A DNA stretch of 64,000 bases. It comes from Acidobacteriaceae bacterium. Its GTDB lineage: Bacteria > Acidobacteriota > Terriglobia > Terriglobales > Acidobacteriaceae. Where the stretch lies: contig CAHJWN010000004.1 in the NCBI GenBank assembly GCA_903642265.1, forward strand, positions 1 through 64,000, written 5' to 3'. Below, piece by piece: positions 1 through 64,000 of this stretch. The stretch's first letter is position 1. Each line of letters starts with the position of its first letter. A program made the translations under genes and the position numbers. The notes beneath the pieces are model-generated. The model was not told the DNA's origin and searched no databases. It worked only from the letters and a program-made list of their open reading frames with translations.

Positions 1-1424
1 ACTACGTGAGCCATGGATCCATTACTCCAGGCTTCGTTGAGCACTCGTTCCAGCGACTTCAGCGCGAACGTAAGCGCTTCTGGAGGTCCAATAACCCGTG
101 CGGCCTCAAGATATGCGGAGATACACATACCGTTCCAGGCTGTGTACATCGTCTTGTCGATGAACGGTGTTGGTCGGCTAAGCCGCGCCGCGTAAAGCTT
201 CTTCATCGCACCTTCGAGCAGCGCAGCAGCCTCTTCCTCTTGCACTTTCGCTATACGAGCAGCTGAACTCAACGACAGCGTAATGTGCAGCACGTTCTTC
301 TGCGGATTGTGCTGCATGTCGCCAAGCTCGCCGATATCGAGATAAGCTCCAGCGAGCGCAAGCTCCTGCTTAGAAAGCACTGCGGCTGCCTCGTCTCGCG
401 TCCAGGTAAAGTAGTCGCCGTCGTCATCGATTGAATGGTCTGCATCCTGCGACGCATAGAAGCCGCCACGCTCGCGATCGCTGAGCCAATCGTCCATCCA
501 TTGCATGGTCTCGTGTGCAATGCGGGCACACTCGGGATCGAGGAACGTTTGATACGCGTGAACGTAGTTCTTCAAGAGAGCGCTGTTGTCATAAGCCATC
601 TTTTCGAAGTGCGGAACGATCCATCGCTCGTCGACGCTATAGCGGTGAAATCCTCCTGCGAGATGATCGTAGATACCGCCTTTGGACATCTTCGAAAGCG
701 TCACTCTTGCGGCGAGCTTAACCTCTTCGTTAACCTTCGGACTTGACTGGAAGCGCGACGCAGAATCGATCAGCAGATCGATTGCGCCCGGGTGGGGGAA
801 CTTCGGCTGTGATCCAAAGCCTCCATTATGCCCGTCGAATTGTTCCAGGGCCGAGCTCACCAGCTTCGCCACCAGGTCCTTGCCAGGATTGAGTGCTCCT
901 CCGCCGAAGGACTCGTTCTGCTCGATGGCCTCCATTACGCTGGCGGCAGATTCGTTGACCTCGTCTCGCTTCGTCATGAATGCTTCGGCCATGGTTAACA
1001 GGACACGGCGCATGGACGGACGGCCATGCTGGTCCTTAGGTGGGAAATAGGTGCCGCCGAAATATGGCAAACCGTCGGGAGTCAGGAATGCGGTCAGGGG
1101 CCATCCACCTTGTCCACTGATTGATGACACAGCCGCCTGGTAGCGTGTATCCACATCCGGCCGTTCGTCGCGGTCGACCTTTACTGCAACGAAGTGCTCA
1201 TTGATGATTTGCGCGATCTCACGATCTTCATAGCTTTCGCGATCCATGACGTGGCACCAATGGCACCAGACTGCTCCGATATCGAGCAGGATTGGTTTGT
1301 CCTCGCGCTGCGCCTGCTCGAACGCTTTAGCTCCCCATTCCTGCCAATCGACAGGCTGATGCATCGCAGACCGCAGGTAAGCCGATGCAGCCTTTGCCAG
1401 TCCGTTCGAATGTTCCGTAGTCAT
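1..1424 (-). CDS. YyaL/DUF255 thioredoxin-domain protein (partial, C-terminus outside window)
   Basis: This reading frame is open from an ATG at 1424 to the window edge, so the C-terminal part is missing. The N-terminal ~170 residues form a thioredoxin-like domain with the WCHWCH motif near residue 50, followed by RDERPDVD and GQGGWPLTAFLTPDG, the hallmarks of the DUF255/YyaL (human SPATA20-like) family. The following region is the alpha/alpha-barrel part (HFEKMAYDNSALL, FYASQDADHS), resembling N-acylglucosamine 2-epimerase folds. The family is widespread and its biochemical role is poorly defined; a redox or sugar-related function is usually suggested from the fold only. It has no signal peptide, so it should be cytoplasmic. 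It is the last gene of a minus-strand stretch, separated from the TolC gene by a terminator-like hairpin. Confidence 0.9.
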   Translation of the reverse strand, partial: MTTEHSNGLAKAASAYLRSAMHQPVDWQEWGAKAFEQAQREDKPILLDIGAVWCHWCHVMDRESYEDREIAQIINEHFVAVKVDRDERPDVDTRYQAAVSSISGQGGWPLTAFLTPDGLPYFGGTYFPPKDQHGRPSMRRVLLTMAEAFMTKRDEVNESAASVMEAIEQNESFGGGALNPGKDLVAKLVSSALEQFDGHNGGFGSQPKFPHPGAIDLLIDSASRFQSSPKVNEEVKLAARVTLSKMSKGGIYDHLAGGFHRYSVDERWIVPHFEKMAYDNSALLKNYVHAYQTFLDPECARIAHETMQWMDDWLSDRERGGFYASQDADHSIDDDGDYFTWTRDEAAAVLSKQELALAGAYLDIGELGDMQHNPQKNVLHITLSLSSAARIAKVQEEEAAALLEGAMKKLYAARLSRPTPFIDKTMYTAWNGMCISAYLEAARVIGPPEALTFALKSLERVLNEAWSNGSMAHV

Positions 1425-1461
1425 ACCATCTCCGTTGGAAAATTTAGGTTTGTCACGTGAA

Positions 1462-1489
1462 GAAGGCCCGAGCCAAAGCCCGGGCCTTC
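1462..1489 (-). terminator. Hairpin after the TolC-like gene
   Basis: A perfect 9-bp stem (GAAGGCCCG / CGGGCCTTC) with a 10-nt loop lies between the stop of the TolC-like gene and the start of the YyaL gene. The T-tract on the minus strand is weak (TTCTTC), so termination may be partial. Confidence 0.6.
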
Positions 1490-1511
1490 AACAGAAACGA
1501 GCAACCTACCG

Positions 1512-3722
1512 CTACTGGGCAGGCGGCGGTGTAGACGAAATCGGTTTTGGAGCCGATGGCGCTACAGGAGCTGTAAGGCCGGGAATGATCGGTTTTTGCG
1601 TGACCTCACCGGTCGCGGCCGCCTGGATGCTGATGCCGTAATGGTCGAGCGTAGTCGAGAGAAGCTGCTCGAGTGCAGCCCTGTCTTTCGCGTAGGCCGC
1701 AGTCGACGAGAGCAGATTGTTTTCACCAGTGGCGAGGTTTCTTCCTTGCTGCAAGACGTTCGCCGTCGTTGAAGCTCCTAACTTGTACTTCTTTTGCTCG
1801 GCATCCAAACTCTGAGCCGCATAGTCGCGTGCAGCCTGGGCTGCAGATACCTGTGCGCGGTCATTGGTCAGCGCATACTGCGCGTTGATGACCTGGATGC
1901 GGATCTGCGTGTAGAGCTGCTGAAGCCGCATCTGCGACTGGCGGTACTCCATCTGCGACCGCGCCTGATCGGCTTGTGCCGTGCGGTTGCGGATCGGGAT
2001 TGTGATGTTCACACCGACACCCTTATCAGGAGCGTTGTTATTGAACAGATTCTTTACTGCTGTCCCGTAACTCACGGGAGGATAGGTTCCAGGTGCGTAA
2101 GGTTGACCCGTAGTGAAGTCCACGGCGTTCGGGTTCTGTGCACCAGCCAAAGAACTTGCACCATAGAAGGCATACGCATCGACGATCGGAAGCAGACCGT
2201 TCTTTTCGGCCTTGATGGTGATCTCATTATTCTTCATGTTCAACACCGCTTGTTCGATCTGCGGATTGTTGACGTATGCCTGACGAACAAGATCTTCGAC
2301 GGCGGTGTCTTCTTCCGGCAGCCTTTCGAGTCCAACGCGATCCGTTGGAATCACAGGGGCGGAAGAAAGTTGAGGATCGTTCAGTGTGCGCGCGATCGCC
2401 TGCTTCATGATGAGCTGTTGATATTCGAGGTTTGACTTTGAAGCGATGAGGGCCTGCTTGTCGCTCGCCACCGTGCTGTCGGAGTTCACCACATCGAGCG
2501 GCGCCAGTGTCCCAATCTCCAACTGCTTACGGTTGTCTGCCGTCAGCTGTGTCGATTGACCGAGCGCGCGTTCCTTCGCCTGCTCGTCTTCGTAAGCACT
2601 CACCAGGCCCCAGTAGATGTTCTCCACCTGGTTGACGGTGTAAAGGACCTGCTGACGAAATGCAGAGTCCGTGATGCGGCGATCGTTTTTGGCCTGCAGG
2701 ATGAAGCGGCCATTGATACCCCAGCCGAAGCCTTGCAGGAGATGCTGGGTTGCTGTCGCGCGGAAGGTGGGGGCGATCTGCGGGCTGAAGGAGTTAAACG
2801 AATTGTTTGTTGTAACTCGGCTGTTGTCGAAGGTTACATTCAACTGCGTGCCCGTCAGAAAACCCTGGGTATAGCCAAAGTTGTAGGTCGAGGTGTTGGT
2901 GTTGAGGTTTGGAAGAGCTGTCGCTGTGGTCGTCGGAGTAGTTGCGGTGGTTGAAACTCCGCTCAAAGCCGAACTGGTGGGTTGGCTGTTGGACTCATAC
3001 TCGAGCGCACCGGTAAGGAAGGGATCGAGAGCCTCCGGGAGTGGACCGCCGCCGTTCGTGCTGAGCACGAGGCCTGAAGCACCGGTTCCCCCTCCGCCTG
3101 CAGAACTCGAAGTGCCGCCTGGCCCGCCGCCACCCGTAATGGTCGTCGTCGAACCACCGAGCGTGTTCGCCACGATGCCTGTCGACACACCACGCAACGT
3201 TGAACCCGCTTTCGCGCGAAGAAGGTCTGTATCTGCAATGTCCAGGTTGATGCGCGCAATCGCGATGTCGAAGTTGTTCTCGAGTGCCAGGGCAAGCGCA
3301 TCCGACAGGCTCAGGTAGATCTTTCCGTCCTGCAGCAGCGAATCAAGCTGCGCGGAGTTGCTGAGCCGCGGCAAAGGAACCGAGGTTGCTGTGTAAGGTG
3401 CAAGCGGGTTCTTGAACTGATAACGCTTGGGTTTGGTGTAGTCCTTGGCAGTATCCCGGAGGAAGAGCGGCTCGGTGAGTTTGGGCTGCGGAGCCTGCGG
3501 CAGCGCCGGATTGCCGGTAGTGTCATTCTGAACGGGCTGGGGGGCGGCAGGCGCCGTGGGGTTGCTCACCGTTTGCGTCGCGGGAGTGGTTGACTGCTGC
3601 GCGTATCCCGGCTGGGCCATGGAGCCAACCAACACGAGCGAAACCGTTACTACTGCCTGCAAATCTCTTAATCTCACCACTTGCACTCTCCAACTTTCTA
3701 CGGCTGGTTCCCTGATGTCCAT
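1512..3722 (-). CDS. TolC-family outer-membrane channel protein
   Basis: 736 residues with an N-terminal export signal (hydrophobic run ending near MAQPGYAQQ), a proline/alanine-rich linker, and two outer-membrane efflux protein repeats. The C-terminal half shows typical alternating heptads (QADQARSQMEYRQSQMRLQQLY, AEQKKYKLGAST) expected of the periplasmic alpha-barrel. Between residues ~200 and 300 there is a long Gly/Ser/Thr-rich low-complexity insert, which is unusual for enterobacterial TolC but which I associate with acidobacterial members. It would serve as the outer-membrane exit duct of a tripartite efflux or type I secretion pump. No inner-membrane partner lies next to it here; the CzcC-like TolC protein at 61-62 kb is separate. 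The ATG at 3722 gives a plausible signal peptide, but a GTG about 15 codons downstream is also possible. Confidence 0.88.
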   Translation of the reverse strand: MDIREPAVESWRVQVVRLRDLQAVVTVSLVLVGSMAQPGYAQQSTTPATQTVSNPTAPAAPQPVQNDTTGNPALPQAPQPKLTEPLFLRDTAKDYTKPKRYQFKNPLAPYTATSVPLPRLSNSAQLDSLLQDGKIYLSLSDALALALENNFDIAIARINLDIADTDLLRAKAGSTLRGVSTGIVANTLGGSTTTITGGGGPGGTSSSAGGGGTGASGLVLSTNGGGPLPEALDPFLTGALEYESNSQPTSSALSGVSTTATTPTTTATALPNLNTNTSTYNFGYTQGFLTGTQLNVTFDNSRVTTNNSFNSFSPQIAPTFRATATQHLLQGFGWGINGRFILQAKNDRRITDSAFRQQVLYTVNQVENIYWGLVSAYEDEQAKERALGQSTQLTADNRKQLEIGTLAPLDVVNSDSTVASDKQALIASKSNLEYQQLIMKQAIARTLNDPQLSSAPVIPTDRVGLERLPEEDTAVEDLVRQAYVNNPQIEQAVLNMKNNEITIKAEKNGLLPIVDAYAFYGASSLAGAQNPNAVDFTTGQPYAPGTYPPVSYGTAVKNLFNNNAPDKGVGVNITIPIRNRTAQADQARSQMEYRQSQMRLQQLYTQIRIQVINAQYALTNDRAQVSAAQAARDYAAQSLDAEQKKYKLGASTTANVLQQGRNLATGENNLLSSTAAYAKDRAALEQLLSTTLDHYGISIQAAATGEVTQKPIIPGLTAPVAPSAPKPISSTPPPAQ

Positions 3723-4083
3723 GAAGCCTTGAAACGGAATGCCAAAGGATCAGTCTTTTGCTCTGCACTATCTTTCAAACGCGGCGTTACTTCTTGCTTA
3801 TGCCGGAGGATGTGGCTGCTACGACAAGCTGGCGCTGCCTACCGGCGCTTCTATTTTCTGGTTATTTTCTAGATGCTCGCGCGCCAACGTAGGACTCCAA
3901 AATCACTGTAGACGCTTCTTTCCTCTGTACGCATCGGGAATTGACTTCGTTCCCCGAGGGCGCGAATCTTTCAGACCATCGTGTCTTTTGCCGTTATCGA
4001 AGTATATCAACGGCCGACCACGCCTAAAAATAGAACCAGATCTTGCCTGCAGCAGCGCAAGGATCGGGCGTTACACTAGCGCC
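3723..4083. other. Divergent intergenic region, no convincing gene
   Basis: This 361-bp gap separates the divergent TolC-like gene and the secreted protein at 4084. The frame of the downstream gene stays open back to 3739, but the translated stretch has no recognisable domain and would put a good signal peptide 115 residues inside the protein. I therefore read it as untranslated promoter DNA for the two genes. No clear operator or hairpin was seen. Confidence 0.5.
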
Positions 4084-6030
4084 ATGCGGAACCTGCCTCT
4101 ATGCATTGCGGTCACTCTGTCTTCGCTCGCGGTTCTGCCTGCAGCCAGGGACTTTGCAGGCGGGCAATCCCTAGCGACCTCTTTGCCACAGGCCGCGCAT
4201 CTGCCGCCGTTTGATCCCGAAATGATTGCCTTTAAGAGCGGCAGCCGATTTCTCAACTGCCCTCGGGCCGCCACTGTAAACGAGGCAGCATGTAACCTCG
4301 ATGAGGTTATCTTTAATGCTCCCACAGGCACCGATGCTCTTGTTTCTCAAGCTGCGCATCGCACTGACATGAGCGCCTATGGCCCGGGCGTTAGCCTTGG
4401 TAATATCGGTGGCTGGCGCGTAGATAAGGTCGACGTGGCGTTTTTGAACTCCGCAGTCAGGGGAATTACGCAGGCTCATAGCCTCTTCCTGAACAAGCAT
4501 GCGGCTGGCGACACGATGGGAACCTACAATTACGTTTATGCTGACGGCGGCTCGACTGCCTTGTCTGACGAAAGCATCAAGGGTGAAGCGATCGACATGG
4601 GCGAGACGAGCGGTTACTTTCACGGCGAGGTTGCATCGACCTCCGGTGTTGGAGACGTCTCGCCTGTTCTCAGGTACGTCTCAGGCAACGACTGGACGAC
4701 CGACGGCGCGCCGCTGCTCGATATCTCTAGAGGAACGATCACAGGACTCATCACGGGACCTAGCAAGCCCACTCTTCCTGGCGGCTATCTGAGTTCGTTC
4801 CTGGTTGACAACAAGCTCCCTCTGACTACTGCCTGGGGCGTCTGTGACGACCCGATCGCCAGCAACAAACTGGTCCAGGTAAATACCCCCTTCACCTGCA
4901 AGGTCGCGCTGCAATCTGGAGAGTTCAGGGCAGGTGGCATTGTCTGTGTCAGCGGGCCTAACTATCCCGAACAGGCGCCCATCACGATTGCCGCTCCTGC
5001 CAGCGGGGGCACCCAGAGCATCACCATGTTGCTGCGCAATCCCAATGGAAAGGGCTCTAACATCTTCCAGGGAGGCGTTTGCGGACAGTACATCAGCTTC
5101 GACGCCAACCTCGCCGTGAGCGGTTACCGGTCTTCCTACTACGCCTTCGGTGCCCTCGACGCGCATCACCTTATCTTCGGCATGAACATCAAGGGCGTGA
5201 TGAGCAACCTGCCTATGGCGAGTGAGGCGGAGCGGTTTGGTGTGGCGGGTCTAGACGGCTATCATTTGTATCCCGGCTGCGAGGTGGTAACAAACAAGTC
5301 GCTGAAAGCAGACCCAATCTGCGAACCGAACTCAGTCCCATGGACTGTCGGCGATGTGATCGAGGCACCGCATAATGTGGCCGTCAACACTGTGGGCCAT
5401 TTCACAGACCTGGTTCAGAACACTCCGGCAAACGGCTCGCTCAGCTCTGGCGACCTGCTGCAAATCCACGGACTGGGTGCGGTCGGCTCTAACTTCATCG
5501 CACATCGCACCGTGAATCTGAATTCTTATAAGACATTCAGCACGTATGGGGGCGTGCTGAATGCACCCGACATGCACCGCATCGAAGGCTACTTCGCCAC
5601 AGGCTTTTCATTTGGAGATGCACCCGGCGCGCTGGTGCGCATTTACGGGAATGCCGATGGATCATCTAAACTGATGACGCTTTTTGCGATGCCGGGAGGC
5701 GAGGTCATGTGGAATCCAATTACGGGAACGCTGGCGGCGCCGAACATCCAAGCGCATAACTTCGCTGGCCTGCGCGGTGTGAGCGATCGCATCGGCGGCA
5801 GCCCTCTTGCCCTCGGCTCGTGCGCCACAGGCCTAGCAAGCATTCCTGGAGCTACGCTGACGATGATTCCCCTAACCGTGGCATCGACCATAGGTGCGCC
5901 CGGCTTCAGCGCAAGTGGGGGCTTTCAGGTCTCGGCGCAGGTGACCGCTCCGGACAAGGTGACTGTAAATGTCTGCGCTTTGATCGCCGGCACTCCAACG
6001 CCCTCGAACTATATCGTGGCTTTGCAATAG
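4084..6030 (+). CDS. Secreted protein of unknown function (phage-fibre-like composition)
   Basis: I do not recognise a family. From the ATG at 4084 the product is 648 residues with a signal peptide (MRNLPLCIAVTLSSLAVLPA). The mature part is rich in Gly, Ser, Thr, Asn and aromatic residues, has few charged residues, contains several scattered cysteines that could form disulfides (CDDPIASNK..FTCKV, YPGCEVVTNK..DPICEP), and ends in a beta-rich segment (FQVSAQVTAPDKVTVNVCALIAG) of the kind seen at the C-terminus of surface or tail-fibre proteins. An exported, beta-rich surface or adhesion role is an inference from composition. The frame is open upstream to 3739, but the signal peptide at 4084 decides the start. 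It ends 7 nt before truA and may be co-transcribed with it. Confidence 0.6.
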   Translation: MRNLPLCIAVTLSSLAVLPAARDFAGGQSLATSLPQAAHLPPFDPEMIAFKSGSRFLNCPRAATVNEAACNLDEVIFNAPTGTDALVSQAAHRTDMSAYGPGVSLGNIGGWRVDKVDVAFLNSAVRGITQAHSLFLNKHAAGDTMGTYNYVYADGGSTALSDESIKGEAIDMGETSGYFHGEVASTSGVGDVSPVLRYVSGNDWTTDGAPLLDISRGTITGLITGPSKPTLPGGYLSSFLVDNKLPLTTAWGVCDDPIASNKLVQVNTPFTCKVALQSGEFRAGGIVCVSGPNYPEQAPITIAAPASGGTQSITMLLRNPNGKGSNIFQGGVCGQYISFDANLAVSGYRSSYYAFGALDAHHLIFGMNIKGVMSNLPMASEAERFGVAGLDGYHLYPGCEVVTNKSLKADPICEPNSVPWTVGDVIEAPHNVAVNTVGHFTDLVQNTPANGSLSSGDLLQIHGLGAVGSNFIAHRTVNLNSYKTFSTYGGVLNAPDMHRIEGYFATGFSFGDAPGALVRIYGNADGSSKLMTLFAMPGGEVMWNPITGTLAAPNIQAHNFAGLRGVSDRIGGSPLALGSCATGLASIPGATLTMIPLTVASTIGAPGFSASGGFQVSAQVTAPDKVTVNVCALIAGTPTPSNYIVALQ

Positions 6031-6037
6031 CGCAAAC

Positions 6038-6823
6038 ATGGCCCTTTTGAAGTGCATCCTCACCTACGATGGAACGCCTTATAGCGGCTGGCAAATCCAA
6101 CCTTCGCTGCCGACAGTCCAGGGCACCCTCGCCGCAGCGATCAAGCAAGTAACTGGCGAGACGGTGCTACCGCAAGGATCGGGGCGAACAGACACTGGTG
6201 TTCATGCATTGGCCCAGGTGGCAAGCTTCGAAATCACTGTGCCGATTCCTGCGGCGAAGCTGCAACACGCCCTCAATCGTGCTCTTCCGCAGAGCGTCCG
6301 TGTGCTGTCGATTGAGATCGCTGAGCCTGGTTTTCATGCCCGGTATAGCGCCCGCTGCAAAACCTACGAATACCGCATCTTTCCTCAGCTTTCGGATGGG
6401 ACTGGGGGGATCTGTTCGCCGATGATGGCTTCCTTTGTGTGGGATTGTCCATGGCTGCTCAATCTAAGGATGATGCAGCAGGCCGCTCCGGGCATTCTCG
6501 GTGAGCATGACTTCACAACCTTCGCCGCCAGCGATCCTGATCTTGCTGCTCGCCGGCATCCAGAGCTTGCGGATGCGCGGTCCAATCTGCGACGCGTCGA
6601 TGTCTCCGAGTGGAGCGAACGTGACGGGCTGTTTGTCTACCGCGTAACCGGCTCGGGATTCCTCCACCACATGGTCAGGAACCTCGTAGGTACCTTTGTC
6701 GACATAGGGGCCGGACGGATCCCGAGCGAGTCTATTTCAGCACTGCTCGCGGCCCGTGATCGCGCCGCCGCGGGCCCCACTGCTCCCGCGCGGGGGCTTT
6801 TTCTGGTAGACGTTGAGTATTGA
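6038..6823 (+). CDS. truA: tRNA pseudouridine(38-40) synthase TruA
   Basis: 261 residues, the usual TruA length. It isomerises uridines 38, 39 and 40 of the tRNA anticodon stem-loop to pseudouridine. The catalytic motif GRTDTGVHALAQ is present with the nucleophilic Asp at residue 52, together with the start motif LTYDGTPYSGWQ and the C-terminal VTGSGFLHHMVRNLVG. It is cytoplasmic and acts as a homodimer in the family. Its TGA stop shares bases with the ATG of the M20 peptidase gene (TGATG), so the two are probably translationally coupled. Confidence 0.97.
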   Translation: MALLKCILTYDGTPYSGWQIQPSLPTVQGTLAAAIKQVTGETVLPQGSGRTDTGVHALAQVASFEITVPIPAAKLQHALNRALPQSVRVLSIEIAEPGFHARYSARCKTYEYRIFPQLSDGTGGICSPMMASFVWDCPWLLNLRMMQQAAPGILGEHDFTTFAASDPDLAARRHPELADARSNLRRVDVSEWSERDGLFVYRVTGSGFLHHMVRNLVGTFVDIGAGRIPSESISALLAARDRAAAGPTAPARGLFLVDVEY

Positions 6824-8049
6824 TGTCTTCTACCGCGCCCGCCTCCGCACACCAAAGGATTGCCCGCCTGGCAACGCTCACCGCCGTGCATCGCGCGTTT
6901 CACTGGCTGCACCTGCATCAGCCTCAGCTACGGCTCTGGCAGTTGGAGATGCTTGCAATCCCGGCACCACCATTCGGAGAGAGAGCGCGGGCGGACTGGT
7001 TCCTCGAACGCTTTGCCGCACTCGGTCTCGCGAATGTACACCTCGATGGTGCGGGCAACGCTCTTGCCGAGCTGAAGCCTGCAAGCTCGCCTGAGCTTCC
7101 GTGCATCCTGCTCTCCGCCCATCTTGATACAGTGTTTCCTGCGTCGACAATCAGCATCCCTACTGAAGAGGCTCCGCGCATTCTGTGCCCTGGAGCCTGC
7201 GACAATGCCGCTGGACTGACTGCCCTGCTGGCGATTGCTGCCGCCCTACGCTTTGCCGATGTCACTCCGCCGATTTCAATCCTGTTTGCAGCAAATGTGG
7301 GTGAAGAAGGTGAGGGCGACCTGCGCGGGATGCGGCATCTTTTCCTGCATGGGGCGTATCGCGATCGCATTGCCGCAGCCATCGCACTTGAAGGATCGGG
7401 GACACCTGCAGTGGTGACGCGAGCGTTAGGAAGCCGAAGATTTCGGGTGAGCGTGACCGGACCCGGGGGCCATTCGTGGACCGATGCGGGGCGCCCGAAT
7501 CCGATCCTGATTCTCAGCCGCATTCTTGCCCAACTGGCGGAGCTCAACCTGCCAGATGAACCTCGCACCACGCTGAATGTCGGTCACATCATGGGCGGCA
7601 CCTCGATCAACTCCATCCCTCAGCTTGCGACCGCGCTCATCGACCTTCGATCGACCGATTCAAATGAACTGCTGACGACCGAGACGCTCCTGCGTACGCT
7701 TGTCGGCGGAGTTGGGAATATCGAGACAATCGGCGATCGGCCCGGCGGTGCGCTGCCGGAGGGTGCGCCGCTACTGCACTCAATTCGCGCCGTGGACCGT
7801 CACCTCGCCCTGCATACGGAGCTTCGCATGGGTTCGACAGACGCAAACCTGCCGCTTTCGCTTGGTGTGCCAGCAATAGCGATGGGCGCGGGTGGGACTG
7901 GCGGAGGCATTCATACGCTGAACGAGTGGTATGACCCGACCGGCCGCGAGACGGCGCTGCGCCGCATCCTGCTGACGCTGCTTGACACGGTTCATCTTGC
8001 GGCCGAGGCAGTTGGAGCGGACGAGGCGCTTGATACACTTCCCTCGTGA
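6823..8049 (+). CDS. M20-family metallopeptidase (PepT/ArgE-like)
   Basis: 408 residues from the ATG at 6823; a TTG one codon earlier is in frame but less likely. Metal ligands of the M20 di-zinc site are visible: SAHLDTVF (His100, Asp102), the bridging Asp in GACDNAAGL (Asp127), the catalytic Glu-Glu pair in NVGEEGEGD (161-162), and the C-terminal His in GGIHTLNEW. The dimerisation domain with GGHSW lies between them. The family hydrolyses di- and tripeptides or N-acyl amino acids in the cytoplasm; the exact substrate cannot be read from sequence. It starts inside the truA stop codon and overlaps the next gene by 4 bp, so truA, this gene and the amidohydrolase form a tight operon. Confidence 0.9.
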   Translation: MSSTAPASAHQRIARLATLTAVHRAFHWLHLHQPQLRLWQLEMLAIPAPPFGERARADWFLERFAALGLANVHLDGAGNALAELKPASSPELPCILLSAHLDTVFPASTISIPTEEAPRILCPGACDNAAGLTALLAIAAALRFADVTPPISILFAANVGEEGEGDLRGMRHLFLHGAYRDRIAAAIALEGSGTPAVVTRALGSRRFRVSVTGPGGHSWTDAGRPNPILILSRILAQLAELNLPDEPRTTLNVGHIMGGTSINSIPQLATALIDLRSTDSNELLTTETLLRTLVGGVGNIETIGDRPGGALPEGAPLLHSIRAVDRHLALHTELRMGSTDANLPLSLGVPAIAMGAGGTGGGIHTLNEWYDPTGRETALRRILLTLLDTVHLAAEAVGADEALDTLPS

Positions 8050-9833
8050 AGACCCTCCTATGCCCTGCTTTGCCGCTTGCCCTTTTGTTTACCCTTTCTC
8101 TCGCCTTACAATCCCAAAGCTCCAAGCCTGACATGCTGTACATCCACGGCGACATCCTGACTGGAGCACATCTGAAATCGTCCGATACTTCGGCGACGCC
8201 GGCGAGAGTGACTGCAATCGCGATCGCCAACGGACGCATTCTGGCGGTCGGTAGCGATGCTGAAATCCTAAAGTTGAAAGCGGACTCGACGAAGGTCGTT
8301 GATCTGCATGGAGCGTTCGCAATGCCCGGGTTCAACGATGCGCATACTCACATCGCCGGGGCCGGGCAGCAACACCTCACGGTTGACCTTACGGGTTCGA
8401 AGTCGCTGGCAGAAATGCAGTCGCGCATACGTGCCTATCTTGCCGATCCTGCTATCTCGGCAAATCCAGCGGGGTGGGTGAAGGGCGGCGGGTGGGACCA
8501 CACGCTTTGGGATGGGAAGAAGTTACCCGGGAAAGCCGACCTTGACTCAGTGACAGGGGCACATCCGGCGGTCTTCGAGCGGGTTGACGGACACATACTG
8601 GTTGCCAATTCGGCGGCACTTGCAGCGGCAGGGATCACAGCAGCTACGCCCTCACCAGCAGGCGGGCAGATTGACCATAACGCAACGGGCGAGCCAAGCG
8701 GCATCCTGCGCGAGGATTCGGCGATGGCGTTGGTCGCTCGCAAGATTCCCCCACCGACGAACGACATGCGGCGACGGGCGCTGGAGTTCTCCATCGCCGA
8801 CGCGCTGGCGCACGGGGTGACAAGCATCCAGGACTTTTCGGATTGGGACGACTTCCTGGTATTGGAGGAGATGGAGCATGCGCACAAGTTGCACCTTCGA
8901 GTGAGCGAGTGGCTTGCCTTTGACACGCCACTCGCGGTACTCAAGGAGCGGCGGGCGAGTCATCCTGCGGATGATCCGTTGCTGCACCTGGGGATGCTGA
9001 AGGCGTTTATGGACGGGTCTCTAGGTTCCCGGACGGCGGCAATGGAAGACCCTTATTCGGACGATCCAAACAACTCCGGGCTGCTGCGGTTTGCCGATCA
9101 AGGCAAGCTGAATGCAATGTCGGCAGAGCGGGCAGCAGCGGGGTTCCAGCTCGGATTTCACGCGATTGGCGACCGGGCAAACGAGGTGGCATTGGATGCC
9201 TTTGCGGCGGCGGACCAGGTAGCGCGTCTGCCGGGACAAGCTTCAGCACCGAAGGATCCTGATGCGGGAATTGTGAACCATGTGGAAGCGAGTCCAGCAC
9301 CGGCGCAGTTGCGATTCCGTGTCGAGCATGCACAAGTGGTCGAAGCGGGTGATTTTGACAGGTTCGCAAGTCTTGGCGTGATCGCGTCGATGCAACCCTC
9401 CCACCTGCTGACCGACATGGATTGGGCCTCAGCCAGGCTCGGCTCGGAACGGGCTGTGTTTTCGTACAGCTGGAAATCGTTCCTCGATCATGGCGTAACG
9501 CTCGCGTTCGGGACGGACTACCCGGTGGAGTCAATCAATCCTTTTCGTGGGCTCTACGCCGCAGTGACGCGACAGAATGAGGCGGGAACGCAAACCTACC
9601 AGGCGCAGGAAAAGATCGGCATCAACGAAGCGATCTATGCGTATACCCAAGCCTCTGCTTTTGCCGAGTTCCGAGAAAAGGAAAAGGGGAGGTTGGAGCC
9701 AGGCCTTCTCGCGGACATTGTGGTGCTCGACCGTGACCCTACCAAGGTTTCAGCACGGGAGCTTCTGCACACGCGGGTGCTGCGGACGATTGTGAACGGG
9801 GAGACGGTCTTCGAAGCCAGCCTTGGAAAGTAG
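8046..9833 (+). CDS. Exported amidohydrolase (YtcJ/TIM-barrel type)
   Basis: 595 residues with an N-terminal signal peptide (LPLALLFTLSLALQSQ), so it is probably periplasmic. The metal-binding HxH is in FNDAHTHI (His100, His102); further family motifs are GGGWDHTLW, FMDGSLGSRTAAM, FHAIGDRAN, VEHAQVV and GTDYPVESINPFRGLYAA. This is the YtcJ-like branch of the amidohydrolase superfamily, whose members hydrolyse amide bonds of varied small molecules; the substrate is unknown. The start overlaps the M20 gene by 4 bp (ATGA-type), so coupling is likely. A strong bidirectional hairpin follows. Confidence 0.88.
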   Translation: MKTLLCPALPLALLFTLSLALQSQSSKPDMLYIHGDILTGAHLKSSDTSATPARVTAIAIANGRILAVGSDAEILKLKADSTKVVDLHGAFAMPGFNDAHTHIAGAGQQHLTVDLTGSKSLAEMQSRIRAYLADPAISANPAGWVKGGGWDHTLWDGKKLPGKADLDSVTGAHPAVFERVDGHILVANSAALAAAGITAATPSPAGGQIDHNATGEPSGILREDSAMALVARKIPPPTNDMRRRALEFSIADALAHGVTSIQDFSDWDDFLVLEEMEHAHKLHLRVSEWLAFDTPLAVLKERRASHPADDPLLHLGMLKAFMDGSLGSRTAAMEDPYSDDPNNSGLLRFADQGKLNAMSAERAAAGFQLGFHAIGDRANEVALDAFAAADQVARLPGQASAPKDPDAGIVNHVEASPAPAQLRFRVEHAQVVEAGDFDRFASLGVIASMQPSHLLTDMDWASARLGSERAVFSYSWKSFLDHGVTLAFGTDYPVESINPFRGLYAAVTRQNEAGTQTYQAQEKIGINEAIYAYTQASAFAEFREKEKGRLEPGLLADIVVLDRDPTKVSARELLHTRVLRTIVNGETVFEASLGK

Positions 9834-9883
9834 CGGCAAATTGCCCCAGAGTTGGTTGTGCTGGAAACTTCGAGATGTAACGA

Positions 9884-9914
9884 AAGAAGGCGCCCCTTGC
9901 GGGGGCGCCTTCTT
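9884..9914. terminator. Bidirectional intrinsic terminator
   Basis: A perfect 13-bp stem (AAGAAGGCGCCCC / GGGGCGCCTTCTT) with a 5-nt loop lies between the convergent amidohydrolase and porin genes. A-rich and T-rich ends on the two sides fit use from both directions. Confidence 0.85.
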
Positions 9915-9937
9915 AGCTGAAGCGAGCCAACTGCGAT

Positions 9938-11866
9938 CTACGGGATGTAGTAGCGGAAGCTGGTCCAGAACATGTTGTTCGTGCCCTTGGGGTTGACCGT
10001 GGATCCAGCTGTTGCGCCGCTGCCGGCCCAGGCTTCGCGGGTGAGATAGCTGTAGACCATCTGGTACTGGAGACGGCCTTTGGTGGGCGAGTTGTAGAAG
10101 CGGTAGGTGAACCCAGCAGTGCCTTCGAGAACTGCACGAGTGTGACCAGAGCAGGTTCCAGCGCCCGGGGTATAGCCCCCGTTTGCGGCTGCCAGAGCAG
10201 GCGTAATCTCAGTGAAGCAGGCCTTATCGTTTTCACCTGACTGCGGAGCGTAGCCGACGTTAACAGTTGCCGCTGGCACGGCGACACCTGCGGCGGTAAC
10301 AGTAGCTGCGGTGGTCGCCGAGTAGTAGGTGCGCTGCAGGTACTCGCCGCCGGCATAACCGTAGACATCAAGCTTTGGTGCGGGGTGCAGTTCAATGGAC
10401 GCCATACCCTGCGAGTTGCGTAGCGGTTCAAGCGTTCCGTTGGGCTTGACCGTCACGTCACCGAGATTTGCGGTGCCGTACCGACCTGTACCGTCACCCT
10501 GAAGAACGTGAACGCCGAGATCGGCGAACTTCTTCACAGGAACCTTGGCACTCGCAAAGAAGCCGCCGCCGACGACGGTGTAGTTTGTGCCTGTGGCAGG
10601 AACGCTCGCGGCGGGAACGGTCGCCGAAGCAATTGCGTAGGGGAGAGTCGGATAGTAGCGATCGCGGAAGAAGCGGGCGATTCCGCCAACTTCAAAGTGC
10701 CCGAAACCAGGGTCAGCCGTGTACTTGACGATGATGTCCGGAGCGATGTTGTTGGAGTAGTTCTGCGCCGTGCTGCCGTTACCAGTGCTGTTGTAAAGAC
10801 CACCTGTGTTGCCTGCGCCACCGATGAAGAAGTTCGTCGGAGGGTTGGTCAGAGCGGCAAGCACTGTCTGCGACTCTTCGACTGCAAAACCGATGTTCTG
10901 CTTCTTGCCGAGTGCCTGTGTAAATCGAGCGGCATATTGCCGAGTGAATGTGAAACCAACGTGGTACTGAGGATCGACGGTGTTCGGCAGATTCTCAACG
11001 CCTGGAGCTTCGTTGATGCCCTTCTTGACTTCGGTCGCAAGCGACCACATCTGTCCACCAGTTACGGTGAATCCAGAGTTCAGAGAAGCCTGAGCCCATG
11101 CTTCGCGCTGACGCATGGTGTAGCTGTTGGTCTGGTTGTTGTTGGAAGTGGTGCCGGCTGAAAGAAAATCCATCTCGTAGTACGCAGCGGCCTTGCCCCA
11201 TGACATGGGCGAGGTGACCATGACGCCGAGCCTGGACTGGCGACCAGTGGCATTGAACTCGCTGGTGAACGCCTGAGCGGAGTTCATGTACGGAGTTGAA
11301 TTGAACGGCGTATTGATGTCGGAGTTAATCGACCTCGAGCGGTATACGGTTTCTGCGGCAGCGAAGCCATAAGGCTTGATCAAAACACCCTTATAGTGAA
11401 GCTCGCCGGGGTTCTCGATCTTCTCGGTAAGGTCCTTCTTGGTGTCACTGATGGTGAGTGCGAGACCAGAGTTAGAGTTCTTGAGGTCGGTGACGGTTCC
11501 CTGGAGGCTGGCTACGGCGTCGGCATTCGCCTGGACTGTGGCGTTGACTGTCTGCGCCTGCGAGCTTGCGGCGGCAGCAACGGTCTGTGCATTGACCGAT
11601 GCCTGCTGAGCGGCTGCGAGTTCAGCATCCTTAGCCGCAGATTGCGACTTGAGGTTGTCGATTTCCGCCTGCTGGTTCTGCATCTGCTCACGCAACTCAC
11701 GAATCTGGCGCTCTGTGGCGGACTCCTTTGGAGCCCTGGCCACGGTATGCTTCTTCTTGCTCTTTGCGGAGCTATGCACCGGGGTTGCGGTTGTCGTCTG
11801 TGCAGGAACGCTAATGGCAGAGATCACCAGTATCGCTGCCAGAGTCGCCTGTAATTGCTTGGTCAT
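9938..11866 (-). CDS. Outer-membrane beta-barrel porin with N-terminal coiled coil
   Basis: 642 residues. A signal peptide (AAILVISAISVPAQ) is followed by a basic linker and a long coiled coil (residues ~48-130: heptads such as REQMQNQQAEIDNLKSQ), then a barrel with alternating aromatic strands ending in the outer-membrane signature FWTSFRYYIP. This arrangement of periplasmic coiled coil plus barrel resembles DcaP-like and phosphate-selective porins, where the coiled coil trimerises the protein or contacts the cell wall. Substrate specificity cannot be told. It stands alone on the minus strand; its start is 230 bp from the divergent GH20 gene. Confidence 0.8.
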   Translation of the reverse strand: MTKQLQATLAAILVISAISVPAQTTTATPVHSSAKSKKKHTVARAPKESATERQIRELREQMQNQQAEIDNLKSQSAAKDAELAAAQQASVNAQTVAAAASSQAQTVNATVQANADAVASLQGTVTDLKNSNSGLALTISDTKKDLTEKIENPGELHYKGVLIKPYGFAAAETVYRSRSINSDINTPFNSTPYMNSAQAFTSEFNATGRQSRLGVMVTSPMSWGKAAAYYEMDFLSAGTTSNNNQTNSYTMRQREAWAQASLNSGFTVTGGQMWSLATEVKKGINEAPGVENLPNTVDPQYHVGFTFTRQYAARFTQALGKKQNIGFAVEESQTVLAALTNPPTNFFIGGAGNTGGLYNSTGNGSTAQNYSNNIAPDIIVKYTADPGFGHFEVGGIARFFRDRYYPTLPYAIASATVPAASVPATGTNYTVVGGGFFASAKVPVKKFADLGVHVLQGDGTGRYGTANLGDVTVKPNGTLEPLRNSQGMASIELHPAPKLDVYGYAGGEYLQRTYYSATTAATVTAAGVAVPAATVNVGYAPQSGENDKACFTEITPALAAANGGYTPGAGTCSGHTRAVLEGTAGFTYRFYNSPTKGRLQYQMVYSYLTREAWAGSGATAGSTVNPKGTNNMFWTSFRYYIP

Positions 11867-12096
11867 GGAACCTCTCGAAATAAACTTCAGTGGAATGCAC
11901 AGGGGAGGACAAGGTTGGCCAAGAGTCGCCAGATGTCAAATCGCCATGCGTTGATGGATCTATCGTCCCAGAGTCCTGTTAACAGAGTGATAATTTGTGA
12001 GTTTTTCCCCATGAATTGAAGGTACGTTGAGCCCGTGCACTCCGCAGTAAACGACACGGGTTTCCGCCTACGCGGTCGTTGATTTACCGTCAATCC

Positions 12097-14367
12097 ATGC
12101 GCTTGCAACGTAATTCTCTGTTCGAGTACGTTTTGAACCATCACGGTCGCTGCTGGGCCGCACTGATTGCGCTGACACTTGGGAGTAGTGTGTCAGTTCG
12201 AGCAGAGGGTACTCCGCTGCACCTCGTACCCATGCCGCGCGTAGTAGCCGGGCTCTCGACGCAGGTGCTGGCCGAAGGCGTGCAGATTACGTGCTCGACG
12301 CCATGCAACTCGGAGGACGCGTTTGCCATTGCTGACCTGAAAGCCTCGCTTGCCGCGAGAGGAGTTGCGGTCACCCCTGATTCAGCGGTGAAGATCCTGG
12401 TGGTCCGGTATGGGTCTTCGCTGTCGCAGCAGATCTATCGTGACTCGCTGAAGCAGGGAGGAACAGGTTCCGATGCCGCGACAGGCATGCCTGAGGAGAT
12501 GAAGGCGGAAGGCTACGTGATGACTCCGGATGGAAAGGGGCTTGCCATCACTGCCGCCTCGGCCGAAGGCATCTTCTATGCTCTCCAGACACTCAAGCAG
12601 CTGGTTGAGGCCTACCCGGGTCAGCCGCCGGTGCTGCACACAGCGACAATTCGTGATTGGCCGGCAATGCGTTATCGGGGGCTTGATGATGACCTTTCAC
12701 GCGGGCCAGTGACGACGCTCGAGTTCGAAAAGAAAATGATTCGAACGCTCGCGGCATACAAGATCAACCTCTACTCGCCCTATTTCGAACATACGGCGGG
12801 GGATGTGTCGAATCCGCTGCCGGGACCTCCTGGAGGAACGATCACGGCCGCAGATGCGGCGGAACTGGTCGCGTATGCGAAGCCGTATCACGTGACAATC
12901 GTGCCGGAACAGGAGGCGTTTGGCCATCTGCACCATAACCTGACATGGGAGATGTACCAGCCGCTGGCGGAGACACCGCATGGAGCGGTGCTTGCGCCTG
13001 GGCAGGCGGGAGCTCTGGCGCTGACAACACAGATGCTGACCGAGCTTGCGGCTCAGTATCCAAGTCCGTTTCTGCATATCGGTGCGGACGAGACGGTCGA
13101 CCTGGGATTGGGGCAGACGAAGGCGGATGTGGATGCACGCGGACTGGCTCCGGCATACCTGGACTTTATGCAGCGGATTGTCACATCGCTTGCCCCACTG
13201 CATCGCAAACTGCTGTTCTGGGGCGATATTGCGCAGGACGCACCTGACCTGCTGAAGCAGCTTCCGGCCAGTTTCAAGCAGAATACGATTGCAATCGCGT
13301 GGGTCTATAGCCCGGAGCCGAAGGGCTATGACAAGTTTTTGGCGCCCTTCAAGGCGGCAGGATTTGAAACCTGGGTCGCGCCGAGCGTGAACAACTTCCG
13401 AAAGGTCTATCCGAACAACAACTATGCGTTAGCGAATATCCAGGAGTTTGTACGTGATGGGCAGCGCCTGGGTTCGACCGGCATGTTAAACACGATCTGG
13501 AATGACGATGGTGAAGGACTGTTCAACCAGGATTGGTATGGGATTTTATTTGGAGCTGCGGCCTCGTGGCAGAAAGGTGAGTCGTCGATCTCAGAGTTCC
13601 AGGGATCGTACGCGCAGGTGTTCCATAACGACGCGACCGGCAAGCTGAACCAGGCGCAGACTGAGTTGATGGCTGCACATGCCTTGCTAAAGGAGCAGGC
13701 GAAGGTAGGGGATGCGTCGAATAGCCTGTTCTGGCTGGATCCGCTGTCGAAGGATGGGCTGAAGATCGCGTCGCAGATCCGGCCGTACACGCATGATCTA
13801 AGGCTGCATGCGGAGGCGGCGCTGACGTTGATTGCGCAGGCCCGGGCGGCTTCGGGAACGCACGCGATGCCGCCAACTCCCCCGGCTAATGCAGGTTACG
13901 ATTCAGTGACTTACGGCACTGCAAGTTCCAATTTGGCTGAGCCGGATGCGGTGGATGCGCTGGAGCTTGGTGCTCGGCGGATAGACCTTATCGGGCTGAA
14001 CTTTCAGCTGTCTGACGAAATTGTGCAGGGATACCAACGGGCATATGGGATGCAGAGCACAACCGATAAAAAGCAGAAGGCGGCGGTTGGTCGAGAGCTT
14101 TCGGACATTAACGGAATCAATGGACGGATCGAGGACATCCGGGACACATACTCGCTGCTGCGAGATTTGTATGAGGCGGCGTGGCTGCGATCCAATCGCG
14201 GATATGCGCTTCGCCCTGCGCTCGAACATTACGACTTTACCGTAGGGGTGTGGCAGGCGCGGAGCGATCGCCTTCGGAGCGCGCTGAGACAGTGGAACGA
14301 TCTGCATACGCTTCCTTCAGCGGCAGAAATAGGGCTGCCGAGCGCAGTTACTTCCTCCGCGAAATAG
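12097..14367 (+). CDS. Beta-N-acetylhexosaminidase, glycoside hydrolase family 20
   Basis: 756 residues from the ATG at 12097 (a TTG six codons earlier is in frame but less likely). It has an N-terminal signal sequence (WAALIALTLGSSVSVRA). The GH20 N-terminal domain (residues ~40-190) precedes the TIM barrel, which carries the catalytic Asp-Glu pair in HIGADETVD (Asp331, Glu332) and the ligand-binding motifs YRGLDDDLSRG and NTIWNDDGEGLF. GH20 enzymes remove terminal GlcNAc or GalNAc by substrate-assisted catalysis. The periplasmic or exported enzyme would feed GlcNAc to the pathway that includes nagA, 48 bp downstream. The C-terminal ~200 residues are helical and lack an assigned function. 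Confidence 0.92.
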   Translation: MRLQRNSLFEYVLNHHGRCWAALIALTLGSSVSVRAEGTPLHLVPMPRVVAGLSTQVLAEGVQITCSTPCNSEDAFAIADLKASLAARGVAVTPDSAVKILVVRYGSSLSQQIYRDSLKQGGTGSDAATGMPEEMKAEGYVMTPDGKGLAITAASAEGIFYALQTLKQLVEAYPGQPPVLHTATIRDWPAMRYRGLDDDLSRGPVTTLEFEKKMIRTLAAYKINLYSPYFEHTAGDVSNPLPGPPGGTITAADAAELVAYAKPYHVTIVPEQEAFGHLHHNLTWEMYQPLAETPHGAVLAPGQAGALALTTQMLTELAAQYPSPFLHIGADETVDLGLGQTKADVDARGLAPAYLDFMQRIVTSLAPLHRKLLFWGDIAQDAPDLLKQLPASFKQNTIAIAWVYSPEPKGYDKFLAPFKAAGFETWVAPSVNNFRKVYPNNNYALANIQEFVRDGQRLGSTGMLNTIWNDDGEGLFNQDWYGILFGAAASWQKGESSISEFQGSYAQVFHNDATGKLNQAQTELMAAHALLKEQAKVGDASNSLFWLDPLSKDGLKIASQIRPYTHDLRLHAEAALTLIAQARAASGTHAMPPTPPANAGYDSVTYGTASSNLAEPDAVDALELGARRIDLIGLNFQLSDEIVQGYQRAYGMQSTTDKKQKAAVGRELSDINGINGRIEDIRDTYSLLRDLYEAAWLRSNRGYALRPALEHYDFTVGVWQARSDRLRSALRQWNDLHTLPSAAEIGLPSAVTSSAK

Positions 14368-14415
14368 CGATTTGGAGGGCAGGGTGAGTGGCTGATTATC
14401 ATAAAATGATCGTTC

Positions 14416-15561
14416 ATGGGTAAAGCGATCAATGCGCGCAGACTTGTCGCGGGTGAACTGACTGTAGAGTATCCCCGAATCGCGTTTGACAGCGATGGGA
14501 TCGTCACGGCCATCGAGGCGGGGCCGCCCACTGCAGATGAAACAACGCTTACTTCGAGCTTCCTCGATATCCATATCCATGGAGCAGTCGGTCACGACGT
14601 CATGGAGACCACGGCTGCGGGGTTTGACGAGATTGGGAAATTTCTGGCCTCGCGCGGCGTGGGGCACTACCTGCCAACGACAGTGACGGCTGCCGTGGAC
14701 GAGACGCTGCGGGCGCTTGACCGGCTGGCTAGAGCGATTGAGGCTGGAGAGTCTTGGGAGGGCGAGGACCGGGCTACGCCGATCGGCATTCACCTGGAAG
14801 GGCCTTTCATCTCGCATGTAAAACGCGGGGTGCATCCCCTGGAAGACATTCTGCTGCCTGATATTGCCTTGTTCGATCGCTTTCAGGAAGCCGCACGAGG
14901 ATGTATCCGGCTGATGACGGTGGCGCCAGAGATGCCGGGAGCGCTGGAGCTGATTGAACATGCGACCGCATCCGGAGTACGGGTAAGTTTAGGGCATACG
15001 AACGCGATTGGCAGCGAGACGAACGCCGCCATCGCCAACGGTGCGACGAGTGCCACGCATCTCTTCAACGCGATGCGACCACTCGATCATCGTGAGCCGG
15101 GCGTCATTGGCGTGGTGCTTGCGGATGCGGAAATGTTTGCAGAACTGATCTGCGATGGAATTCACGTTGCGCCGGAGCTGGTGCGGATTTTCGCGCAATG
15201 CAAGGGTTTGGAGAAGGCAATCCTGGTGACGGACGGAATGTCGGCGACGGGTATGGGCGATGGAACGTACAAGCTCGGGACCTTCGACGTCGAGGTTCGC
15301 GAAGGAAGAGCAACGGCGCGCGGTGTTCTCGCAGGCTCAGTGCTGACCTTGGAGCAGGCAGTCGCGAACTTCGTGCGGTTTACGGGTACCCCTTTCGCTG
15401 AAGTGGCGCGGGCGGCTTCGCAGAATCCCGCCAAAATGCTGGGGCTGGAGGAGCGGTTCGCGATTGGCGTTGGACGGCCGGCGAACCTGAATCGATTTAC
15501 GGAAGGTGGAGCACTGATTGAAACGATGCTGAATGGTGTTGCGATGAGCGCGACAACTTAG
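14416..15561 (+). CDS. nagA: N-acetylglucosamine-6-phosphate deacetylase
   Basis: 381 residues, the usual length. It converts GlcNAc-6-phosphate to glucosamine-6-phosphate and acetate in the cytoplasm. Metal and substrate motifs are all present: DIHIHGAVGHDV (His53, His55), GIHLEGPF (Glu128), LGHTNA, THLFNAM, CDGIH and the catalytic Asp in LVTDGMSATG. It follows the GH20 gene on the same strand. No ribosome binding site is visible before the ATG; a TAAAAT box at 14402-14407 sits about 8 nt upstream, so a leaderless start is possible but unproven. Confidence 0.95.
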   Translation: MGKAINARRLVAGELTVEYPRIAFDSDGIVTAIEAGPPTADETTLTSSFLDIHIHGAVGHDVMETTAAGFDEIGKFLASRGVGHYLPTTVTAAVDETLRALDRLARAIEAGESWEGEDRATPIGIHLEGPFISHVKRGVHPLEDILLPDIALFDRFQEAARGCIRLMTVAPEMPGALELIEHATASGVRVSLGHTNAIGSETNAAIANGATSATHLFNAMRPLDHREPGVIGVVLADAEMFAELICDGIHVAPELVRIFAQCKGLEKAILVTDGMSATGMGDGTYKLGTFDVEVREGRATARGVLAGSVLTLEQAVANFVRFTGTPFAEVARAASQNPAKMLGLEERFAIGVGRPANLNRFTEGGALIETMLNGVAMSATT

Positions 15562-15793
15562 CAGCGGATTGTCATGCACTTGCCACAGCTCTTCGCGATT
15601 GAACGCGGTCTGCAGAAGACGTCATCCTGACAGTCACCTCACTTACAAATCCATAAGAATGGAGTACACGCTGCAGTTTCCTTTCTGAATGGGCGACTCA
15701 GGATTCTAGGCGCGATGATGCTGTCAGACAATGGTCGCTATTCGACGCTGAAATTTCAGCATCGCTGACACCTACAGGTACTCTAAACAGCTG
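15562..15793. other. Intergenic region between nagA and the Hsp70-like gene
   Basis: No supported gene. The only structure I can defend is the palindrome listed at 15743-15764, shortly before the Hsp70-like start. Confidence 0.4.
15743..15764. promoter_or_regulatory. Near-perfect palindrome upstream of the Hsp70-like gene
   Basis: The core GCTGAAATTTCAGC is a perfect 14-bp palindrome. Three of the four flanking bases on each side also pair, giving a 22-bp dyad centred 40 bp before the ATG at 15794. The position and symmetry fit an operator for a dimeric repressor or activator; no protein is known for it. Confidence 0.4.
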
Positions 15794-17119
15794 ATGCGGA
15801 GCACAAAGCCTCACATTGGGATCGATTTTGGCACCACGAACAGCTCTGTCGCGATCATCGCAGATGGCAGGCTTGAGATGCTGTCGTTCCCATCGATGCA
15901 TGGGCTGGTTGAAAGCTATCGATCGGTGCTGTACCTAGAGCAGGCGAAACACGCAGGGCGAACGCAGTTGAAATCCTTCACTGGTCCGCAGGCAATCGAG
16001 CACTATCTGCAGGCGGAGACACCGGGCAGGCTGATTCAATCGCTCAAATCCTATTTGCCCAGCCAGTCACTGACCGGGACTGAAGTCTTCGGGCGGCGAT
16101 ACACGCTTGAAGAGTTGATCGCGCGGATTCTTACGGACCTGCGGCTTGTCATTGAGCGGCGTGTCGGCGGCCCGGTACGGCATGCAACCGTGGGCCGGCC
16201 GGTTCGGTTCGTCTCTGCAGAGACTGCCGAGGACGATGCCTTTGCCGTGGGCCGGTTGGAAGCGGCCTTCAAACAGGCAGGCTTCGTTGATGTCGATTTC
16301 GAATTCGAACCAATTGGCGCGGCATATGCCTACGAATCGACACTGACTCACGACGAGTTGATCCTGATTGGCGATTTCGGCGGCGGTACGAGCGATTTCT
16401 CGCTGCTGCATGTTGGCCCGGGGGTTCGGGCACGGGGACGGAGCAGGAAAGACTTGCTGGGCAATGCGGGGCTTGGGCTGGCAGGCGATGCGTTCGATGC
16501 CCGGATTGTGAGGAAGCTGGTTTCACCGGCGCTGGGGTCGAACTCCCTCGAGAGGACATTTGCGCATGCGGCGGACAGGCCTGCGCCGATTATTCCGGCA
16601 GCGCCGGCATGGATCTACGCGAACCTTGAGCGATGGCACTACCTGTCATTTCTTAAGACTCGTAACGTGACAGAGATTCTGAAGGCGGCACGGGCGCGAG
16701 CGCTTGAGCCGGAGAAGATTGCGGCTTTGGTGACGCTGATCGACGAGGACCTGGGATATCAACTTCACCAGGCGGTGCAGCGGCTGAAGGTTGATCTGTC
16801 GCGGGACGAGGCTGCGGAGTTCAGGTTCCGTGATGGAAGTCTCGACATCGTCGCGCGGGTCGAACGATCGGACTTCGAGGCCTGGATTGGCGAGGATCTG
16901 ACTGCGATTGCAAGCACGGTAGATGGGCTGCTCGGTTCAACAAAGATTGCGCCGGCGATGGTAGACCGCGTGTTTCTTACGGGCGGAACGAGCTTTGTTC
17001 CGGCAGTGCGGCGGATCTTCGTTCAGCGTTTTACGGCGGAGCGCGTGGTGACGGGGGATGAATTTACATCGGTAGCGAAGGGGCTTGCCCTAAGCGCGGC
17101 GCAGAGATATCAGGACTGA
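15794..17119 (+). CDS. Hsp70-family ATPase lacking a substrate-binding domain (YegD-like)
   Basis: 441 residues, corresponding to the actin-fold nucleotide-binding domain only. Phosphate-1 motif HIGIDFGTTNSS (residues 5-15) and phosphate-2 motif IGDFGGGTSDFS are clear, and VFLTGGTSFVPAVRRIF is the adenosine motif. There is no Hsp70 beta-sandwich substrate domain. The architecture and length match E. coli YegD, whose function is not established. It is cytoplasmic. It lies 232 bp after nagA with a palindrome in between, suggesting its own promoter. No Shine-Dalgarno sequence stands out before the ATG. Confidence 0.85.
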   Translation: MRSTKPHIGIDFGTTNSSVAIIADGRLEMLSFPSMHGLVESYRSVLYLEQAKHAGRTQLKSFTGPQAIEHYLQAETPGRLIQSLKSYLPSQSLTGTEVFGRRYTLEELIARILTDLRLVIERRVGGPVRHATVGRPVRFVSAETAEDDAFAVGRLEAAFKQAGFVDVDFEFEPIGAAYAYESTLTHDELILIGDFGGGTSDFSLLHVGPGVRARGRSRKDLLGNAGLGLAGDAFDARIVRKLVSPALGSNSLERTFAHAADRPAPIIPAAPAWIYANLERWHYLSFLKTRNVTEILKAARARALEPEKIAALVTLIDEDLGYQLHQAVQRLKVDLSRDEAAEFRFRDGSLDIVARVERSDFEAWIGEDLTAIASTVDGLLGSTKIAPAMVDRVFLTGGTSFVPAVRRIFVQRFTAERVVTGDEFTSVAKGLALSAAQRYQD

Positions 17120-17148
17120 GACAGCCTTCAAAGTGCGGGGTTTGTAGA

Positions 17149-17183
17149 TCCCACTCATTGCAGAGTCACGATGAATGGGGCAC
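17149..17183. repeat. Palindromic repeat of the TCCCAC...TGGGGCAC type
   Basis: Arms CCCACTCAT (17150-17158) and ATGAATGGG (17171-17179) pair with one mismatch, and the right side continues into GGCAC. The border sequences TCCCAC and TGGGGCAC match the palindrome at 20687-20717. From memory, such palindromes are common between genes of Acidobacteriaceae; I could not search for them. Confidence 0.55.
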
Positions 17184-17190
17184 AACCGGC

Positions 17191-17233
17191 TTGCAGCAGC
17201 CACTTCTGTTAGAGGCGTAGGTTGCTGCTGCAA
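17191..17233. repeat. Inverted repeat TTGCAGCAGC / GCTGCTGCAA
   Basis: Two perfect 10-bp arms are separated by 23 nt, directly after the palindromic repeat at 17149. Together with the following TTCCCATCGGGAATGACAGA they look like a composite non-coding element in the 220-bp gap between the convergent Hsp70-like gene and phoU. It could also help end transcription. Confidence 0.45.
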
Positions 17234-17339
17234 AGGCAAGTTCCCATCGGGAATGACAGAAGAAACGCGTGGGCTGAACCTCACGTTCTCTGTCTTGTAG
17301 GCTTTCAGTCTTAGTACGTTGATGTTGTCAGTTTCTGTT

Positions 17340-18014
17340 TTAGTCCACGCCATCGAGCGAGAGCTTATGGCGGACGTCAGAGCCACGAACCCAGAAGATG
17401 ACGTCCTCAGCGATGTTGGTGGCGTGGTCCGCGGCGCGTTCGAGATTTCGCGAGATCAGGATGGCGTTGAGGGCCTGTTCGCTGAAAAGGGCATGCTGCT
17501 GCATCACTTCGATCAACTCGGTTTGAACGGCGCGGTTCATCTCGTCAATCTCATCATCCATGGCAAGAACGGATTCAGCGAGCTTTGCGTCCGCTTCGAG
17601 CAGGGCCTGGATGGCGGTGCGAATCATGACGCCGACCTTCTCGCCCATGTCCTTGATGTCAACAGGAAGCGAGATTTGCGGGGCGTCCTTGAGTGACTGC
17701 GCGCGACGGGCGATGTTGGTGGATTGGTCGCCGATCCGTTCGAGGTCGCTGTTGATCTTAATGACGGAAAGGATGAAGCGAAGGTCGATGGCCATGGGCT
17801 GCTCTTTGGCGAGCAAATCGTAGGCCATGTCGTCGACAGAGGTCTCGGCGGCGTTGATGGCGGCCTCGATCTCGAGAACGTGATCGCAGAGTGCCATGTC
17901 GGCGGCGAGATAGGCCTCTACAGAAAACTCCAGTGCCTGCTGCGAGAGCGCTGCCATCGCGAGCAGCTTGTCTTTTAGAGCGACTAGCTGTTGTTGGAAG
18001 TTGATGCGCGGCAA
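17340..18014 (-). CDS. phoU: Phosphate signalling/transport regulator PhoU
   Basis: 224 residues, made of two PhoU helical repeats with the metal-binding motifs DxxAxDxx[A/T] visible (ETSVDDMAYDLL in the first, RAADHATNIAEDV in the second). PhoU modulates the PstSCAB phosphate transporter and inhibits PhoR/PhoB signalling when phosphate is plentiful. No pst or pho genes lie beside it here, so it is separated from its usual partners or followed by them elsewhere. It is on the minus strand, between the repeat-bearing gap and the start region of an unrelated long gene. Confidence 0.95.
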   Translation of the reverse strand: MPRINFQQQLVALKDKLLAMAALSQQALEFSVEAYLAADMALCDHVLEIEAAINAAETSVDDMAYDLLAKEQPMAIDLRFILSVIKINSDLERIGDQSTNIARRAQSLKDAPQISLPVDIKDMGEKVGVMIRTAIQALLEADAKLAESVLAMDDEIDEMNRAVQTELIEVMQQHALFSEQALNAILISRNLERAADHATNIAEDVIFWVRGSDVRHKLSLDGVD

Positions 18015-18135
18015 GGCTGCCTCCTCTGTGATCTGAGCAAATGCACAATAGCGAATGCAATTGTCTATTGTGACGTACTTCCAGACGAGTGCATATGAAT
18101 GAGTGAAGAAGAGGTAGTTCCGAGGCGGGTACGTT

Positions 18136-21100
18136 CTATTTGTAGATCAGGTATTTGGCCCGTGTGATACAGAAGGCTTTGAGTCCGGGCTGCCAGGCTG
18201 CGGCAATGTCGCGTGGATCGGTCCCCTTCTCCAAAGCGTCCAGGGTTGCTGTGTTTGCGATCAGCCTGGCGACTCCCTTGAGCAGAAATTGCGTGGGATA
18301 AAGCTTGTGCAGGGCGGCGATCATCTCGATGCCGAGTTCGGGGGCGTCGAGGAGCTTATTGTCAGTGCTGGCCATTTCTACGCCCTGGATCTCCTGGCCG
18401 TGGAAGGGGTAGTGGTTTACGTCGTCAGCGACGGAGAACTTCGCAGCGGCAAAGGTCACGCCAGAGATCTTGCGGGCTGTGAGATAGGCGGCTAGTCTTG
18501 CGCCATCGATGTAGGCTGCGCCGATGTGTTCGAAAGGAGTGTCGGTGCCGCGACCGACGGAGACGTTTGCGTAGTCCATGAGACCGATGCCGGGGTAGAG
18601 TTTGGCGGCGGCGAGGGAGCGGAGATTGGGGCTGGGATTGATCCACTTCAGGCCCGTCGAGTCGAAGTATTCGGCGCGATGCCAGTTCTGCATCGGGATG
18701 ACTGTGAGCTTCGCGTTGAGATGATCTTCAGCGTTGTCGAGCTGGGCGAGTTCGCCGATGGTGAGGCCGTGGCGGATGGGTTCAGGGCGATAGGCGGTGT
18801 AGGAGGTCTTGTCGGGGTCGGAGATGGGACCTTGGACGAGGTCGCCGCCGATGGGATTGGGGCGGTCAAGGATGAAGACTTGTGTGCCGGTTTTCCCGGC
18901 GGCTTCCAGGAAGTAGCCCATCACGGATTCGTAGGTGTAGAAACGTACGCCAGCGTCCTGGAGGTCGATAACGACCGCGTCGAGTTTGGCGAGGTCGTCT
19001 GGGCGCGGGCGCTTGCTTGCATCGGTAGAACCGTACAGGCTGAGTACAGGCAGGCCAGTCACGGCATCGGTGCTGTTGTGGAGATCCATCGAGTCTCTTG
19101 CACCGGCGATGCCGTGCTCGGGGGAAAAGAGCGTGGTTAACTCGATGCCAGGGGCGGCTTTCAAAATGTCGATTGTGCGGCGGCCTTGCGCATCAAGGCC
19201 GGTCTGGTTGGTGAGGAGACCGATGCGCAAATGGCCGTTCTTTGTGGCGGATTTGAGGGCGGCGAAATTTGTGGCTTCGAGGACGTCGATGCCGGTCTTG
19301 ACGGCATCCTTGCCTACGTCAGTGATCTGCGCTGAGGAACGCGACGATGTTGTATTTAGCTCGCCGCTCTCCGACGTAACGATCACGTTATCGCAGATAG
19401 CAAATGGATCGCAAAGGTTGAGGGCTTTCGCTGCTGCTGTAGCCACTTGGCCACGCAGGCCCGATATCGGTGCACCACCTCGTGGGTGGATTGCATTTGC
19501 CATCAAGATCACGTAAGAGCCACTAAATGGGTCCATCCACAGGCTGGTGCCGGTGAAGCCAGTGTGGCCGAAGCTGCCGATGGAAAAGACTTCTCCTCGC
19601 GGGCGAGAAAAAGCGGAGTTGATGTCCCAGCCGAAACCTCGAGTGGCAATACCTTTGGTGGGCTTGCCATCAGGGGTAAACACGGTGGCGCCGGACTCGG
19701 CGGTGGCGGGTTGTTCGGGTGTGGTCATCAGCTTCAGTGTTGATTGCTTCAGCGGGAAGGTGCCGGTGTTATTGATGAGGCGGTCGAGCAGAGCTTGCGC
19801 GAAGAGGCTGATGTCGGCGGCGGTGGAGAAGACGCCGGCCTGGCCTGCGACTCCGCCCATGCGGCGGGTGGTGGGGTCGTGCACGGTGCCTCGGAGTAGG
19901 AGATCGAAGTCCGGATTGACGGCGCCGTTGAGTTCGTTGTCATGCGCTGTCGGCGCGATCGATGGGATGACTGCTCCACTCCATGTTCCGGATGGGCAGG
20001 TGTTTGCCTGCGGCGCGAGGGCGTCATAGACAGTAGCGCTGCCTGAGCGATGGTATTGATCGCAGACTTTTGAGAAGGGCAGGAAGCGTGTGTGCGTCAT
20101 TCGAAGAGTCGCAAAAATGTGTTCCTGCGCATACTCATCCAGGGATTGGCCGCTCAGTTTCTCGACCAAAGCACCGAGCGTAATGAAATTGATGTCGGAG
20201 TATTCGAAGTGGGTGCCGGGTGTGGTGGTGACAGGCGAAGCGAAGGCGCGCCTGTAGCCTTCGGCTTTATCGGGTGTGGCGAGACCCCATGGATCTTTGA
20301 GGTCAACGTCGGGGGGCAGACCGGAGTAGTGGGTGAGGAGCTCGCGGATAGTAACGTGCTCTTTGCCGTTGGCGGCAAAGTCTGGAAGATACTTTGCGAC
20401 GGGATCGTCGAAGTCGAGTTTATGTAACTCGTAGAGCTGCATGATCGCGGTGGCGGTGGCGAGGCACTTGGTAAGAGAGGCCATGTCGAAGATCGTGTCT
20501 TCTGTCATGGGCTCAGCTGGAGCGGGCTTGCCATCGAGGCCTGGTTCGCTGGCGAGCTTGCGGTTGCCGTAGGCCTGCTCAAAAACGATGTGGCCGTTGT
20601 GACCGATGACGACGACGGCGCCGGGGAGCTTCTTTGCTGCGATGGCATCGTTGATAAGGGTTGAGATGGGGGCCGAGGTCGTGGCATCCCACACCTCAGA
20701 ATCGAGATGTGGGGCACCCGGATTCGTGTGGCTCGCTTGGGCGGGGAGCTTCGTCGGTAGGCATAGGCAAATGAAAATTGTGACTGCGATGGATACATTC
20801 TTGCGGCTGCGGAAGATAAGGCTCATGAGGGAACCTGCTGCGAAGGTGACGACCGAGCCGATGAGCACATACCAGGTGAAGGCGACCTTCGGCAGCGTCA
20901 GGCCGTTCGTCAACACGATGGCGTGAGGCTGCTGCCAGAGCGCGACGTTGAGCGCGAAGCCGATGATCATGCCGATGATTGCTCCGTTTTGCGTGGCGTA
21001 CTTTGTAAGCGTACCGAGAAGGAAGACCCCGAGCAGCGCCCCGTAGGCAACGGATGCGATGGAGAGGCCGATCTCTACGACGTGACCTTTGCCTCCGACT

Positions 21101-22341
21101 CCTACGCTGTAGACGGCGATGGCAAAGAGCACGAAAGCCCACATCACGGTTGAGGCGCGGGAGATCATGATGCGTTCGCGATCTTCTGCTGCGGGCCGCC
21201 AGCGCATGTAGAAGTCCACAACCGTGGTGGAAGAAAGCGAGTTCAGCGCAGCCGAGAGGTTCGACATCGCCGCAGCCAGGATCGCGGCGACCATCAATCC
21301 GGCGACGCCGATAGGCATCTCGCGGACGATGAAGGTGGGGAAGATCCTGTCAGCCGAAGCGAAGACAGTGGGGTGTAGTCCGTAGAAGACATAGAGGCCC
21401 GCGCCGATCAGGAGGAACAGCGTGAACTGCATGAAGATGACGACGCCTGAACTGAGCAGGGCGAGGCGCGATTCGCTGAGGTTCTTTGCGGCCAACATGC
21501 GTTGGACCATAAGCTGATCGGTGCCGTGCGACGCCATTGTGAGGAACGTGCCGCCGATGACTCCGGCCCAGAACGTGTAGGACTGCGTGAGGTTCAACGC
21601 GAAGTTGAAGAGGTGAAACTTGCCTGCGATGCTGGCGACGCGATGGATCTCGGTCCAGCCGCCGGGGACGTGCTGGCCAAGGGTAGCGATGGCGACGATG
21701 GTGCCGCCGACATAGATGACCATTTGCACGACATCGGTCCAGATGACTGCAGCCATGCCACCTTCGAAGGTATAAAGCAGCGTGAGCCCGGAGATAATGG
21801 CGATCGAGAGAACGTCGCGCGTGCCAATGGCGATGCCGACAACGATTGAGACGGCGAAAACTCGGACGCCTTCGGCTGCCGCTCTGGTGAGAAGGAAGAG
21901 CAGCGCGGTGACCTTGTGCAGGGTGTGGCCGAAACGGTCGTCGATGAGCTGGTAGGCGGTCATCATCTGGCCTTGAAAATACTTTGGAAGGAAGATGAGC
22001 GCGACGACGATGCGGCCCAGCATGTAGCCGAGGACGACTTGAAGGAAGCCGAAGTCTCCGGCGAAGGCTACTCCGGGTATGGAGATGATGGTGAGGGTGC
22101 TGGTCTCGGCGGAAACGATGGAGAGGGCAATGGCCCACCAGGGGATTGTGTTGCCGGCGAGAAAGTAGTTCTTAAGTGACTTGTCTTTTTTGCCATCGGC
22201 TCCGCGACCACCACGGAAGCGCAAGCCGAAGAGGGTAATGCCGATGAGATAGACGGCGACGAGGGCGAGGTCGAAGGTGGAGAGGCGGGTTCTGGAGCCA
22301 GTGGCCAGCATCGCCGAAGCTACTAAATTCACACTCGTCAA
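18136..22341 (-). CDS. Fusion: sodium:solute symporter - serine hydrolase - NamZ (DUF1343) muramidase
   Basis: One unbroken 1401-residue frame. Residues ~24-510 are a sodium:solute symporter (SSS) with about 13 membrane helices. Residues ~511-537 (after RSRKN) are hydrophobic and end in LPAQA, like a signal peptide. Residues ~545-975 are a beta-lactamase/AmpC-type serine hydrolase with SLTK (622-625), YSD (714-716) and HTG (926-928). Residues ~1036-1401 are NamZ/GH171: FSPEHG, DLQDAGVRFYTY, LDRPNP and GRGTDTPFEHIG. NamZ removes MurNAc from peptidoglycan ends, so release, peptide or ester cleavage and import may be united in one envelope protein. This role is inferred from the domains. If segment 511-537 spans the membrane, both enzymes are periplasmic; cleavage after AQA would free them. 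An internal ATG (Met506, 20826) could also start a separate secreted hydrolase-NamZ protein. Confidence 0.88.
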   Translation of the reverse strand: MTSVNLVASAMLATGSRTRLSTFDLALVAVYLIGITLFGLRFRGGRGADGKKDKSLKNYFLAGNTIPWWAIALSIVSAETSTLTIISIPGVAFAGDFGFLQVVLGYMLGRIVVALIFLPKYFQGQMMTAYQLIDDRFGHTLHKVTALLFLLTRAAAEGVRVFAVSIVVGIAIGTRDVLSIAIISGLTLLYTFEGGMAAVIWTDVVQMVIYVGGTIVAIATLGQHVPGGWTEIHRVASIAGKFHLFNFALNLTQSYTFWAGVIGGTFLTMASHGTDQLMVQRMLAAKNLSESRLALLSSGVVIFMQFTLFLLIGAGLYVFYGLHPTVFASADRIFPTFIVREMPIGVAGLMVAAILAAAMSNLSAALNSLSSTTVVDFYMRWRPAAEDRERIMISRASTVMWAFVLFAIAVYSVGVGGKGHVVEIGLSIASVAYGALLGVFLLGTLTKYATQNGAIIGMIIGFALNVALWQQPHAIVLTNGLTLPKVAFTWYVLIGSVVTFAAGSLMSLIFRSRKNVSIAVTIFICLCLPTKLPAQASHTNPGAPHLDSEVWDATTSAPISTLINDAIAAKKLPGAVVVIGHNGHIVFEQAYGNRKLASEPGLDGKPAPAEPMTEDTIFDMASLTKCLATATAIMQLYELHKLDFDDPVAKYLPDFAANGKEHVTIRELLTHYSGLPPDVDLKDPWGLATPDKAEGYRRAFASPVTTTPGTHFEYSDINFITLGALVEKLSGQSLDEYAQEHIFATLRMTHTRFLPFSKVCDQYHRSGSATVYDALAPQANTCPSGTWSGAVIPSIAPTAHDNELNGAVNPDFDLLLRGTVHDPTTRRMGGVAGQAGVFSTAADISLFAQALLDRLINNTGTFPLKQSTLKLMTTPEQPATAESGATVFTPDGKPTKGIATRGFGWDINSAFSRPRGEVFSIGSFGHTGFTGTSLWMDPFSGSYVILMANAIHPRGGAPISGLRGQVATAAAKALNLCDPFAICDNVIVTSESGELNTTSSRSSAQITDVGKDAVKTGIDVLEATNFAALKSATKNGHLRIGLLTNQTGLDAQGRRTIDILKAAPGIELTTLFSPEHGIAGARDSMDLHNSTDAVTGLPVLSLYGSTDASKRPRPDDLAKLDAVVIDLQDAGVRFYTYESVMGYFLEAAGKTGTQVFILDRPNPIGGDLVQGPISDPDKTSYTAYRPEPIRHGLTIGELAQLDNAEDHLNAKLTVIPMQNWHRAEYFDSTGLKWINPSPNLRSLAAAKLYPGIGLMDYANVSVGRGTDTPFEHIGAAYIDGARLAAYLTARKISGVTFAAAKFSVADDVNHYPFHGQEIQGVEMASTDNKLLDAPELGIEMIAALHKLYPTQFLLKGVARLIANTATLDALEKGTDPRDIAAAWQPGLKAFCITRAKYLIYK
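20687..20717. repeat. Palindromic repeat inside the fusion gene
   Basis: Arms CCCACACCTC (20688-20697) and GAGATGTGGG (20704-20713) pair over 10 positions with one G-U type pair, flanked by T and GCACC. The borders TCCCAC and TGGGGCAC match the intergenic palindrome at 17149-17183. Here the element is translated and encodes the residues just after the signal-peptide-like segment (GAPHLDSEVW). Confidence 0.6.
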
Positions 22342-22424
22342 TGCGTGTCCTTGGAATGCGGCGCTGGAAGTCTTTATACGGTAGCGTTCGCCGATAAACC
22401 ATCATATGGCTGCCGCTCTGCTGC

Positions 22425-22453
22425 TTGACGCGTGGGTACCATGCCTCTAACCT
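22425..22453 (+). promoter_or_regulatory. Candidate promoter of the Cys-leader/sulfite reductase unit
   Basis: TTGACG (22425-22430) and TAACCT (22448-22453) are spaced by 17 bp. The predicted start of transcription (22460-22461) falls on a GTG codon that opens the Cys-rich leader frame, so the leader may be translated from a leaderless mRNA. The -10 match is modest. Confidence 0.45.
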
Positions 22454-22460
22454 TGAAGGA

Positions 22461-22547
22461 GTGGATATCCAAGCAATTTCGCGCTGCCGGGGCTGTATGC
22501 AGTGTTGTTGCTGCGACGCGCGCTGTTGCTTTTGTAGTGCTTCGTAG
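22461..22547 (+). CDS. Cys-rich leader peptide of an apparent cysteine attenuator
   Basis: A 28-codon frame from GTG 22461 to TAG 22545-22547. Nine codons are Cys; the C-terminal part reads CMQCCCCDARCCFC. No known domain is expected: in attenuation systems such peptides only make the ribosome pause when charged tRNA for that amino acid is scarce. The start is uncertain. AAGGAG (22456-22461) runs into the GTG, so it cannot serve as its ribosome binding site; either the mRNA is leaderless or the peptide starts at ATG 22497, which still leaves seven Cys in 16 residues. The frame is followed by a 9-bp hairpin, an intrinsic terminator and a siroheme sulfite reductase. The shifted frame is Leu-rich, but Cys fits the target gene. 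Confidence 0.65.
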   Translation: MDIQAISRCRGCMQCCCCDARCCFCSAS

Positions 22548-22581
22548 CCTGCTTTACCGCCAAGTCCGAGCCACTACAAAG
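22530..22581 (+). promoter_or_regulatory. Leader RNA hairpin overlapping the end of the Cys-rich frame
   Basis: TTTGTAGTG (22531-22539) pairs perfectly with CACTACAAA (22572-22580), extended by a T-G pair. The left arm contains the last Cys codon of the leader (TGT 22533-22535) and precedes its stop, so the position of the translating ribosome would decide whether this stem forms. Which sequence competes with the terminator could not be settled by eye. Confidence 0.55.
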
Positions 22582-22590
22582 TCCCCAGCC

Positions 22591-22617
22591 GCCCACGAAT
22601 CTCGTGGGCTTCTTTTT
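22591..22617 (+). terminator. Intrinsic terminator between the leader and sulfite reductase
   Basis: An 8-bp perfect stem (GCCCACGA / TCGTGGGC) with a 3-nt loop is followed at once by TTCTTTTT. It ends 35 bp before the sulfite reductase start, so it cannot be there to end an upstream protein gene on this strand; the only upstream plus-strand unit is the Cys-rich leader. This is the expected place of an attenuator terminator. Confidence 0.8.
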
Positions 22618-22652
22618 GATCTTCCCCATCTCTGACTCATCCAAGGATCATG

Positions 22653-24377
22653 ATGCCTGACCTGAACACGGAAGTACCTGCCAAGCCAATCAAGGAGACG
22701 AAGGCGCAGAAGTCCGAGCGGCTGAAGCTCGCAAAGAACCCGTGGGATGCGTGGGACGAGGTGCGGCAGTTTGCGAAGGAAGGCCGCGGCTCCGTGCTGC
22801 CGGAGTGGACGGGGCTCTACTTCAAGTGGTGGGGCGTTTATACGCAGGGCGATGGCGTCGGTGCGACCGGCGGAGTAGGCGGCGAGGGTAAGGCGACCGA
22901 GTACTTCATGATGCGCATTGGCCTCCCGAACGGGCTGCTGACGAGCGCGCAGCTTCGCGTGATCGCCGACCTGACGAAGAAATATGCGCGCAACCTGGCA
23001 GACATTACGACGCGGCAGAACATCCAGCTCCATTGGCTGACGATTGAAAGCCTGCCGGAGGTGGTCGATGCATTGACGGCTGTTGGGCTGTCGCCGAAGG
23101 GTGCCTGCGGCGATGTGGTTCGCAATGTGACGGGGTGTCCGCTGGCGGGATTGCATCGCCATGAACTGCTCGATGCAAGTCCACTGGCGCTCGAAATTGC
23201 GCAGAAGCTCACAGCAAATCCGGCGTTCTATAACCTGCCCCGCAAGTTCAAGGTTTCGGTGACGGGATGCCCAGAGTGGTGCTCGTACCCGGAGATCAAC
23301 GATGTAGCGCTGACCGCTATAAAGCGTGGCGAAGAAGTGGGCTATACGCTTCGTGTCGGTGGCGGGCTTTCGACGGAGCCGCATATGGCGGTTCGGATCC
23401 CGGCGTTCGTTCGGCAGGACCAGGCGTATGCCGTGGTCCACGCCACGGCGGAGATCTTTCGCGAGCAGCAGGAGCTGCGTGAAAATCGCACACGGGCACG
23501 GATCAAGTACCTGTTCATGCGCCATGGGTGGACGGCGGAGTCGTTCCTTGAGGCGCTGGAAGCAAAGCTTGGATACAAGCTCGATGCGCCGACGGATGCC
23601 GACGAAAATCTGCTGGACGATATCTATCGCGACCACATCGGTATTACGCCGCAGCGGCAAGCGGGGCTGAGTTCGGTGGGTGCGAGTGTATTACGCGGGC
23701 GGCTTTCGGGCGATCAGCTCGCGTCACTTGCGGAGCTTGCGGAGAGGTATGGGAACGGGCAGCTTCGTGCCACGATCATGCAAAACATTGTCCTGGTAAA
23801 TGTGCCCGATCGCGAGACTGCGTCTCTCGTGATCCAACTGAACTCGCTTGGGCTGCATGTAGATGTCTCGACTTTCTGGCGTGGAGCTGTCGCATGCACC
23901 GGCACCGAATTTTGCAAGCTGGCCATAGCGGAGACCAAGGGCTTCAGTAAGTGGCTGGTGTCCGAGATGGAAGATCGGCTGCCGGGGTTCGATCAGCAGA
24001 TCAAGCTGCACGTGACGGGCTGCACAAACTCCTGTGGGCAGCATTGGATTGCGGACATTGGGCTTGAAGGCAAGAAGATCAAGAAAGATGGGCAGTCTGT
24101 CGATGCGTTTTACTTCTGCGTCGGTGGAGCGGTTGGGAAATATGCGCGGACGGCGCGGCCACTGGGATATCGCGCCGCGGCGGATGAGGTACCGGCAGCA
24201 ATTGAGCGGATGCTGCGGGCGTATCTTGCGGCGCGGGTTGAAGGAGAGGACCTGCGGGCTTACTTTGCGCGAACAGATGATGACGCCTTACGGGCGCAGC
24301 TTGCGGGAACGGTCATTGATCCTGTCGAGCGGGATATGCCACCGGTTGGTGCCGGACGGCATGCTCCGGGAGAGTAG
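22653..24377 (+). CDS. Siroheme [4Fe-4S] sulfite reductase (ferredoxin type; nitrite reductase family)
   Basis: 574 residues from the second of two adjacent ATGs; AAGGA at 22643-22647 gives the better spacing to 22653. It contains two ferredoxin-like half-domains and two siroheme/4Fe-4S domains. The cluster cysteines are CTGTEFC (Cys415, Cys421) and CTNSC (Cys457, Cys461), and the siroheme-side motifs NVTGCPLAG and VTGCPEWCSYPEIND are clear. Sulfite and nitrite reductases of this family look alike. I favour sulfite reduction to sulfide for cysteine synthesis because of the Cys-rich leader upstream; that is inference. No cysH, cysD or cysN gene is in the window. A small membrane protein gene overlaps its 3' end. 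Confidence 0.88.
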   Translation: MPDLNTEVPAKPIKETKAQKSERLKLAKNPWDAWDEVRQFAKEGRGSVLPEWTGLYFKWWGVYTQGDGVGATGGVGGEGKATEYFMMRIGLPNGLLTSAQLRVIADLTKKYARNLADITTRQNIQLHWLTIESLPEVVDALTAVGLSPKGACGDVVRNVTGCPLAGLHRHELLDASPLALEIAQKLTANPAFYNLPRKFKVSVTGCPEWCSYPEINDVALTAIKRGEEVGYTLRVGGGLSTEPHMAVRIPAFVRQDQAYAVVHATAEIFREQQELRENRTRARIKYLFMRHGWTAESFLEALEAKLGYKLDAPTDADENLLDDIYRDHIGITPQRQAGLSSVGASVLRGRLSGDQLASLAELAERYGNGQLRATIMQNIVLVNVPDRETASLVIQLNSLGLHVDVSTFWRGAVACTGTEFCKLAIAETKGFSKWLVSEMEDRLPGFDQQIKLHVTGCTNSCGQHWIADIGLEGKKIKKDGQSVDAFYFCVGGAVGKYARTARPLGYRAAADEVPAAIERMLRAYLAARVEGEDLRAYFARTDDDALRAQLAGTVIDPVERDMPPVGAGRHAPGE

Positions 24378-24972
24378 GGATTTCGGGTATGCTGAGGCGG
24401 TGGCAGATCTTACCTTCGCGCAACCAACACGTCGCAATGTTATAGCGCCCATTCTCGCGGTGGCATTGCTCCTCGGTGCTGCGGCAGGTGTGCTGTATTA
24501 CAAGGCCTCGAAGAGGACCGTCTCGGCAAGCGTCACGCGCACGATCGTGCATCCGGTGAAGGTGTTTTACAAGGCCGCGCCGCAGTCAAGCTCGTTCAAG
24601 GTGCTAAAGGTCCAGGAGGGCGAGAGCGACCTGTACCTGATCCCTACGGTGCGAATAGAGAACCATCTTGATGTGCCGCTGTTCATCAAGGATTTCACCA
24701 TTGCCTTCGAGACAGACGACGGCGGGATGCATACGAGCGCGATTGAAAAGGCCGACTTCGAGACGGTGTACAGCAGCTTCCCGGAGATTAGGACACTGAT
24801 AGCGACGCCACTTTTACGAGAGACTTCGATTACGCCGGGATCGGCTGTAGAGGGTTCCATGCTGGCGCAGTTTGCGATTCCGCAGAGCGTTTGGGATGCG
24901 CGAAAGTCGGCGAGCCTGACCATTGATTTTTATCATGCGCCTTCGATCAAAATCCCCATTCCCAAGACCTGA
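24361..24972 (+). CDS. Single-span membrane protein of unknown function
   Basis: Not recognised as a named family. About 203 residues from ATG 24361, which overlaps the sulfite reductase stop; GTG 24400 (190 residues) is an equally reasonable start. There is one transmembrane helix near the N-terminus (VIAPILAVALLLGAAAGVLYY), then a soluble domain of ~150 residues, probably on the outside, with an immunoglobulin-like look: IPTVRIENHLDVPLFIKDF, ITPGSAVEGSMLAQF and TIDFYHAPSIKIPIP resemble the beta-strands of DUF4352/LEA-type domains. The overlap suggests translation coupled to the sulfite reductase; rsmE follows after 12 bp. Confidence 0.7.
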   Translation: MLRESRDFGYAEAVADLTFAQPTRRNVIAPILAVALLLGAAAGVLYYKASKRTVSASVTRTIVHPVKVFYKAAPQSSSFKVLKVQEGESDLYLIPTVRIENHLDVPLFIKDFTIAFETDDGGMHTSAIEKADFETVYSSFPEIRTLIATPLLRETSITPGSAVEGSMLAQFAIPQSVWDARKSASLTIDFYHAPSIKIPIPKT

Positions 24973-24984
24973 GAGTTGCTAATC

Positions 24985-25716
24985 ATGAGACGCCGCTTCA
25001 TTGCTGATCGATGGGACCAAACGACCGCGACTCTGAGCGGCGACCAGGCGGTGCACCTTGCACGGGTGCTACGGGCCGAATCGGGGCAGATCTACGACAT
25101 TGTTGCGGGAGGATTTCTGCATCGCGCCGAGATCATTCGCGTTACGAACGACGAGGTCGTGTTCACGCTGCATGAGGAGCTCGAAGCGAATGCAGCGCTT
25201 CCGATCCACCTGCTTCTGGCGATCTTTAAATTCGACCACTTCGAGTGGGCGGTTGAAAAGGCGACGGAGCTTGGCGTTGGGAGGATTACGCCGATCCTGG
25301 CGCGCAGGACGGAGAAGCATCTTGCGCAGGCAGCGACCAAACGTGTGGATCGGTGGCGGCGGATTGCGTTCGAGGCCTCAAAGCAGTCGCGGAGGACGGA
25401 CGTTCCTGCGGTTGCCGATCCAATTCCACTGAAGCTCGCTTTGGAACAGGAGACCGCGGCTGTGCGAATCCTGATGAGTGAGACGGAACAGACGGTTTCG
25501 CTTACGAGCGCGCTACAGATTGCGAGCGGCGTGGGCGAGCTGGCTTTGGCGATCGGGCCCGAAGGTGGCTGGACTTCGGAGGAGATGGCGCTTTTCACAG
25601 CCCCCGAGTGGCGGCACGTGACGCTGGGGCCGCGCATTCTTCGTGCGGAGACTGCGGCCATTGCTGCAATCGCCATTGCATCGACGCACCTCTCCCCCAC
25701 ATCCCACGAGAGCTGA
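24985..25716 (+). CDS. rsmE: 16S rRNA m3U1498 methyltransferase RsmE
   Basis: 243 residues, typical length. It methylates N3 of U1498 in 16S rRNA within the 30S subunit using S-adenosylmethionine. The N-terminal PUA-like domain (residues ~1-70, RRFIADRW, HLARVLRA) precedes the knotted SPOUT domain, whose motifs are KATELGVGRITPILARRTE, AIGPEGGWTSEE and LGPRILRAETAAIAA. ATG 24985 is preferred over an in-frame TTG at 24976. It is downstream of the small membrane protein and converges on the GH19-like gene. Confidence 0.95.
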   Translation: MRRRFIADRWDQTTATLSGDQAVHLARVLRAESGQIYDIVAGGFLHRAEIIRVTNDEVVFTLHEELEANAALPIHLLLAIFKFDHFEWAVEKATELGVGRITPILARRTEKHLAQAATKRVDRWRRIAFEASKQSRRTDVPAVADPIPLKLALEQETAAVRILMSETEQTVSLTSALQIASGVGELALAIGPEGGWTSEEMALFTAPEWRHVTLGPRILRAETAAIAAIAIASTHLSPTSHES

Positions 25717-25729
25717 GCTCCAGCAGGCC

Positions 25730-26386
25730 CTAGTTTGTCGCACCAACCAGTACAGGCGCGGCCACGGCGCTAATCGCGGCAATGCCAGGTAAAGGGGGAC
25801 TCATCATCGCAGCAAACGTTTGGGCGATTGCGGCGATGTCGGATGCGTGGTCGAGTGAGTTGATGATGCGGCGAGCGTTGACGTAATCCGGTGTATCGCC
25901 AGACATGTATTGGCTCAGGCGTCGACCAGTGAACCATCCTCCATGCATGCCGCCAGCCGCTATCTTGTAGGCAATGCCAGGATCGAGTGCGAGATCGGGA
26001 TTGCTGACAAGGTCAATTCCAAGCAGCGAGCCTATGTGTTGGTAGTTTGCCCGCCCGGTAATCTGGACGTATCCGCGCCCGCGAAAAAGGAAGCCATCGC
26101 CCGATTGCGTGTTGCCAAGGTTAGTGCCCAGAGGCGTTCCCACGTCGTACTTGTCGAAGTAGGATAACGAGCCGAGCTCATGAATTGGAGTGAAGGTGTG
26201 GGCGGTCTCCCACTTCACGGTGGCAAAGAGGTAGGCTAGCTCCGCCAGACTCTGCCAGGAAGCTGCATCAGCAATTACGCTGTTCAGAAGCGTGGAGACG
26301 CCGGTTGTGCTGGGCGGATTAGAGGGGGTGTAGAACGGAAGCGGAGCAAGCGAGGAAATGAAATCGCAGTCCAAACAAAATGCCAT
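25730..26386 (-). CDS. GH19-like chitinase/endolysin
   Basis: 218 residues from ATG 26386, which has a good GAGGTGAG ribosome binding site; the frame extends a further 15 codons upstream without one. The family signature FLFRGRGYVQITGRANY (residues ~99-115) is clear. VKWETAHTFTPIHE holds two glutamates (60 and 70) at the positions of the general acid and base of GH19. Members cut chitin or, in phage endolysins, peptidoglycan. No signal peptide is evident, so export would need holin-like or lytic release. It is not beside any other phage gene; a domesticated lysin or a cell-wall enzyme are both possible. Confidence 0.78.
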   Translation of the reverse strand: MAFCLDCDFISSLAPLPFYTPSNPPSTTGVSTLLNSVIADAASWQSLAELAYLFATVKWETAHTFTPIHELGSLSYFDKYDVGTPLGTNLGNTQSGDGFLFRGRGYVQITGRANYQHIGSLLGIDLVSNPDLALDPGIAYKIAAGGMHGGWFTGRRLSQYMSGDTPDYVNARRIINSLDHASDIAAIAQTFAAMMSPPLPGIAAISAVAAPVLVGATN

Positions 26387-26517
26387 GGAACTCACCTCAA
26401 GATGGAAGGAGCCGGGCCCAAGTCGGCACATTACATCCTGAGGATTTTAAAGACAACAGATTTCTTTAGTGATCTGGTAAGAACCGGCGAAAACGTCCTG
26501 ACGACCCTGGGTTCGGC

Positions 26518-27672
26518 TTAGCTGAAGATGTCCTTTACTTTGCTGAATACACTGCGTGAAGCAGGCGTGTTTTCTACTGTCATGGTCTCGCTAAGCTGCT
26601 TTAGAAGATCGCGCTGCACCTTGGTGAGCTTGCCCGGGGTTGCAACGCGGATCTCGACGATGAGGTCTCCCTTGCCATGCTCATTGAGATGGGGCACGCC
26701 CTGGTTGCGCAGCTTGATCTCTTTACCACTTTGGGTGCCTTCGGGGATCTTGATCGTCGCCGTGCCTTCAAGGGTCTGGATCTCAACCTCGGTGCCGAGC
26801 GCGGCCTGCGGAAAGGAGATTGGAACCATGCAGTGCAGATCGTCACCATCGCGCTCAAAGAACTTATGCTGTTTTACGTTGAGTACGACGTAAAGATCGC
26901 CGGTCGGGCCGCCGAACATTCCGGCATCGCCTTCACCTTGATAGCGAATACGGGTGTCCTGCTCCACGCCTGCGGGGACTTTCACCAGAATGGTGTGCTC
27001 GCGCGAGGTGCGCGTCTCACCGCGACATACATTGCATGGGTCGCTGACGATCGTGCCGGTTCCACTGCATTTGGGGCACGTGCGTGCCACCGAGAAGAAG
27101 CCCTGTTGGAAGCGCATCTGCCCCGCACCTTTGCATTGCGGACAGGTGATGGGAGCTTTGCCCTTCGCGGCGCCGGAGCCGTGGCACTCGATGCAGGCTT
27201 CCATGCGCTTGACAATGATTTCTTTCTCTTTACCGAAGACGGCCTCTTCAAACTCAAGCGTCATATCGTAGCGAAGGTCGCGCCCACGTTGGACACGCGA
27301 AGCCTTACGCTGGCCACCCATGTTAAACATTTCACCGAACAGATCGCTGAAAACGTCGCCGACATCCTGCTGACCAAAGGGGCTGCTCTGAAAGGGATTG
27401 CCGCCACCGTTACCAGCGCCTGCTCCGCCACCAAACGCAGCATGGCCGTAACGATCGTACGCGGCGCGCTTGTCAGGGTCGCTGAGAACCTGATAGGCCT
27501 CACTGCATTCTTTGAACTTCTCTTCGGCAGCCGGATCGTTCGGATTGCGATCGGGATGATACTGCATTGCGAGCTTGCGATACGCCGTTTTAAGCTCCTG
27601 GTCGGAGGCATCTCGCGAGACAGTCAATACTTCGTAGAAGTCAATCTTCGTCACGTTTGCCGTCGCACTCAT
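26518..27672 (-). CDS. dnaJ: Chaperone DnaJ
   Basis: 384 residues, type I DnaJ. It stimulates the ATPase of DnaK and delivers unfolded substrates. The J domain carries HPD at residues 39-41 (YHPDRNP), followed by a Gly/Phe-rich linker and four zinc-binding CxxCxGxG-type repeats ([32 protein letters not shown]; the last lacks the final Gly). The C-terminal substrate-binding domain ends with [14 protein letters not shown]. It is the third gene of an hrcA-grpE-dnaJ cluster. dnaK is not in this window. Confidence 0.97.
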
Positions 27673-27721
27673 CTCTCAAGTCTTTCTTCTGAACTTCGTG
27701 GTGTTTCTGTTGAGCGTCAGC

Positions 27722-28411
27722 TTACGCTGAAACCTGTGCTGAATTCGAAGCGATGCGTACAAGTGCCGGACGCAAGAGCTTTTCGCGGATCTTGTAGCCG
27801 CGCCGAATCTCTTCAAGCACCTGGTGATCGGGGAACTCGGTAGTTTCGATGCTGCCCAATGCTTCATGGACTCGCGGATCGAACTGCGCACCAACTGTCT
27901 CTACCGGCTGGACCTGCAGACCTTTGAGCGCCTCTTCCATCTGTTTGAGGATAAGCTCAACACCGCCGCGTAGCTGTTCGGCTGTACCATCTGCCTTCAA
28001 CGCAAGCTGGAAGTTATCCATCACACCGAGGAACGGCTCGACCGTATTGCCGATGGTGTACTCGCGGGCATCGGCGCGTTCCTTCTGCTCGCGTTTGCGG
28101 GCGTTGTCGAACTCTGCCTGAAGGCGTGCGAGGCGGTCCAGAAGTTGGTCTTTCTCTCCGCGGAGCTGATCGAGTTGCGCAGCGGTTGCGGCAGGGATCT
28201 CTGGTGCGCTCTCGTCTCCTGCGTCCTGCACGGTACGAGCGCCTGGATTTTGATCGTATGCGCTGTCTTCTCTTAGTTCTTCCTGCATTGTGGTGTCGTT
28301 CCCTATGTTCATCGATTCCTCTTTATGGTCATCCATTTTGGTCTTATCAGGTTTTTCTATTCCGGCCCAACGAGCAACCCGGTCCCAGCTTTTTTCACGG
28401 TTTTGCGGCAC
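27722..28411 (-). CDS. grpE: Nucleotide exchange factor GrpE
   Basis: 229 residues. It releases ADP from DnaK. The long N-terminal helix (LDQLRGEKDQLLDRLARLQAEFDN..RKREQKE) and the beta-domain (GAQFDPRVHEALGSIET) are typical. The longest form uses GTG 28411 with an upstream AGGAG at good spacing; internal ATGs at 28336 and 28312 would give shorter, equally functional proteins, as the first ~60 residues are acidic and disordered. It lies 9 bp after hrcA and 49 bp before dnaJ. Confidence 0.93.
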   Translation of the reverse strand: MPQNREKSWDRVARWAGIEKPDKTKMDDHKEESMNIGNDTTMQEELREDSAYDQNPGARTVQDAGDESAPEIPAATAAQLDQLRGEKDQLLDRLARLQAEFDNARKREQKERADAREYTIGNTVEPFLGVMDNFQLALKADGTAEQLRGGVELILKQMEEALKGLQVQPVETVGAQFDPRVHEALGSIETTEFPDHQVLEEIRRGYKIREKLLRPALVRIASNSAQVSA

Positions 28412-28420
28412 AAGACTCTC

Positions 28421-29533
28421 CTATCCCGAAGGGTGCAGCATGCGGTCGAAGACCTGCGAGATGTAGCTGACGGCATTCATCGTGTTTTCGTAATGCATGC
28501 GCTTGGGTCCGATGACGCCGACTGTCCCGCGGCTTTCGCCAGCCATGCGGGCGGGTGCGGCGATCAGTACCAGGCCGGCCATCTCCGGTGCATGTTCTTC
28601 TAGATCAAAGACTACCCTTACAGACTCCTGCCGCGCATCAATATATGCATTGAGGAGATCGACCAGGCGTTGCTTCTCCTCGAGTGCGGCCAGGACGTCA
28701 CGAAGACGGGATGCATCTTGCTGGCTACCGACGACTTCGAAAGAGATGAGGTTCGCGACGCCTTCGACGTAGACGGTCTGCGTAGCCTGGGCAGCGTGGG
28801 GAACGGTGCGGCTCCAAAGCTGCTGGACCTGGTTCAAAAGTAGCTGATACTCGCTGCGCTCGCGCTCCATCATTCGTGCTATCTCGGCGCGAACGCGTTC
28901 GACGCTCCAACCGCGGAAGTTCTCGTTGAGAAAGTTGGCAGCGGTTTCAAGTTCGCGGAGCGAAAGATCGCGGTCGAGGGCGAGAACACGGTCGCGCACC
29001 ATGCCGGAACGGGTGACAACGACGGCAAGGACGCGGGCTTCGGCAAGTCGCGAAAAATGGACATGCTCCAGCATGTCGCCGTCGGCCGCGGCGGCAATAG
29101 CAACACCAACTCCGCTTGAAAGTGTGGCCAGAACGTGGGAGGTGCGCTGGAGAACGGCCTGGGTTCCGGCGAGGCCCACGAAGTTCGAATCGATCTGCGA
29201 GCGGGATGTCGCCGAGAGCATGGCGGGGGCAATGCGCGGAGTTGCGCCGGCGCTGAGCTGCTCTACGTACAGACGAAATGCCTGGGCGGTAGGGATGCGG
29301 CCGGCAGAGGTATGCGGCTGTTCAAGCAGACCGGCATCGGCGAGCTCCGCCATCTCGTTACGAATAGTGGCGGGGGAAACGCTGATTACCTTGCCCGCAC
29401 CATCGAGTACCTGTAGACGGGCGATGGTGGCCGAGCCTACGGGTTCGCCGGTGGCGATGTAGCTTTCAATGATGGCGGTGAGGATTGCACGCTGACGCGC
29501 CGTGCAATGATGTGAACGATTTGGGTCTGCCAT
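28421..29533 (-). CDS. hrcA: Heat-inducible transcription repressor HrcA
   Basis: 370 residues: an N-terminal winged helix (LTAIIESYIATGEPVGS, SPATIRNEMAELADAGLLEQPHTSAGRIPT), a dimerisation core and an inserted regulatory domain, as in the family. HrcA binds CIRCE operators upstream of groE or dnaK operons and depends on GroEL for folding. It heads the hrcA-grpE-dnaJ cluster. No standard CIRCE element is visible in its own upstream region (29534-29649), so its targets are probably elsewhere in the genome. Confidence 0.96.
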   Translation of the reverse strand: MADPNRSHHCTARQRAILTAIIESYIATGEPVGSATIARLQVLDGAGKVISVSPATIRNEMAELADAGLLEQPHTSAGRIPTAQAFRLYVEQLSAGATPRIAPAMLSATSRSQIDSNFVGLAGTQAVLQRTSHVLATLSSGVGVAIAAAADGDMLEHVHFSRLAEARVLAVVVTRSGMVRDRVLALDRDLSLRELETAANFLNENFRGWSVERVRAEIARMMERERSEYQLLLNQVQQLWSRTVPHAAQATQTVYVEGVANLISFEVVGSQQDASRLRDVLAALEEKQRLVDLLNAYIDARQESVRVVFDLEEHAPEMAGLVLIAAPARMAGESRGTVGVIGPKRMHYENTMNAVSYISQVFDRMLHPSG

Positions 29534-29649
29534 TCCTCAGCCACCTCCCTCTTACTGAGTGAGCATAAATATAAGGACGTTGCACTCACATTTAAGAATA
29601 CGACAGCCGTCAAGCACCGGGCGACGCTGCCTACCAGACAGGCTGACTT

Positions 29650-30483
29650 TTAGGTGATTTCGAGCACATCCTCGCTGCGATTTGTAATTTCGACTGCGGC
29701 GGCAGCTACTTTGCGGGCAATCCCATAAAAACCTGCAGCGATCTCAGAGTCTGGTCCGGCGAGTGAAACGGGCAAGCCGGAGTCACCACCTTTACGAATC
29801 GAGGGGTCGAGTTCGAGCGAGCCGAGGAATTCAAGGCCGAACTGGGCGGCTGTGCGCTCAGCACCGCCACTCGAGAATATGTCGATAACCTGCTGGCAGT
29901 GCGGGCAAGTAAAGTGCGACATATTTTCGACGACACCAATGACTTCTACCTTGACCTGGTGGAACATCTCGAGGGCCTTGCGGGCGTCCTGCAGGCTGAC
30001 ATCGCTGGGCGTCGAGACAACAACTGCACCCGTGAGGGGGACGGTCTGGACGAGCGAGATGACGACATCACCAGTGCCAGGGGGCAGGTCGACGATGAGG
30101 AAGTCGAGGATGCCCCATTCCACCTGCTGAAGGAATTGGCGAATGATCTGGTGAAGCATAGGCCCACGCATCACCATGGGCTTATCGCCGGGCGAGATCA
30201 GCCCGACCGAAATAAACTTTACCCCGTGCGAGAAGATCGGCTCAATGCGATTCTCGCCCACAATGTTTGGCTGACGTGTGACACCAAGCATCATCGGGAC
30301 GTTGGGACCGTAGATGTCTGCGTCAATCAAGCCAACTTTGTAGCCGAGCTTGCTGAGGGCAACGGCTAAATTGACGGCGACGGTTGTCTTTCCCACGCCA
30401 CCCTTGCCGCTGCCAACTGCGACTACGTGCGCTACGCCGGGTAGTGGCTGTGGTGCGGGCTGTCCTGCTCCCATATGTCCCAT
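29650..30483 (-). CDS. Mrp/ApbC-family P-loop ATPase, iron-sulfur carrier
   Basis: 277 residues. The deviant Walker A GSGKGGVGKTT lies near residues 24-34. GLIDADIYGPNVPMMLG, LIVDLPPGTGDVVISLVQT and the cluster-binding CPHC (in HFTCPHCQQ) match the Mrp/Nbp35 family, which carries [4Fe-4S] clusters to apoproteins as a dimer. The usual N-terminal DUF59 (MIP18-like) domain of Mrp is missing; only a short proline-rich stretch precedes the P-loop. An AGAGGA site precedes ATG 30483. The gene is between hrcA and a thioesterase, all on the minus strand, with no iron-sulfur assembly genes nearby. Confidence 0.93.
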   Translation of the reverse strand: MGHMGAGQPAPQPLPGVAHVVAVGSGKGGVGKTTVAVNLAVALSKLGYKVGLIDADIYGPNVPMMLGVTRQPNIVGENRIEPIFSHGVKFISVGLISPGDKPMVMRGPMLHQIIRQFLQQVEWGILDFLIVDLPPGTGDVVISLVQTVPLTGAVVVSTPSDVSLQDARKALEMFHQVKVEVIGVVENMSHFTCPHCQQVIDIFSSGGAERTAAQFGLEFLGSLELDPSIRKGGDSGLPVSLAGPDSEIAAGFYGIARKVAAAAVEITNRSEDVLEIT

Positions 30484-30510
30484 CTTTGATTCCTCTCGAA
30501 TTTCTCGTAC

Positions 30511-31035
30511 TTACAGATGCCAGTCGGGAGACAGTTCGCTCCGTAGTTCTTTCTTCCGCTGCGTCTCTTCGGAACGCATCTCGCGTCGTCTCGCGGCATC
30601 CTCGTACCGGCGCTTTTGGTGAACAGTCACGGGAATGACTTGTGGCACGAGGAGCTTGTTGCCTTCACGATCAACTGCGACGAAGGTCAAGTAGGCAGAC
30701 GAGACGTGTCGCAGCTTTTGCGCGCGAACATCTTCCACCATAACGCGGACGCCCACTTCCATGGATGTTCGGTAGGCGCGATTGACGCTTGCCTTGAGGA
30801 TCAGCAGTTCGCCTACTTTCACAGGAGCGACAAAGTCGAGATGGTCCATGCTGGCAGTGATGGTAATGGCGCGGGCGTGGCGCGATGCAGCCATAGCAGC
30901 AACAAGATCGATGTACTGCATCAAGCGGCCGCCAAAGAGGTTGCCGATGCCGTTCGAGTCGCTGGGGAAGACGATCTCGCTGCGCTCGGATTGTGACTCC
31001 GCAACCGTGCGGGCTGGTGGGGCGCTCTCGCTCAT
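30511..31035 (-). CDS. Acyl-CoA thioesterase, hotdog fold
   Basis: 174 residues from ATG 31035 with GGTGGA upstream; an in-frame codon at 31092 would add 19 residues but lacks support. The hotdog core has NLFGGRLMQYIDLVAAMAASRHA and MDHLDFVAPVKVGELLILKASV, typical of YciA/BACH-type acyl-CoA thioesterases, which release fatty acids from CoA in the cytoplasm and usually form hexamers. The last ~35 residues are strongly charged (RRYEDAARRREMRSEE), an extension of unknown role. It is 27 bp upstream of mrp. Confidence 0.9.
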   Translation of the reverse strand: MSESAPPARTVAESQSERSEIVFPSDSNGIGNLFGGRLMQYIDLVAAMAASRHARAITITASMDHLDFVAPVKVGELLILKASVNRAYRTSMEVGVRVMVEDVRAQKLRHVSSAYLTFVAVDREGNKLLVPQVIPVTVHQKRRYEDAARRREMRSEETQRKKELRSELSPDWHL

Positions 31036-31098
31036 TTCCACCATTCTAATTGGTGCGCTGGCTTGCCAAGACGGAGTCTGAACCCGCACCATCGTGAG

Positions 31099-31407
31099 AT
31101 GGACAAGATTGCCGCACTCAACGAAATCCTCGAACTAGACCCCGCAAACGCCTTCGCACGCTACGGCCTGGGTATGGAGCACCTGAGCCTGGGGCACCCC
31201 GATGCTGCGCTGGCAGAGTTTGCCAAGGTGATCGAGCACAATCCTGATTATGTGCCGGCGTACCAGATGTCGGCGCAGACATTAGCAAAGGGTAACCGCT
31301 CGAACGAAGCAGTCACGATCTTGCATCAAGGGCTGGCGGCAGCGGCGAGAACCGGCAATGCGCATGCGGCAAGTGAAATGCAGGGATTGCTGGACGAATT
31401 TAGCTAG
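31099..31407 (+). CDS. Small TPR protein
   Basis: 102 residues from ATG 31099. It consists of about two and a half tetratricopeptide repeats (ELDPANAFARYGLGMEHLSLGHPDAALAEFAKVIEHNPDYVPAYQMSAQTLAKGNRSNEAV), a protein-binding scaffold. No signal peptide. It is divergent from the thioesterase and 68 bp upstream of the AAA ATPase gene on the same strand, so a partnership with that ATPase is possible but unproven. Confidence 0.85.
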   Translation: MDKIAALNEILELDPANAFARYGLGMEHLSLGHPDAALAEFAKVIEHNPDYVPAYQMSAQTLAKGNRSNEAVTILHQGLAAAARTGNAHAASEMQGLLDEFS

Positions 31408-31475
31408 CAGTTGGATGGCACGCACAGCGAAGCACGCACGCATCCAACTGCCTCCGCGAACATCTATACTTAGAC

Positions 31476-33005
31476 ATGGCGACTTCCCTTCCCACGACTT
31501 TAGGCGCACTGCGCGCCAGTGAATTCACTTCAGCCCGGCTCGGCCGTTCGGTCAAGGACGAATTACGCGAAAACCTGATCGCAAAACTCCGCACCAAGGA
31601 GCCCTTGTTTCCAGGTATCGTTGGCTACCAGGACACAGTTGTCCCTCAGATCGTGAACGCAGTGCTGTCAAAACACAATTTCATCCTGCTGGGGTTGCGT
31701 GGCCAAGCAAAATCGCGAATTCTGCGCGCATTGACGACGCTACTTGACCCGCAATGCCCATACGTGGCTGGGTCGGAGCTGCGAGACAATCCGTATGCAC
31801 CGTTGTCGAAGTATTCGCGTGACCTGATTGCGAAGCATGGCGATGAGACGCCGATTGCCTGGATGACACCAAACGATCGCTACGTTGAGAAGCTGGCAAC
31901 ACCGGATGTGACCGTCGCCGACCTGGTCGGCGATATCGACCCAATCAAGGCCGCGCGTTCGAATCAGGACCTTGGGTCAGAGTTGACGATGCACTATGGT
32001 CTGCTGCCGCGCGCTAATCGCGGGATTTTTTGCATCAACGAGGTGCCAGACCTCGCGGGCAAGATCCAGGTTGCGCTCTTCAACATCATGCAGGAAGGCG
32101 ATGTACAGATCAAAGGTTACCCGGTAAGGCTGGCGCTTGATGTAGCCATTGTTTTCTCAGCCAACCCCGAGGACTACACGGCCCGCGGCAAGATCGTAAC
32201 GCCGCTAAAAGACCGTATCGGTTCAGAGATCCGCACGCACTATCCGGAGAACATCAACGAGGGCATCGCCATCACGCAGCAGGAAGCGTGGACCAAGCGC
32301 GGCGATGCAAGCGCGTTGAAGGTCGAAGTCCCGACGTACATCCGGCAGGTCGTGGAGCAGATTGCGTTCTCTGCGCGTGAGGACAAGAAGGTGGACAAGC
32401 GTTCTGGCGTTTCGCAGCGGCTCCCGATATCAACGATGGAGTTGGTCGTCTCAAATGCGGAGCGGCGAGCGCTAATTCATGGTGAAACAGTCGTGGTGCC
32501 TCGCATCGGCGACATCTACGCGGCGCTTCCGGGAATCTCCGGCAAGATCGAGCTTGAATATGAGGGCGAGATGCGGGGTGCGGACACGGTGATTCGCGAG
32601 ATCATTCGCGCATCCGTTGCGACGATCTTCGACGAGTACTTCACCGGCACGAACACGCAGCAGATTGAACAATGGTTCAATCTCGGCGGCACGGTTGCGC
32701 TGACAGACGAGTTTTCTTCTGTCACGTCACAGACAGAGTTGCAACAGATTCAAGGGCTGTTCGATAAGCTGTCGCCACTGCAGATCAACTCGAAATCAAA
32801 GCCGGAGACTGCCGTGAGTGCGGCAGAGTTTCTGCTTGAAGGCATGTACGCGCATAAGCGAATAAGCCGCAGCGAGGAGCGCAGCTTCAGTGCCGCCGAG
32901 AAGAAGCAGCGTAACAATGACGCCGCCAACTATGCCGAAAAGCTGCGCGAGCGTGAGATTGATCGCGACGACTTGAAGAACCGCACGCGCCGTGGCTTCA
33001 ACTAA
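31476..33005 (+). CDS. MoxR/magnesium chelatase-type AAA ATPase
   Basis: 509 residues. The nucleotide-binding loop is GLRGQAKS (residues 73-80, Lys79), a variant of Walker A seen in chelatase-like AAA proteins; the Walker B region reads IFCINEVPDLAGKIQ with Asn in place of the usual Asp. VALFNIMQEGDVQIKGY and FSANPEDYTARGKIVTPLKDRIGSEIRTHYP are the sensor-1 and arginine-finger region. The C-terminus is a charged helical tail. Such ATPases act with a von Willebrand A partner to remodel or load metal into target proteins. The likely partner is the VWA gene at 36456, separated by two glycosyltransferase genes. It is not a true BchI: no other tetrapyrrole gene is near. Confidence 0.88.
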   Translation: MATSLPTTLGALRASEFTSARLGRSVKDELRENLIAKLRTKEPLFPGIVGYQDTVVPQIVNAVLSKHNFILLGLRGQAKSRILRALTTLLDPQCPYVAGSELRDNPYAPLSKYSRDLIAKHGDETPIAWMTPNDRYVEKLATPDVTVADLVGDIDPIKAARSNQDLGSELTMHYGLLPRANRGIFCINEVPDLAGKIQVALFNIMQEGDVQIKGYPVRLALDVAIVFSANPEDYTARGKIVTPLKDRIGSEIRTHYPENINEGIAITQQEAWTKRGDASALKVEVPTYIRQVVEQIAFSAREDKKVDKRSGVSQRLPISTMELVVSNAERRALIHGETVVVPRIGDIYAALPGISGKIELEYEGEMRGADTVIREIIRASVATIFDEYFTGTNTQQIEQWFNLGGTVALTDEFSSVTSQTELQQIQGLFDKLSPLQINSKSKPETAVSAAEFLLEGMYAHKRISRSEERSFSAAEKKQRNNDAANYAEKLREREIDRDDLKNRTRRGFN

Positions 33006-33010
33006 GAGTC

Positions 33011-33052
33011 CCAGGTGAGTTTCTGTCGGTCGCCCGCTTGATACTCACCTGG
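33011..33052 (+). terminator. Long-loop inverted repeat after the AAA ATPase
   Basis: CCAGGTGAGT (33011-33020) and ACTCACCTGG (33043-33052) are perfect 10-bp arms with a 22-nt loop, starting 5 bp after the ATPase stop. There is no clear T-tract, so it may protect the mRNA end or bind a protein rather than end transcription. Confidence 0.35.
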
Positions 33053-33121
33053 TCGAGCGGTTCTCTATCTGCTGCGGCTCGCCTGGTTTTAGTCAGTAAA
33101 CTCCCGTAGTACCATCAGCGG

Positions 33122-34447
33122 ATGGACAGATATAAATTAGCTCTCCTGTTGGCGTTTATACCTTGCATCATTCCCCGGCTAGTGCATCTCGCGCCGCGTA
33201 TTCACATGAATGATTTCGAGGTTTACTATAGCGCCGCCGTGCTCGCTCGGCAGCACCAGGGAGCAGCCATCTATGCGGGAGCGGATAGCGGGAAAGATGC
33301 ACAGCTGGAGTGGGCCGATCCAAGCACGCCGATTGCGCTGACGGCAAAGCAGGCTGGAGTTGATAAAGTAAGACTTTATGTCTACCCACCTATTCTCGCG
33401 GACCTCCTTATTCCTTTGTCACTGGCGCCGCTCGCGGCTGCGAAGGTCGTCTGGACGATCATCAACATCTCATCCATTCTTTTGATTGTCTTTATGCTGA
33501 CCCGGATGATGGGGCTTAGTACCATCGGGCCGGGCGCATTGCTGCTCCTTCTGGGTCTTGTCTTTTCCTCGCCGGTATATTCCTGCGTGTTCTGGGGACA
33601 AGTCACCCTGCTACTGACTTTGTGCTGGATGTTTGGAATGTATGGCTACATGAAGGGATGGCGCGCAGCTTCTGCCATTGTTTTGGCACTAGCCACAGCA
33701 ATAAAACTTACCCCCATCCTTGTGCTGTTTCCAATTCTTGTGTGGAAGGACTGGAAGTGGTTACGCGCTTTCACGGTCTCACTTTTAGCCTTTTTCATCG
33801 TAATGAGCGCGATCAGCACGCCTTATGCGCTTACCGACTATTTCCTACACGTTGTTCCCTCCATGTCTCGCGGCATACCGGAGTTTGCCAATCACACGCT
33901 TGCTGCTGCAATTCAGTACCTGTATGTGGCTCTTCATGGAGTCTCAATCTTTCCGATGACCTTTCCGATTCCGGATGGTGTCGTGAAGGTTGGTAAAGCT
34001 ATATCGCTGACTGCACTCTTGTTGATTGTCATCATGCCCCTTTACCGCTGCCGCAAAAATCTCAGCCTTCGAGATCGGATCATTGCACTCGCGCTGATAG
34101 CGATGGTTTCACCTGCCATCGCGCCAGTCTCCTGGATCCATGCTTACGCCGTGTGCTATCCCGCAATCGCGCTGCTCTGGGGCGAAGCATTCGTGCGCAG
34201 AATTTCAACTTCCAAGTTGATCTTGCTTACTACCTGCTCTATTGTCTTGAACAGCATTGCGATGACAGACGTCATTGAAGGCCTGGTTCATAGCGGTTCT
34301 CATCGCGTACTCGCAAGTCTCATGATGTTTGTGACACCTTTGGCGGCGCTGGCACTTGCGTCTTCCAGATTCTACGAGATGAGATTAGACCCAATTTACG
34401 GTGGCGATGCAGTTCCTCAACCGGGCCTCATCGGCCTTCGCATGTGA
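33122..34447 (+). CDS. Polytopic membrane glycosyltransferase, GT87/DUF2029 type (copy 1)
   Basis: 441 residues with about ten membrane helices. The first periplasmic loop has NDFEVYYSAAVLARQHQGAAIY, with the acidic residue expected of GT-C enzymes, and WGQVTLLLTLCW and LATAIKLTPIL are family features. GT87 members transfer a sugar from a polyprenyl phosphate donor on the outer face of the membrane (mannose in mycobacterial examples); the sugar used here is unknown. It is closely similar along its length to the next gene (compare RYKLALLLAFIPCIIPRL with KYSVALLLAILPCVIPRL), so the two arose by tandem duplication. Both sit between the AAA ATPase and VWA genes. Confidence 0.82.
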   Translation: MDRYKLALLLAFIPCIIPRLVHLAPRIHMNDFEVYYSAAVLARQHQGAAIYAGADSGKDAQLEWADPSTPIALTAKQAGVDKVRLYVYPPILADLLIPLSLAPLAAAKVVWTIINISSILLIVFMLTRMMGLSTIGPGALLLLLGLVFSSPVYSCVFWGQVTLLLTLCWMFGMYGYMKGWRAASAIVLALATAIKLTPILVLFPILVWKDWKWLRAFTVSLLAFFIVMSAISTPYALTDYFLHVVPSMSRGIPEFANHTLAAAIQYLYVALHGVSIFPMTFPIPDGVVKVGKAISLTALLLIVIMPLYRCRKNLSLRDRIIALALIAMVSPAIAPVSWIHAYAVCYPAIALLWGEAFVRRISTSKLILLTTCSIVLNSIAMTDVIEGLVHSGSHRVLASLMMFVTPLAALALASSRFYEMRLDPIYGGDAVPQPGLIGLRM

Positions 34448-34684
34448 GGTACTCTCCTGTAGTTAGGGATAGTTAGCCGGCATCTTGAGCGATTGGTATC
34501 ATCTTCGTCCGCTGATACCTGCCGTCAGCACATTCATGGGCGTTGATTTATGAGCCGAAAATGACTCCGCAGGCGCCGCGCAATTCCGGGTAAGTCGGCT
34601 CCTCCTTCCGGCGTGCACGTCTATTATTCTGGACAGGCCAGTTTAGCTAAACGGCTCCAGCAATTGGGAGGAGTACTATCTACC

Positions 34685-35986
34685 ATGCGAAAGTACTCAG
34701 TGGCTTTGCTGCTTGCAATTCTTCCATGTGTAATTCCAAGACTCGCGCACCCCATCCCTAAATTCAATTTCAATGATTTCAACGTGTATTACACCGCAGC
34801 TTTACTAGCCCGAGAACACCGTGGCGCGGCGATTTACGGTGGAGCAGACGATGGAACGGATCCACAACTGAAATGGGCTCAGCTTGATACACCAATCGCT
34901 ACAGCGGGACGCGAGGCGGGAGTTGAGAAAATTATGTTGTACGTTTACCCGCCGATTCTAGCGGATCTTCTCATTCCACTTTCCTTTTTGCCACTTGTAC
35001 CTGCTCACATTGTTTGGACATGCCTCAATGCGTTGAGCATCTTGCTCATAGCGGTGATCCTAGCGCGGCTCCTAAAAGTCAAGTTCTTTACTCCGCAGTC
35101 CTTTGCGCTGCTCATGGCACTCGCCTTATCCACTCCTGCCCTGTACAGCCTCACTTGGGGCCAGGTCACATTGCTTCTGACTCTCTGCTGGGTGTCAGGC
35201 ATATACGCTTACGTAAAAGGGTGGCAAGCGAGTTCCGCATTTGCGTTTGCCCTTGCGTCCGCGATCAAGTTGACACCTTTGCTTGTTCTTGTTCCGTTCG
35301 TCATGTGGAAGGAATGGAAGTGGCTTCGCAGCTTCACAATCTGGATAGTACTACTTGGGCTGACAGCGAGCGCCATCAGCTCACCCTACGCGATCAGGGA
35401 CTTTTTCTTGCATGTTCTGCCCTCCATGTCTCGCGGGATTTTGAGAGTGGACAACCGTTCGATCGTCGCTGCAACTCAGTTCTTCTATGTCGCTCTTCAC
35501 GGGAGTAATAACTCTCCTGTCGAGGGTGCAGTTCCGGACAGCATTGTAATGTTGGGAAAGTTCATCTCGTTAATGGCGCTACTCCTCACAGTAGTTTTTC
35601 CACTTTATCGCTATCGACGAGACATGACTCTCAATGACCGCGTGATTGCTCTCGCCCTAGTTGGGATGGTCTCTGTGGCTCTCGCGCCAGTATCCTGGGT
35701 TCATGCCTACGTAATGTGCTACCCCGCTCTTGCACTACTTTGGGGAGAGGCTTTCACGCGAAGAATCTCAAATCCAAAGTTGGTTATGCTCACGGGTTGC
35801 TCCATAATCTTGACGAGCGTGCTCATGAAAGATGTGACTAGCGCGTTGGCAGAAACCGGTTCTCACCTTTTGCTCGCGAGTTTGATGATGTTTGTCACGC
35901 CTCTTGCAGCGTTATTACTCGCGTACTTGAGGTTCCTCGATATGAGCAGAGAACAAGGCCAAAGGCTAATTGCGGTTCCTCAGTAA
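34685..35986 (+). CDS. Polytopic membrane glycosyltransferase, GT87/DUF2029 type (copy 2)
   Basis: 433 residues from ATG 34685. That start is chosen because it aligns exactly with the start of copy 1; the frame extends 24 codons upstream, and GGGAGGAG lies 11 nt before the ATG, a long spacing. It has the same conserved elements as copy 1: NDFNVYYTAALLAREHRGAAIY, WGQVTLLLTLCW, SAIKLTPLLVLVP and FFLHVLPSMSRG. A large insertion or deletion is not apparent, and both copies appear intact, so they may have diverged in donor or acceptor use. The 237-bp gap upstream contains a 7-bp hairpin (GGTATCA/TGATACC, 34495-34519) without a T-tract. Confidence 0.82.
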   Translation: MRKYSVALLLAILPCVIPRLAHPIPKFNFNDFNVYYTAALLAREHRGAAIYGGADDGTDPQLKWAQLDTPIATAGREAGVEKIMLYVYPPILADLLIPLSFLPLVPAHIVWTCLNALSILLIAVILARLLKVKFFTPQSFALLMALALSTPALYSLTWGQVTLLLTLCWVSGIYAYVKGWQASSAFAFALASAIKLTPLLVLVPFVMWKEWKWLRSFTIWIVLLGLTASAISSPYAIRDFFLHVLPSMSRGILRVDNRSIVAATQFFYVALHGSNNSPVEGAVPDSIVMLGKFISLMALLLTVVFPLYRYRRDMTLNDRVIALALVGMVSVALAPVSWVHAYVMCYPALALLWGEAFTRRISNPKLVMLTGCSIILTSVLMKDVTSALAETGSHLLLASLMMFVTPLAALLLAYLRFLDMSREQGQRLIAVPQ

Positions 35987-36455
35987 GATTACGTCGATTT
36001 TTCGGACGTCTGGTATGGAATCGAGCCCAGGTTCATCACAAGCAATACCACTACAAACAACCTTAGGCCTTGCCTCAACTTGGGGCTTCATTTTGGCAGT
36101 GATAGCCCATAGATTTACAAATCGGCAAGGTGGACCAGTTCGCTTGCGCTAAACAAAGCGATAGTGAAACGGCTCTGGCTGCTTCGTCTAACAGGCGACC
36201 ACAATCTACAGGGGCGCTCAACTCTCACAGGGAGTGACGCATTTCGTTGATAAAAGAAACCTGTGAGTAGGACACCTGTACTTGAATAGGTTGCAGTTCT
36301 CAACCTAAGCGTATTCGTTCGATAGGCATTATGCGGGATGACTGGGACACTTGTTGCGCGCGCTGAACAGGATGTCTCAATGGCGAGCCTCATCGGAAGT
36401 GGAGCAATTCGCCCGGCCACAGACGAGTCTAATATATCTAAAAGGGGCGATTGAC
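35987..36455. other. 469-bp intergenic region, no supported gene
   Basis: This gap separates the second glycosyltransferase from the VWA gene. Open frames on either strand (for example 36115-36477 minus) lack recognisable domains. By eye it looks more AT-rich than the flanking core genes. It must contain the promoter of the VWA gene; AAAAGGGGCG lies just before its ATG. No repeat, att site or integrase remnant was recognised. Confidence 0.4.
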
Positions 36456-37700
36456 ATGAAACGCATACGCTACACAAAATTTACCGGCGATCTGGCTTCC
36501 TCCTTGGGGCTTGAAGACTTGATGCAGGCACTCTCCGAGTTTCTACTCGATTCTGGGTTCCAAGATCCGTTCTCGCGCTTTCAGGAATTCGATGGTGAGC
36601 AGACGATGGATAACCTGCGCGAGGCCATCAGGCAGGCGCTTGAGTCAGGTGAACTTTTTGACGAAGAATCGCAGGATAAGTTCGAGCAGCTGGATGCGCA
36701 GCAGGTTGAAGAGCTGATTGATCAGATCATTCAGAAGATGCAGGAGCAGAACTTCATTAACGCCGAGCAGCCTGAGCAAGGGCAGGGTGAGAATGGTGAA
36801 GGCGAGGCAAACGCGAAGTTCGAAGTGACCGACAAGGGCATGGACTTCCTTGGCTACAAGGCCCTGCGTGAGTTGCTTGGCCCGCTCGGTAAGTCCAACA
36901 TGGGGCGACACGACACGCGCCACGAGGCTTCGGGCGTTGAGACAAACGGGAGCAGCAAGCTGTACGAATTCGGCGACACGCTGAATCTCGATATCACTGC
37001 GACACTGTCAAGCGTATTTGCACGTGAAGGGCTAACGACGGCAGTCGAAGGCGAAGAGCATTCACCGCTGATGATTGAGTATTCCGACATCCATGTGCAT
37101 CAATCGGATTATCAGTCGTCCTGTGCGACGGTGGTGCTGCTGGATTGCTCGCACTCCATGATCCTGTATGGCGAAGACCGGTTTACGCCGGCGAAGCGTG
37201 TTGCGATGGCTCTATCGCATCTGATTCGCACGCAGTTCCCTGGCGACACGTTGAACCTCGTGCTCTTCCATGACTACGCGGAGGAGATACCCATTGGGCA
37301 GCTGCCCCGCGTAAAGGTTGGGCCGCACTATACAAATACGCGTGATGGTTTACGGCTCGCGCAGCGAATCCTGGCAAAACAAAATAAAGACATGAAGCAG
37401 ATTGTCATGATCACAGATGGCAAACCTTCTGCGCTTACGCTGCCCGATGGTCGCATTTACAAGAACGCGTTTGGGCTGGATCCGCTCGTAATTGCGGAGA
37501 CGCTGGAAGAGGTTTCGCGTTGTAAGCGGTCGAACATCATGATCAACACGTTCATGCTTGCGCAGGACTATGCGCTGGTGCAATTCGTGCAGAAGATGAG
37601 TGCGATGTGCAGGGGCAAGGCTTACTTCACCAGCCCGGAGAATCTGGGAAACTACCTGCTCATGGACTTTATGTCGCGACGCATGAAGACCGTTCACTAA
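36456..37700 (+). CDS. VWA-domain protein, likely partner of the AAA ATPase
   Basis: 414 residues from ATG 36456. The first ~150 residues are acidic and glutamine-rich. The C-terminal half is a von Willebrand A domain with the metal-ion-dependent adhesion site DCSHS in [14 protein letters not shown], followed by the conserved ITDGKPSA. In CoxE/MoxR-VWA and chelatase I/D systems the VWA subunit recruits the target while the AAA subunit supplies ATP-driven remodelling. The nearest AAA gene of the right kind is at 31476, on the same strand, with the two GT87-like genes between. No signal peptide, so cytoplasmic. Confidence 0.87.
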
Positions 37701-37738
37701 AGCCGTCAGTGAGCTTGATCTTTTCTTCTTCAAACAAT

Positions 37739-37770
37739 AAGACGGCCCAGCGGATGCGCTGGGCCGTCTT
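37739..37770. terminator. Bidirectional terminator between VWA and PNGase A-like genes
   Basis: AAGACGGCCCAGCG and CGCTGGGCCGTCTT form a perfect 14-bp stem with a 4-nt loop between the two convergent genes. A T-rich stretch (CTTTTCTTCTT) also lies just upstream. Confidence 0.85.
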
Positions 37771-37787
37771 GCTGCGTTGAGCGACGG

Positions 37788-39578
37788 CTACCACTGATGA
37801 CGATGATCATGGTCGTCGTCCCTGCAGCCTTTGTCGTCAGTGACCAAGGTGAGCTTCTGGTTTTCTGCGGTGAGTGAACGGCTGTAGCATCCGCCAAGGC
37901 TGTTGAAGCTCTTGTAGCTTGCGGAAGAATGACCGATGCCTGCAGCGGTGAGATTGAACGACGCGTCTAACTGCAGCGTGTCCGTCGACTTGACCTGTTC
38001 GTTGTAGGCGTTATGGAAGAACTCAAAGCCATCGATTGCCTTCGACTCGCTTACGATGTCCTGCTGGTCAGAGGTGACCTTCTGGGTGTAGGTTCCGTCT
38101 GGGTTGTAAAGAAAGTGGTAGCTAAGCCTGAACGGGTAGGAGAAGTGTTGCTTTGTGGATTCAACGAGGAAGCCAGCGCGGGTGGTCGTCACAGAATCAA
38201 CTGTGCTCGTCTGCAGCAGGTCCTGATCATCTGGACCAGCATTCGGATTCACGTCGACAGTCTGGTTCTGTTGGAAATTCACGGCCTGCTCGACAGTGGT
38301 TTCTACCCGGCCGTGTGACGTGTCGACGTAACCCTTGATCTCAAACTTCCGCCCCGACGCTACGGCGATAGTGCCGGTCGTCGTGCCACTCTCGTCGGTG
38401 ACGAGGTTCTCATCGACCGAAGGTATCGGGTTCAGGGTGAGCGTGTTGCTGATAAGGCCGCCTCCGGTGCGTTTGCGACCCTTATCGGTGTAAGCGAGCA
38501 AGTTGCCGGTGACCAGGAAATAGCTGTTCGCGTTATAAACACCGATGCCGACAGTGTGCTGCTCGCCGTTAGAAAGGACCCCGGCAAAAGGTGTGAGGTC
38601 GACGCGGTACGGCTTGAAGTTAAGCGTTTGGACTCCGGTGATGGGCTCCCACAAGTATGGGTCGAGACCGCCGGTGTAGATCCACGGATAAACTGGAGCG
38701 ACTCCGGCGGGGATGCCGTCGATCGTGATCTCTGTCTCGCGGAAGGCAGTGTTGCCGCAACTTTCGAGGTTGCTGGTCTCGTCACTGGGAACGCAGAGAT
38801 ACCAAAACTCATCGCTGGACTGACTTTGCGCGATCACGTCAAGGAAGACCTTTTCCGTGTTGACGGGCAGGTTGAGGACTTGGGTGATCTGTTGGCCGGA
38901 GGTAACAGACCCTGCATCGCCGCCGGTGCCGTTGACCGGAACGACGACTTCGGGAACGATCGCAGCAGGAGCCTTCCATGATGCCGGGTAGAACTCTAGC
39001 ACTGCATTTCCGTAAATGATGCCGGTATAGCTGGAGTTCACGATGTTATAAATTTCGGCGATGCCGGTTTGCGGAGTCTTGAAAATAGCAGAGAGGTCGG
39101 TAACGTCGCGCTCGATATGCCAGGAAGGGCTGAGGGCACTGCGCGGTTCGGCCGTGGTGCCGTAGAAGATGTTTGCGCCGCCGAGGATCAGCTCCGCAGT
39201 ACGGTCGTACTGCACGCCAGCGGTCACGGTGAAATCCGCCGCGAGGACCACCTTCGCCCACGGGCCCGGACATGCAGCGGGCGGCGTGTAGGTTATGGGA
39301 AGCGTGCTGTAGTTTTCGAAAGCTGTCTCGTTGAGAAGCTTGACTACGCATGGCTTGGTCGGTGGACGGCTTATCAATGGCTCCGCGGTGACGGGGTTTG
39401 ATGAGCCCACCTGCGGAGTCGCAGGCGCCACCACAACCTGGGCATGGAGAGAAGCTACATCAAAGAGAAGAGGAAGAAGAGCCAAGCTTAGAAAAACGGA
39501 GGAACGGCGGGGAGAGCGTGCGCTATTTTGCAAGGTAGTTCCTTTCAGCTTTGGACGGGAATCTGCTGAAAGTACCAC
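37788..39578 (-). CDS. Secreted peptide N-glycanase A-like protein (PNGase A, PF12222)
   Basis: 596 residues from 39578. A signal peptide ends near DVASLHAQ. A TTG at 39533 has AAAGGA at good spacing and would keep the signal peptide, so it is a strong alternative start. Residues ~75-200 carry the features of the PNGase A N-terminal domain: WAKVVLAADFTVTAGVQYDRTAELILGGANIFYGTTAEP, then WHIERDVTDLSAIF and YTGIIYGNAVLEFYP. PNGase A, best known from plants and fungi, removes N-glycans by cutting the Asn-GlcNAc amide bond. The bacterial member would act outside the cell on glycoproteins from plant or fungal matter; this is inferred from the family. The C-terminus ends in an Asp/His-rich tail (CRDDDHDHRHQW). 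No partner gene is evident nearby. Confidence 0.8.
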   Translation of the reverse strand: MVLSADSRPKLKGTTLQNSARSPRRSSVFLSLALLPLLFDVASLHAQVVVAPATPQVGSSNPVTAEPLISRPPTKPCVVKLLNETAFENYSTLPITYTPPAACPGPWAKVVLAADFTVTAGVQYDRTAELILGGANIFYGTTAEPRSALSPSWHIERDVTDLSAIFKTPQTGIAEIYNIVNSSYTGIIYGNAVLEFYPASWKAPAAIVPEVVVPVNGTGGDAGSVTSGQQITQVLNLPVNTEKVFLDVIAQSQSSDEFWYLCVPSDETSNLESCGNTAFRETEITIDGIPAGVAPVYPWIYTGGLDPYLWEPITGVQTLNFKPYRVDLTPFAGVLSNGEQHTVGIGVYNANSYFLVTGNLLAYTDKGRKRTGGGLISNTLTLNPIPSVDENLVTDESGTTTGTIAVASGRKFEIKGYVDTSHGRVETTVEQAVNFQQNQTVDVNPNAGPDDQDLLQTSTVDSVTTTRAGFLVESTKQHFSYPFRLSYHFLYNPDGTYTQKVTSDQQDIVSESKAIDGFEFFHNAYNEQVKSTDTLQLDASFNLTAAGIGHSSASYKSFNSLGGCYSRSLTAENQKLTLVTDDKGCRDDDHDHRHQW

Positions 39579-39681
39579 AAACCATGCATCTCCGTGAAGC
39601 GCATGCAGAAGCAGGCAATCGCGAGGAGCCCTGCGGGTCCCGCCCGCTTTAGGTTGGAGGGGATCATTTTGCGGTCAAGGA

Positions 39682-40320
39682 TCAGCCTACAAGATGGCCC
39701 ATTTTTTCCTGCTTGGTACGAAGGTAGCGCTCGAAGGTAGGCTCGCTGGGCACGTCTGCAGACAGACGCTCGACTACATCGATTCCGGCTGAGACGAGCG
39801 CTTCGACCTTCTCCGGATTGTTGGTCATCAACCGGACAGCTTTGACACCGAGCATGCGAAGCATCTCCGCGGGAAGCTCGAAGTGTCGGCAATCGGCTTT
39901 GAAGCCTAGTTCGAGATTGGCTTCGATGGTGTCGCGGCCCTGGTCTTGTAGTTCATACGCGCGAAGCTTGGCCATCAATCCAATGCCGCGGCCTTCCTGC
40001 TGCTCGTAGAGGAGAATGCCAGCGCCTTTATCGGCGATGGTGGCAAGGGCAAGCTCCAGCTGCTGACGGCAATCGCAACGCAGCGAGTAAAAAGCATCTC
40101 CCGTCAAGCATTGTGAGTGAATGCGGACAATGGGTGGCTCCGAGTGGATATCGCCCATGACGAGAGCGACAGCGGATTCGACACGCTTCACGGGAGCTGC
40201 GAGTTCGGAATTGCAGGACTCAGGATGGTCGACGATGCCTTCGAAGCCGTAAATGCGGAAGTGCCCCCAGCGGGTAGGAAGATCAGTGTTGGCAATCTGG
40301 CGCACGGACTCAAACGGCAT
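39682..40320 (-). CDS. ribA: GTP cyclohydrolase II
   Basis: 212 residues from ATG 40320; an in-frame codon at 40347 is less likely. The enzyme opens the imidazole ring of GTP in the first step of riboflavin synthesis. The zinc ligands are Cys71, Cys82 and Cys84 in SQCLTGDAFYSLRCDC, followed by EQQEGRGIGLMAKLRAYELQDQG, the nucleotide-binding and catalytic region. It is a stand-alone RibA, not the usual RibBA fusion, so 3,4-DHBP synthase must be encoded elsewhere. No FMN riboswitch was seen upstream. Confidence 0.95.
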   Translation of the reverse strand: MPFESVRQIANTDLPTRWGHFRIYGFEGIVDHPESCNSELAAPVKRVESAVALVMGDIHSEPPIVRIHSQCLTGDAFYSLRCDCRQQLELALATIADKGAGILLYEQQEGRGIGLMAKLRAYELQDQGRDTIEANLELGFKADCRHFELPAEMLRMLGVKAVRLMTNNPEKVEALVSAGIDVVERLSADVPSEPTFERYLRTKQEKMGHLVG

Positions 40321-40400
40321 CACTCGATTATACGTTTCGGTAGGCACACGACTCTGATGTGTGCCGAGGCTGCTTTGATGCAGGATCGCAACCTACTGCT

Positions 40401-40895
40401 TTAGCGGAGGGGTAAGTCCTCGAGCTGCTTCGCGTAGATAAATGCATCAAGGCCAGCCTCGCGGTAGAACTTCTCTACAACACTCGCTCTCACATATTTC
40501 TGGCGTTCGTAGAAGTTGATCGCTCCTGTGTTGTCTACGGCAACGTGCAAAGCCACTCGGTTGGCTCCGGCGACGCGGGCCTGCTGTTCGGCGTGGGTGA
40601 GCATCAGGCTGGCAATGCCTTTACGACGCAGTTCCGGTGCGACATCAAGCGTGACCACGTAGGCGTCCTTGCGCATGCTGCGAACACGGCGAGAATCTGA
40701 AGGCAGGAGATGAAGGATCACGAAACCGACCATCTGATGTTCGGAATGTTCTGCGACAACTACTATCGCGGCAGGATCTTCGGCTGCCTGTCGCATGGTC
40801 TCGAGATCAAACTGGAAGACCTCCTCAAAGCAGAGAAGGTCAAGTTGATGCATAGCGACATAGTCGCCCGTACGATAGTAGCCGCGAAGTTGCAA
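40401..40895 (-). CDS. GNAT-family N-acetyltransferase (RimI-like)
   Basis: 164 residues from a TTG at 40895 with GGAG six bases upstream. The acetyl-CoA-binding motif A is clear: VTLDVAPELRRKGIASLMLTHAEQQA, followed by VALHVAVDNTGAINFYERQKYV (motif B). This is closest to ribosomal-protein alanine N-acetyltransferases of the RimI type, but GNAT substrates cannot be assigned reliably from sequence. It is located between mqnE and ribA on the same strand. Confidence 0.85.
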   Translation of the reverse strand: MQLRGYYRTGDYVAMHQLDLLCFEEVFQFDLETMRQAAEDPAAIVVVAEHSEHQMVGFVILHLLPSDSRRVRSMRKDAYVVTLDVAPELRRKGIASLMLTHAEQQARVAGANRVALHVAVDNTGAINFYERQKYVRASVVEKFYREAGLDAFIYAKQLEDLPLR

Positions 40896-40944
40896 GCTGG
40901 TCTCCGCAAATAATGATTCTTGATTGAGCGGGCCCGGCTGGTGA

Positions 40945-42090
40945 CTAAACGGCTACCGTAAAGGTATCTTCACTGCGCGTGACGGCGTGATAAAGCGTGT
41001 CGCGTTCGAATGGTGTACGGCCTGCTTCGGTGATGAGGCGGACGAGATCCGAACGACGCATGCCCTGAGGGGTCGTCGCCCCTGCGTCATGGTAGATTTT
41101 TTCTTCGATAACGGTACCGTCCACATCGTCTGCGCCAAAACGCAAAGCGAGTTGCGCAATCTCTGGCGTCATCATCTGCCAGTAGGCCTTGATGTGGCTG
41201 AAGTTATCGAGCATAAGGCGGCCCACGGCAATCTGCCGAATATCAAGCATGCCGGTAGTGCGGGGAATGTGACCGAGGACAGTGTTATCGGGGTGGAAGG
41301 CGAGAGGGATAAAGGTTTGGAAGCCGCCAGTGTCGTCCTGGACTTCGCGCAGGCGGAGCATGTGATCAACGCGGTCTTCGTCGTTCTCGACATGGCCGTA
41401 GAGCATGGTAGCGTTTGAGCGGAGGCCGATCTTGTGCACGGAGCGAGCGGTCTCGAGCCATTCACCACCGTCGATCTTGTGGTCGCAAATGATGTGGCGG
41501 ACACGATCAGCAAAGATCTCCGCGCCGCCACCGGGCATGGAATCGACACCGGCATCTTTCATCTGCTGGATGGCATCAGGGATCGTCATCTTGCCACGCT
41601 TGGCGAGGAAGGCGATCTCAACCATGGTAAAAGCCTTGACATGGACCTTGGGAAAACGAGTCTTCAGGCCACGCACCAGGTCCATAAAGTATTCAAAAGG
41701 AAGATCTGGATGCAGGCCGCCGACAATGTGGAACTCTGTCACGGCCTCGGAGTAACCGGAAGCTGCTGTCGCCCAGGCCTCTTCGAGGGCCATTGTGTAG
41801 GTTCCGGACTCGCCCTTCTTGCGACCGAAAGCACAGAGGCGGCACGAGGCAACACAAACGTTGGTGGGATTGATATGACGGTTAACGTTGAAGTAGGCGA
41901 TGTCGCCGTGCAATTTCTCACGCACCGAGTTTGCCAGCCAGCCAACGGCCAGGATGTCTCCGCTTCGATAAAGCGCAACACCGTCGTCGAAGTTTAGCCG
42001 CTCACCAGCCTGCACTTTTTCCGCAATAGGCAGGAGTGAAGGGTCGCTGGTCTGGAAAGAGTGGCGCGGTTGCGAAGCGGCATAAGCCAT
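40945..42090 (-). CDS. mqnE: Aminodeoxyfutalosine synthase MqnE
   Basis: 381 residues. A radical SAM enzyme with the cluster-binding motif CVASCRLC (Cys79, Cys83, Cys86). VTEFHIVGGLHPDLPFEYF, GVDSMPGGGAEIF and ATMLYGHVENDEDRVDHM match MqnE rather than the related CofH, MqnC or CofG proteins. It joins SAM and 3-[(1-carboxyvinyl)oxy]benzoate to make aminodeoxyfutalosine, an early step of the futalosine route to menaquinone. This implies that the organism makes menaquinone without the classical men genes; mqnA, mqnC and mqnD are not in the window. It is 39 bp downstream of the BNR-repeat gene. Confidence 0.92.
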   Translation of the reverse strand: MAYAASQPRHSFQTSDPSLLPIAEKVQAGERLNFDDGVALYRSGDILAVGWLANSVREKLHGDIAYFNVNRHINPTNVCVASCRLCAFGRKKGESGTYTMALEEAWATAASGYSEAVTEFHIVGGLHPDLPFEYFMDLVRGLKTRFPKVHVKAFTMVEIAFLAKRGKMTIPDAIQQMKDAGVDSMPGGGAEIFADRVRHIICDHKIDGGEWLETARSVHKIGLRSNATMLYGHVENDEDRVDHMLRLREVQDDTGGFQTFIPLAFHPDNTVLGHIPRTTGMLDIRQIAVGRLMLDNFSHIKAYWQMMTPEIAQLALRFGADDVDGTVIEEKIYHDAGATTPQGMRRSDLVRLITEAGRTPFERDTLYHAVTRSEDTFTVAV

Positions 42091-42129
42091 GCTCCTATTC
42101 TATTCCTGCCGCCATCATGGTTAGTCCAC

Positions 42130-44163
42130 TTAGTGACTGGCCAGTTCTTTGGACTGCATCATGCGAGGCTGCACTACGACACCGTCATAACGCGTGGCGC
42201 CCACCAGGTAGTCGCCGACGGGACGCAGAAAACGCAGATTCCAACCAGTGTCCCAGTATTTGACCGTCTTGTCTGGAAGGTGGAGTGAGAAAGCAAGCGT
42301 CGCTTCTCCGTTGCCGGTGATCAGGAGCCGATTGGCTGGTTCATCGAAAAAGATGCTATTTACGTCGCTGACGTAAAGGTTTTTCATCGTGGTCCAACTT
42401 GCTCCGTTATCAGAAGAGCCAAAGATACCTTCGCGTCCGCCGACCCATAAGCCGCCGGCGCTGTCGACTGCGACGGCACCAATCTGGGTAAGTCCGGACG
42501 GAAGCGGCAACATGCGCCAGGTCTTGCCGGAGTCGACCGATAGGGTGAGCGACTTCAGGCTGGCCAGCAGTGCCGTGGATTGGAAGCCTGCAAGGTAACG
42601 CCAGGGTTCGTCGGTGGGTCCGCTTACTTTATTCCAACGTTGACCCGGAGTTGAGGTGGCAAACACGCCCTCAGTAGTCACGGCATACAGTTGACCGGCG
42701 ATCACGGTCAGAGTGGTGACTGCCCCGTCAATTTGATTTGAAGGAGCCTGAGATGACGGAACCGGGGACTCAGGCTTGTGGGCAGTCGACCTTGCTGTGC
42801 GAGCAGCGCGGACAGATTTAGCGGAGGAGTTCCTGGTGAGCGGCATCAGGTCGCCCGCTCGCTTCCAACTTTGCTGCGCGGCATCCAGGACATAGATGCC
42901 GTGCTCGGTACCGGCGACGATCGTTCCGTCGGGTGCTTCGCCGAGACTGAAGACATCGTGGCCTTCAAGGCCATCTGACTGCATAGCCCACGTAAGACCG
43001 CCATCGCCACTGTGGAAGACTCCACCCCACCGCTTATCGTTAACAACACCGGTATAGAGTTCACTGGGGCGATGGGACACGGAAACGAACGAAACAATCT
43101 GCCGCGAGGAAAAACCTGCATTCGAGGGGCTGAAGCTGGTGCCACCATCTTCACTGGCAACCACGCCGCCTCGATCCGTCGCCATCAGCACGTGCTTCGA
43201 GTCGGTCGGGTCAACGTAGACGTCATTGATGATGACATCGTCACGTGTAGTGCGCACCCACATGCTGCCAGAATCGTCGGTGCGAAATAAACCTTCGGTA
43301 GTCCCGGCGTAAACGGTGGAGAGGTGTTCGGGATCCTGCATGAGAACCCGTGTTCTTCGGGCGGTGGTTGGAATTCCCTGTATTTTGGTAAATTTCTCGC
43401 CGCCATTGTCACTCTTGTAAATGCCTGAGCAGGCGCTGGCGTACACGGTATGGGGCTGTTTTGGATCAACAATAATAGAGAACACGTCAGAATCCTCTAT
43501 GATCCCCTGCTTTATGTTGTGCCAAGTCGTACCACCATCCGTCGACTTCCAGGGCAAATGCCAGGTACCCGCATAAATAATGTTTGGGTCGGATGGATCA
43601 ATGGCAATCGACTCTACTTCGTGAATCTCGGTGCTGCCTTCAGGACTGATGAGCTTCCAATGCTCGCCATTGTCGACTGAGCGGAATACGCCCTTCAGGG
43701 TACCGGCCGTAAGGTTCTTGCCGTCCGAAGGCGCGAGTGCAAGAGCGCGAATTGACTGGTGCTGCATCTCCGGATTTGGTTTCCAGGTCACACCGCCATC
43801 CGTGCTAATAAACAGACCACCATCCGAACTTCCCAAGACCCACGTGCCGGCCAGGATGTGTTTCGGGTCTGACGGGTCGACGATGATGTTATCGAGTACA
43901 AGATCATCACGATTCCCGACGCGAGCCAATCGCTTCCAGGATTGCCCGCCATTATGCGAGTCATAGATCCAGCCATTTGCGGCGCCTAGAAACAGGTGGG
44001 TGTGGTCGTGCGGATCGGCAGCAAGCGATCGTGCATCACCGCCATCCGGGCCGAAGGGAAACCATTGATTGGTTGCGAGCAATGATGACGGGGAGAGAGA
44101 AATAGAAATGAGAAGCAAAAAGCTTTGCAGCGTCGACCGAGAAAATACCAAGGGAAATTCCAT
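42130..44163 (-). CDS. Exported BNR/Ycf48-like beta-propeller protein (VPS10/sortilin type)
   Basis: 677 residues with a signal peptide (LLLISISLSPSSLLA). At least ten repeats of the type SxDGGxTW or SDNGGxxW (KSTDGGTTWHNI, RTDDSGSMWVRT, SEDGGTSFSPS, SGDGGLTWAM) mark BNR/Asp-box blades. They are typical of propellers in xyloglucanases, sialidase-like and sortilin-like proteins. I see no clear catalytic pair, so a glycan-binding or structural role at the surface is as likely as an enzyme. A lower-complexity linker occurs near residues 450-480 (ARTARSTAHKPESPVPSSQAPS). It is on the minus strand next to mqnE. Confidence 0.8.
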   Translation of the reverse strand: MEFPLVFSRSTLQSFLLLISISLSPSSLLATNQWFPFGPDGGDARSLAADPHDHTHLFLGAANGWIYDSHNGGQSWKRLARVGNRDDLVLDNIIVDPSDPKHILAGTWVLGSSDGGLFISTDGGVTWKPNPEMQHQSIRALALAPSDGKNLTAGTLKGVFRSVDNGEHWKLISPEGSTEIHEVESIAIDPSDPNIIYAGTWHLPWKSTDGGTTWHNIKQGIIEDSDVFSIIVDPKQPHTVYASACSGIYKSDNGGEKFTKIQGIPTTARRTRVLMQDPEHLSTVYAGTTEGLFRTDDSGSMWVRTTRDDVIINDVYVDPTDSKHVLMATDRGGVVASEDGGTSFSPSNAGFSSRQIVSFVSVSHRPSELYTGVVNDKRWGGVFHSGDGGLTWAMQSDGLEGHDVFSLGEAPDGTIVAGTEHGIYVLDAAQQSWKRAGDLMPLTRNSSAKSVRAARTARSTAHKPESPVPSSQAPSNQIDGAVTTLTVIAGQLYAVTTEGVFATSTPGQRWNKVSGPTDEPWRYLAGFQSTALLASLKSLTLSVDSGKTWRMLPLPSGLTQIGAVAVDSAGGLWVGGREGIFGSSDNGASWTTMKNLYVSDVNSIFFDEPANRLLITGNGEATLAFSLHLPDKTVKYWDTGWNLRFLRPVGDYLVGATRYDGVVVQPRMMQSKELASH

Positions 44164-44267
44164 TCAATGGTTAGTAGAAATTGCATTAAGCCTAAGCATT
44201 TAGATCGTAGATCAGAGTGCTTGTACGAGAACCCTTGGTAATGACGGCTATGACTGTGATTTACAGC

Positions 44268-44302
44268 ACAATGGCCGGCTGAGAATGCCAGCCGGCCATT
44301 GT
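44268..44302 (-). terminator. Hairpin after the OmpA-like gene
   Basis: ACAATGGCCGGCTG and CAGCCGGCCATTGT pair over 14 bp with a 7-nt loop, ending just after the stop of the OmpA-like gene. A T-tract is lacking on the minus strand side. Confidence 0.7.
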
Positions 44303-44318
44303 TTGTGCGGTTACAGAG

Positions 44319-45962
44319 TTACTTCTTCTTGATGTGGTGCACGACAGCCTTTGTCTTGCGGCCAATTGCCTTGAAGATGTTCTCATCGACCGGAGTGGTT
44401 CCAGTTGAGTCAAACGTCGCGCCGGCAGGGATCAACGTGTTTGTATCGCTCTTCGCATCGGTTGTGCCGGTGTAGACAGAGATACGTGAGCCGTCGATGC
44501 CCTTTTCAGTCGTCAAGTAAGCCTTTTCGTTGACGGCGCGCTCTGCGGCGAACTTGTCTGACTTCTTCTCGGTGCTGCTGACGTTGCCAACGATTGCGAG
44601 CTTCGCATCGGTGGAGCGCTGCAGATTGAGAGCGATGTCATCGAGGCAAGCCTTTGCTTCGTTGTCGACGCGGGTCGGGCGCTTCTTGTCGCGATCGAAG
44701 TTGATCGAGCAGAGAGCGGACGTTGCTGGTGCTGGCGGCGGTGCAGGTGCGCTGACGGTCACGGAGGTCTGTGCCGAGGCGGTCTGTCCCTTATCGTCAA
44801 CGACGTTGCAGGTCACGGTGATGGTGCCAGCGGCGGCTCCTGTGGTTGACAGCGTAGCAGTTGAACTGCTGCCACTGATGGAACCGGCGGTCGAGCTGTA
44901 GCTATAGGTTAGCGGACGGTTCTGCGGACTTACGCCGGTCGCAGTAATCGTAGCCGAATCACCAGGGCTAACGGTAGACGGATTTGCCGAGCAGCTTACG
45001 GTCGGTGGCTCGAATGCCTTGACTGTAAACGTTGCAGCGCAATCTGCCATCTGGCCGGGCTTGCTGCCCTCAGCGACATGTCCTTTAACGTTGTAGGTAC
45101 CAGGAGCGAGCGACTTGGTATCGATGTTGCCCGTGCTTGATGATCCCGACACAGTAACACCACCATCACCCATCCATGTGTAGGTCGCGGTCTTCTTCGG
45201 ATCCAGATTCGTCGCCGTACCAGTGATGGTGACAGGATCGCCGGGGTAGGCAGTCGCTGGCGAGATCACGCAGGCGTAGGTGACAGGGGGAGGAGGAATG
45301 ATGTGGCCGAAGTGCATGACAATGCCGGTGCTGAGATCAACGGCATTGATGTTTGCACGTCCACCGCCGGTGCCATTGGTCGGAGCGGCAGTATAAGGAC
45401 CAAAGTCAGCGTGGACATAACGGTAATCAGCTTCGAAGAGGCGGAGGGAGAACTTGTTGTTCAAGAACGGAAGATCGTAGTCCATACCACCGCCGGCGGT
45501 AAGACCGACTCCCCACTGGTAAGGATTGTGCGAGAAGCCCGCAGGCGAGTCATCGTTGGGACCAAGCAGTCTTGCGCCACCAGCCAAGCCGTGAGCGAAA
45601 ACTGTGAAGTTCTGCATCGGCGCGCGGAAGATCGGACCCATCGACGCGGTGTAAAGGCTATCGTTGTTTCCATCCGGGTGCGCTACGAAGATGCCTTCAG
45701 CACCAACATACTTATTGAAGAAGTATGCGCCGCTGCCGATAGCGCCGTAATTGTCGGAGCTGTACTGCACGCCTGAAGGGTTAAGTGGGCTATGCGTACC
45801 GAAGTACGAGTAGCCTACGAAAACATCGACCCGCGAGGGGTTCGGACCCATGGGTGCTGCTGTGCTGGGTGCTGCCTGCGCATTTAAGCTGGCCGCCCCG
45901 AAGCTGACTGTACATGCAGCCAGTACGAACCGGCCGACACTACGTAACTGGCGATAAACCAT
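44319..45962 (-). CDS. Outer-membrane beta-barrel protein with Ig-like repeats and OmpA-like C-terminus
   Basis: 547 residues from ATG 45962, supported by GGAGG seven bases upstream; the frame is open further. It has a signal peptide (LAACTVSFGAASLNAQA). Residues ~40-220 look like an OmpA/OprF-type eight-stranded barrel (VDVFVGYSYFG). Two Ig/PKD-like domains follow (CVISPATAYPGDPVTITGTA, CSANPSTVSPGDSATITATG), with a Pro/Ala linker. The C-terminal ~150 residues (INFDRDKKRPTRVDNEAKACLDDIALNLQRS) resemble a variant OmpA domain that binds peptidoglycan. The protein would anchor the outer membrane to the wall. The Ig-like domains between barrel and OmpA part would lie in the periplasm. Confidence 0.78.
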   Translation of the reverse strand: MVYRQLRSVGRFVLAACTVSFGAASLNAQAAPSTAAPMGPNPSRVDVFVGYSYFGTHSPLNPSGVQYSSDNYGAIGSGAYFFNKYVGAEGIFVAHPDGNNDSLYTASMGPIFRAPMQNFTVFAHGLAGGARLLGPNDDSPAGFSHNPYQWGVGLTAGGGMDYDLPFLNNKFSLRLFEADYRYVHADFGPYTAAPTNGTGGGRANINAVDLSTGIVMHFGHIIPPPPVTYACVISPATAYPGDPVTITGTATNLDPKKTATYTWMGDGGVTVSGSSSTGNIDTKSLAPGTYNVKGHVAEGSKPGQMADCAATFTVKAFEPPTVSCSANPSTVSPGDSATITATGVSPQNRPLTYSYSSTAGSISGSSSTATLSTTGAAAGTITVTCNVVDDKGQTASAQTSVTVSAPAPPPAPATSALCSINFDRDKKRPTRVDNEAKACLDDIALNLQRSTDAKLAIVGNVSSTEKKSDKFAAERAVNEKAYLTTEKGIDGSRISVYTGTTDAKSDTNTLIPAGATFDSTGTTPVDENIFKAIGRKTKAVVHHIKKK

Positions 45963-46201
45963 TCGACTATCCTCCACTGAATTCATACTATTGCGAGCTC
46001 TGCTAAGTGAAGCCCCTGCAATGTTGTTAGATCTTAAAGTGTACCGCAGCAGTTGGTCGTTCTCGAACAAATGTGCGACAAGGAACACGTTTCGTACTTT
46101 ACCAACGATCCACTGGAATTACTCCCCAGACTTCTCGAATGGTGCCTTCGAAGTAACAGCTTGCCGGCTGTTTCTAAACCTTTAGAAGCTGATGGTGATG
46201 C

Positions 46202-46819
46202 CTAATCGATATTCAGCGCCTTGCGGACCGTGCCCCGCTCCTGCTGAATTTTTTCTTGAAGCAAAGTGATGGCATAAAGCAGTTGCTCTGGCCTCGGAGG
46301 ACATCCTGGCACATAGATGTCGACCGGAATAACCTGGTTAACACCTTGCAACAGGGCGTAGTTATTGAACACTCCACCAGAAGTTGCACATGCACCCATT
46401 GAGATAACCCATTTTGGTTCGGGCATTTGCTCGTAGAGTCGACGGATGACGGGAGCCATCTTCTGCGAAACGCGACCTGCAACAATCATCAGGTCACTTT
46501 GACGGGGAGAGGGTCGAAACACCTCTGCTCCAAATCTCGCAATGTCGTAACGCGACCCCCCCATCGACATCATTTCGATAGCGCAGCATGCGAGGCCGAA
46601 CGTCATCGGCCACACTGAGTTCTTGCGAACCCAGTTGATCGCTGAGTCCAGAGAAGCGAGAACGATGCCCTCCGGCTGATCGTAACCCCAGCTAACCTCA
46701 CTCAATTTTTGCTGATTCTTGGCAAAGCTGTCGAGGGTGCCAAAGAAGTACCGGTCGTTCGTCTGCGGAGTGTCCACAGGGCGACCATTGCTCGTCGTCT
46801 GATTTGCTGGGTTGCTCAT
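46202..46819 (-). CDS. nuoB: NADH-quinone oxidoreductase subunit B (NuoB), isolated gene
   Basis: 205 residues from ATG 46819 (23 further codons in frame upstream, unsupported). This is the complex I subunit that holds cluster N2. The four cluster ligands are present: the CysCys pair in GLACCAIEM (78-79), Cys144 in MGACATSGG and Cys173 in VPGCPPRPE. It is not next to nuoA or nuoC, unlike most bacteria: the neighbours are an OmpA-like gene and a secreted protein gene. It may be a second, orphan copy or a displaced sole copy. All key residues are intact, so it should be functional. Confidence 0.93.
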
Positions 46820-46949
46820 GCTTTCAGTATAAAACCTGGTTACCCGTTTCGTATTCTGGTAATGGGAACAAGAAGATGGATGTTCCACTTAGTCATTAGG
46901 TTGGTTTCCCAGCCCTTGATTGCAACTTTCGACGTAGCGGGTTGACAAA

Positions 46950-46978
46950 AGTAAAAGCAATCCCGCACTCAGAGTGCG
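46950..46978 (-). terminator. Terminator at the end of the gene 46969-47745
   Basis: On the minus strand, CGCACTC-T-GAGTGCG (46964-46978) is followed by GGGATTGCTTTTACTTTT. The 7-bp arms are separated by a single base, so the loop must open by two or three pairs. The hairpin overlaps the stop codon of the upstream gene. Confidence 0.45.
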
Positions 46979-47745
46979 CCCGCCCGCTCTACGTGCGTCC
47001 CAGGTGCTGTACGGAAAGTACGAGGAAGATCAATGCGGATGCGAAAGCGCAGCCAGGTCAGACGTCCCAGTGGAGTGGCCACACCGTCAGCAGGCTGATC
47101 CACCTGGCGAGCGCTCGAATTTGCATGTACTGCGACGAGCGAAGCAGCCCTGGTCTGATCTCCTGTACCCTGCACCAGATGTGCATCAAGAATTAATAAC
47201 TTCGCCTCCGGCGCATAACTAACCAGGAGCGCAAGGCGGGATTCTGTAGCACGCATCTGAGGTGCAGCGTTGGGCCCGGCTTGGGCGAGCCTCTGATACT
47301 CGTCATAGACACGCGACAGCTCATCGAATGATGAGCGGTCGGCAGCGAACCGGAAGTTACGTGGATTCCATCCGAGCGCATCCTGAGCGCGGAAGCTGAA
47401 ATCCGTACTGATGAGGAGCGGGCTGACAGACTGGTAGGGAGGCGTGGCAAGTTCGGCATAGTCGTGCGCGCCACGCGGACCTGCTACCGGTACGACACGC
47501 AGAACCCATCCGGATGCAATCGGCTCGAGCAGAACCTTCAGGCCATTGCCAATGACGCGCTCAAAAGCCTGTCCACTTTTCACGTCACCATCAATGACCG
47601 CAACACGATGAACCTGTTTTGCGGCACCGGGATTGCCAGCCGAAGATACCGCGCGTTGGGCCTGTAAGTGCGATGAGGGCTGCACGAGCAGGCAAAGAAA
47701 ACCGACAAACCATTCAGCTCTAATGTTCCTCGACTTAGCGCCCAT
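46969..47745 (-). CDS. Secreted protein of unknown function, overlapping glnD
   Basis: 258 residues, family not recognised. It has a signal peptide (WFVGFLCLLVQPSSHLQA). The mature part has no cysteine and no clear catalytic motif; segments such as ERVIGNGLKVLLEPIASGWVLRVVPVAG and LTWLRFRIRIDLPRTF look like beta strands. Its ATG lies 11 bp inside the end of glnD, so it is translated from the same mRNA in another frame. Why an exported protein would be coupled to the nitrogen sensor GlnD is unclear. Confidence 0.65.
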   Translation of the reverse strand: MGAKSRNIRAEWFVGFLCLLVQPSSHLQAQRAVSSAGNPGAAKQVHRVAVIDGDVKSGQAFERVIGNGLKVLLEPIASGWVLRVVPVAGPRGAHDYAELATPPYQSVSPLLISTDFSFRAQDALGWNPRNFRFAADRSSFDELSRVYDEYQRLAQAGPNAAPQMRATESRLALLVSYAPEAKLLILDAHLVQGTGDQTRAASLVAVHANSSARQVDQPADGVATPLGRLTWLRFRIRIDLPRTFRTAPGTHVERAGAL

Positions 47746-50479
47746 GTTCCTCGATCGCTTTCAGAAGGCTGGAACGAAGCTCTTCCTCCTCTGGCTGATT
47801 CAGCTTGGCACCGCGCCGGGTCACATAGAAGACATCGATTGCTGTCTCGCCTTCAGTGTCGACGAGAGCGACATCAATGTTGCATTGGAACGCCGCCAGC
47901 GTCAGGCCAAGCGCTCGCAGCAGGCCGGGTGTATCCTGCGCCACCACTTGCACAAGGGTGCTGTTCGCCGAGGCAATATCGTTAAAGTCGATCCGCGCCT
48001 GCACCGTTAACATCGGCGGTTTACGGCGTCGACGTCGACGCCCGTGCAGCAAGGTTTCTACCGGAATCACGCCGCTGACGACGTTGTGCACACTTTCAAT
48101 AAATCGCTCGCGCTCGGAGGCGTTCATCTCCAGCGTGTGGAACGCATCAGTAAAGCGAAAGCTGTCGAGCACCACTCCCTGCCGGTTCGCGAACGCGTCG
48201 GCCGTGATGATGTTCATACCCCAGGCGGCGAGCGCTCCGGCCATATTAGCGAAGAGTTGTGGCCGGTCCGGCGTGATCAGTGTAATCTCATTGACGCTCG
48301 GCGAGTAGATGAACTCGAGCTGAACGTTGTCCTCGGCAAATCGAGTGGAACGTTCGAAGTGCGCGCGAACTTGTTCCGGCGTACGCGTACTGAGATAGCG
48401 CGCTGGCAAACCTTCGAGGAATGCCTCCACTTCTGCCTTTCGGCCGGGAATGGCGGCGGTGATGCGAAGTACATGCTCGTTCTCGCGGCGTCCACCGACG
48501 CGCTCTTCGTCCACATTGCGGTCGAGGAAATTCGAAGTTGCGAGGTAAAGCCGCCACAGATTTTCTGCTTTCCATGGCGTAAGCGCGTCCGGATGGACGG
48601 CCTGGATATCGGCATAGGTAAACAGCGTCAGCATGCGAAGCGCCTCGGGCGTCTGCACCTTTGCGGCAAAAGCGCGGACCGTGTCCGTGTCGAAGATGTC
48701 GCGGCGCAGAGCGGCTGACATTTCGAGATGGCTGCCAACCAGGCGAAGCACAAGATTGCTCTCATAGCCATCCAGGCCAAGCCGGGAGAGAACACTCTCG
48801 GTCATACGCACACTCTCTTTGGCGTGGTCCCCAGTGCTGCGGCCTTTCCCAGTGTCGTGGAGCAGGGCGACAAGATAAAGCAGCCCGGGCTGCTGCAGAT
48901 CACGCAGAAGCTGGCCAAAGCGCGATGACCACTCCTCCATGGGATGATTGGGTTTTTCCGGTGAACGTGAGGAGGCAGGCCGGTCGGGGTGGGGTGGAGG
49001 CTGCACTTCAAGATGATGAAGTGTGTCGATAAGGACAAAAGTGTGCTCGTCCACTGTGTAGCGATGGTAAGCGTCGCGAATCACAAGCGCGTCGATGCCA
49101 TGGAACTCCGGAATGAGGAGTTCCAGTATTCCGAGTGCATGCATTGCTCGCAGGGCTCTGCCGGCAAAGCGGCCAGAGAGAATGATTTCGATGTGTCGCC
49201 AGAGGGTGATGCCCTCTTCCAACTCGCCTGAAAGGATGGGTAGCGCCTGGGAGAGACGCTCTTCCGCATCGAGACCGAGCCGATATCCTGAGCGGGAGAT
49301 GGCTTCAAACATGCGCAGAACGGTCTCGGGTATGTGAGCAGGATCGTTGCTGCCAATATTGGAGTGCTCTACCTCTTCTGCCGCTGTCTCAAAGAGGACA
49401 GCTCCGTGCAGGATGCTCAAACCGGGTAGAGCTGAATCCGGTTTACTGTGGGGCGTTGGGCCGAACTCTCCACGATAAGCGGCCCCGGCGAGCCGTGCAA
49501 GTGGACCGGGCCGCGACACCGGGGTCGGGATCTCATCTAACGTCTGAATTGTCTTGCGTTCGATCACGCGCGCATTCCGAAAATACAGCCGCATCCAGTA
49601 AGCGGCTTCGGGGCTCGTATTGCCGCGCCTGGCTAACCCGATTGCTGCGGCCGCGGCAGCATCCTGGGCCTGCCAATCGAGGGTGTTGTCGTCACGTTCA
49701 TGACGAAAGTGGAGGAAGCACCGTACAAGTTGCAAAAACGCAGTAGCATCGTGAAATTCGGCCTGTTCAAGCACCGCACTTGGCTCGGTCGCCTTGCTGC
49801 CGTTGAGCAACCGCGCTACCCAGCCGCAGACGTGAACATCACGCAACCCGCCAGGACAGTCTTTGACATTCGGTTCAAGATGAAAGAGGGTACCGCCGTA
49901 TTTTGCATGACGAGCAAGTGTGATCTCGCTGAGGCGCTGAAGAATGGCATTGTGTTCGCGCTCGAACAGCTTTGGCAATGACTGCTTACTGAAGCGTGTG
50001 TAGAGGTCCTCGTCGCCGCACAGAACGCGCTGATCGAGCAAGGCTAAAGCAAACTCAGTGTTTTCGGGATCGAAGCGCTCGCATTCAATCAGCTTGCGCG
50101 TGACCGGCGACACTCGTAGGCCACAGTCCCAGAGCGACTGGCTCATCCGACGAATAGGATCTTTGAACGTCTTCTCAATAGCCTTGTCAGAGAGCTTGGA
50201 GTCGAGAAGAAAGAGCAGATCTACATCAGAATAAGGGAACAGCTCCCTGCGACCATACCCACCAACTGCGACCAGCGTGACGCCTTTGGCGAGGACAGAC
50301 TCGCGTTCGACGGCTATCTGCCATAGGTAGAGCACCAGCGCGTCGACAGCATCAGATCGCCGACGCAGGGTCTGTGTTCCTGAGGCTCCACCTGCAAACG
50401 CGGAGGCGATCGTCCGCATCGTCTGCTGGTATACCTCACGCATCCCGTCGTCGATTGAATGGGTTGGTTCGTTGGACAT
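47735..50479 (-). CDS. glnD: Bifunctional PII uridylyltransferase/uridylyl-removing enzyme
   Basis: 914 residues from ATG 50479 (an in-frame TTG at 50497 would add six). GlnD adds UMP to PII when glutamine is low and removes it when glutamine is high. Domains in order: nucleotidyltransferase with GGYGRRELFPYSDVDLLFL, a helical GlnE-like region, an HD domain with HRYTVDEHTF and LLHDTGKG, and two C-terminal ACT domains (ITLITPDRPQLFANMAGAL and VVAQDTPGLLRALGLTL) that bind glutamine. Its substrate gene glnB is 107 bp upstream on the same strand, and the PII Tyr51 target is present. Confidence 0.96.
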   Translation of the reverse strand: MSNEPTHSIDDGMREVYQQTMRTIASAFAGGASGTQTLRRRSDAVDALVLYLWQIAVERESVLAKGVTLVAVGGYGRRELFPYSDVDLLFLLDSKLSDKAIEKTFKDPIRRMSQSLWDCGLRVSPVTRKLIECERFDPENTEFALALLDQRVLCGDEDLYTRFSKQSLPKLFEREHNAILQRLSEITLARHAKYGGTLFHLEPNVKDCPGGLRDVHVCGWVARLLNGSKATEPSAVLEQAEFHDATAFLQLVRCFLHFRHERDDNTLDWQAQDAAAAAAIGLARRGNTSPEAAYWMRLYFRNARVIERKTIQTLDEIPTPVSRPGPLARLAGAAYRGEFGPTPHSKPDSALPGLSILHGAVLFETAAEEVEHSNIGSNDPAHIPETVLRMFEAISRSGYRLGLDAEERLSQALPILSGELEEGITLWRHIEIILSGRFAGRALRAMHALGILELLIPEFHGIDALVIRDAYHRYTVDEHTFVLIDTLHHLEVQPPPHPDRPASSRSPEKPNHPMEEWSSRFGQLLRDLQQPGLLYLVALLHDTGKGRSTGDHAKESVRMTESVLSRLGLDGYESNLVLRLVGSHLEMSAALRRDIFDTDTVRAFAAKVQTPEALRMLTLFTYADIQAVHPDALTPWKAENLWRLYLATSNFLDRNVDEERVGGRRENEHVLRITAAIPGRKAEVEAFLEGLPARYLSTRTPEQVRAHFERSTRFAEDNVQLEFIYSPSVNEITLITPDRPQLFANMAGALAAWGMNIITADAFANRQGVVLDSFRFTDAFHTLEMNASERERFIESVHNVVSGVIPVETLLHGRRRRRRKPPMLTVQARIDFNDIASANSTLVQVVAQDTPGLLRALGLTLAAFQCNIDVALVDTEGETAIDVFYVTRRGAKLNQPEEEELRSSLLKAIEEHGR

Positions 50480-50586
50480 AGGGGAGAAGGACGGCAAATT
50501 AGTTCGTCGAACTCAGCAGGGCTTTCGACTACATTACACGGAGTGAAACTCGCCGCAATGCGCTTTCTTCACAGCTGCCGGGGCAG

Positions 50587-50925
50587 CTAAAGGGCAATAT
50601 CGCCGCGCTCGTCATTTCGGATGCGGATAGCTTCATCGACGCGGGTGACGAAAATCTTGCCGTCGCCAATTGTGCCGGTGCGGGCTGCGGAGATAATCGC
50701 CTGGATGGCCTTTTCGGCTCGATCGTCGCTGGTTACCAGTTCGAGTTTGATCTTCGGCAGCAGGTCAACCGAATATTCGCGGCCACGATAGAACTCGGTG
50801 TGGCCCTTTTGCCGGCCATGTCCGCGTGCCTCAAGAATGGTCATGCCTTCGACTCCGACCTCGAGCAATGCGTCCTTTACTGCGTCCAGCTTCGATGGCT
50901 GAATCACTGCCTCGATCTTTGTCAT
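50587..50925 (-). CDS. glnB: Nitrogen regulatory protein PII
   Basis: 112 residues, canonical length. The T-loop EFYRGREYSVDLLPK contains Tyr51, the uridylylation site used by GlnD, and the C-terminal signature TGTIGDGKIFV is present. PII trimers sense ATP/ADP and 2-oxoglutarate and control ammonium uptake and glutamine synthetase. There is no amtB beside it, which favours a GlnB-type over a GlnK-type name. It is the first gene of glnB-glnD and the secreted protein gene. Confidence 0.94.
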   Translation of the reverse strand: MTKIEAVIQPSKLDAVKDALLEVGVEGMTILEARGHGRQKGHTEFYRGREYSVDLLPKIKLELVTSDDRAEKAIQAIISAARTGTIGDGKIFVTRVDEAIRIRNDERGDIAL

Positions 50926-50999
50926 TTCATCTCCACATCTACATTAGCCCAAGCGGCAGCATTGCAGTGCACAGACGTCTTACACACGAAACTGTCCGG

Positions 51000-51998
51000 T
51001 TAGTGTGGGACGGGCGCAGGCGGTGCATCGGTCCCGGCGGCGAGTCCACGTTCGCGCATCCACTTGATCAGCAGGTCAGGCCAGATATTCAGTTGTGGAT
51101 TGCCAGAGGCAAGCCCGGCGCCATGATTCCCGTGCTGAAAGAGGTGCATCTCCGCTGGTACACCTGCCTTCACCAATGCCGAGTAGAAGGCGACGCTGTT
51201 CATCACGGGCACTACGCCGTCGTCGGTCGTGGCAAAGATAAATGTTGGTGGCGTGTCCTTCGTCACCTGGGTCTCGTCGGACAGGTTCGCCAGAAGCGCC
51301 TGCGTGGGATCGTCACCGAGGAGGTACTTACGCGAGGAGCCATGCACATTCGGCACCATCAGGGTTATGACCGGATACGCAAGGATAAGGAAGTCCGGGC
51401 GGCAGGACTGGCGTTCGACCGGGTCAGCGGAGAAGGCAGCGCCGGCGTCGTAGTGAGTCGCAGCAGTCGCAGCAAGATGCCCGCCAGCGGAGAAGCCCCA
51501 CATCCCAAGGTGGTCAGGCGCAACCGCGTAGTCTTTGGCGTTTGAGCGAACAAGACGTAGCGCACGCTGTGCATCGCCAAGCTCGATGGGGTGGTGATAG
51601 ACCGGGCCAAGACGATACTTCAGCACGAAAGCGGCCACTCCACGGTCGTTCAGCCAGTGGGCGATGTCTTCGCCCTCATGCTTCATTGAGAGGTTGGAGT
51701 ATCCTCCGCCAGGCGCAATTAGAACGCCAGTACTTGTCGTGTTCTTTGCAGGCAGGAAAACAGTGATCGTCGGGGTGTCTCCGGGTGTCTTGCCGACGGC
51801 TCTCGGCGCGCCTCCGGGCCAGAGGAGAATCGTCTTGCCGTGATCGGAGGCATCCAGCTTCGCCGCAGCGGCCGGCTGCGATGATGCAGGCCTGGACGCA
51901 GGTGCCTGCGCGTAAATAGTACAAGTAGCAGGAAGGCAGGAGATGCACAGAAGGAGGACCCTAAATGCCAGTTTCTGCAACCACCCAATCCTTTCCAT
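51000..51998 (-). CDS. Exported alpha/beta-hydrolase (acetyl esterase type)
   Basis: 332 residues from ATG 51998; in-frame codons reach 52100 without a better start. A signal peptide (LLLCISCLPATCTIYAQA) is followed by the esterase fold: oxyanion motif IAPGGGYSNLSM, nucleophile elbow GFSAGG, Asp in TTDDGVVPV and the catalytic His in HGNHGAG. This is the BD-FAE/acetyl-xylan-esterase-like group seen in plant polysaccharide degraders, removing acyl groups from glycans; the exact substrate is not known. It stands between glnB and the divergent gmhA-like gene. Confidence 0.87.
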   Translation of the reverse strand: MERIGWLQKLAFRVLLLCISCLPATCTIYAQAPASRPASSQPAAAAKLDASDHGKTILLWPGGAPRAVGKTPGDTPTITVFLPAKNTTSTGVLIAPGGGYSNLSMKHEGEDIAHWLNDRGVAAFVLKYRLGPVYHHPIELGDAQRALRLVRSNAKDYAVAPDHLGMWGFSAGGHLAATAATHYDAGAAFSADPVERQSCRPDFLILAYPVITLMVPNVHGSSRKYLLGDDPTQALLANLSDETQVTKDTPPTFIFATTDDGVVPVMNSVAFYSALVKAGVPAEMHLFQHGNHGAGLASGNPQLNIWPDLLIKWMRERGLAAGTDAPPAPVPH

Positions 51999-52126
51999 CC
52001 AAGCGTTGACCACTAACAACTCCAAAAGGGGAATGCTGCGCCTCCAGATCCGCGCCGATGCGCTCCGTATAAACTTCAGGCTTACGGGACACGATTGCAA
52101 CTCAGCTTAAAAATGCTGGAGGCACG

Positions 52127-52756
52127 TTGAGCAATTCTGAAGTTTCGATGAAGGCGCTTGTGCAAAGGCAGCTTGGGTATTCGATTGCAACACTGCAGGC
52201 TGTACGCGCGGACGAATCGATAGCCGAGACGATCGTGCGACTGAGCGAGATAACGGCCGCTTCGATGAAAACCGGCGGGAAGCTGCTGGTTGCTGGCAAT
52301 GGTGGCTCGGCCGCAGACGCGCAACACCTGGTCGCCGAGTTCGTGGGGCGGCTGGTTGTAAATCGGCCAGCGCTGCGAGCTGTCGCGCTAACCACCGATA
52401 CGTCGATCCTGACCGCTGTCGGCAATGATTTCTCGTTTGAACATGTGATTGAACGACAGGTTGAGGCTCTTGGGGCACATGGCGACATCTTCTTAGGGAT
52501 CTCTACGTCGGGCAACTCAAGAAATATCTTAAGGGCGGCCAGTCTTGCAAAAAAGATGGGGCTGACAACGGTTGGCTTTTCTGGAAACGATGGCGGCGAG
52601 TTGGCCCGGATTTGCGACCTTAGCATCGTCGTGCCAAGCAACGTAACCATGAACATCCAGGAGGCGCACCTGGCGCTTGAACACATCTTCTGCATGCTCG
52701 TCGAGCTCTGCTACTTCGGTCCGGAGTTCGGTCAGCAACCCGCAGCAGATGGATAA
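52127..52756 (+). CDS. gmhA: SIS-domain phosphoheptose isomerase (GmhA-like)
   Basis: 209 residues from a TTG at 52127 with GGAGG four bases upstream; ATG 52148 is possible. The single SIS domain carries GNGGSAADAQHLVAEFVGRL and FLGISTSGNSRNIL, typical of sedoheptulose-7-phosphate isomerase, the first step of ADP-heptose synthesis for lipopolysaccharide. TTDTSILTAVGNDFSFEHVIERQ and ALEHIFCMLVE contain the expected zinc and substrate ligands. No other heptose gene is nearby. It is upstream of the CPA1 antiporter with a 57-bp gap. Confidence 0.88.
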   Translation: MSNSEVSMKALVQRQLGYSIATLQAVRADESIAETIVRLSEITAASMKTGGKLLVAGNGGSAADAQHLVAEFVGRLVVNRPALRAVALTTDTSILTAVGNDFSFEHVIERQVEALGAHGDIFLGISTSGNSRNILRAASLAKKMGLTTVGFSGNDGGELARICDLSIVVPSNVTMNIQEAHLALEHIFCMLVELCYFGPEFGQQPAADG

Positions 52757-52813
52757 CCCGCGCCAAGATCGTAGACCCGCAGCCGGTCGTTCTGTAGAGG
52801 TCGTCTAGTCAGC

Positions 52814-54466
52814 ATGGCGGACGCGTATGCTGGAAAATGGATGCCTGAGAGCCAACTTCATTTTGTAGAACTTGTCCTCGTGACGCTGGTCGTGTTCGTT
52901 GCTTTACTGGCGGCGCTTGCGGCCAAGATGAAGGTTCCGTACCCGATCATGCTGGTACTGGGCGGACTCGCACTGAGCTTTGTTCCAATTTTCCCTAATA
53001 TCTCGTTGCGGCCCGACTTTGTCTTTCTGGTGATTCTTCCGCCACTGCTCTTCGCTGCCGCGCTGCAGACTTCATGGCGGGAGTTCAGATTCAATCTCGT
53101 CAGCATCTCCATGCTGGCCTTCGGGCTGGTTGCGTTTACCGTGGCCGGGGTCGCAATCGCAGCACACTTCTTTCTTGCAGGATTCGACTGGCGTACCGGT
53201 GCTGTTCTTGGTGCAGTGGTCAGTACCACGGATGCGATTGCCATTGGCGCGATCGCCAAACGCATCGGTCTGCCGCAGTCTTTGCTCGACGTAATTGAAG
53301 GCGAAAGTCTTCTAAACGACGCCACCGGTTTGCTCGCCCTGGAATTTAGCGTGGCGTTGGTCGTCTCAGGCACGGTGCCGTCTGTGTGGAACGGCGTTGG
53401 GAGATTGATCCTGATGGTTTTTGGCGGCATCCTGTCCGGGCTGATCGTTGGCAGAGTTGTGCAGACGCTGCAGCGTCCGGTACAAGGCACCGCGTTGCAA
53501 ATCATGATCTCGCTCGCGACACCCTACTGCGCGTATTTGCTGGGCGAAGGCATTCATGCTTCAGGAGTGCTTGCAACCGTGGCCTGTGGACTGTACGTCG
53601 GCCGCCGCGCATCGACGACATTCACTTCTGAGGCACGGCTTGAAGGGCATGCCGTGTGGAGCACGATCGATTTCATCCTGAACGGCTTTGTCTTCATCCT
53701 GATCGGACTGCAGCTTCCGACGGTGCTACCGGGCATGCGGCCTTTGAACTGGCCTCATATGCTGCTGGCTGCGGCCTTTCTATCGCTTCTGTTGATTGTG
53801 CTGCGCATGATCTGGATCTTTCCCGGCGCACGCATCGCGAACTTAATACGGCGGAAAATGCTGGGGCAACATATCCAGCAGCCATCGCGTAATCAGCTGG
53901 TCGTGCTTGGCTGGAGCGGTCTTCGCGGCGTTCTTACGCTGGCCGCGGCGCTCTCACTGCCAGAGAACACTTCAAGTGGGGAGCTATTTCCGCACCGCGA
54001 TATGATTCTCTTTCTCGCCTTTTCTGTCATCGTGGTGACGCTGGTCGGGCAGGGGCTTTCGCTACCCTACCTGACGCGCCGGCTCAACGTATGCGCGGCG
54101 AATAACACCAGCATGGAAGAAAACGCAGCCCGCCATGCATTGCTCTCCGCAGCTCTTGAAGAATTAGGGCAGATGAAGGAGCAAGCTGGTGCTTCCGACG
54201 GTCGGCAACGCGTCCTCGAACTGCTCGATCACACGTACACCCAGCGGCTTGAAGCAGTGCAACGCGAGGAGAGTCGCGATTCGGAGGCAGGTGACACAGA
54301 AAGGACACCTGACATGCAGACCTTCTCCGACCTGGCTAGCAAACTGCGAAATACGGAGCGTGCTGAGTTATTGCGTCTGCAGGCGTCAGGCCGAGTAGGC
54401 GACATCACACTTCGAAAACTGGAACGCGAACTGGATCTTCTTGACCTGAGATGGCCCTTGCACTGA
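52814..54466 (+). CDS. Na+/H+ antiporter, CPA1/NhaP type
   Basis: 550 residues. About twelve membrane helices in the first ~410 residues include EGESLLNDATGLLALEFSVAL (the acidic Asn-Asp ion-binding motif of CPA1) and GLRGVLTLAAALSLP. The C-terminal ~140 residues are hydrophilic and helical (EELGQMKEQAGASDGRQRVLELLDHTYTQRLEAVQRE), a cytoplasmic regulatory tail. CPA1 exchangers expel Na+ or K+ for H+ and help with pH and salt balance. ATG 52814 or 52841 could be the start. Confidence 0.9.
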   Translation: MADAYAGKWMPESQLHFVELVLVTLVVFVALLAALAAKMKVPYPIMLVLGGLALSFVPIFPNISLRPDFVFLVILPPLLFAAALQTSWREFRFNLVSISMLAFGLVAFTVAGVAIAAHFFLAGFDWRTGAVLGAVVSTTDAIAIGAIAKRIGLPQSLLDVIEGESLLNDATGLLALEFSVALVVSGTVPSVWNGVGRLILMVFGGILSGLIVGRVVQTLQRPVQGTALQIMISLATPYCAYLLGEGIHASGVLATVACGLYVGRRASTTFTSEARLEGHAVWSTIDFILNGFVFILIGLQLPTVLPGMRPLNWPHMLLAAAFLSLLLIVLRMIWIFPGARIANLIRRKMLGQHIQQPSRNQLVVLGWSGLRGVLTLAAALSLPENTSSGELFPHRDMILFLAFSVIVVTLVGQGLSLPYLTRRLNVCAANNTSMEENAARHALLSAALEELGQMKEQAGASDGRQRVLELLDHTYTQRLEAVQREESRDSEAGDTERTPDMQTFSDLASKLRNTERAELLRLQASGRVGDITLRKLERELDLLDLRWPLH

Positions 54467-54577
54467 CGACCGCCAGACATATGTTGACGCCATGCCTCAG
54501 GTGCATTTCGTCTCGACAACTTGGCGGGAATCTGCATCTACGTTAGTGAAGCGTCCAAAAAAAATTGGGTGAGGCAG

Positions 54578-56722
54578 ATGAACTACACGTTACTTCCAGG
54601 CAGACCGTACCCCCTTGGGGCAAAATGCAACGACAAAGGGACGAATTTCGCCCTCTATTCCGAACATGCCACGGGTGTGCAGGTGTGTCTGTTTGATGAA
54701 CAGGGAAATCAGACCGATTGTGTAGACTTGAAAGAGCGCACCGCTTTCGTATGGCATGGGCTGATTCGCGGCATCGAGGCCGGGCAGCGCTACGGCTATC
54801 GCGTAGATGGCCCATGGAACCCGGAACAGGGCGATCGCTTCAACGCTTCCAAGCTGCTGGTGGACCCATATGCGGAGGCAATCTGCGGCAAGGTTGATTG
54901 GAAGGCCCCGGTTTTTGCGTATAAGGTCGAAGAAGGCAACGACCTAATCAAATGTGACCGGGACGACGCGTACGGAATGCCCAAATCGGTTGTCGTCGAT
55001 CACGCGTTCGACTGGGGCAATGATTCAGCTCCACAAACGCCGCTCGCGGACTCCGTAATCTACGAGATGCACGTTAAGGGCTTCTCCGTTCGAAATCCTA
55101 ACGTCCCCGAGAAACTACGCGGAACCTACGCCGGCGTGGGGCACCAAGTCAGCATCGACTATCTGAAGAAATTAGGCATAACCGCCGTCGAGCTACTTCC
55201 TGTTCATCATTTCATTGATTCGGGCCATCTCGTCGACAAAGGACTGAGCAATTACTGGGGATATAACACGCTCGGCTTCTTTGCTCCCATGGCGCGCTAC
55301 AGTTCGTGCGGTGACACCGGCGGCCAGGTGAATGAGTTCAAGCAGATGGTTAAGAACCTTCACGCAGCAGGTATCGAGGTCATTCTTGACGTCGTTTATA
55401 ACCACACCTGTGAAGGCAACCAGATGGGGCCTACACTCTGCTTCAAGGGCGTTTGCAACACGACGTACTATCGAGCGGTGCAGGACAACCCTCGTTTTTA
55501 CATGGATTATACCGGCACAGGTAATACCTTGAATGTACGCAATCCGCAGGTATTGAAGCTGTTGATGGACTCGCTACGCTACTGGGTCACAGAGATGCAT
55601 GTCGATGGTTTCCGCTTCGACCTTGCATCCACTCTGGCACGTGAGTTGCACGATGTAAGCAAGCTGTCGAGCTTCTTCGACACCATTCACCAGGACCCTA
55701 CTCTGGCTGACGTGAAGCTGATCGCCGAGCCTTGGGATGTTGGTGAAGGCGGCTACCAGGTAGGCAACTTCCCTGTACTGTGGGCAGAGTGGAACGGTAT
55801 GTATCGGGACACGGTTCGAAAGTTTTGGAAGGGAGATGGTGGGCAACTCTCAGACCTGGCTTATCGGCTTACTGGCTCAAGCGATCTCTACCAGTTCGAT
55901 GGACGCAAGCCTTATGCAAGCATCAACTTCATCACCGCACATGATGGCTTTACGCTTGACGACCTTGTGAGTTACAACGAAAAACACAATGAAGCCAACG
56001 GCGAAAACAACCAGGACGGTGCAAGCGATAACGAAAGTTGGAACATGGGTGCGGAAGGGCCAACTGACGATCCCGAAATCAACAACATGCGGGAACGGCA
56101 AACGCGCAATTTCCTCACTACGTTGTTGCTGAGTCAGGGAGTTCCAATGATCTCTGGTGGCGATGAGTTTGCCCGATCACAGATGGGCAACAACAACTCT
56201 TATTGCCAGGATAATGAACTGAACTGGTACGACTGGAATCTGGACGCGCCACGTAAGCGGCTGCTTGAGTTCACCGCCAAGCTGGTGCATCTGCGGCGCG
56301 AACATCCTAACCTTCATCGGCGGAAGTTCTTCCAGGACCGCGTGATTCGTAAGACCGACGGCGAGGCAATCGTTCATGACCTCGCATGGTTCGGCACCAA
56401 TGGCCAGGTCTTGGCAAACGAAGCGTGGAGTACGGAGTGGAACCGGTCACTCGCCATCCTGCTCAATGGCAATACGCTTCAGGTTAGCGATGATGAGGGG
56501 CGGCCAGTCGTTGACGATAGCTTTCTGATCATGGTGAACGCAGCAAGTGAAGGCGTCGAGTTCACATTGCCGCCAACGCCAAATGGCGGACACTGGAGCC
56601 ATTTGATCGACACTGAAAACATCGATGATCCATTTGCGACCGCGGAACTAGGGGACAAGGTCATTCTTGGCGGACGATCGATGATGGTGCTTACTGGACC
56701 GCAAGGGTCGCAAACCTTCTAA
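54578..56722 (+). CDS. glgX: Glycogen debranching enzyme GlgX (isoamylase family, GH13)
   Basis: 714 residues from ATG 54578 with GAGG upstream; the frame is open 19 codons further. An N-terminal CBM48 domain ([33 protein letters not shown]) precedes the GH13 barrel. Catalytic residues: nucleophile Asp348 in DGFRFDLAS, acid Glu384 in IAEPWDVG, and the transition-state Asp in [13 protein letters not shown]. It hydrolyses alpha-1,6 branches of glycogen in the cytoplasm. The neighbours are not glycogen genes: the CPA1 antiporter lies upstream and the convergent czc operon begins only 4 bp from its stop. Confidence 0.94.
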
Positions 56723-56726
56723 GAAT

Positions 56727-59700
56727 CTAGTCAAACTCACCTTCGGGCGCCGGCAGAACGTCGTTCGGGCCGGCGCACCAGACGTAGAGCGTTGGCAGTA
56801 GGAAGAGACTAATAATAAGGTCCATAAGCAAGCCGCCGACAATCACCACGGCGAAAGGCCTTTGCGAGTCTGAACCGATTCCGTGCGAAGTGGCGGCGGG
56901 CAACAAGCCAAGCGTGGCTACGAGCATGGTCATCATGATTGGTCGAAGACGCAGCACTGCACCATCTACGGCAGATTCTTCGATAGAGTGGCCACGAACT
57001 CGCATCTGGTTGATGTACTCGAGCATGATGACGCCAGTCTGAACTGAGACTCCAAAGAGAGCGAGAAAGCCGACCCCAGAAGACACGCTGAAGTTTGTAT
57101 GGGTAATCCACAGAGCAAGCGTTCCGCCAATGGGCGCGATGATCACGTTCGCCATGATGAGCATTGACCATTTCAGCGAGCCGAACATCATGTAGAGAAT
57201 GAAGAAAATGAGAAAAATGGTTATAGGAACCACAATTGCAAGCCGCTTCGCCGAACGCTTCTGGCTTTCATATTCACCAGCCCAGCTTAGCGAGTAGCCT
57301 GTCGGTAGCTTCACCTGGGCGGTCACTTTGCTGATTGCCTCTTCAACAGCACCACCGAGATCGCGGCCGCGAACGCTGTATTTGATGGCCACATAACGTG
57401 AGTTGCCTTCGCGATAGATCTCGGAGGCACCATCGACCACAATGGGTTTGGTCAGCTGCGCGAGCGAGACGCGTTCGCCTGAAGGCGTGAGAAGACGAAC
57501 CTGTTCAATGGCCTCTTCGCTGTTGCGATATTGTTGGGCATACCGAAGAACGACATCATAACGCGCTTCCCTGTCGAGAACCTGCGTGACTGCGTTGCCG
57601 CCGACGGCGGTCTGAACCGCGTCCTGCACATCGGAGACATTGATGCCATAGCGTGCGGCCGCTGCACGATCGACGACGAAGTTCAGGTTTGGCTGACCAA
57701 TCACGCGGAAGAGGCCGAGGTCCTGAATACCGCTGATCTTACTCATGACGCTTACGATCTCGTCGCCTTTCTGTTCCAGCGTCTTTAGATCATCGCCATA
57801 AATCTTGACGGCGAGTTCGCCCTTTACTCCACTTACTGCCTCTTCCATGTTGTCGGAGATGGGCTGCGAAAAGTTCCAGAGAACGCCAGGCATCTTCTCC
57901 AGTTCGCGGTCCATCGCGGCAATCAGTTCTTCCTTGTTGCGATGGAAGACAGGACGCCAGTCCTTCTTTTCCTTCAAATCGACAAAATACTCGGTGTCGA
58001 AAAAACCGGTTGTGTCGACACCGTCATCGGGTCGCCCAACCTGGCTGATGACGTCCTTCACCTCTGGGAAATTTGCAAGGATCGGTCGTGCCGCTGCCAT
58101 GACGCGGATGCCTTCGGTAGGGCCAGTGCTGGGTGCAAGCGTTCCACGTACCCAGATCGCGCCTTCATCGAGATGCGGCAGGAACTCCGAACCGATGGCA
58201 CCCCCCTCGGTGAGGATGACTGCGAATGCCAGACCGGCGAGCGTAGCGCCAACAACGATCCATCGCGACTCAACTGCCCACAGAGCGGCGCTGCGATAAT
58301 GCCTGGTCAGGAAGTCCATGACCGGGTTGTGCCACTCCTTCGCTCCATTCTTGAAAAGGAAGCTAGAAAGAACGGGCGCGAGGAACATCGCAAAGACGAG
58401 TGCGCCGAGCAGCGCAAAGGCAACAGTCCATGCCATGGGCCGGAAGAGACGGCCTTCGACCTGTTGCAGTGTGAAGATCGGCAAATAGGCCGTAACGATG
58501 ATGCCGATGGCGTAGAAGACCGGGCGCTGCACTTCATGCGCCGCTTCGCGAACGATGTCGAGGGTCGAGCGGGGCTCGTCGTGCTTGCGATTCATGTGAC
58601 GAACGATGTTCTCGACCATCACTACGGCACCATCGACGACCATGCCAAAGTCCAACGCCCCAAGCGACAGAAGGTTTGCAGGGATGTGCTGAAGGTTGAG
58701 GCAAATGGACGCAAACAGCAACGAAAACGGGATAGTGAGAGCCACGATCAGCGCGCCACGGGCGTTTCCAAGAAAGAGGAAGAGGATGATCATCACGAGG
58801 ATGATTCCCTCGGTGAGGTTGTGCAGCACAGTGTGCGTGGTAAGGTGCACCAGGTCGTCGCGGTCGAGAAATGGCACGACCTTTACGCCGGGTGGAAGCA
58901 GACCTGCTTTAGCGGGAACTGCTGTCTGTGCACGCTCGTAGAGGTAGCCATCCTTGAAGAAGCCACCAGATCTTGCAGGCTGCGCCTCGGTGCCATTTAG
59001 TTCAAGAACTTTTGCGTGGATGCCGTCCAGAACCTCATCCGAATTCGCACCCTTCTGCAGCAGGACGATGCCTTCGACCGTATCCGGATCGTCTACGACA
59101 ACGCCATCTTTTCGGCGAATGGCTTTGCCGATCTGTCCCAGGCGTATCTTTGCTCCCTGCACGACGTTCGCGATGTCGCGCACCCGAAGTGCGGTCCCAT
59201 TTTGCGTTTTGATGACTGTATTCGCGATGTCATCGACATTGGTAAAAAGGCCTACTGCTCGAACGTTAATGGCCTGCTGGCCTTCTTCGATAAAGCTGCC
59301 GCCGGCGTTTACATTGTTGGCGGTCAACTGTTGCTCAACCTGGGCGATGGTCAGGCCATAAGAGATGAGCTTGTTGGGATCGAGTTGAACCTGGTACTCG
59401 CGCGTAATGCCGCCGAAGCTCGATACATCGACGACGCCCTGCACGGACTTGAATTGCTTTTCAAGCGTCCAGTCTTCAAGTGACTTCAGCGCCATGTTGT
59501 CATAGCTGGGATTCTTACTAACCAGTGTGTACCAGTAGATCTGGCCGACCGGGCTCCAGTCTGTTCCGATCTGCGGAGTGAGGCCAGTCGGCAGCGTCAC
59601 CTGCGCGATGCGTTCGAGTACCTTTTCGCGGTTCCAATCGTTCGTTGATTCGTCGTCAAAGATAAGCATGACGCTCGATAAGCCAGCGAGCGACGTGGAC

Positions 59701-59945
59701 CGCAGGTTCTTGAGGTGCGGAATGCCGTTCATCTGGATCTCGACAGGAACAGTCACCTGCTGCTCGACTTCCTCGGCGGCGCGGCCGGGCCACTGAGTGA
59801 TGATCTGCACGTAGTTGTTCGCCACATCGGGGTAAGCTTCAACCGGCAGCGCGCGAAACGAGATGATGCCCCAGGCGAAGAGCAGCACTGCCAAGATCAG
59901 GACAAGAAACCGATTCTTCAGCGCAAAGTCGACAATCGAACCCAT
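56727..59945 (-). CDS. czcA: Heavy-metal efflux RND transporter, CzcA/CusA family
   Basis: 1072 residues, the full length for this family. It is the inner-membrane proton-driven pump of a tripartite metal exporter. The fourth helix carries the proton-relay motif DFGMVVDGAVVMVEN with Asp432, Asp438 and Glu445, as in CzcA (divalent Zn/Co/Cd); CusA-type copper pumps usually lack one of these residues. The start overlaps the czcB stop (TAATG). Third gene of czcCBA. Whether it exports zinc, cobalt, cadmium or nickel cannot be told from sequence. Confidence 0.93.
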   Translation of the reverse strand: MGSIVDFALKNRFLVLILAVLLFAWGIISFRALPVEAYPDVANNYVQIITQWPGRAAEEVEQQVTVPVEIQMNGIPHLKNLRSTSLAGLSSVMLIFDDESTNDWNREKVLERIAQVTLPTGLTPQIGTDWSPVGQIYWYTLVSKNPSYDNMALKSLEDWTLEKQFKSVQGVVDVSSFGGITREYQVQLDPNKLISYGLTIAQVEQQLTANNVNAGGSFIEEGQQAINVRAVGLFTNVDDIANTVIKTQNGTALRVRDIANVVQGAKIRLGQIGKAIRRKDGVVVDDPDTVEGIVLLQKGANSDEVLDGIHAKVLELNGTEAQPARSGGFFKDGYLYERAQTAVPAKAGLLPPGVKVVPFLDRDDLVHLTTHTVLHNLTEGIILVMIILFLFLGNARGALIVALTIPFSLLFASICLNLQHIPANLLSLGALDFGMVVDGAVVMVENIVRHMNRKHDEPRSTLDIVREAAHEVQRPVFYAIGIIVTAYLPIFTLQQVEGRLFRPMAWTVAFALLGALVFAMFLAPVLSSFLFKNGAKEWHNPVMDFLTRHYRSAALWAVESRWIVVGATLAGLAFAVILTEGGAIGSEFLPHLDEGAIWVRGTLAPSTGPTEGIRVMAAARPILANFPEVKDVISQVGRPDDGVDTTGFFDTEYFVDLKEKKDWRPVFHRNKEELIAAMDRELEKMPGVLWNFSQPISDNMEEAVSGVKGELAVKIYGDDLKTLEQKGDEIVSVMSKISGIQDLGLFRVIGQPNLNFVVDRAAAARYGINVSDVQDAVQTAVGGNAVTQVLDREARYDVVLRYAQQYRNSEEAIEQVRLLTPSGERVSLAQLTKPIVVDGASEIYREGNSRYVAIKYSVRGRDLGGAVEEAISKVTAQVKLPTGYSLSWAGEYESQKRSAKRLAIVVPITIFLIFFILYMMFGSLKWSMLIMANVIIAPIGGTLALWITHTNFSVSSGVGFLALFGVSVQTGVIMLEYINQMRVRGHSIEESAVDGAVLRLRPIMMTMLVATLGLLPAATSHGIGSDSQRPFAVVIVGGLLMDLIISLFLLPTLYVWCAGPNDVLPAPEGEFD

Positions 59946-61093
59946 TATTGCGCCACCGTGCTCTGGAGTTCGAGGGCGTTGCTCGCAATCTGCTGCCCGG
60001 ACTGCAGCCCGGACTGGATCACCTGAAGACCACTCGGAACCAACGCGCCGCTAACAACCTTTGTCAGGCCGAAGCTGCCGCCGGACTTCGCGACATAGAC
60101 GAAATCCTGATCATGCAGGTGAACGATCGCGTTCGCGGGCACGACAATGTGCGGCTCCTGCTTTTGCGCCTGGAACGACGCAGTGACAAACATGCCGATC
60201 TTCATAAAGCCGGGGTTCCTGACCTGCACACGGACCTTGGCAGTACGGATCGTTGGATCAAGTATAGGGTCGATCTCACTGATCTTCCCGGTGATGGTCT
60301 TGTCGGTATATGCATTGAAGTGGATTGTCGCCAACTGCCCGACGGAGAGCGCTGGAAGCTCGTTTTCATAAACATCGCAGACAATCCAAACGTCGTCGAT
60401 GTTGGCGATAGTGAAAAGATTGGGAGCGTTGTCCAGCGTCTTTACACCGGCAGACTGTGTGATGTTTTGTTCAATGATGACGCCGGTGGCGGGAGCAAAG
60501 ACATCCACTGCCCCGCTCGGCTGCTTAAGGTCTTTCGCGCCTAGCAACTTCAGGTGCTCGGCTGCGCTTTCGACATCGACGACAGCCTTGTCTTCGACGT
60601 CCTGCGCAATCTCCAGTGCACCCTTCGATACTGCACCTTTGCTGTAGAGCAGCTTCGCGCGATCGAGTTGCACCTTTGACAGCGCCTCGTCAGCAATGGC
60701 CTTGCGATAATCGGAGTACGCGCTTTCGATATCGTTGCTTTGCACTGTAAAGAGCTTTTGGCCTTTGTGTACGAAGTCGCCGATGTGTGAGTAGATTGCG
60801 ACAACCCGGCCCGAAGCAAGCGAGATTACCGGGATCACATGGGTCACATCCGGCTGCACCTGGCCGGTAACATTCATTACTGCGGCGGTCATTTGCGTTG
60901 TTGCGGCGACCAGAGGAAACTGCTCTGGATGATCGACGTGGACGGTATTCACATCCTGCGCCTGCTCGACCTTCAGCGGTGGTGGCGCCTCGTTCTTAGG
61001 GTCCGCCTTCTTGTCGCAGCCGGAAATCATCAGACCAACCGCAACCAGCAAGCTCGCAGCGGCTGAGGGCATAGCCAAAATCTTTGCGTTCAC
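59945..61093 (-). CDS. czcB: Periplasmic adaptor (membrane fusion protein), CzcB type
   Basis: 382 residues. A lipoprotein signal ends in LMISGC (Cys26), so the protein is anchored in the inner membrane. It has the HlyD/RND adaptor layout: beta-barrel, lipoyl half-motifs (GRVVAIYSHIGDFVHKGQKLF and APATGVIIEQNI), and a helical hairpin between them. It links CzcA to the CzcC channel. Overlaps czcC by 4 bp and czcA by 1 bp, indicating translational coupling. No His-rich metal-binding N-terminal domain is present, unlike C. metallidurans CzcB. Confidence 0.9.
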   Translation of the reverse strand: MNAKILAMPSAAASLLVAVGLMISGCDKKADPKNEAPPPLKVEQAQDVNTVHVDHPEQFPLVAATTQMTAAVMNVTGQVQPDVTHVIPVISLASGRVVAIYSHIGDFVHKGQKLFTVQSNDIESAYSDYRKAIADEALSKVQLDRAKLLYSKGAVSKGALEIAQDVEDKAVVDVESAAEHLKLLGAKDLKQPSGAVDVFAPATGVIIEQNITQSAGVKTLDNAPNLFTIANIDDVWIVCDVYENELPALSVGQLATIHFNAYTDKTITGKISEIDPILDPTIRTAKVRVQVRNPGFMKIGMFVTASFQAQKQEPHIVVPANAIVHLHDQDFVYVAKSGGSFGLTKVVSGALVPSGLQVIQSGLQSGQQIASNALELQSTVAQ

Positions 61094-62415
61094 GGAAGCA
61101 CCTCTTGTCCTACGGCCTCATTCATCTGCGCTGCTGCGGTAAGATACGCACCAACCAGGTTTAGATATCCAAGCTGAACACTGCGATAGTCGCTCTGCGC
61201 CTGGAGAAAATCCAGCAGCGATGCTCCGCCATGCTGATACGAAAACGAAATTGTCTCGCGCACGTTTATGGCCTGTTGCAGATACTTGTCCCGATACGGA
61301 CGCAGCAGCTTGAGTTGACTATCGACAGTCACGTACGCCGAATCGACGTCGGAGAAGACTGATGCACGGGCAGCCTCAGCCTGCTGCTGTTGCAGGTCGA
61401 TATCAACCAGTGTGCGCTGCTTCTCGCCCTGGTTGCGGTCGAAGATCCGCAAGGGCAGATTTACGCTCACGCCGATGTAGCTGTTCAGTGGATTCGGCTG
61501 ATGCGCGGCATCAAAGCCGAAAGTCGGATCGGTAGATCCGTTCGCGATGGCAAGCGAGTGGTCGATCTGCGCTTTGGCGACGGTTTGAACGGCAGCCTGC
61601 AGATCAGGTCTTCCAGCAAGCGCAGTCTGGTGATATTGATCAAGCGGCTGCAGCACGTTCGAGAACCCATAAGCACCGGTCACATCGAACTGATCCACCG
61701 GCGTCCGATCGTTCAGCAACTGCAACAGCTGGATTTTCGCTGTTCGCACATTCACGTCCGCCGTCTCGTTGTCCTGCTCATATTGCACACGGCCAAGCTC
61801 CAGGCGATCAAGATCGACCTGGGCAATGTCGCCTGCCTGAAGCCGGTTGCGGCTGAGATCGAGAACGTGATCGTAGAACTTCAAGTTTTCGCTCGTAAGA
61901 GCAAGGATTGCCTTCGCCTGCAGTGTCTGCACAAAGGCTGCACGCAGCGAGTAGTTCAGCGTGCGAAGCAGGTCGCCCTGGTTCGAGATGGCGATTGCTG
62001 TTCCTTGCCTGGCGCTGTCGGTGCGCAACTCGCGCTTGTGGTCGCGCTCATGCAGATAGTTGAAGGTAATGTTTGGATATGCCTCGTGTAGCGGCTGGTA
62101 GGGATTCGAGTCAAACAGCGTCGCCTGGTCCATCTGTGCGTTGAAGGTCGGATTGGGACGGAGGTGTGCTGTAATCTCCTGCGCGCGCGACTCGTTGATG
62201 TTCAGCGCACCGGCCTTGAGCGTAGGATTCGACGCTTTGAAGCGGTCCTGCACCTCCTGCCAGCTCAGCGCATTCGGGAGCGAGGGTATCTGGATTGAGC
62301 CTGCCGGAGGTGCTGTTAGCTGCGACAGCAGGGCCGGTGCCGAAAGCGCGAGCAACAATCCGCCAGCAAGCATGGTGCGGTTCTTCCGAAGCAATCTTCC
62401 ACCAACCAGTGTCAT
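61090..62415 (-). CDS. czcC: TolC-family outer-membrane channel, CzcC type
   Basis: 441 residues. The signal peptide (TMLAGGLLLALSAPALLSQ) is followed by two outer-membrane efflux protein repeats of long coiled-coil helices (NINESRAQEITAHLRPNPTFNAQ; DIDLQQQQAEAARASVFSDVDSAYVTVDSQLKLL). It gives the pump its outlet through the outer membrane. First gene of the operon; the promoter with a dyad lies 130-150 bp upstream of its start. A different TolC-like protein at 1512-3722 has another context. Confidence 0.9.
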   Translation of the reverse strand: MTLVGGRLLRKNRTMLAGGLLLALSAPALLSQLTAPPAGSIQIPSLPNALSWQEVQDRFKASNPTLKAGALNINESRAQEITAHLRPNPTFNAQMDQATLFDSNPYQPLHEAYPNITFNYLHERDHKRELRTDSARQGTAIAISNQGDLLRTLNYSLRAAFVQTLQAKAILALTSENLKFYDHVLDLSRNRLQAGDIAQVDLDRLELGRVQYEQDNETADVNVRTAKIQLLQLLNDRTPVDQFDVTGAYGFSNVLQPLDQYHQTALAGRPDLQAAVQTVAKAQIDHSLAIANGSTDPTFGFDAAHQPNPLNSYIGVSVNLPLRIFDRNQGEKQRTLVDIDLQQQQAEAARASVFSDVDSAYVTVDSQLKLLRPYRDKYLQQAINVRETISFSYQHGGASLLDFLQAQSDYRSVQLGYLNLVGAYLTAAAQMNEAVGQEVLP

Positions 62416-62538
62416 AATCCGTCTTCAGGATGCCACACAACACATAAGTACTTCGTAAAAAGGGCCTTCGTTCGGGCTTTTCGATCCTTGAGAAAACGAG
62501 CGCATTGCGCAGCTCGCGGTTGCCGTTAGACCACCTGC

Positions 62539-62569
62539 AGTATACCCCAGTAGGGTATATATGCTCCAA
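62539..62569 (-). promoter_or_regulatory. Promoter with metal-regulator-like dyad for czcCBA
   Basis: On the minus strand, a -35-like TTGGAG (62564-62569) and a -10-like TATACT (62539-62544) are separated by 19 bp. The spacer is nearly filled by a perfect inverted repeat, TATACCC-N5-GGGTATA (62541-62559). A long spacer with a dyad is typical of MerR-type promoters; the C/G tract framed by AT-rich ends also resembles CsoR/RcnR operators. No regulator gene is in the window. Confidence 0.6.
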
Positions 62570-62576
62570 ACATTGC

Positions 62577-64000
62577 TTACTCTTCCCGCAGCACTTCTAG
62601 AGGCTTTTGGCCGAGGATGCGGTGACTCGCAGCCCAACCCGTAATGATTGCCAGCAGAGCAGTCCCGATGAGTGCACCCAGCGTCCATGTCCACTCAAAG
62701 TGATAGTCAATACTTAGACGTCTAAGCAGAGTTCGGGCGATCAAGTTGGCGAAGGAGACTCCAACCAGTCCGGCGACGAGACCAAGGACAGCGAACTCGA
62801 TCGAGAAGACAGTCGCGATTCGGCTTCGCGTCGCACCAAGCGTCTTCATTACGACGACCTCGCGTATGCGGCGATACCGAGTACCTGCGATGGAGCTTGC
62901 CAAGATGACAATACCGGCAAAGATCGAGAACGCCGCGAGGAACTGAATGACGTACGTTATCTGGATGACGACATTGCGAACCGTCTCAAGCGCGGCGGCG
63001 ACGTTGATGACTGTGACGGTGGGGTAAGCCTTGTAGAGCGCCCGCTGCAGGCCCTCGACTCTCGCCGGGTCAACATGAACTCCGCCGTACCAGACCACGG
63101 GCAGCGCGGCGAGCACGGGTTGCGGCAGGATGAACTCCGCGCGCGAGTAGGCGTGCTGGCCATCTGCCTCGATCAACGCTGCGACCGTCGCGACGATCTC
63201 TTTATCCTGCGCAGCGAAGGTGATCGTCGATCCGACCTTGACTCCCAGGCGGTCTGCCTGCCGTTTTGCCACAGCCACCTGCAGAGCTGTGGAGTCTGCG
63301 GCCCACCAGGTTCCCGCGACCGTCTTCGTTCCCGGCGGCGGAGTGGCCGACCAGGTCAGCGAGATCGTCTGCAACATGCGCCGAGGAAAGTTCTTGAGCT
63401 TCACTTCGCTCGCAGGAACGTCGTCGATGGCAACGATGCGTGAGGAGACAACTGGCAGCATCTCCGGTGCGATCGTGACGCCGGGTTGCGCGACCAGCAG
63501 CTTGCGCACGCCATCGATCTCGTCCGTTGTGATGTCAATCATGAAGACGTTTGGCAGATCCGGCGCAGAAGACATATGCAGCTCCTGAACCACCGCCTGC
63601 TGGACCAGGTAAACGGTCATGATCTGCATGACGCCCATGCCTACGGCCGCAAGCAGCGCGGCACTTGGATTGCCGGGACGGTACAGGTTTGCAAGTCCGT
63701 GCCGAAGGGATGACGGTAGATGAAGGCGCGTTCTGGAGAGGAAGAAGCGCAGCCCAGCGAGCAAGCCAGAAGAGGCGGCAAGTAGAACGGCGAGCACGAC
63801 GACCAGCCCAACCGAAAACACCGCGCCCACCATCGCTGAGTCGCTCAACGTGATCGCGATCAAAGCAAGGCCGATGAGGATTAGCAAAGCCGCACCGATC
63901 TGCGCCAGGTTCTTCGTGATTTTCTTTCGAATTGCTGTCGTGAAAGGATCGTCACTGTCTTCGACCGAACGCCGCAGAATCAGAATCGGTCGAACGCTGC
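62577..64000 (-). CDS. FtsX-like ABC transporter permease (partial, N-terminus outside window)
   Basis: The frame is open without a stop to the window edge (64000), so the N-terminal half is missing; an internal ATG at 63887 is not the true start. The visible ~474 residues comprise a periplasmic region (MLPVVSSRIVAIDDVPASEVKL) framed by membrane helices, and a C-terminal FtsX-like permease domain (IQFLAAFSIFAGIVILASSIAGTRYRRIREVVVMKTLGATRSRIATVFSIEFAVLGLVAG). The R-R-I-R-E-x-x-x-x-K-T-L-G-A motif couples to an ABC ATPase. This layout matches large MacB/YbbP-type permeases, which move lipids, lipoproteins or peptides. The czc promoter lies directly after its stop. Confidence 0.85.
   Translation of the reverse strand, partial: SVRPILILRRSVEDSDDPFTTAIRKKITKNLAQIGAALLILIGLALIAITLSDSAMVGAVFSVGLVVVLAVLLAASSGLLAGLRFFLSRTRLHLPSSLRHGLANLYRPGNPSAALLAAVGMGVMQIMTVYLVQQAVVQELHMSSAPDLPNVFMIDITTDEIDGVRKLLVAQPGVTIAPEMLPVVSSRIVAIDDVPASEVKLKNFPRRMLQTISLTWSATPPPGTKTVAGTWWAADSTALQVAVAKRQADRLGVKVGSTITFAAQDKEIVATVAALIEADGQHAYSRAEFILPQPVLAALPVVWYGGVHVDPARVEGLQRALYKAYPTVTVINVAAALETVRNVVIQITYVIQFLAAFSIFAGIVILASSIAGTRYRRIREVVVMKTLGATRSRIATVFSIEFAVLGLVAGLVGVSFANLIARTLLRRLSIDYHFEWTWTLGALIGTALLAIITGWAASHRILGQKPLEVLREE

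Follow-up and report, generated by a model that had tools for sequence, protein, structure and literature searches.

Cysteine-rich leader frames ahead of sulfur genes are documented in Actinobacteria, as the earlier note on this DNA stated. The accessible parts of the relevant papers report Cys leaders in Mycobacterium, P. acnes and B. longum, where they are presented without terminators (PMC1262725), and a Cys uORF of a leaderless mRNA with ribosome occupancy in mycobacteria (PMC4633059); the available section of PMC13236596 cites Canestrari et al. 2020 for translation attenuation by mycobacterial Cys uORFs. A motif named uORFC-8-2 is predicted before cysS in Rhodobacterales (PMC8632094), and Streptomyces lividans possesses leaderless leader peptides, of which LeuL2, TrpL1 and IlvL are followed by a seemingly Rho-independent terminator (PMC8079986). 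For Acidobacteria, the accessible portion of a 2010 paper states that almost none of the predicted attenuators had a function (PMC2965389). The main texts of PMC11109978 and PMC6429828 contain no word beginning with 'cys', and the open-access literature, the scope of our search (most subscription papers lie outside it), yielded no account of cysteine-responsive attenuation from Acidobacteriota.

Here we describe a locus within a 64,000-nucleotide stretch of DNA from an Acidobacteriaceae bacterium (the window) that we read, with a probability of roughly 0.83, as a ribosome-mediated transcription attenuator sensing charged tRNA-Cys. The reading draws on anatomy, conservation, covariation, computed folds, codon bias and gene context; leaderless initiation, stalling, the antitermination step and the physiological response are the parts of it that we infer. 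The proposal of a cysteine-sensing transcription attenuator made in the earlier note is supported by the conservation of the leader, the terminators, covariation and an antiterminator with predicted ribosome dependence.

All features of the locus lie on the forward strand. Direct reading places a -35 element, TTGACG, at 22425-22430 and a -10 element, TAACCT, at 22448-22453, with 17 nt between them, and the leader start codon follows the latter after 7 nt. This promoter pair is present where it had been noticed and is kept in relatives, but it did not pass a stricter promoter scan of 22100-22800, which returned no promoters. The frame that follows (22461-22547; GTG start, 28 codons, TAG stop at 22545-22547) translates as VDIQAISRCRGCMQCCCCDARCCFCSAS and, read at base level, contains the nine Cys codons previously attributed to it. 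Four of these form the TGT TGT TGC TGC run at 22503-22514, the proposed stall site. The 300 nt upstream of the gene hold eight Cys in 16 codons, a density equalled by one of 5000 dinucleotide shuffles, and the fold of 22450-22650 is more stable than 197 of 200 shuffles (z = -2.4). Further downstream, TTTGTAGTG (22531-22539) is perfectly paired with CACTACAAA (22572-22580) over 9 bp, the last leader Cys codon (22533-22535) sitting in the left arm. The hairpin is as the earlier note described it, except that it is no separate element and constitutes the core of the computed antiterminator. An 8-bp terminator hairpin, GCCCACGAATCTCGTGGGC (22591-22609; placed by a terminator finder and backed by covariation), is followed by the U-tract TTCTTTTT (22610-22617; direct reading), the end of which lies 32-35 nt before the reductase start (ATG 22650 or 22653), in keeping with the terminator reported shortly before that gene.

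A scan of the same genome with TGYTGYTGYTGY gave 93 matches; among the 30 loci inspected, the promoter arrangement was found at the attenuator locus only. A short frame ending CLCCCCCCCG at L128 (contig C9 of genome G000, approximately 14219-14239 on the minus strand) has no such promoter layout and overlaps longer frames on the opposite strand. It is probably a chance occurrence.

The gene downstream of the leader (22650-24377) encodes a protein of 575 residues in which NIR_SIR and ferredoxin-like half domains are each found in two stretches; the general NIR_SIR domains match clearly. Within NCBIfam the closest model is that of the NirA family (373 of 523 bits, below cut-off); the nitrite reductase model scored 363 of 594 bits and the sulfite reductase models were further below cut-off. 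The sole NCBIfam cut-off passed, and narrowly, was that of CobG (237.1 versus 234.8). The nearest solved structure, 1zj8 (E = 1e-91), is deposited as 'probable ferredoxin-dependent nitrite reductase NirA'; this M. tuberculosis enzyme reduces sulfite. A NirA-family siroheme reductase is present, as the earlier note had it, but the sulfite specificity that it assigned depends on context, because the protein falls below the cut-offs of both the nitrite- and the sulfite-specific models. From that context, strengthened by the Cys leader, the protein is a probable assimilatory sulfite reductase. The next frame (24376-24972) has no family match and is followed by the gene for an RsmE-type rRNA methyltransferase.

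Conservation of the leader was assessed in relatives. Reductase matches were present in 232 of 300 family genomes, 30 of which were taken as loci. Of 591 confirmed reductase places on GTDB contigs, the best 80 served as named loci, most of them labelled Acidobacteriota and including Edaphobacter and Granulicella. The 111 loci in total gave 102 distinct upstream regions, which were scored for Cys density in a 16-codon window. A frame with at least four Cys is kept in 76 of the 102 (controls: reverse strand 8.8%, 2040 dinucleotide shuffles 12.9%, 1781 other stretches of the same loci 9.0%), and one with at least five in 55 (2%, 2.5% and 1.8%, respectively). The other 26 regions have fewer than four; 15 of these, hand-picked as leader-like with three Cys, were all positive with the terminator finder. 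No leader is visible at some loci, among them L092 and three labelled Methylomirabilota or Rokubacteriota (L106, L108 and L110). Runs reach five Cys, with four at our locus. Peptide sequence beyond the Cys clusters varies widely from lineage to lineage, and the RNA folds vary too; the Cys frame persists, and the position before the reductase and the promoter spacing are fixed. Reductases of acidobacterial type also occur in two records labelled Verrucomicrobia and Opitutia (L046 and L067; 73% and 65% identical to the query), which are perhaps mis-binned.

With spacings of 15 to 20 nt allowed and 17 tried first, TTGAC and TANNNT were found upstream of 54 of the 76 homologous leaders, 17 nt apart in 50 and 18 nt apart in four. 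The TTGAC form is absent from the remaining 22; in one lineage TTGC stands in its place and the layout is, by eye, unchanged. The start codon (ATG, or GTG in a few) follows the -10 element by 6-11 nt in 51 of the 54, the exceptions being L015, L029 and L104, and the GTG of our locus aligns with the ATG of relatives. On this geometry, the leader mRNA is probably leaderless or nearly so. A strict rule combining promoter, start distance and Cys content returned 46 frames from the 80 named loci, one of them on the minus strand.

The earlier note had also looked to a synonymous codon bias in homologous leaders, and such a bias was found. Taking the last 36 codons before the stop as the leader stretch, some of which may precede the start codon, we counted 279 UGU and 179 UGC (61% UGU) across the 76 loci, versus 59 and 712 (8%) in the reductases of the same loci. 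The UGU share was higher in the leader at all 76. Within runs the UGU and UGC counts were 219 and 81, among single codons 60 and 98; our own leader has five and four. Other two-fold NNY codons shift far less (46% T in leaders versus 36%), and the UGU share is 18.6% in 244 further ORFs from the named loci, the reductases of that set giving 11.3%. Since amino-acid attenuator leaders often use rare codons, the UGU bias fits a sensor. UGU is read by wobble pairing.

Comparison of folds with the ribosome at the Cys run and at the stop codon revealed the competing antiterminator that had escaped inspection by eye, whose formation is predicted solely for a ribosome stalled in the Cys run. The A-site was set to the codon that opens the main Cys run, with 14 nt covered, and the RNA up to the right arm of the terminator was folded; the set comprised the 46 of 76 leaders in which the first of two terminator finders had placed the terminator, L074 and L085 having been dropped for a misplaced one. 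The antiterminator averaged -29.0 kcal/mol for a ribosome on the Cys run and -3.1 kcal/mol for one at the stop codon. Relative to shuffled versions of the intervening stretch, z was below -1 in 43 of the 46 and below -2 in 27. At our own locus the energies were -30.5 and -1.1 kcal/mol (z = -3.1), and the predicted hairpin spans 22518-22592. Its left arm (22518-22540) is made up of leader codons after the Cys run (GCG, GCTG and TTTTGTAGTG) and its right arm (22572-22592) of CACTACAAAG and CAGCCGC, the last 2 nt forming the base of the terminator's left arm; both arms emerge from the computed fold and from covariation. In the same computation, the trp attenuator of the annotated E. coli genome went from -18.5 at the stall to -3.1 at the stop.

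The predicted antiterminator of our locus takes two of the eight left-arm bases of the terminator (shuffle mean 3.3), and this small overlap is, in the model, the weakest link of the attenuator reading in our own species. Over all 46 leaders 4.7 such bases are taken, versus 4.0 in shuffles and 2.0 for a ribosome at the stop. In the Edaphobacter-Granulicella type (33 loci, identity at least 71%), left-arm use does not exceed the shuffle mean in 19; in a second lineage of ten loci (L082 to L107), 8 to 12 of 10 to 17 left-arm bases are taken. Equilibrium folding of the full RNA with the ribosome masked predicted the terminator in both states (0.97 and 0.97 at our locus; 0.93 and 0.93 as the mean of 48 loci). 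The E. coli trp control was equally blind on this measure (0.97 and 0.99), and equilibrium folding was therefore given little weight, though it still counts against the reading. Because both folds keep the terminator at equilibrium, in trp as well, a kinetic switch would be required, like that of the textbook case. In the ensemble of RNAs that still lack the right arm, the left arm was engaged upstream with a probability of 0.11 at the stall and 0.25 at the stop for our locus, the wrong direction; the 48-locus means were 0.34 and 0.26, with differences of at least 0.1 toward the stall in 18 loci and toward the stop in 14. Thus, of the fold change proposed to switch the terminator, the dependence of antiterminator energy on ribosome position holds, but equilibrium folding shows no switch and the overlap at our locus is slight.

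Covariation was examined on an alignment of 27 sequences (A1; 26 distinct rows) that was not fitted to structure, and both stems covary, as the earlier note had anticipated. In the antiterminator, 83.0% of cells pair, versus 33 to 49% with the partner slid, and seven pairs show compensatory change, where shuffles averaged 3.4 (3 of 500 reached seven). The terminator shows 93.2% pairing and 21 compensatory cells, compared with 7.7 on average in shuffles (none of 500 reached 21); the number of its pairs with compensatory change, three, is not above shuffles (259 of 500 reach it). An antiterminator variant ending GUG:CAC was rejected: it pairs well and covaries weakly, its score being reached by 92 of 500 shuffles.

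The first terminator finder, limited to loops of at most 9 nt, missed a whole lineage and was replaced by a second. The latter located a hairpin and U-tract between leader and gene in 73 of the 76 leaders at -9 kcal/mol, a threshold at which it is permissive, since 57 of 150 shuffles were also positive; at -12 and -15 kcal/mol, leaders gave 71 and 55 of 76 and shuffles 37 and 18 of 150. At L021 and L073 at least, the hairpin that it gives differs from the terminator seen in the sequence.

A covariance model built from A1 found one match in the genome of our species, at 22503-22617 (E = 1.6e-18; 121 of 1696 first-look candidates scored). Among 31 genomes of the genus, 25 gave matches at E of 2e-5 or below, 11 being in the training set by handle and 14 not, and in all 12 of those 25 in which the reductase position is known the match lay just upstream of the reductase. 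Weak matches (E 0.03-0.04) occurred upstream of cysD in G296 and G300. The 400 nt upstream of 17 cysD loci of the genus contained at least four Cys per 16 codons in 16 cases and at least five in 12; a CCCAC...GTGGG hairpin with a T-run was seen by eye at eight of the 17, and the software accepted a true one at L151 only. No Cys-rich frame was present in the 400 nt upstream of 14 cysS or 12 cysKM loci of the genus over the family cut-off, and one each was found at 8 SulP genes, 13 weaker cysKM matches and 10 second-PF01507 genes in the cysD neighbourhood, which are probably cysH. Our own assembly holds a single weak PF01507 match. The strict promoter-plus-frame rule was set aside as a comparison for being insensitive: it returned leaders at five of 17 cysD loci, three of them on the strand opposite cysD, and none at the cysS, cysKM, SulP or second-PF01507 loci.

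Short Cys-rich frames facing a divergent gene were observed beside cysD at L142, L154 and L155 (all three by the strict scan) and at L156 and L157. In L142, L154, L156 and L157 the divergent gene carries a carboxypeptidase-regulatory domain (4/4) and in two of the four the start of an outer-membrane barrel, which suggests that a receptor is regulated in the same way. The seven distant paralogues of the reductase (six from the genus, one from the family) have three or four Cys at most. In other acidobacterial families, 16 genomes gave a match and 13 were inspected, with five Cys reached at L177 only. That locus (G335, approximately 440-640 on the reverse strand) has an RCCCSCPCL leader, a strong separate terminator of its own and a 36%-identical reductase downstream; its codons GGGCAGGGACGCGGGTTT look, by eye, complementary to the left arm of the terminator. 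We somewhat favour the broader view that a cysteine-sensing, leaderless attenuator regulon covers reductive sulfate assimilation (the reductase, the cysD operon and a receptor-like outer-membrane gene) in Terriglobia and in one or more further acidobacterial families, that the rare UGU codon tunes it, and that each lineage has rebuilt the RNA folds on a shared layout.

On the attenuator reading, transcription would start at or adjoining the leader start codon and a ribosome would load on the predicted leaderless 5' end. With cysteine plentiful, it would proceed to the stop codon and cover the antiterminator's left arm; the terminator at 22591-22609 would form and the polymerase would stop. Were Cys-tRNA scarce, the ribosome would wait in the UGU-biased run, the RNA would fold as the antiterminator at 22518-22592, capturing the base of the terminator's left arm, and the polymerase would read on into the reductase, which would make sulfide for cysteine. 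Translational or Rho-dependent control, of the kind proposed for mycobacterial Cys frames, is unlikely by comparison. Stalling would then alter access to the reductase start or to Rho, and the hairpin would merely end a short RNA. Such control has in its favour that the closest relatives with experiments, the mycobacterial leaderless Cys-rich uORFs, lack conserved terminators and are cited as translation attenuation in the accessible parts of PMC1262725 and PMC13236596, that the terminator here ends at most 35 nt from the gene, and that equilibrium folding predicts no switch of it. It is opposed by the hairpin and U-tract in 73 of 76 loci, by covariation in that hairpin, and by the right arm of the antiterminator, which enters the terminator rather than the reductase ribosome site.

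A second alternative is that the leader encodes a functional Cys-rich small protein, for metal or redox binding, with the terminator ending its own transcript. Metal binding is known from small proteins rich in Cys, the nine Cys among 28 residues would suit one, and family matches are absent either way; yet the last leader codons covary with the downstream RNA arm, the Cys codons are biased to UGU, and the sequence outside the Cys clusters varies while its location before the reductase and the promoter spacing stay constant. We regard this as very improbable. A ligand-binding riboswitch, or chance Cys codons within a G/U-rich stem, would account for a stable structured leader before a metabolic gene and is harder still to credit: no Rfam 15 family matched in the window at gathering score, the in-frame Cys density is well above shuffles, and it is the folds that vary by lineage and the Cys frame that persists.

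The attenuator reading would supply a function for attenuators in a large soil phylum, where, by the accessible text of PMC2965389, almost no predicted one had any. With it comes a transcription attenuator specific for cysteine whose structure is supported in several lineages, and it opens to testing whether ribosome and polymerase are more tightly coupled on a leaderless mRNA and whether UGU is the more starvation-sensitive Cys codon.

In comparison with known systems, E. coli trpL shows the same ribosome-position dependence in the same computation; it differs in its Trp codons and in having an ordinary ribosome-binding site, unlike the predicted leaderless start here. The mycobacterial leaderless Cys uORFs share a short Cys-cluster frame before sulfur assimilation genes and, by prediction in our case, a leaderless mRNA. 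They belong to a different phylum and, in the available parts of their descriptions, have no conserved terminator and are cited as translation attenuation, whereas the present locus combines an intrinsic terminator with a computed antiterminator. The Rhodobacterales motif uORFC-8-2, in the accessible text of its source, is likewise a predicted Cys-codon transcription attenuator with an intrinsic terminator, but has two tandem Cys codons before cysS, where ours has runs of up to five before the reductase or cysD. The Streptomyces lividans leaders resemble ours in pairing a leaderless leader peptide with a seemingly Rho-independent terminator, although none of the eight listed in PMC8079986 is cysteine-dependent. 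The mechanism is the classical one, and the present case, which is well supported, stands apart in the amino acid sensed, in its phylum, in a leader that is probably leaderless and in a probable regulon.
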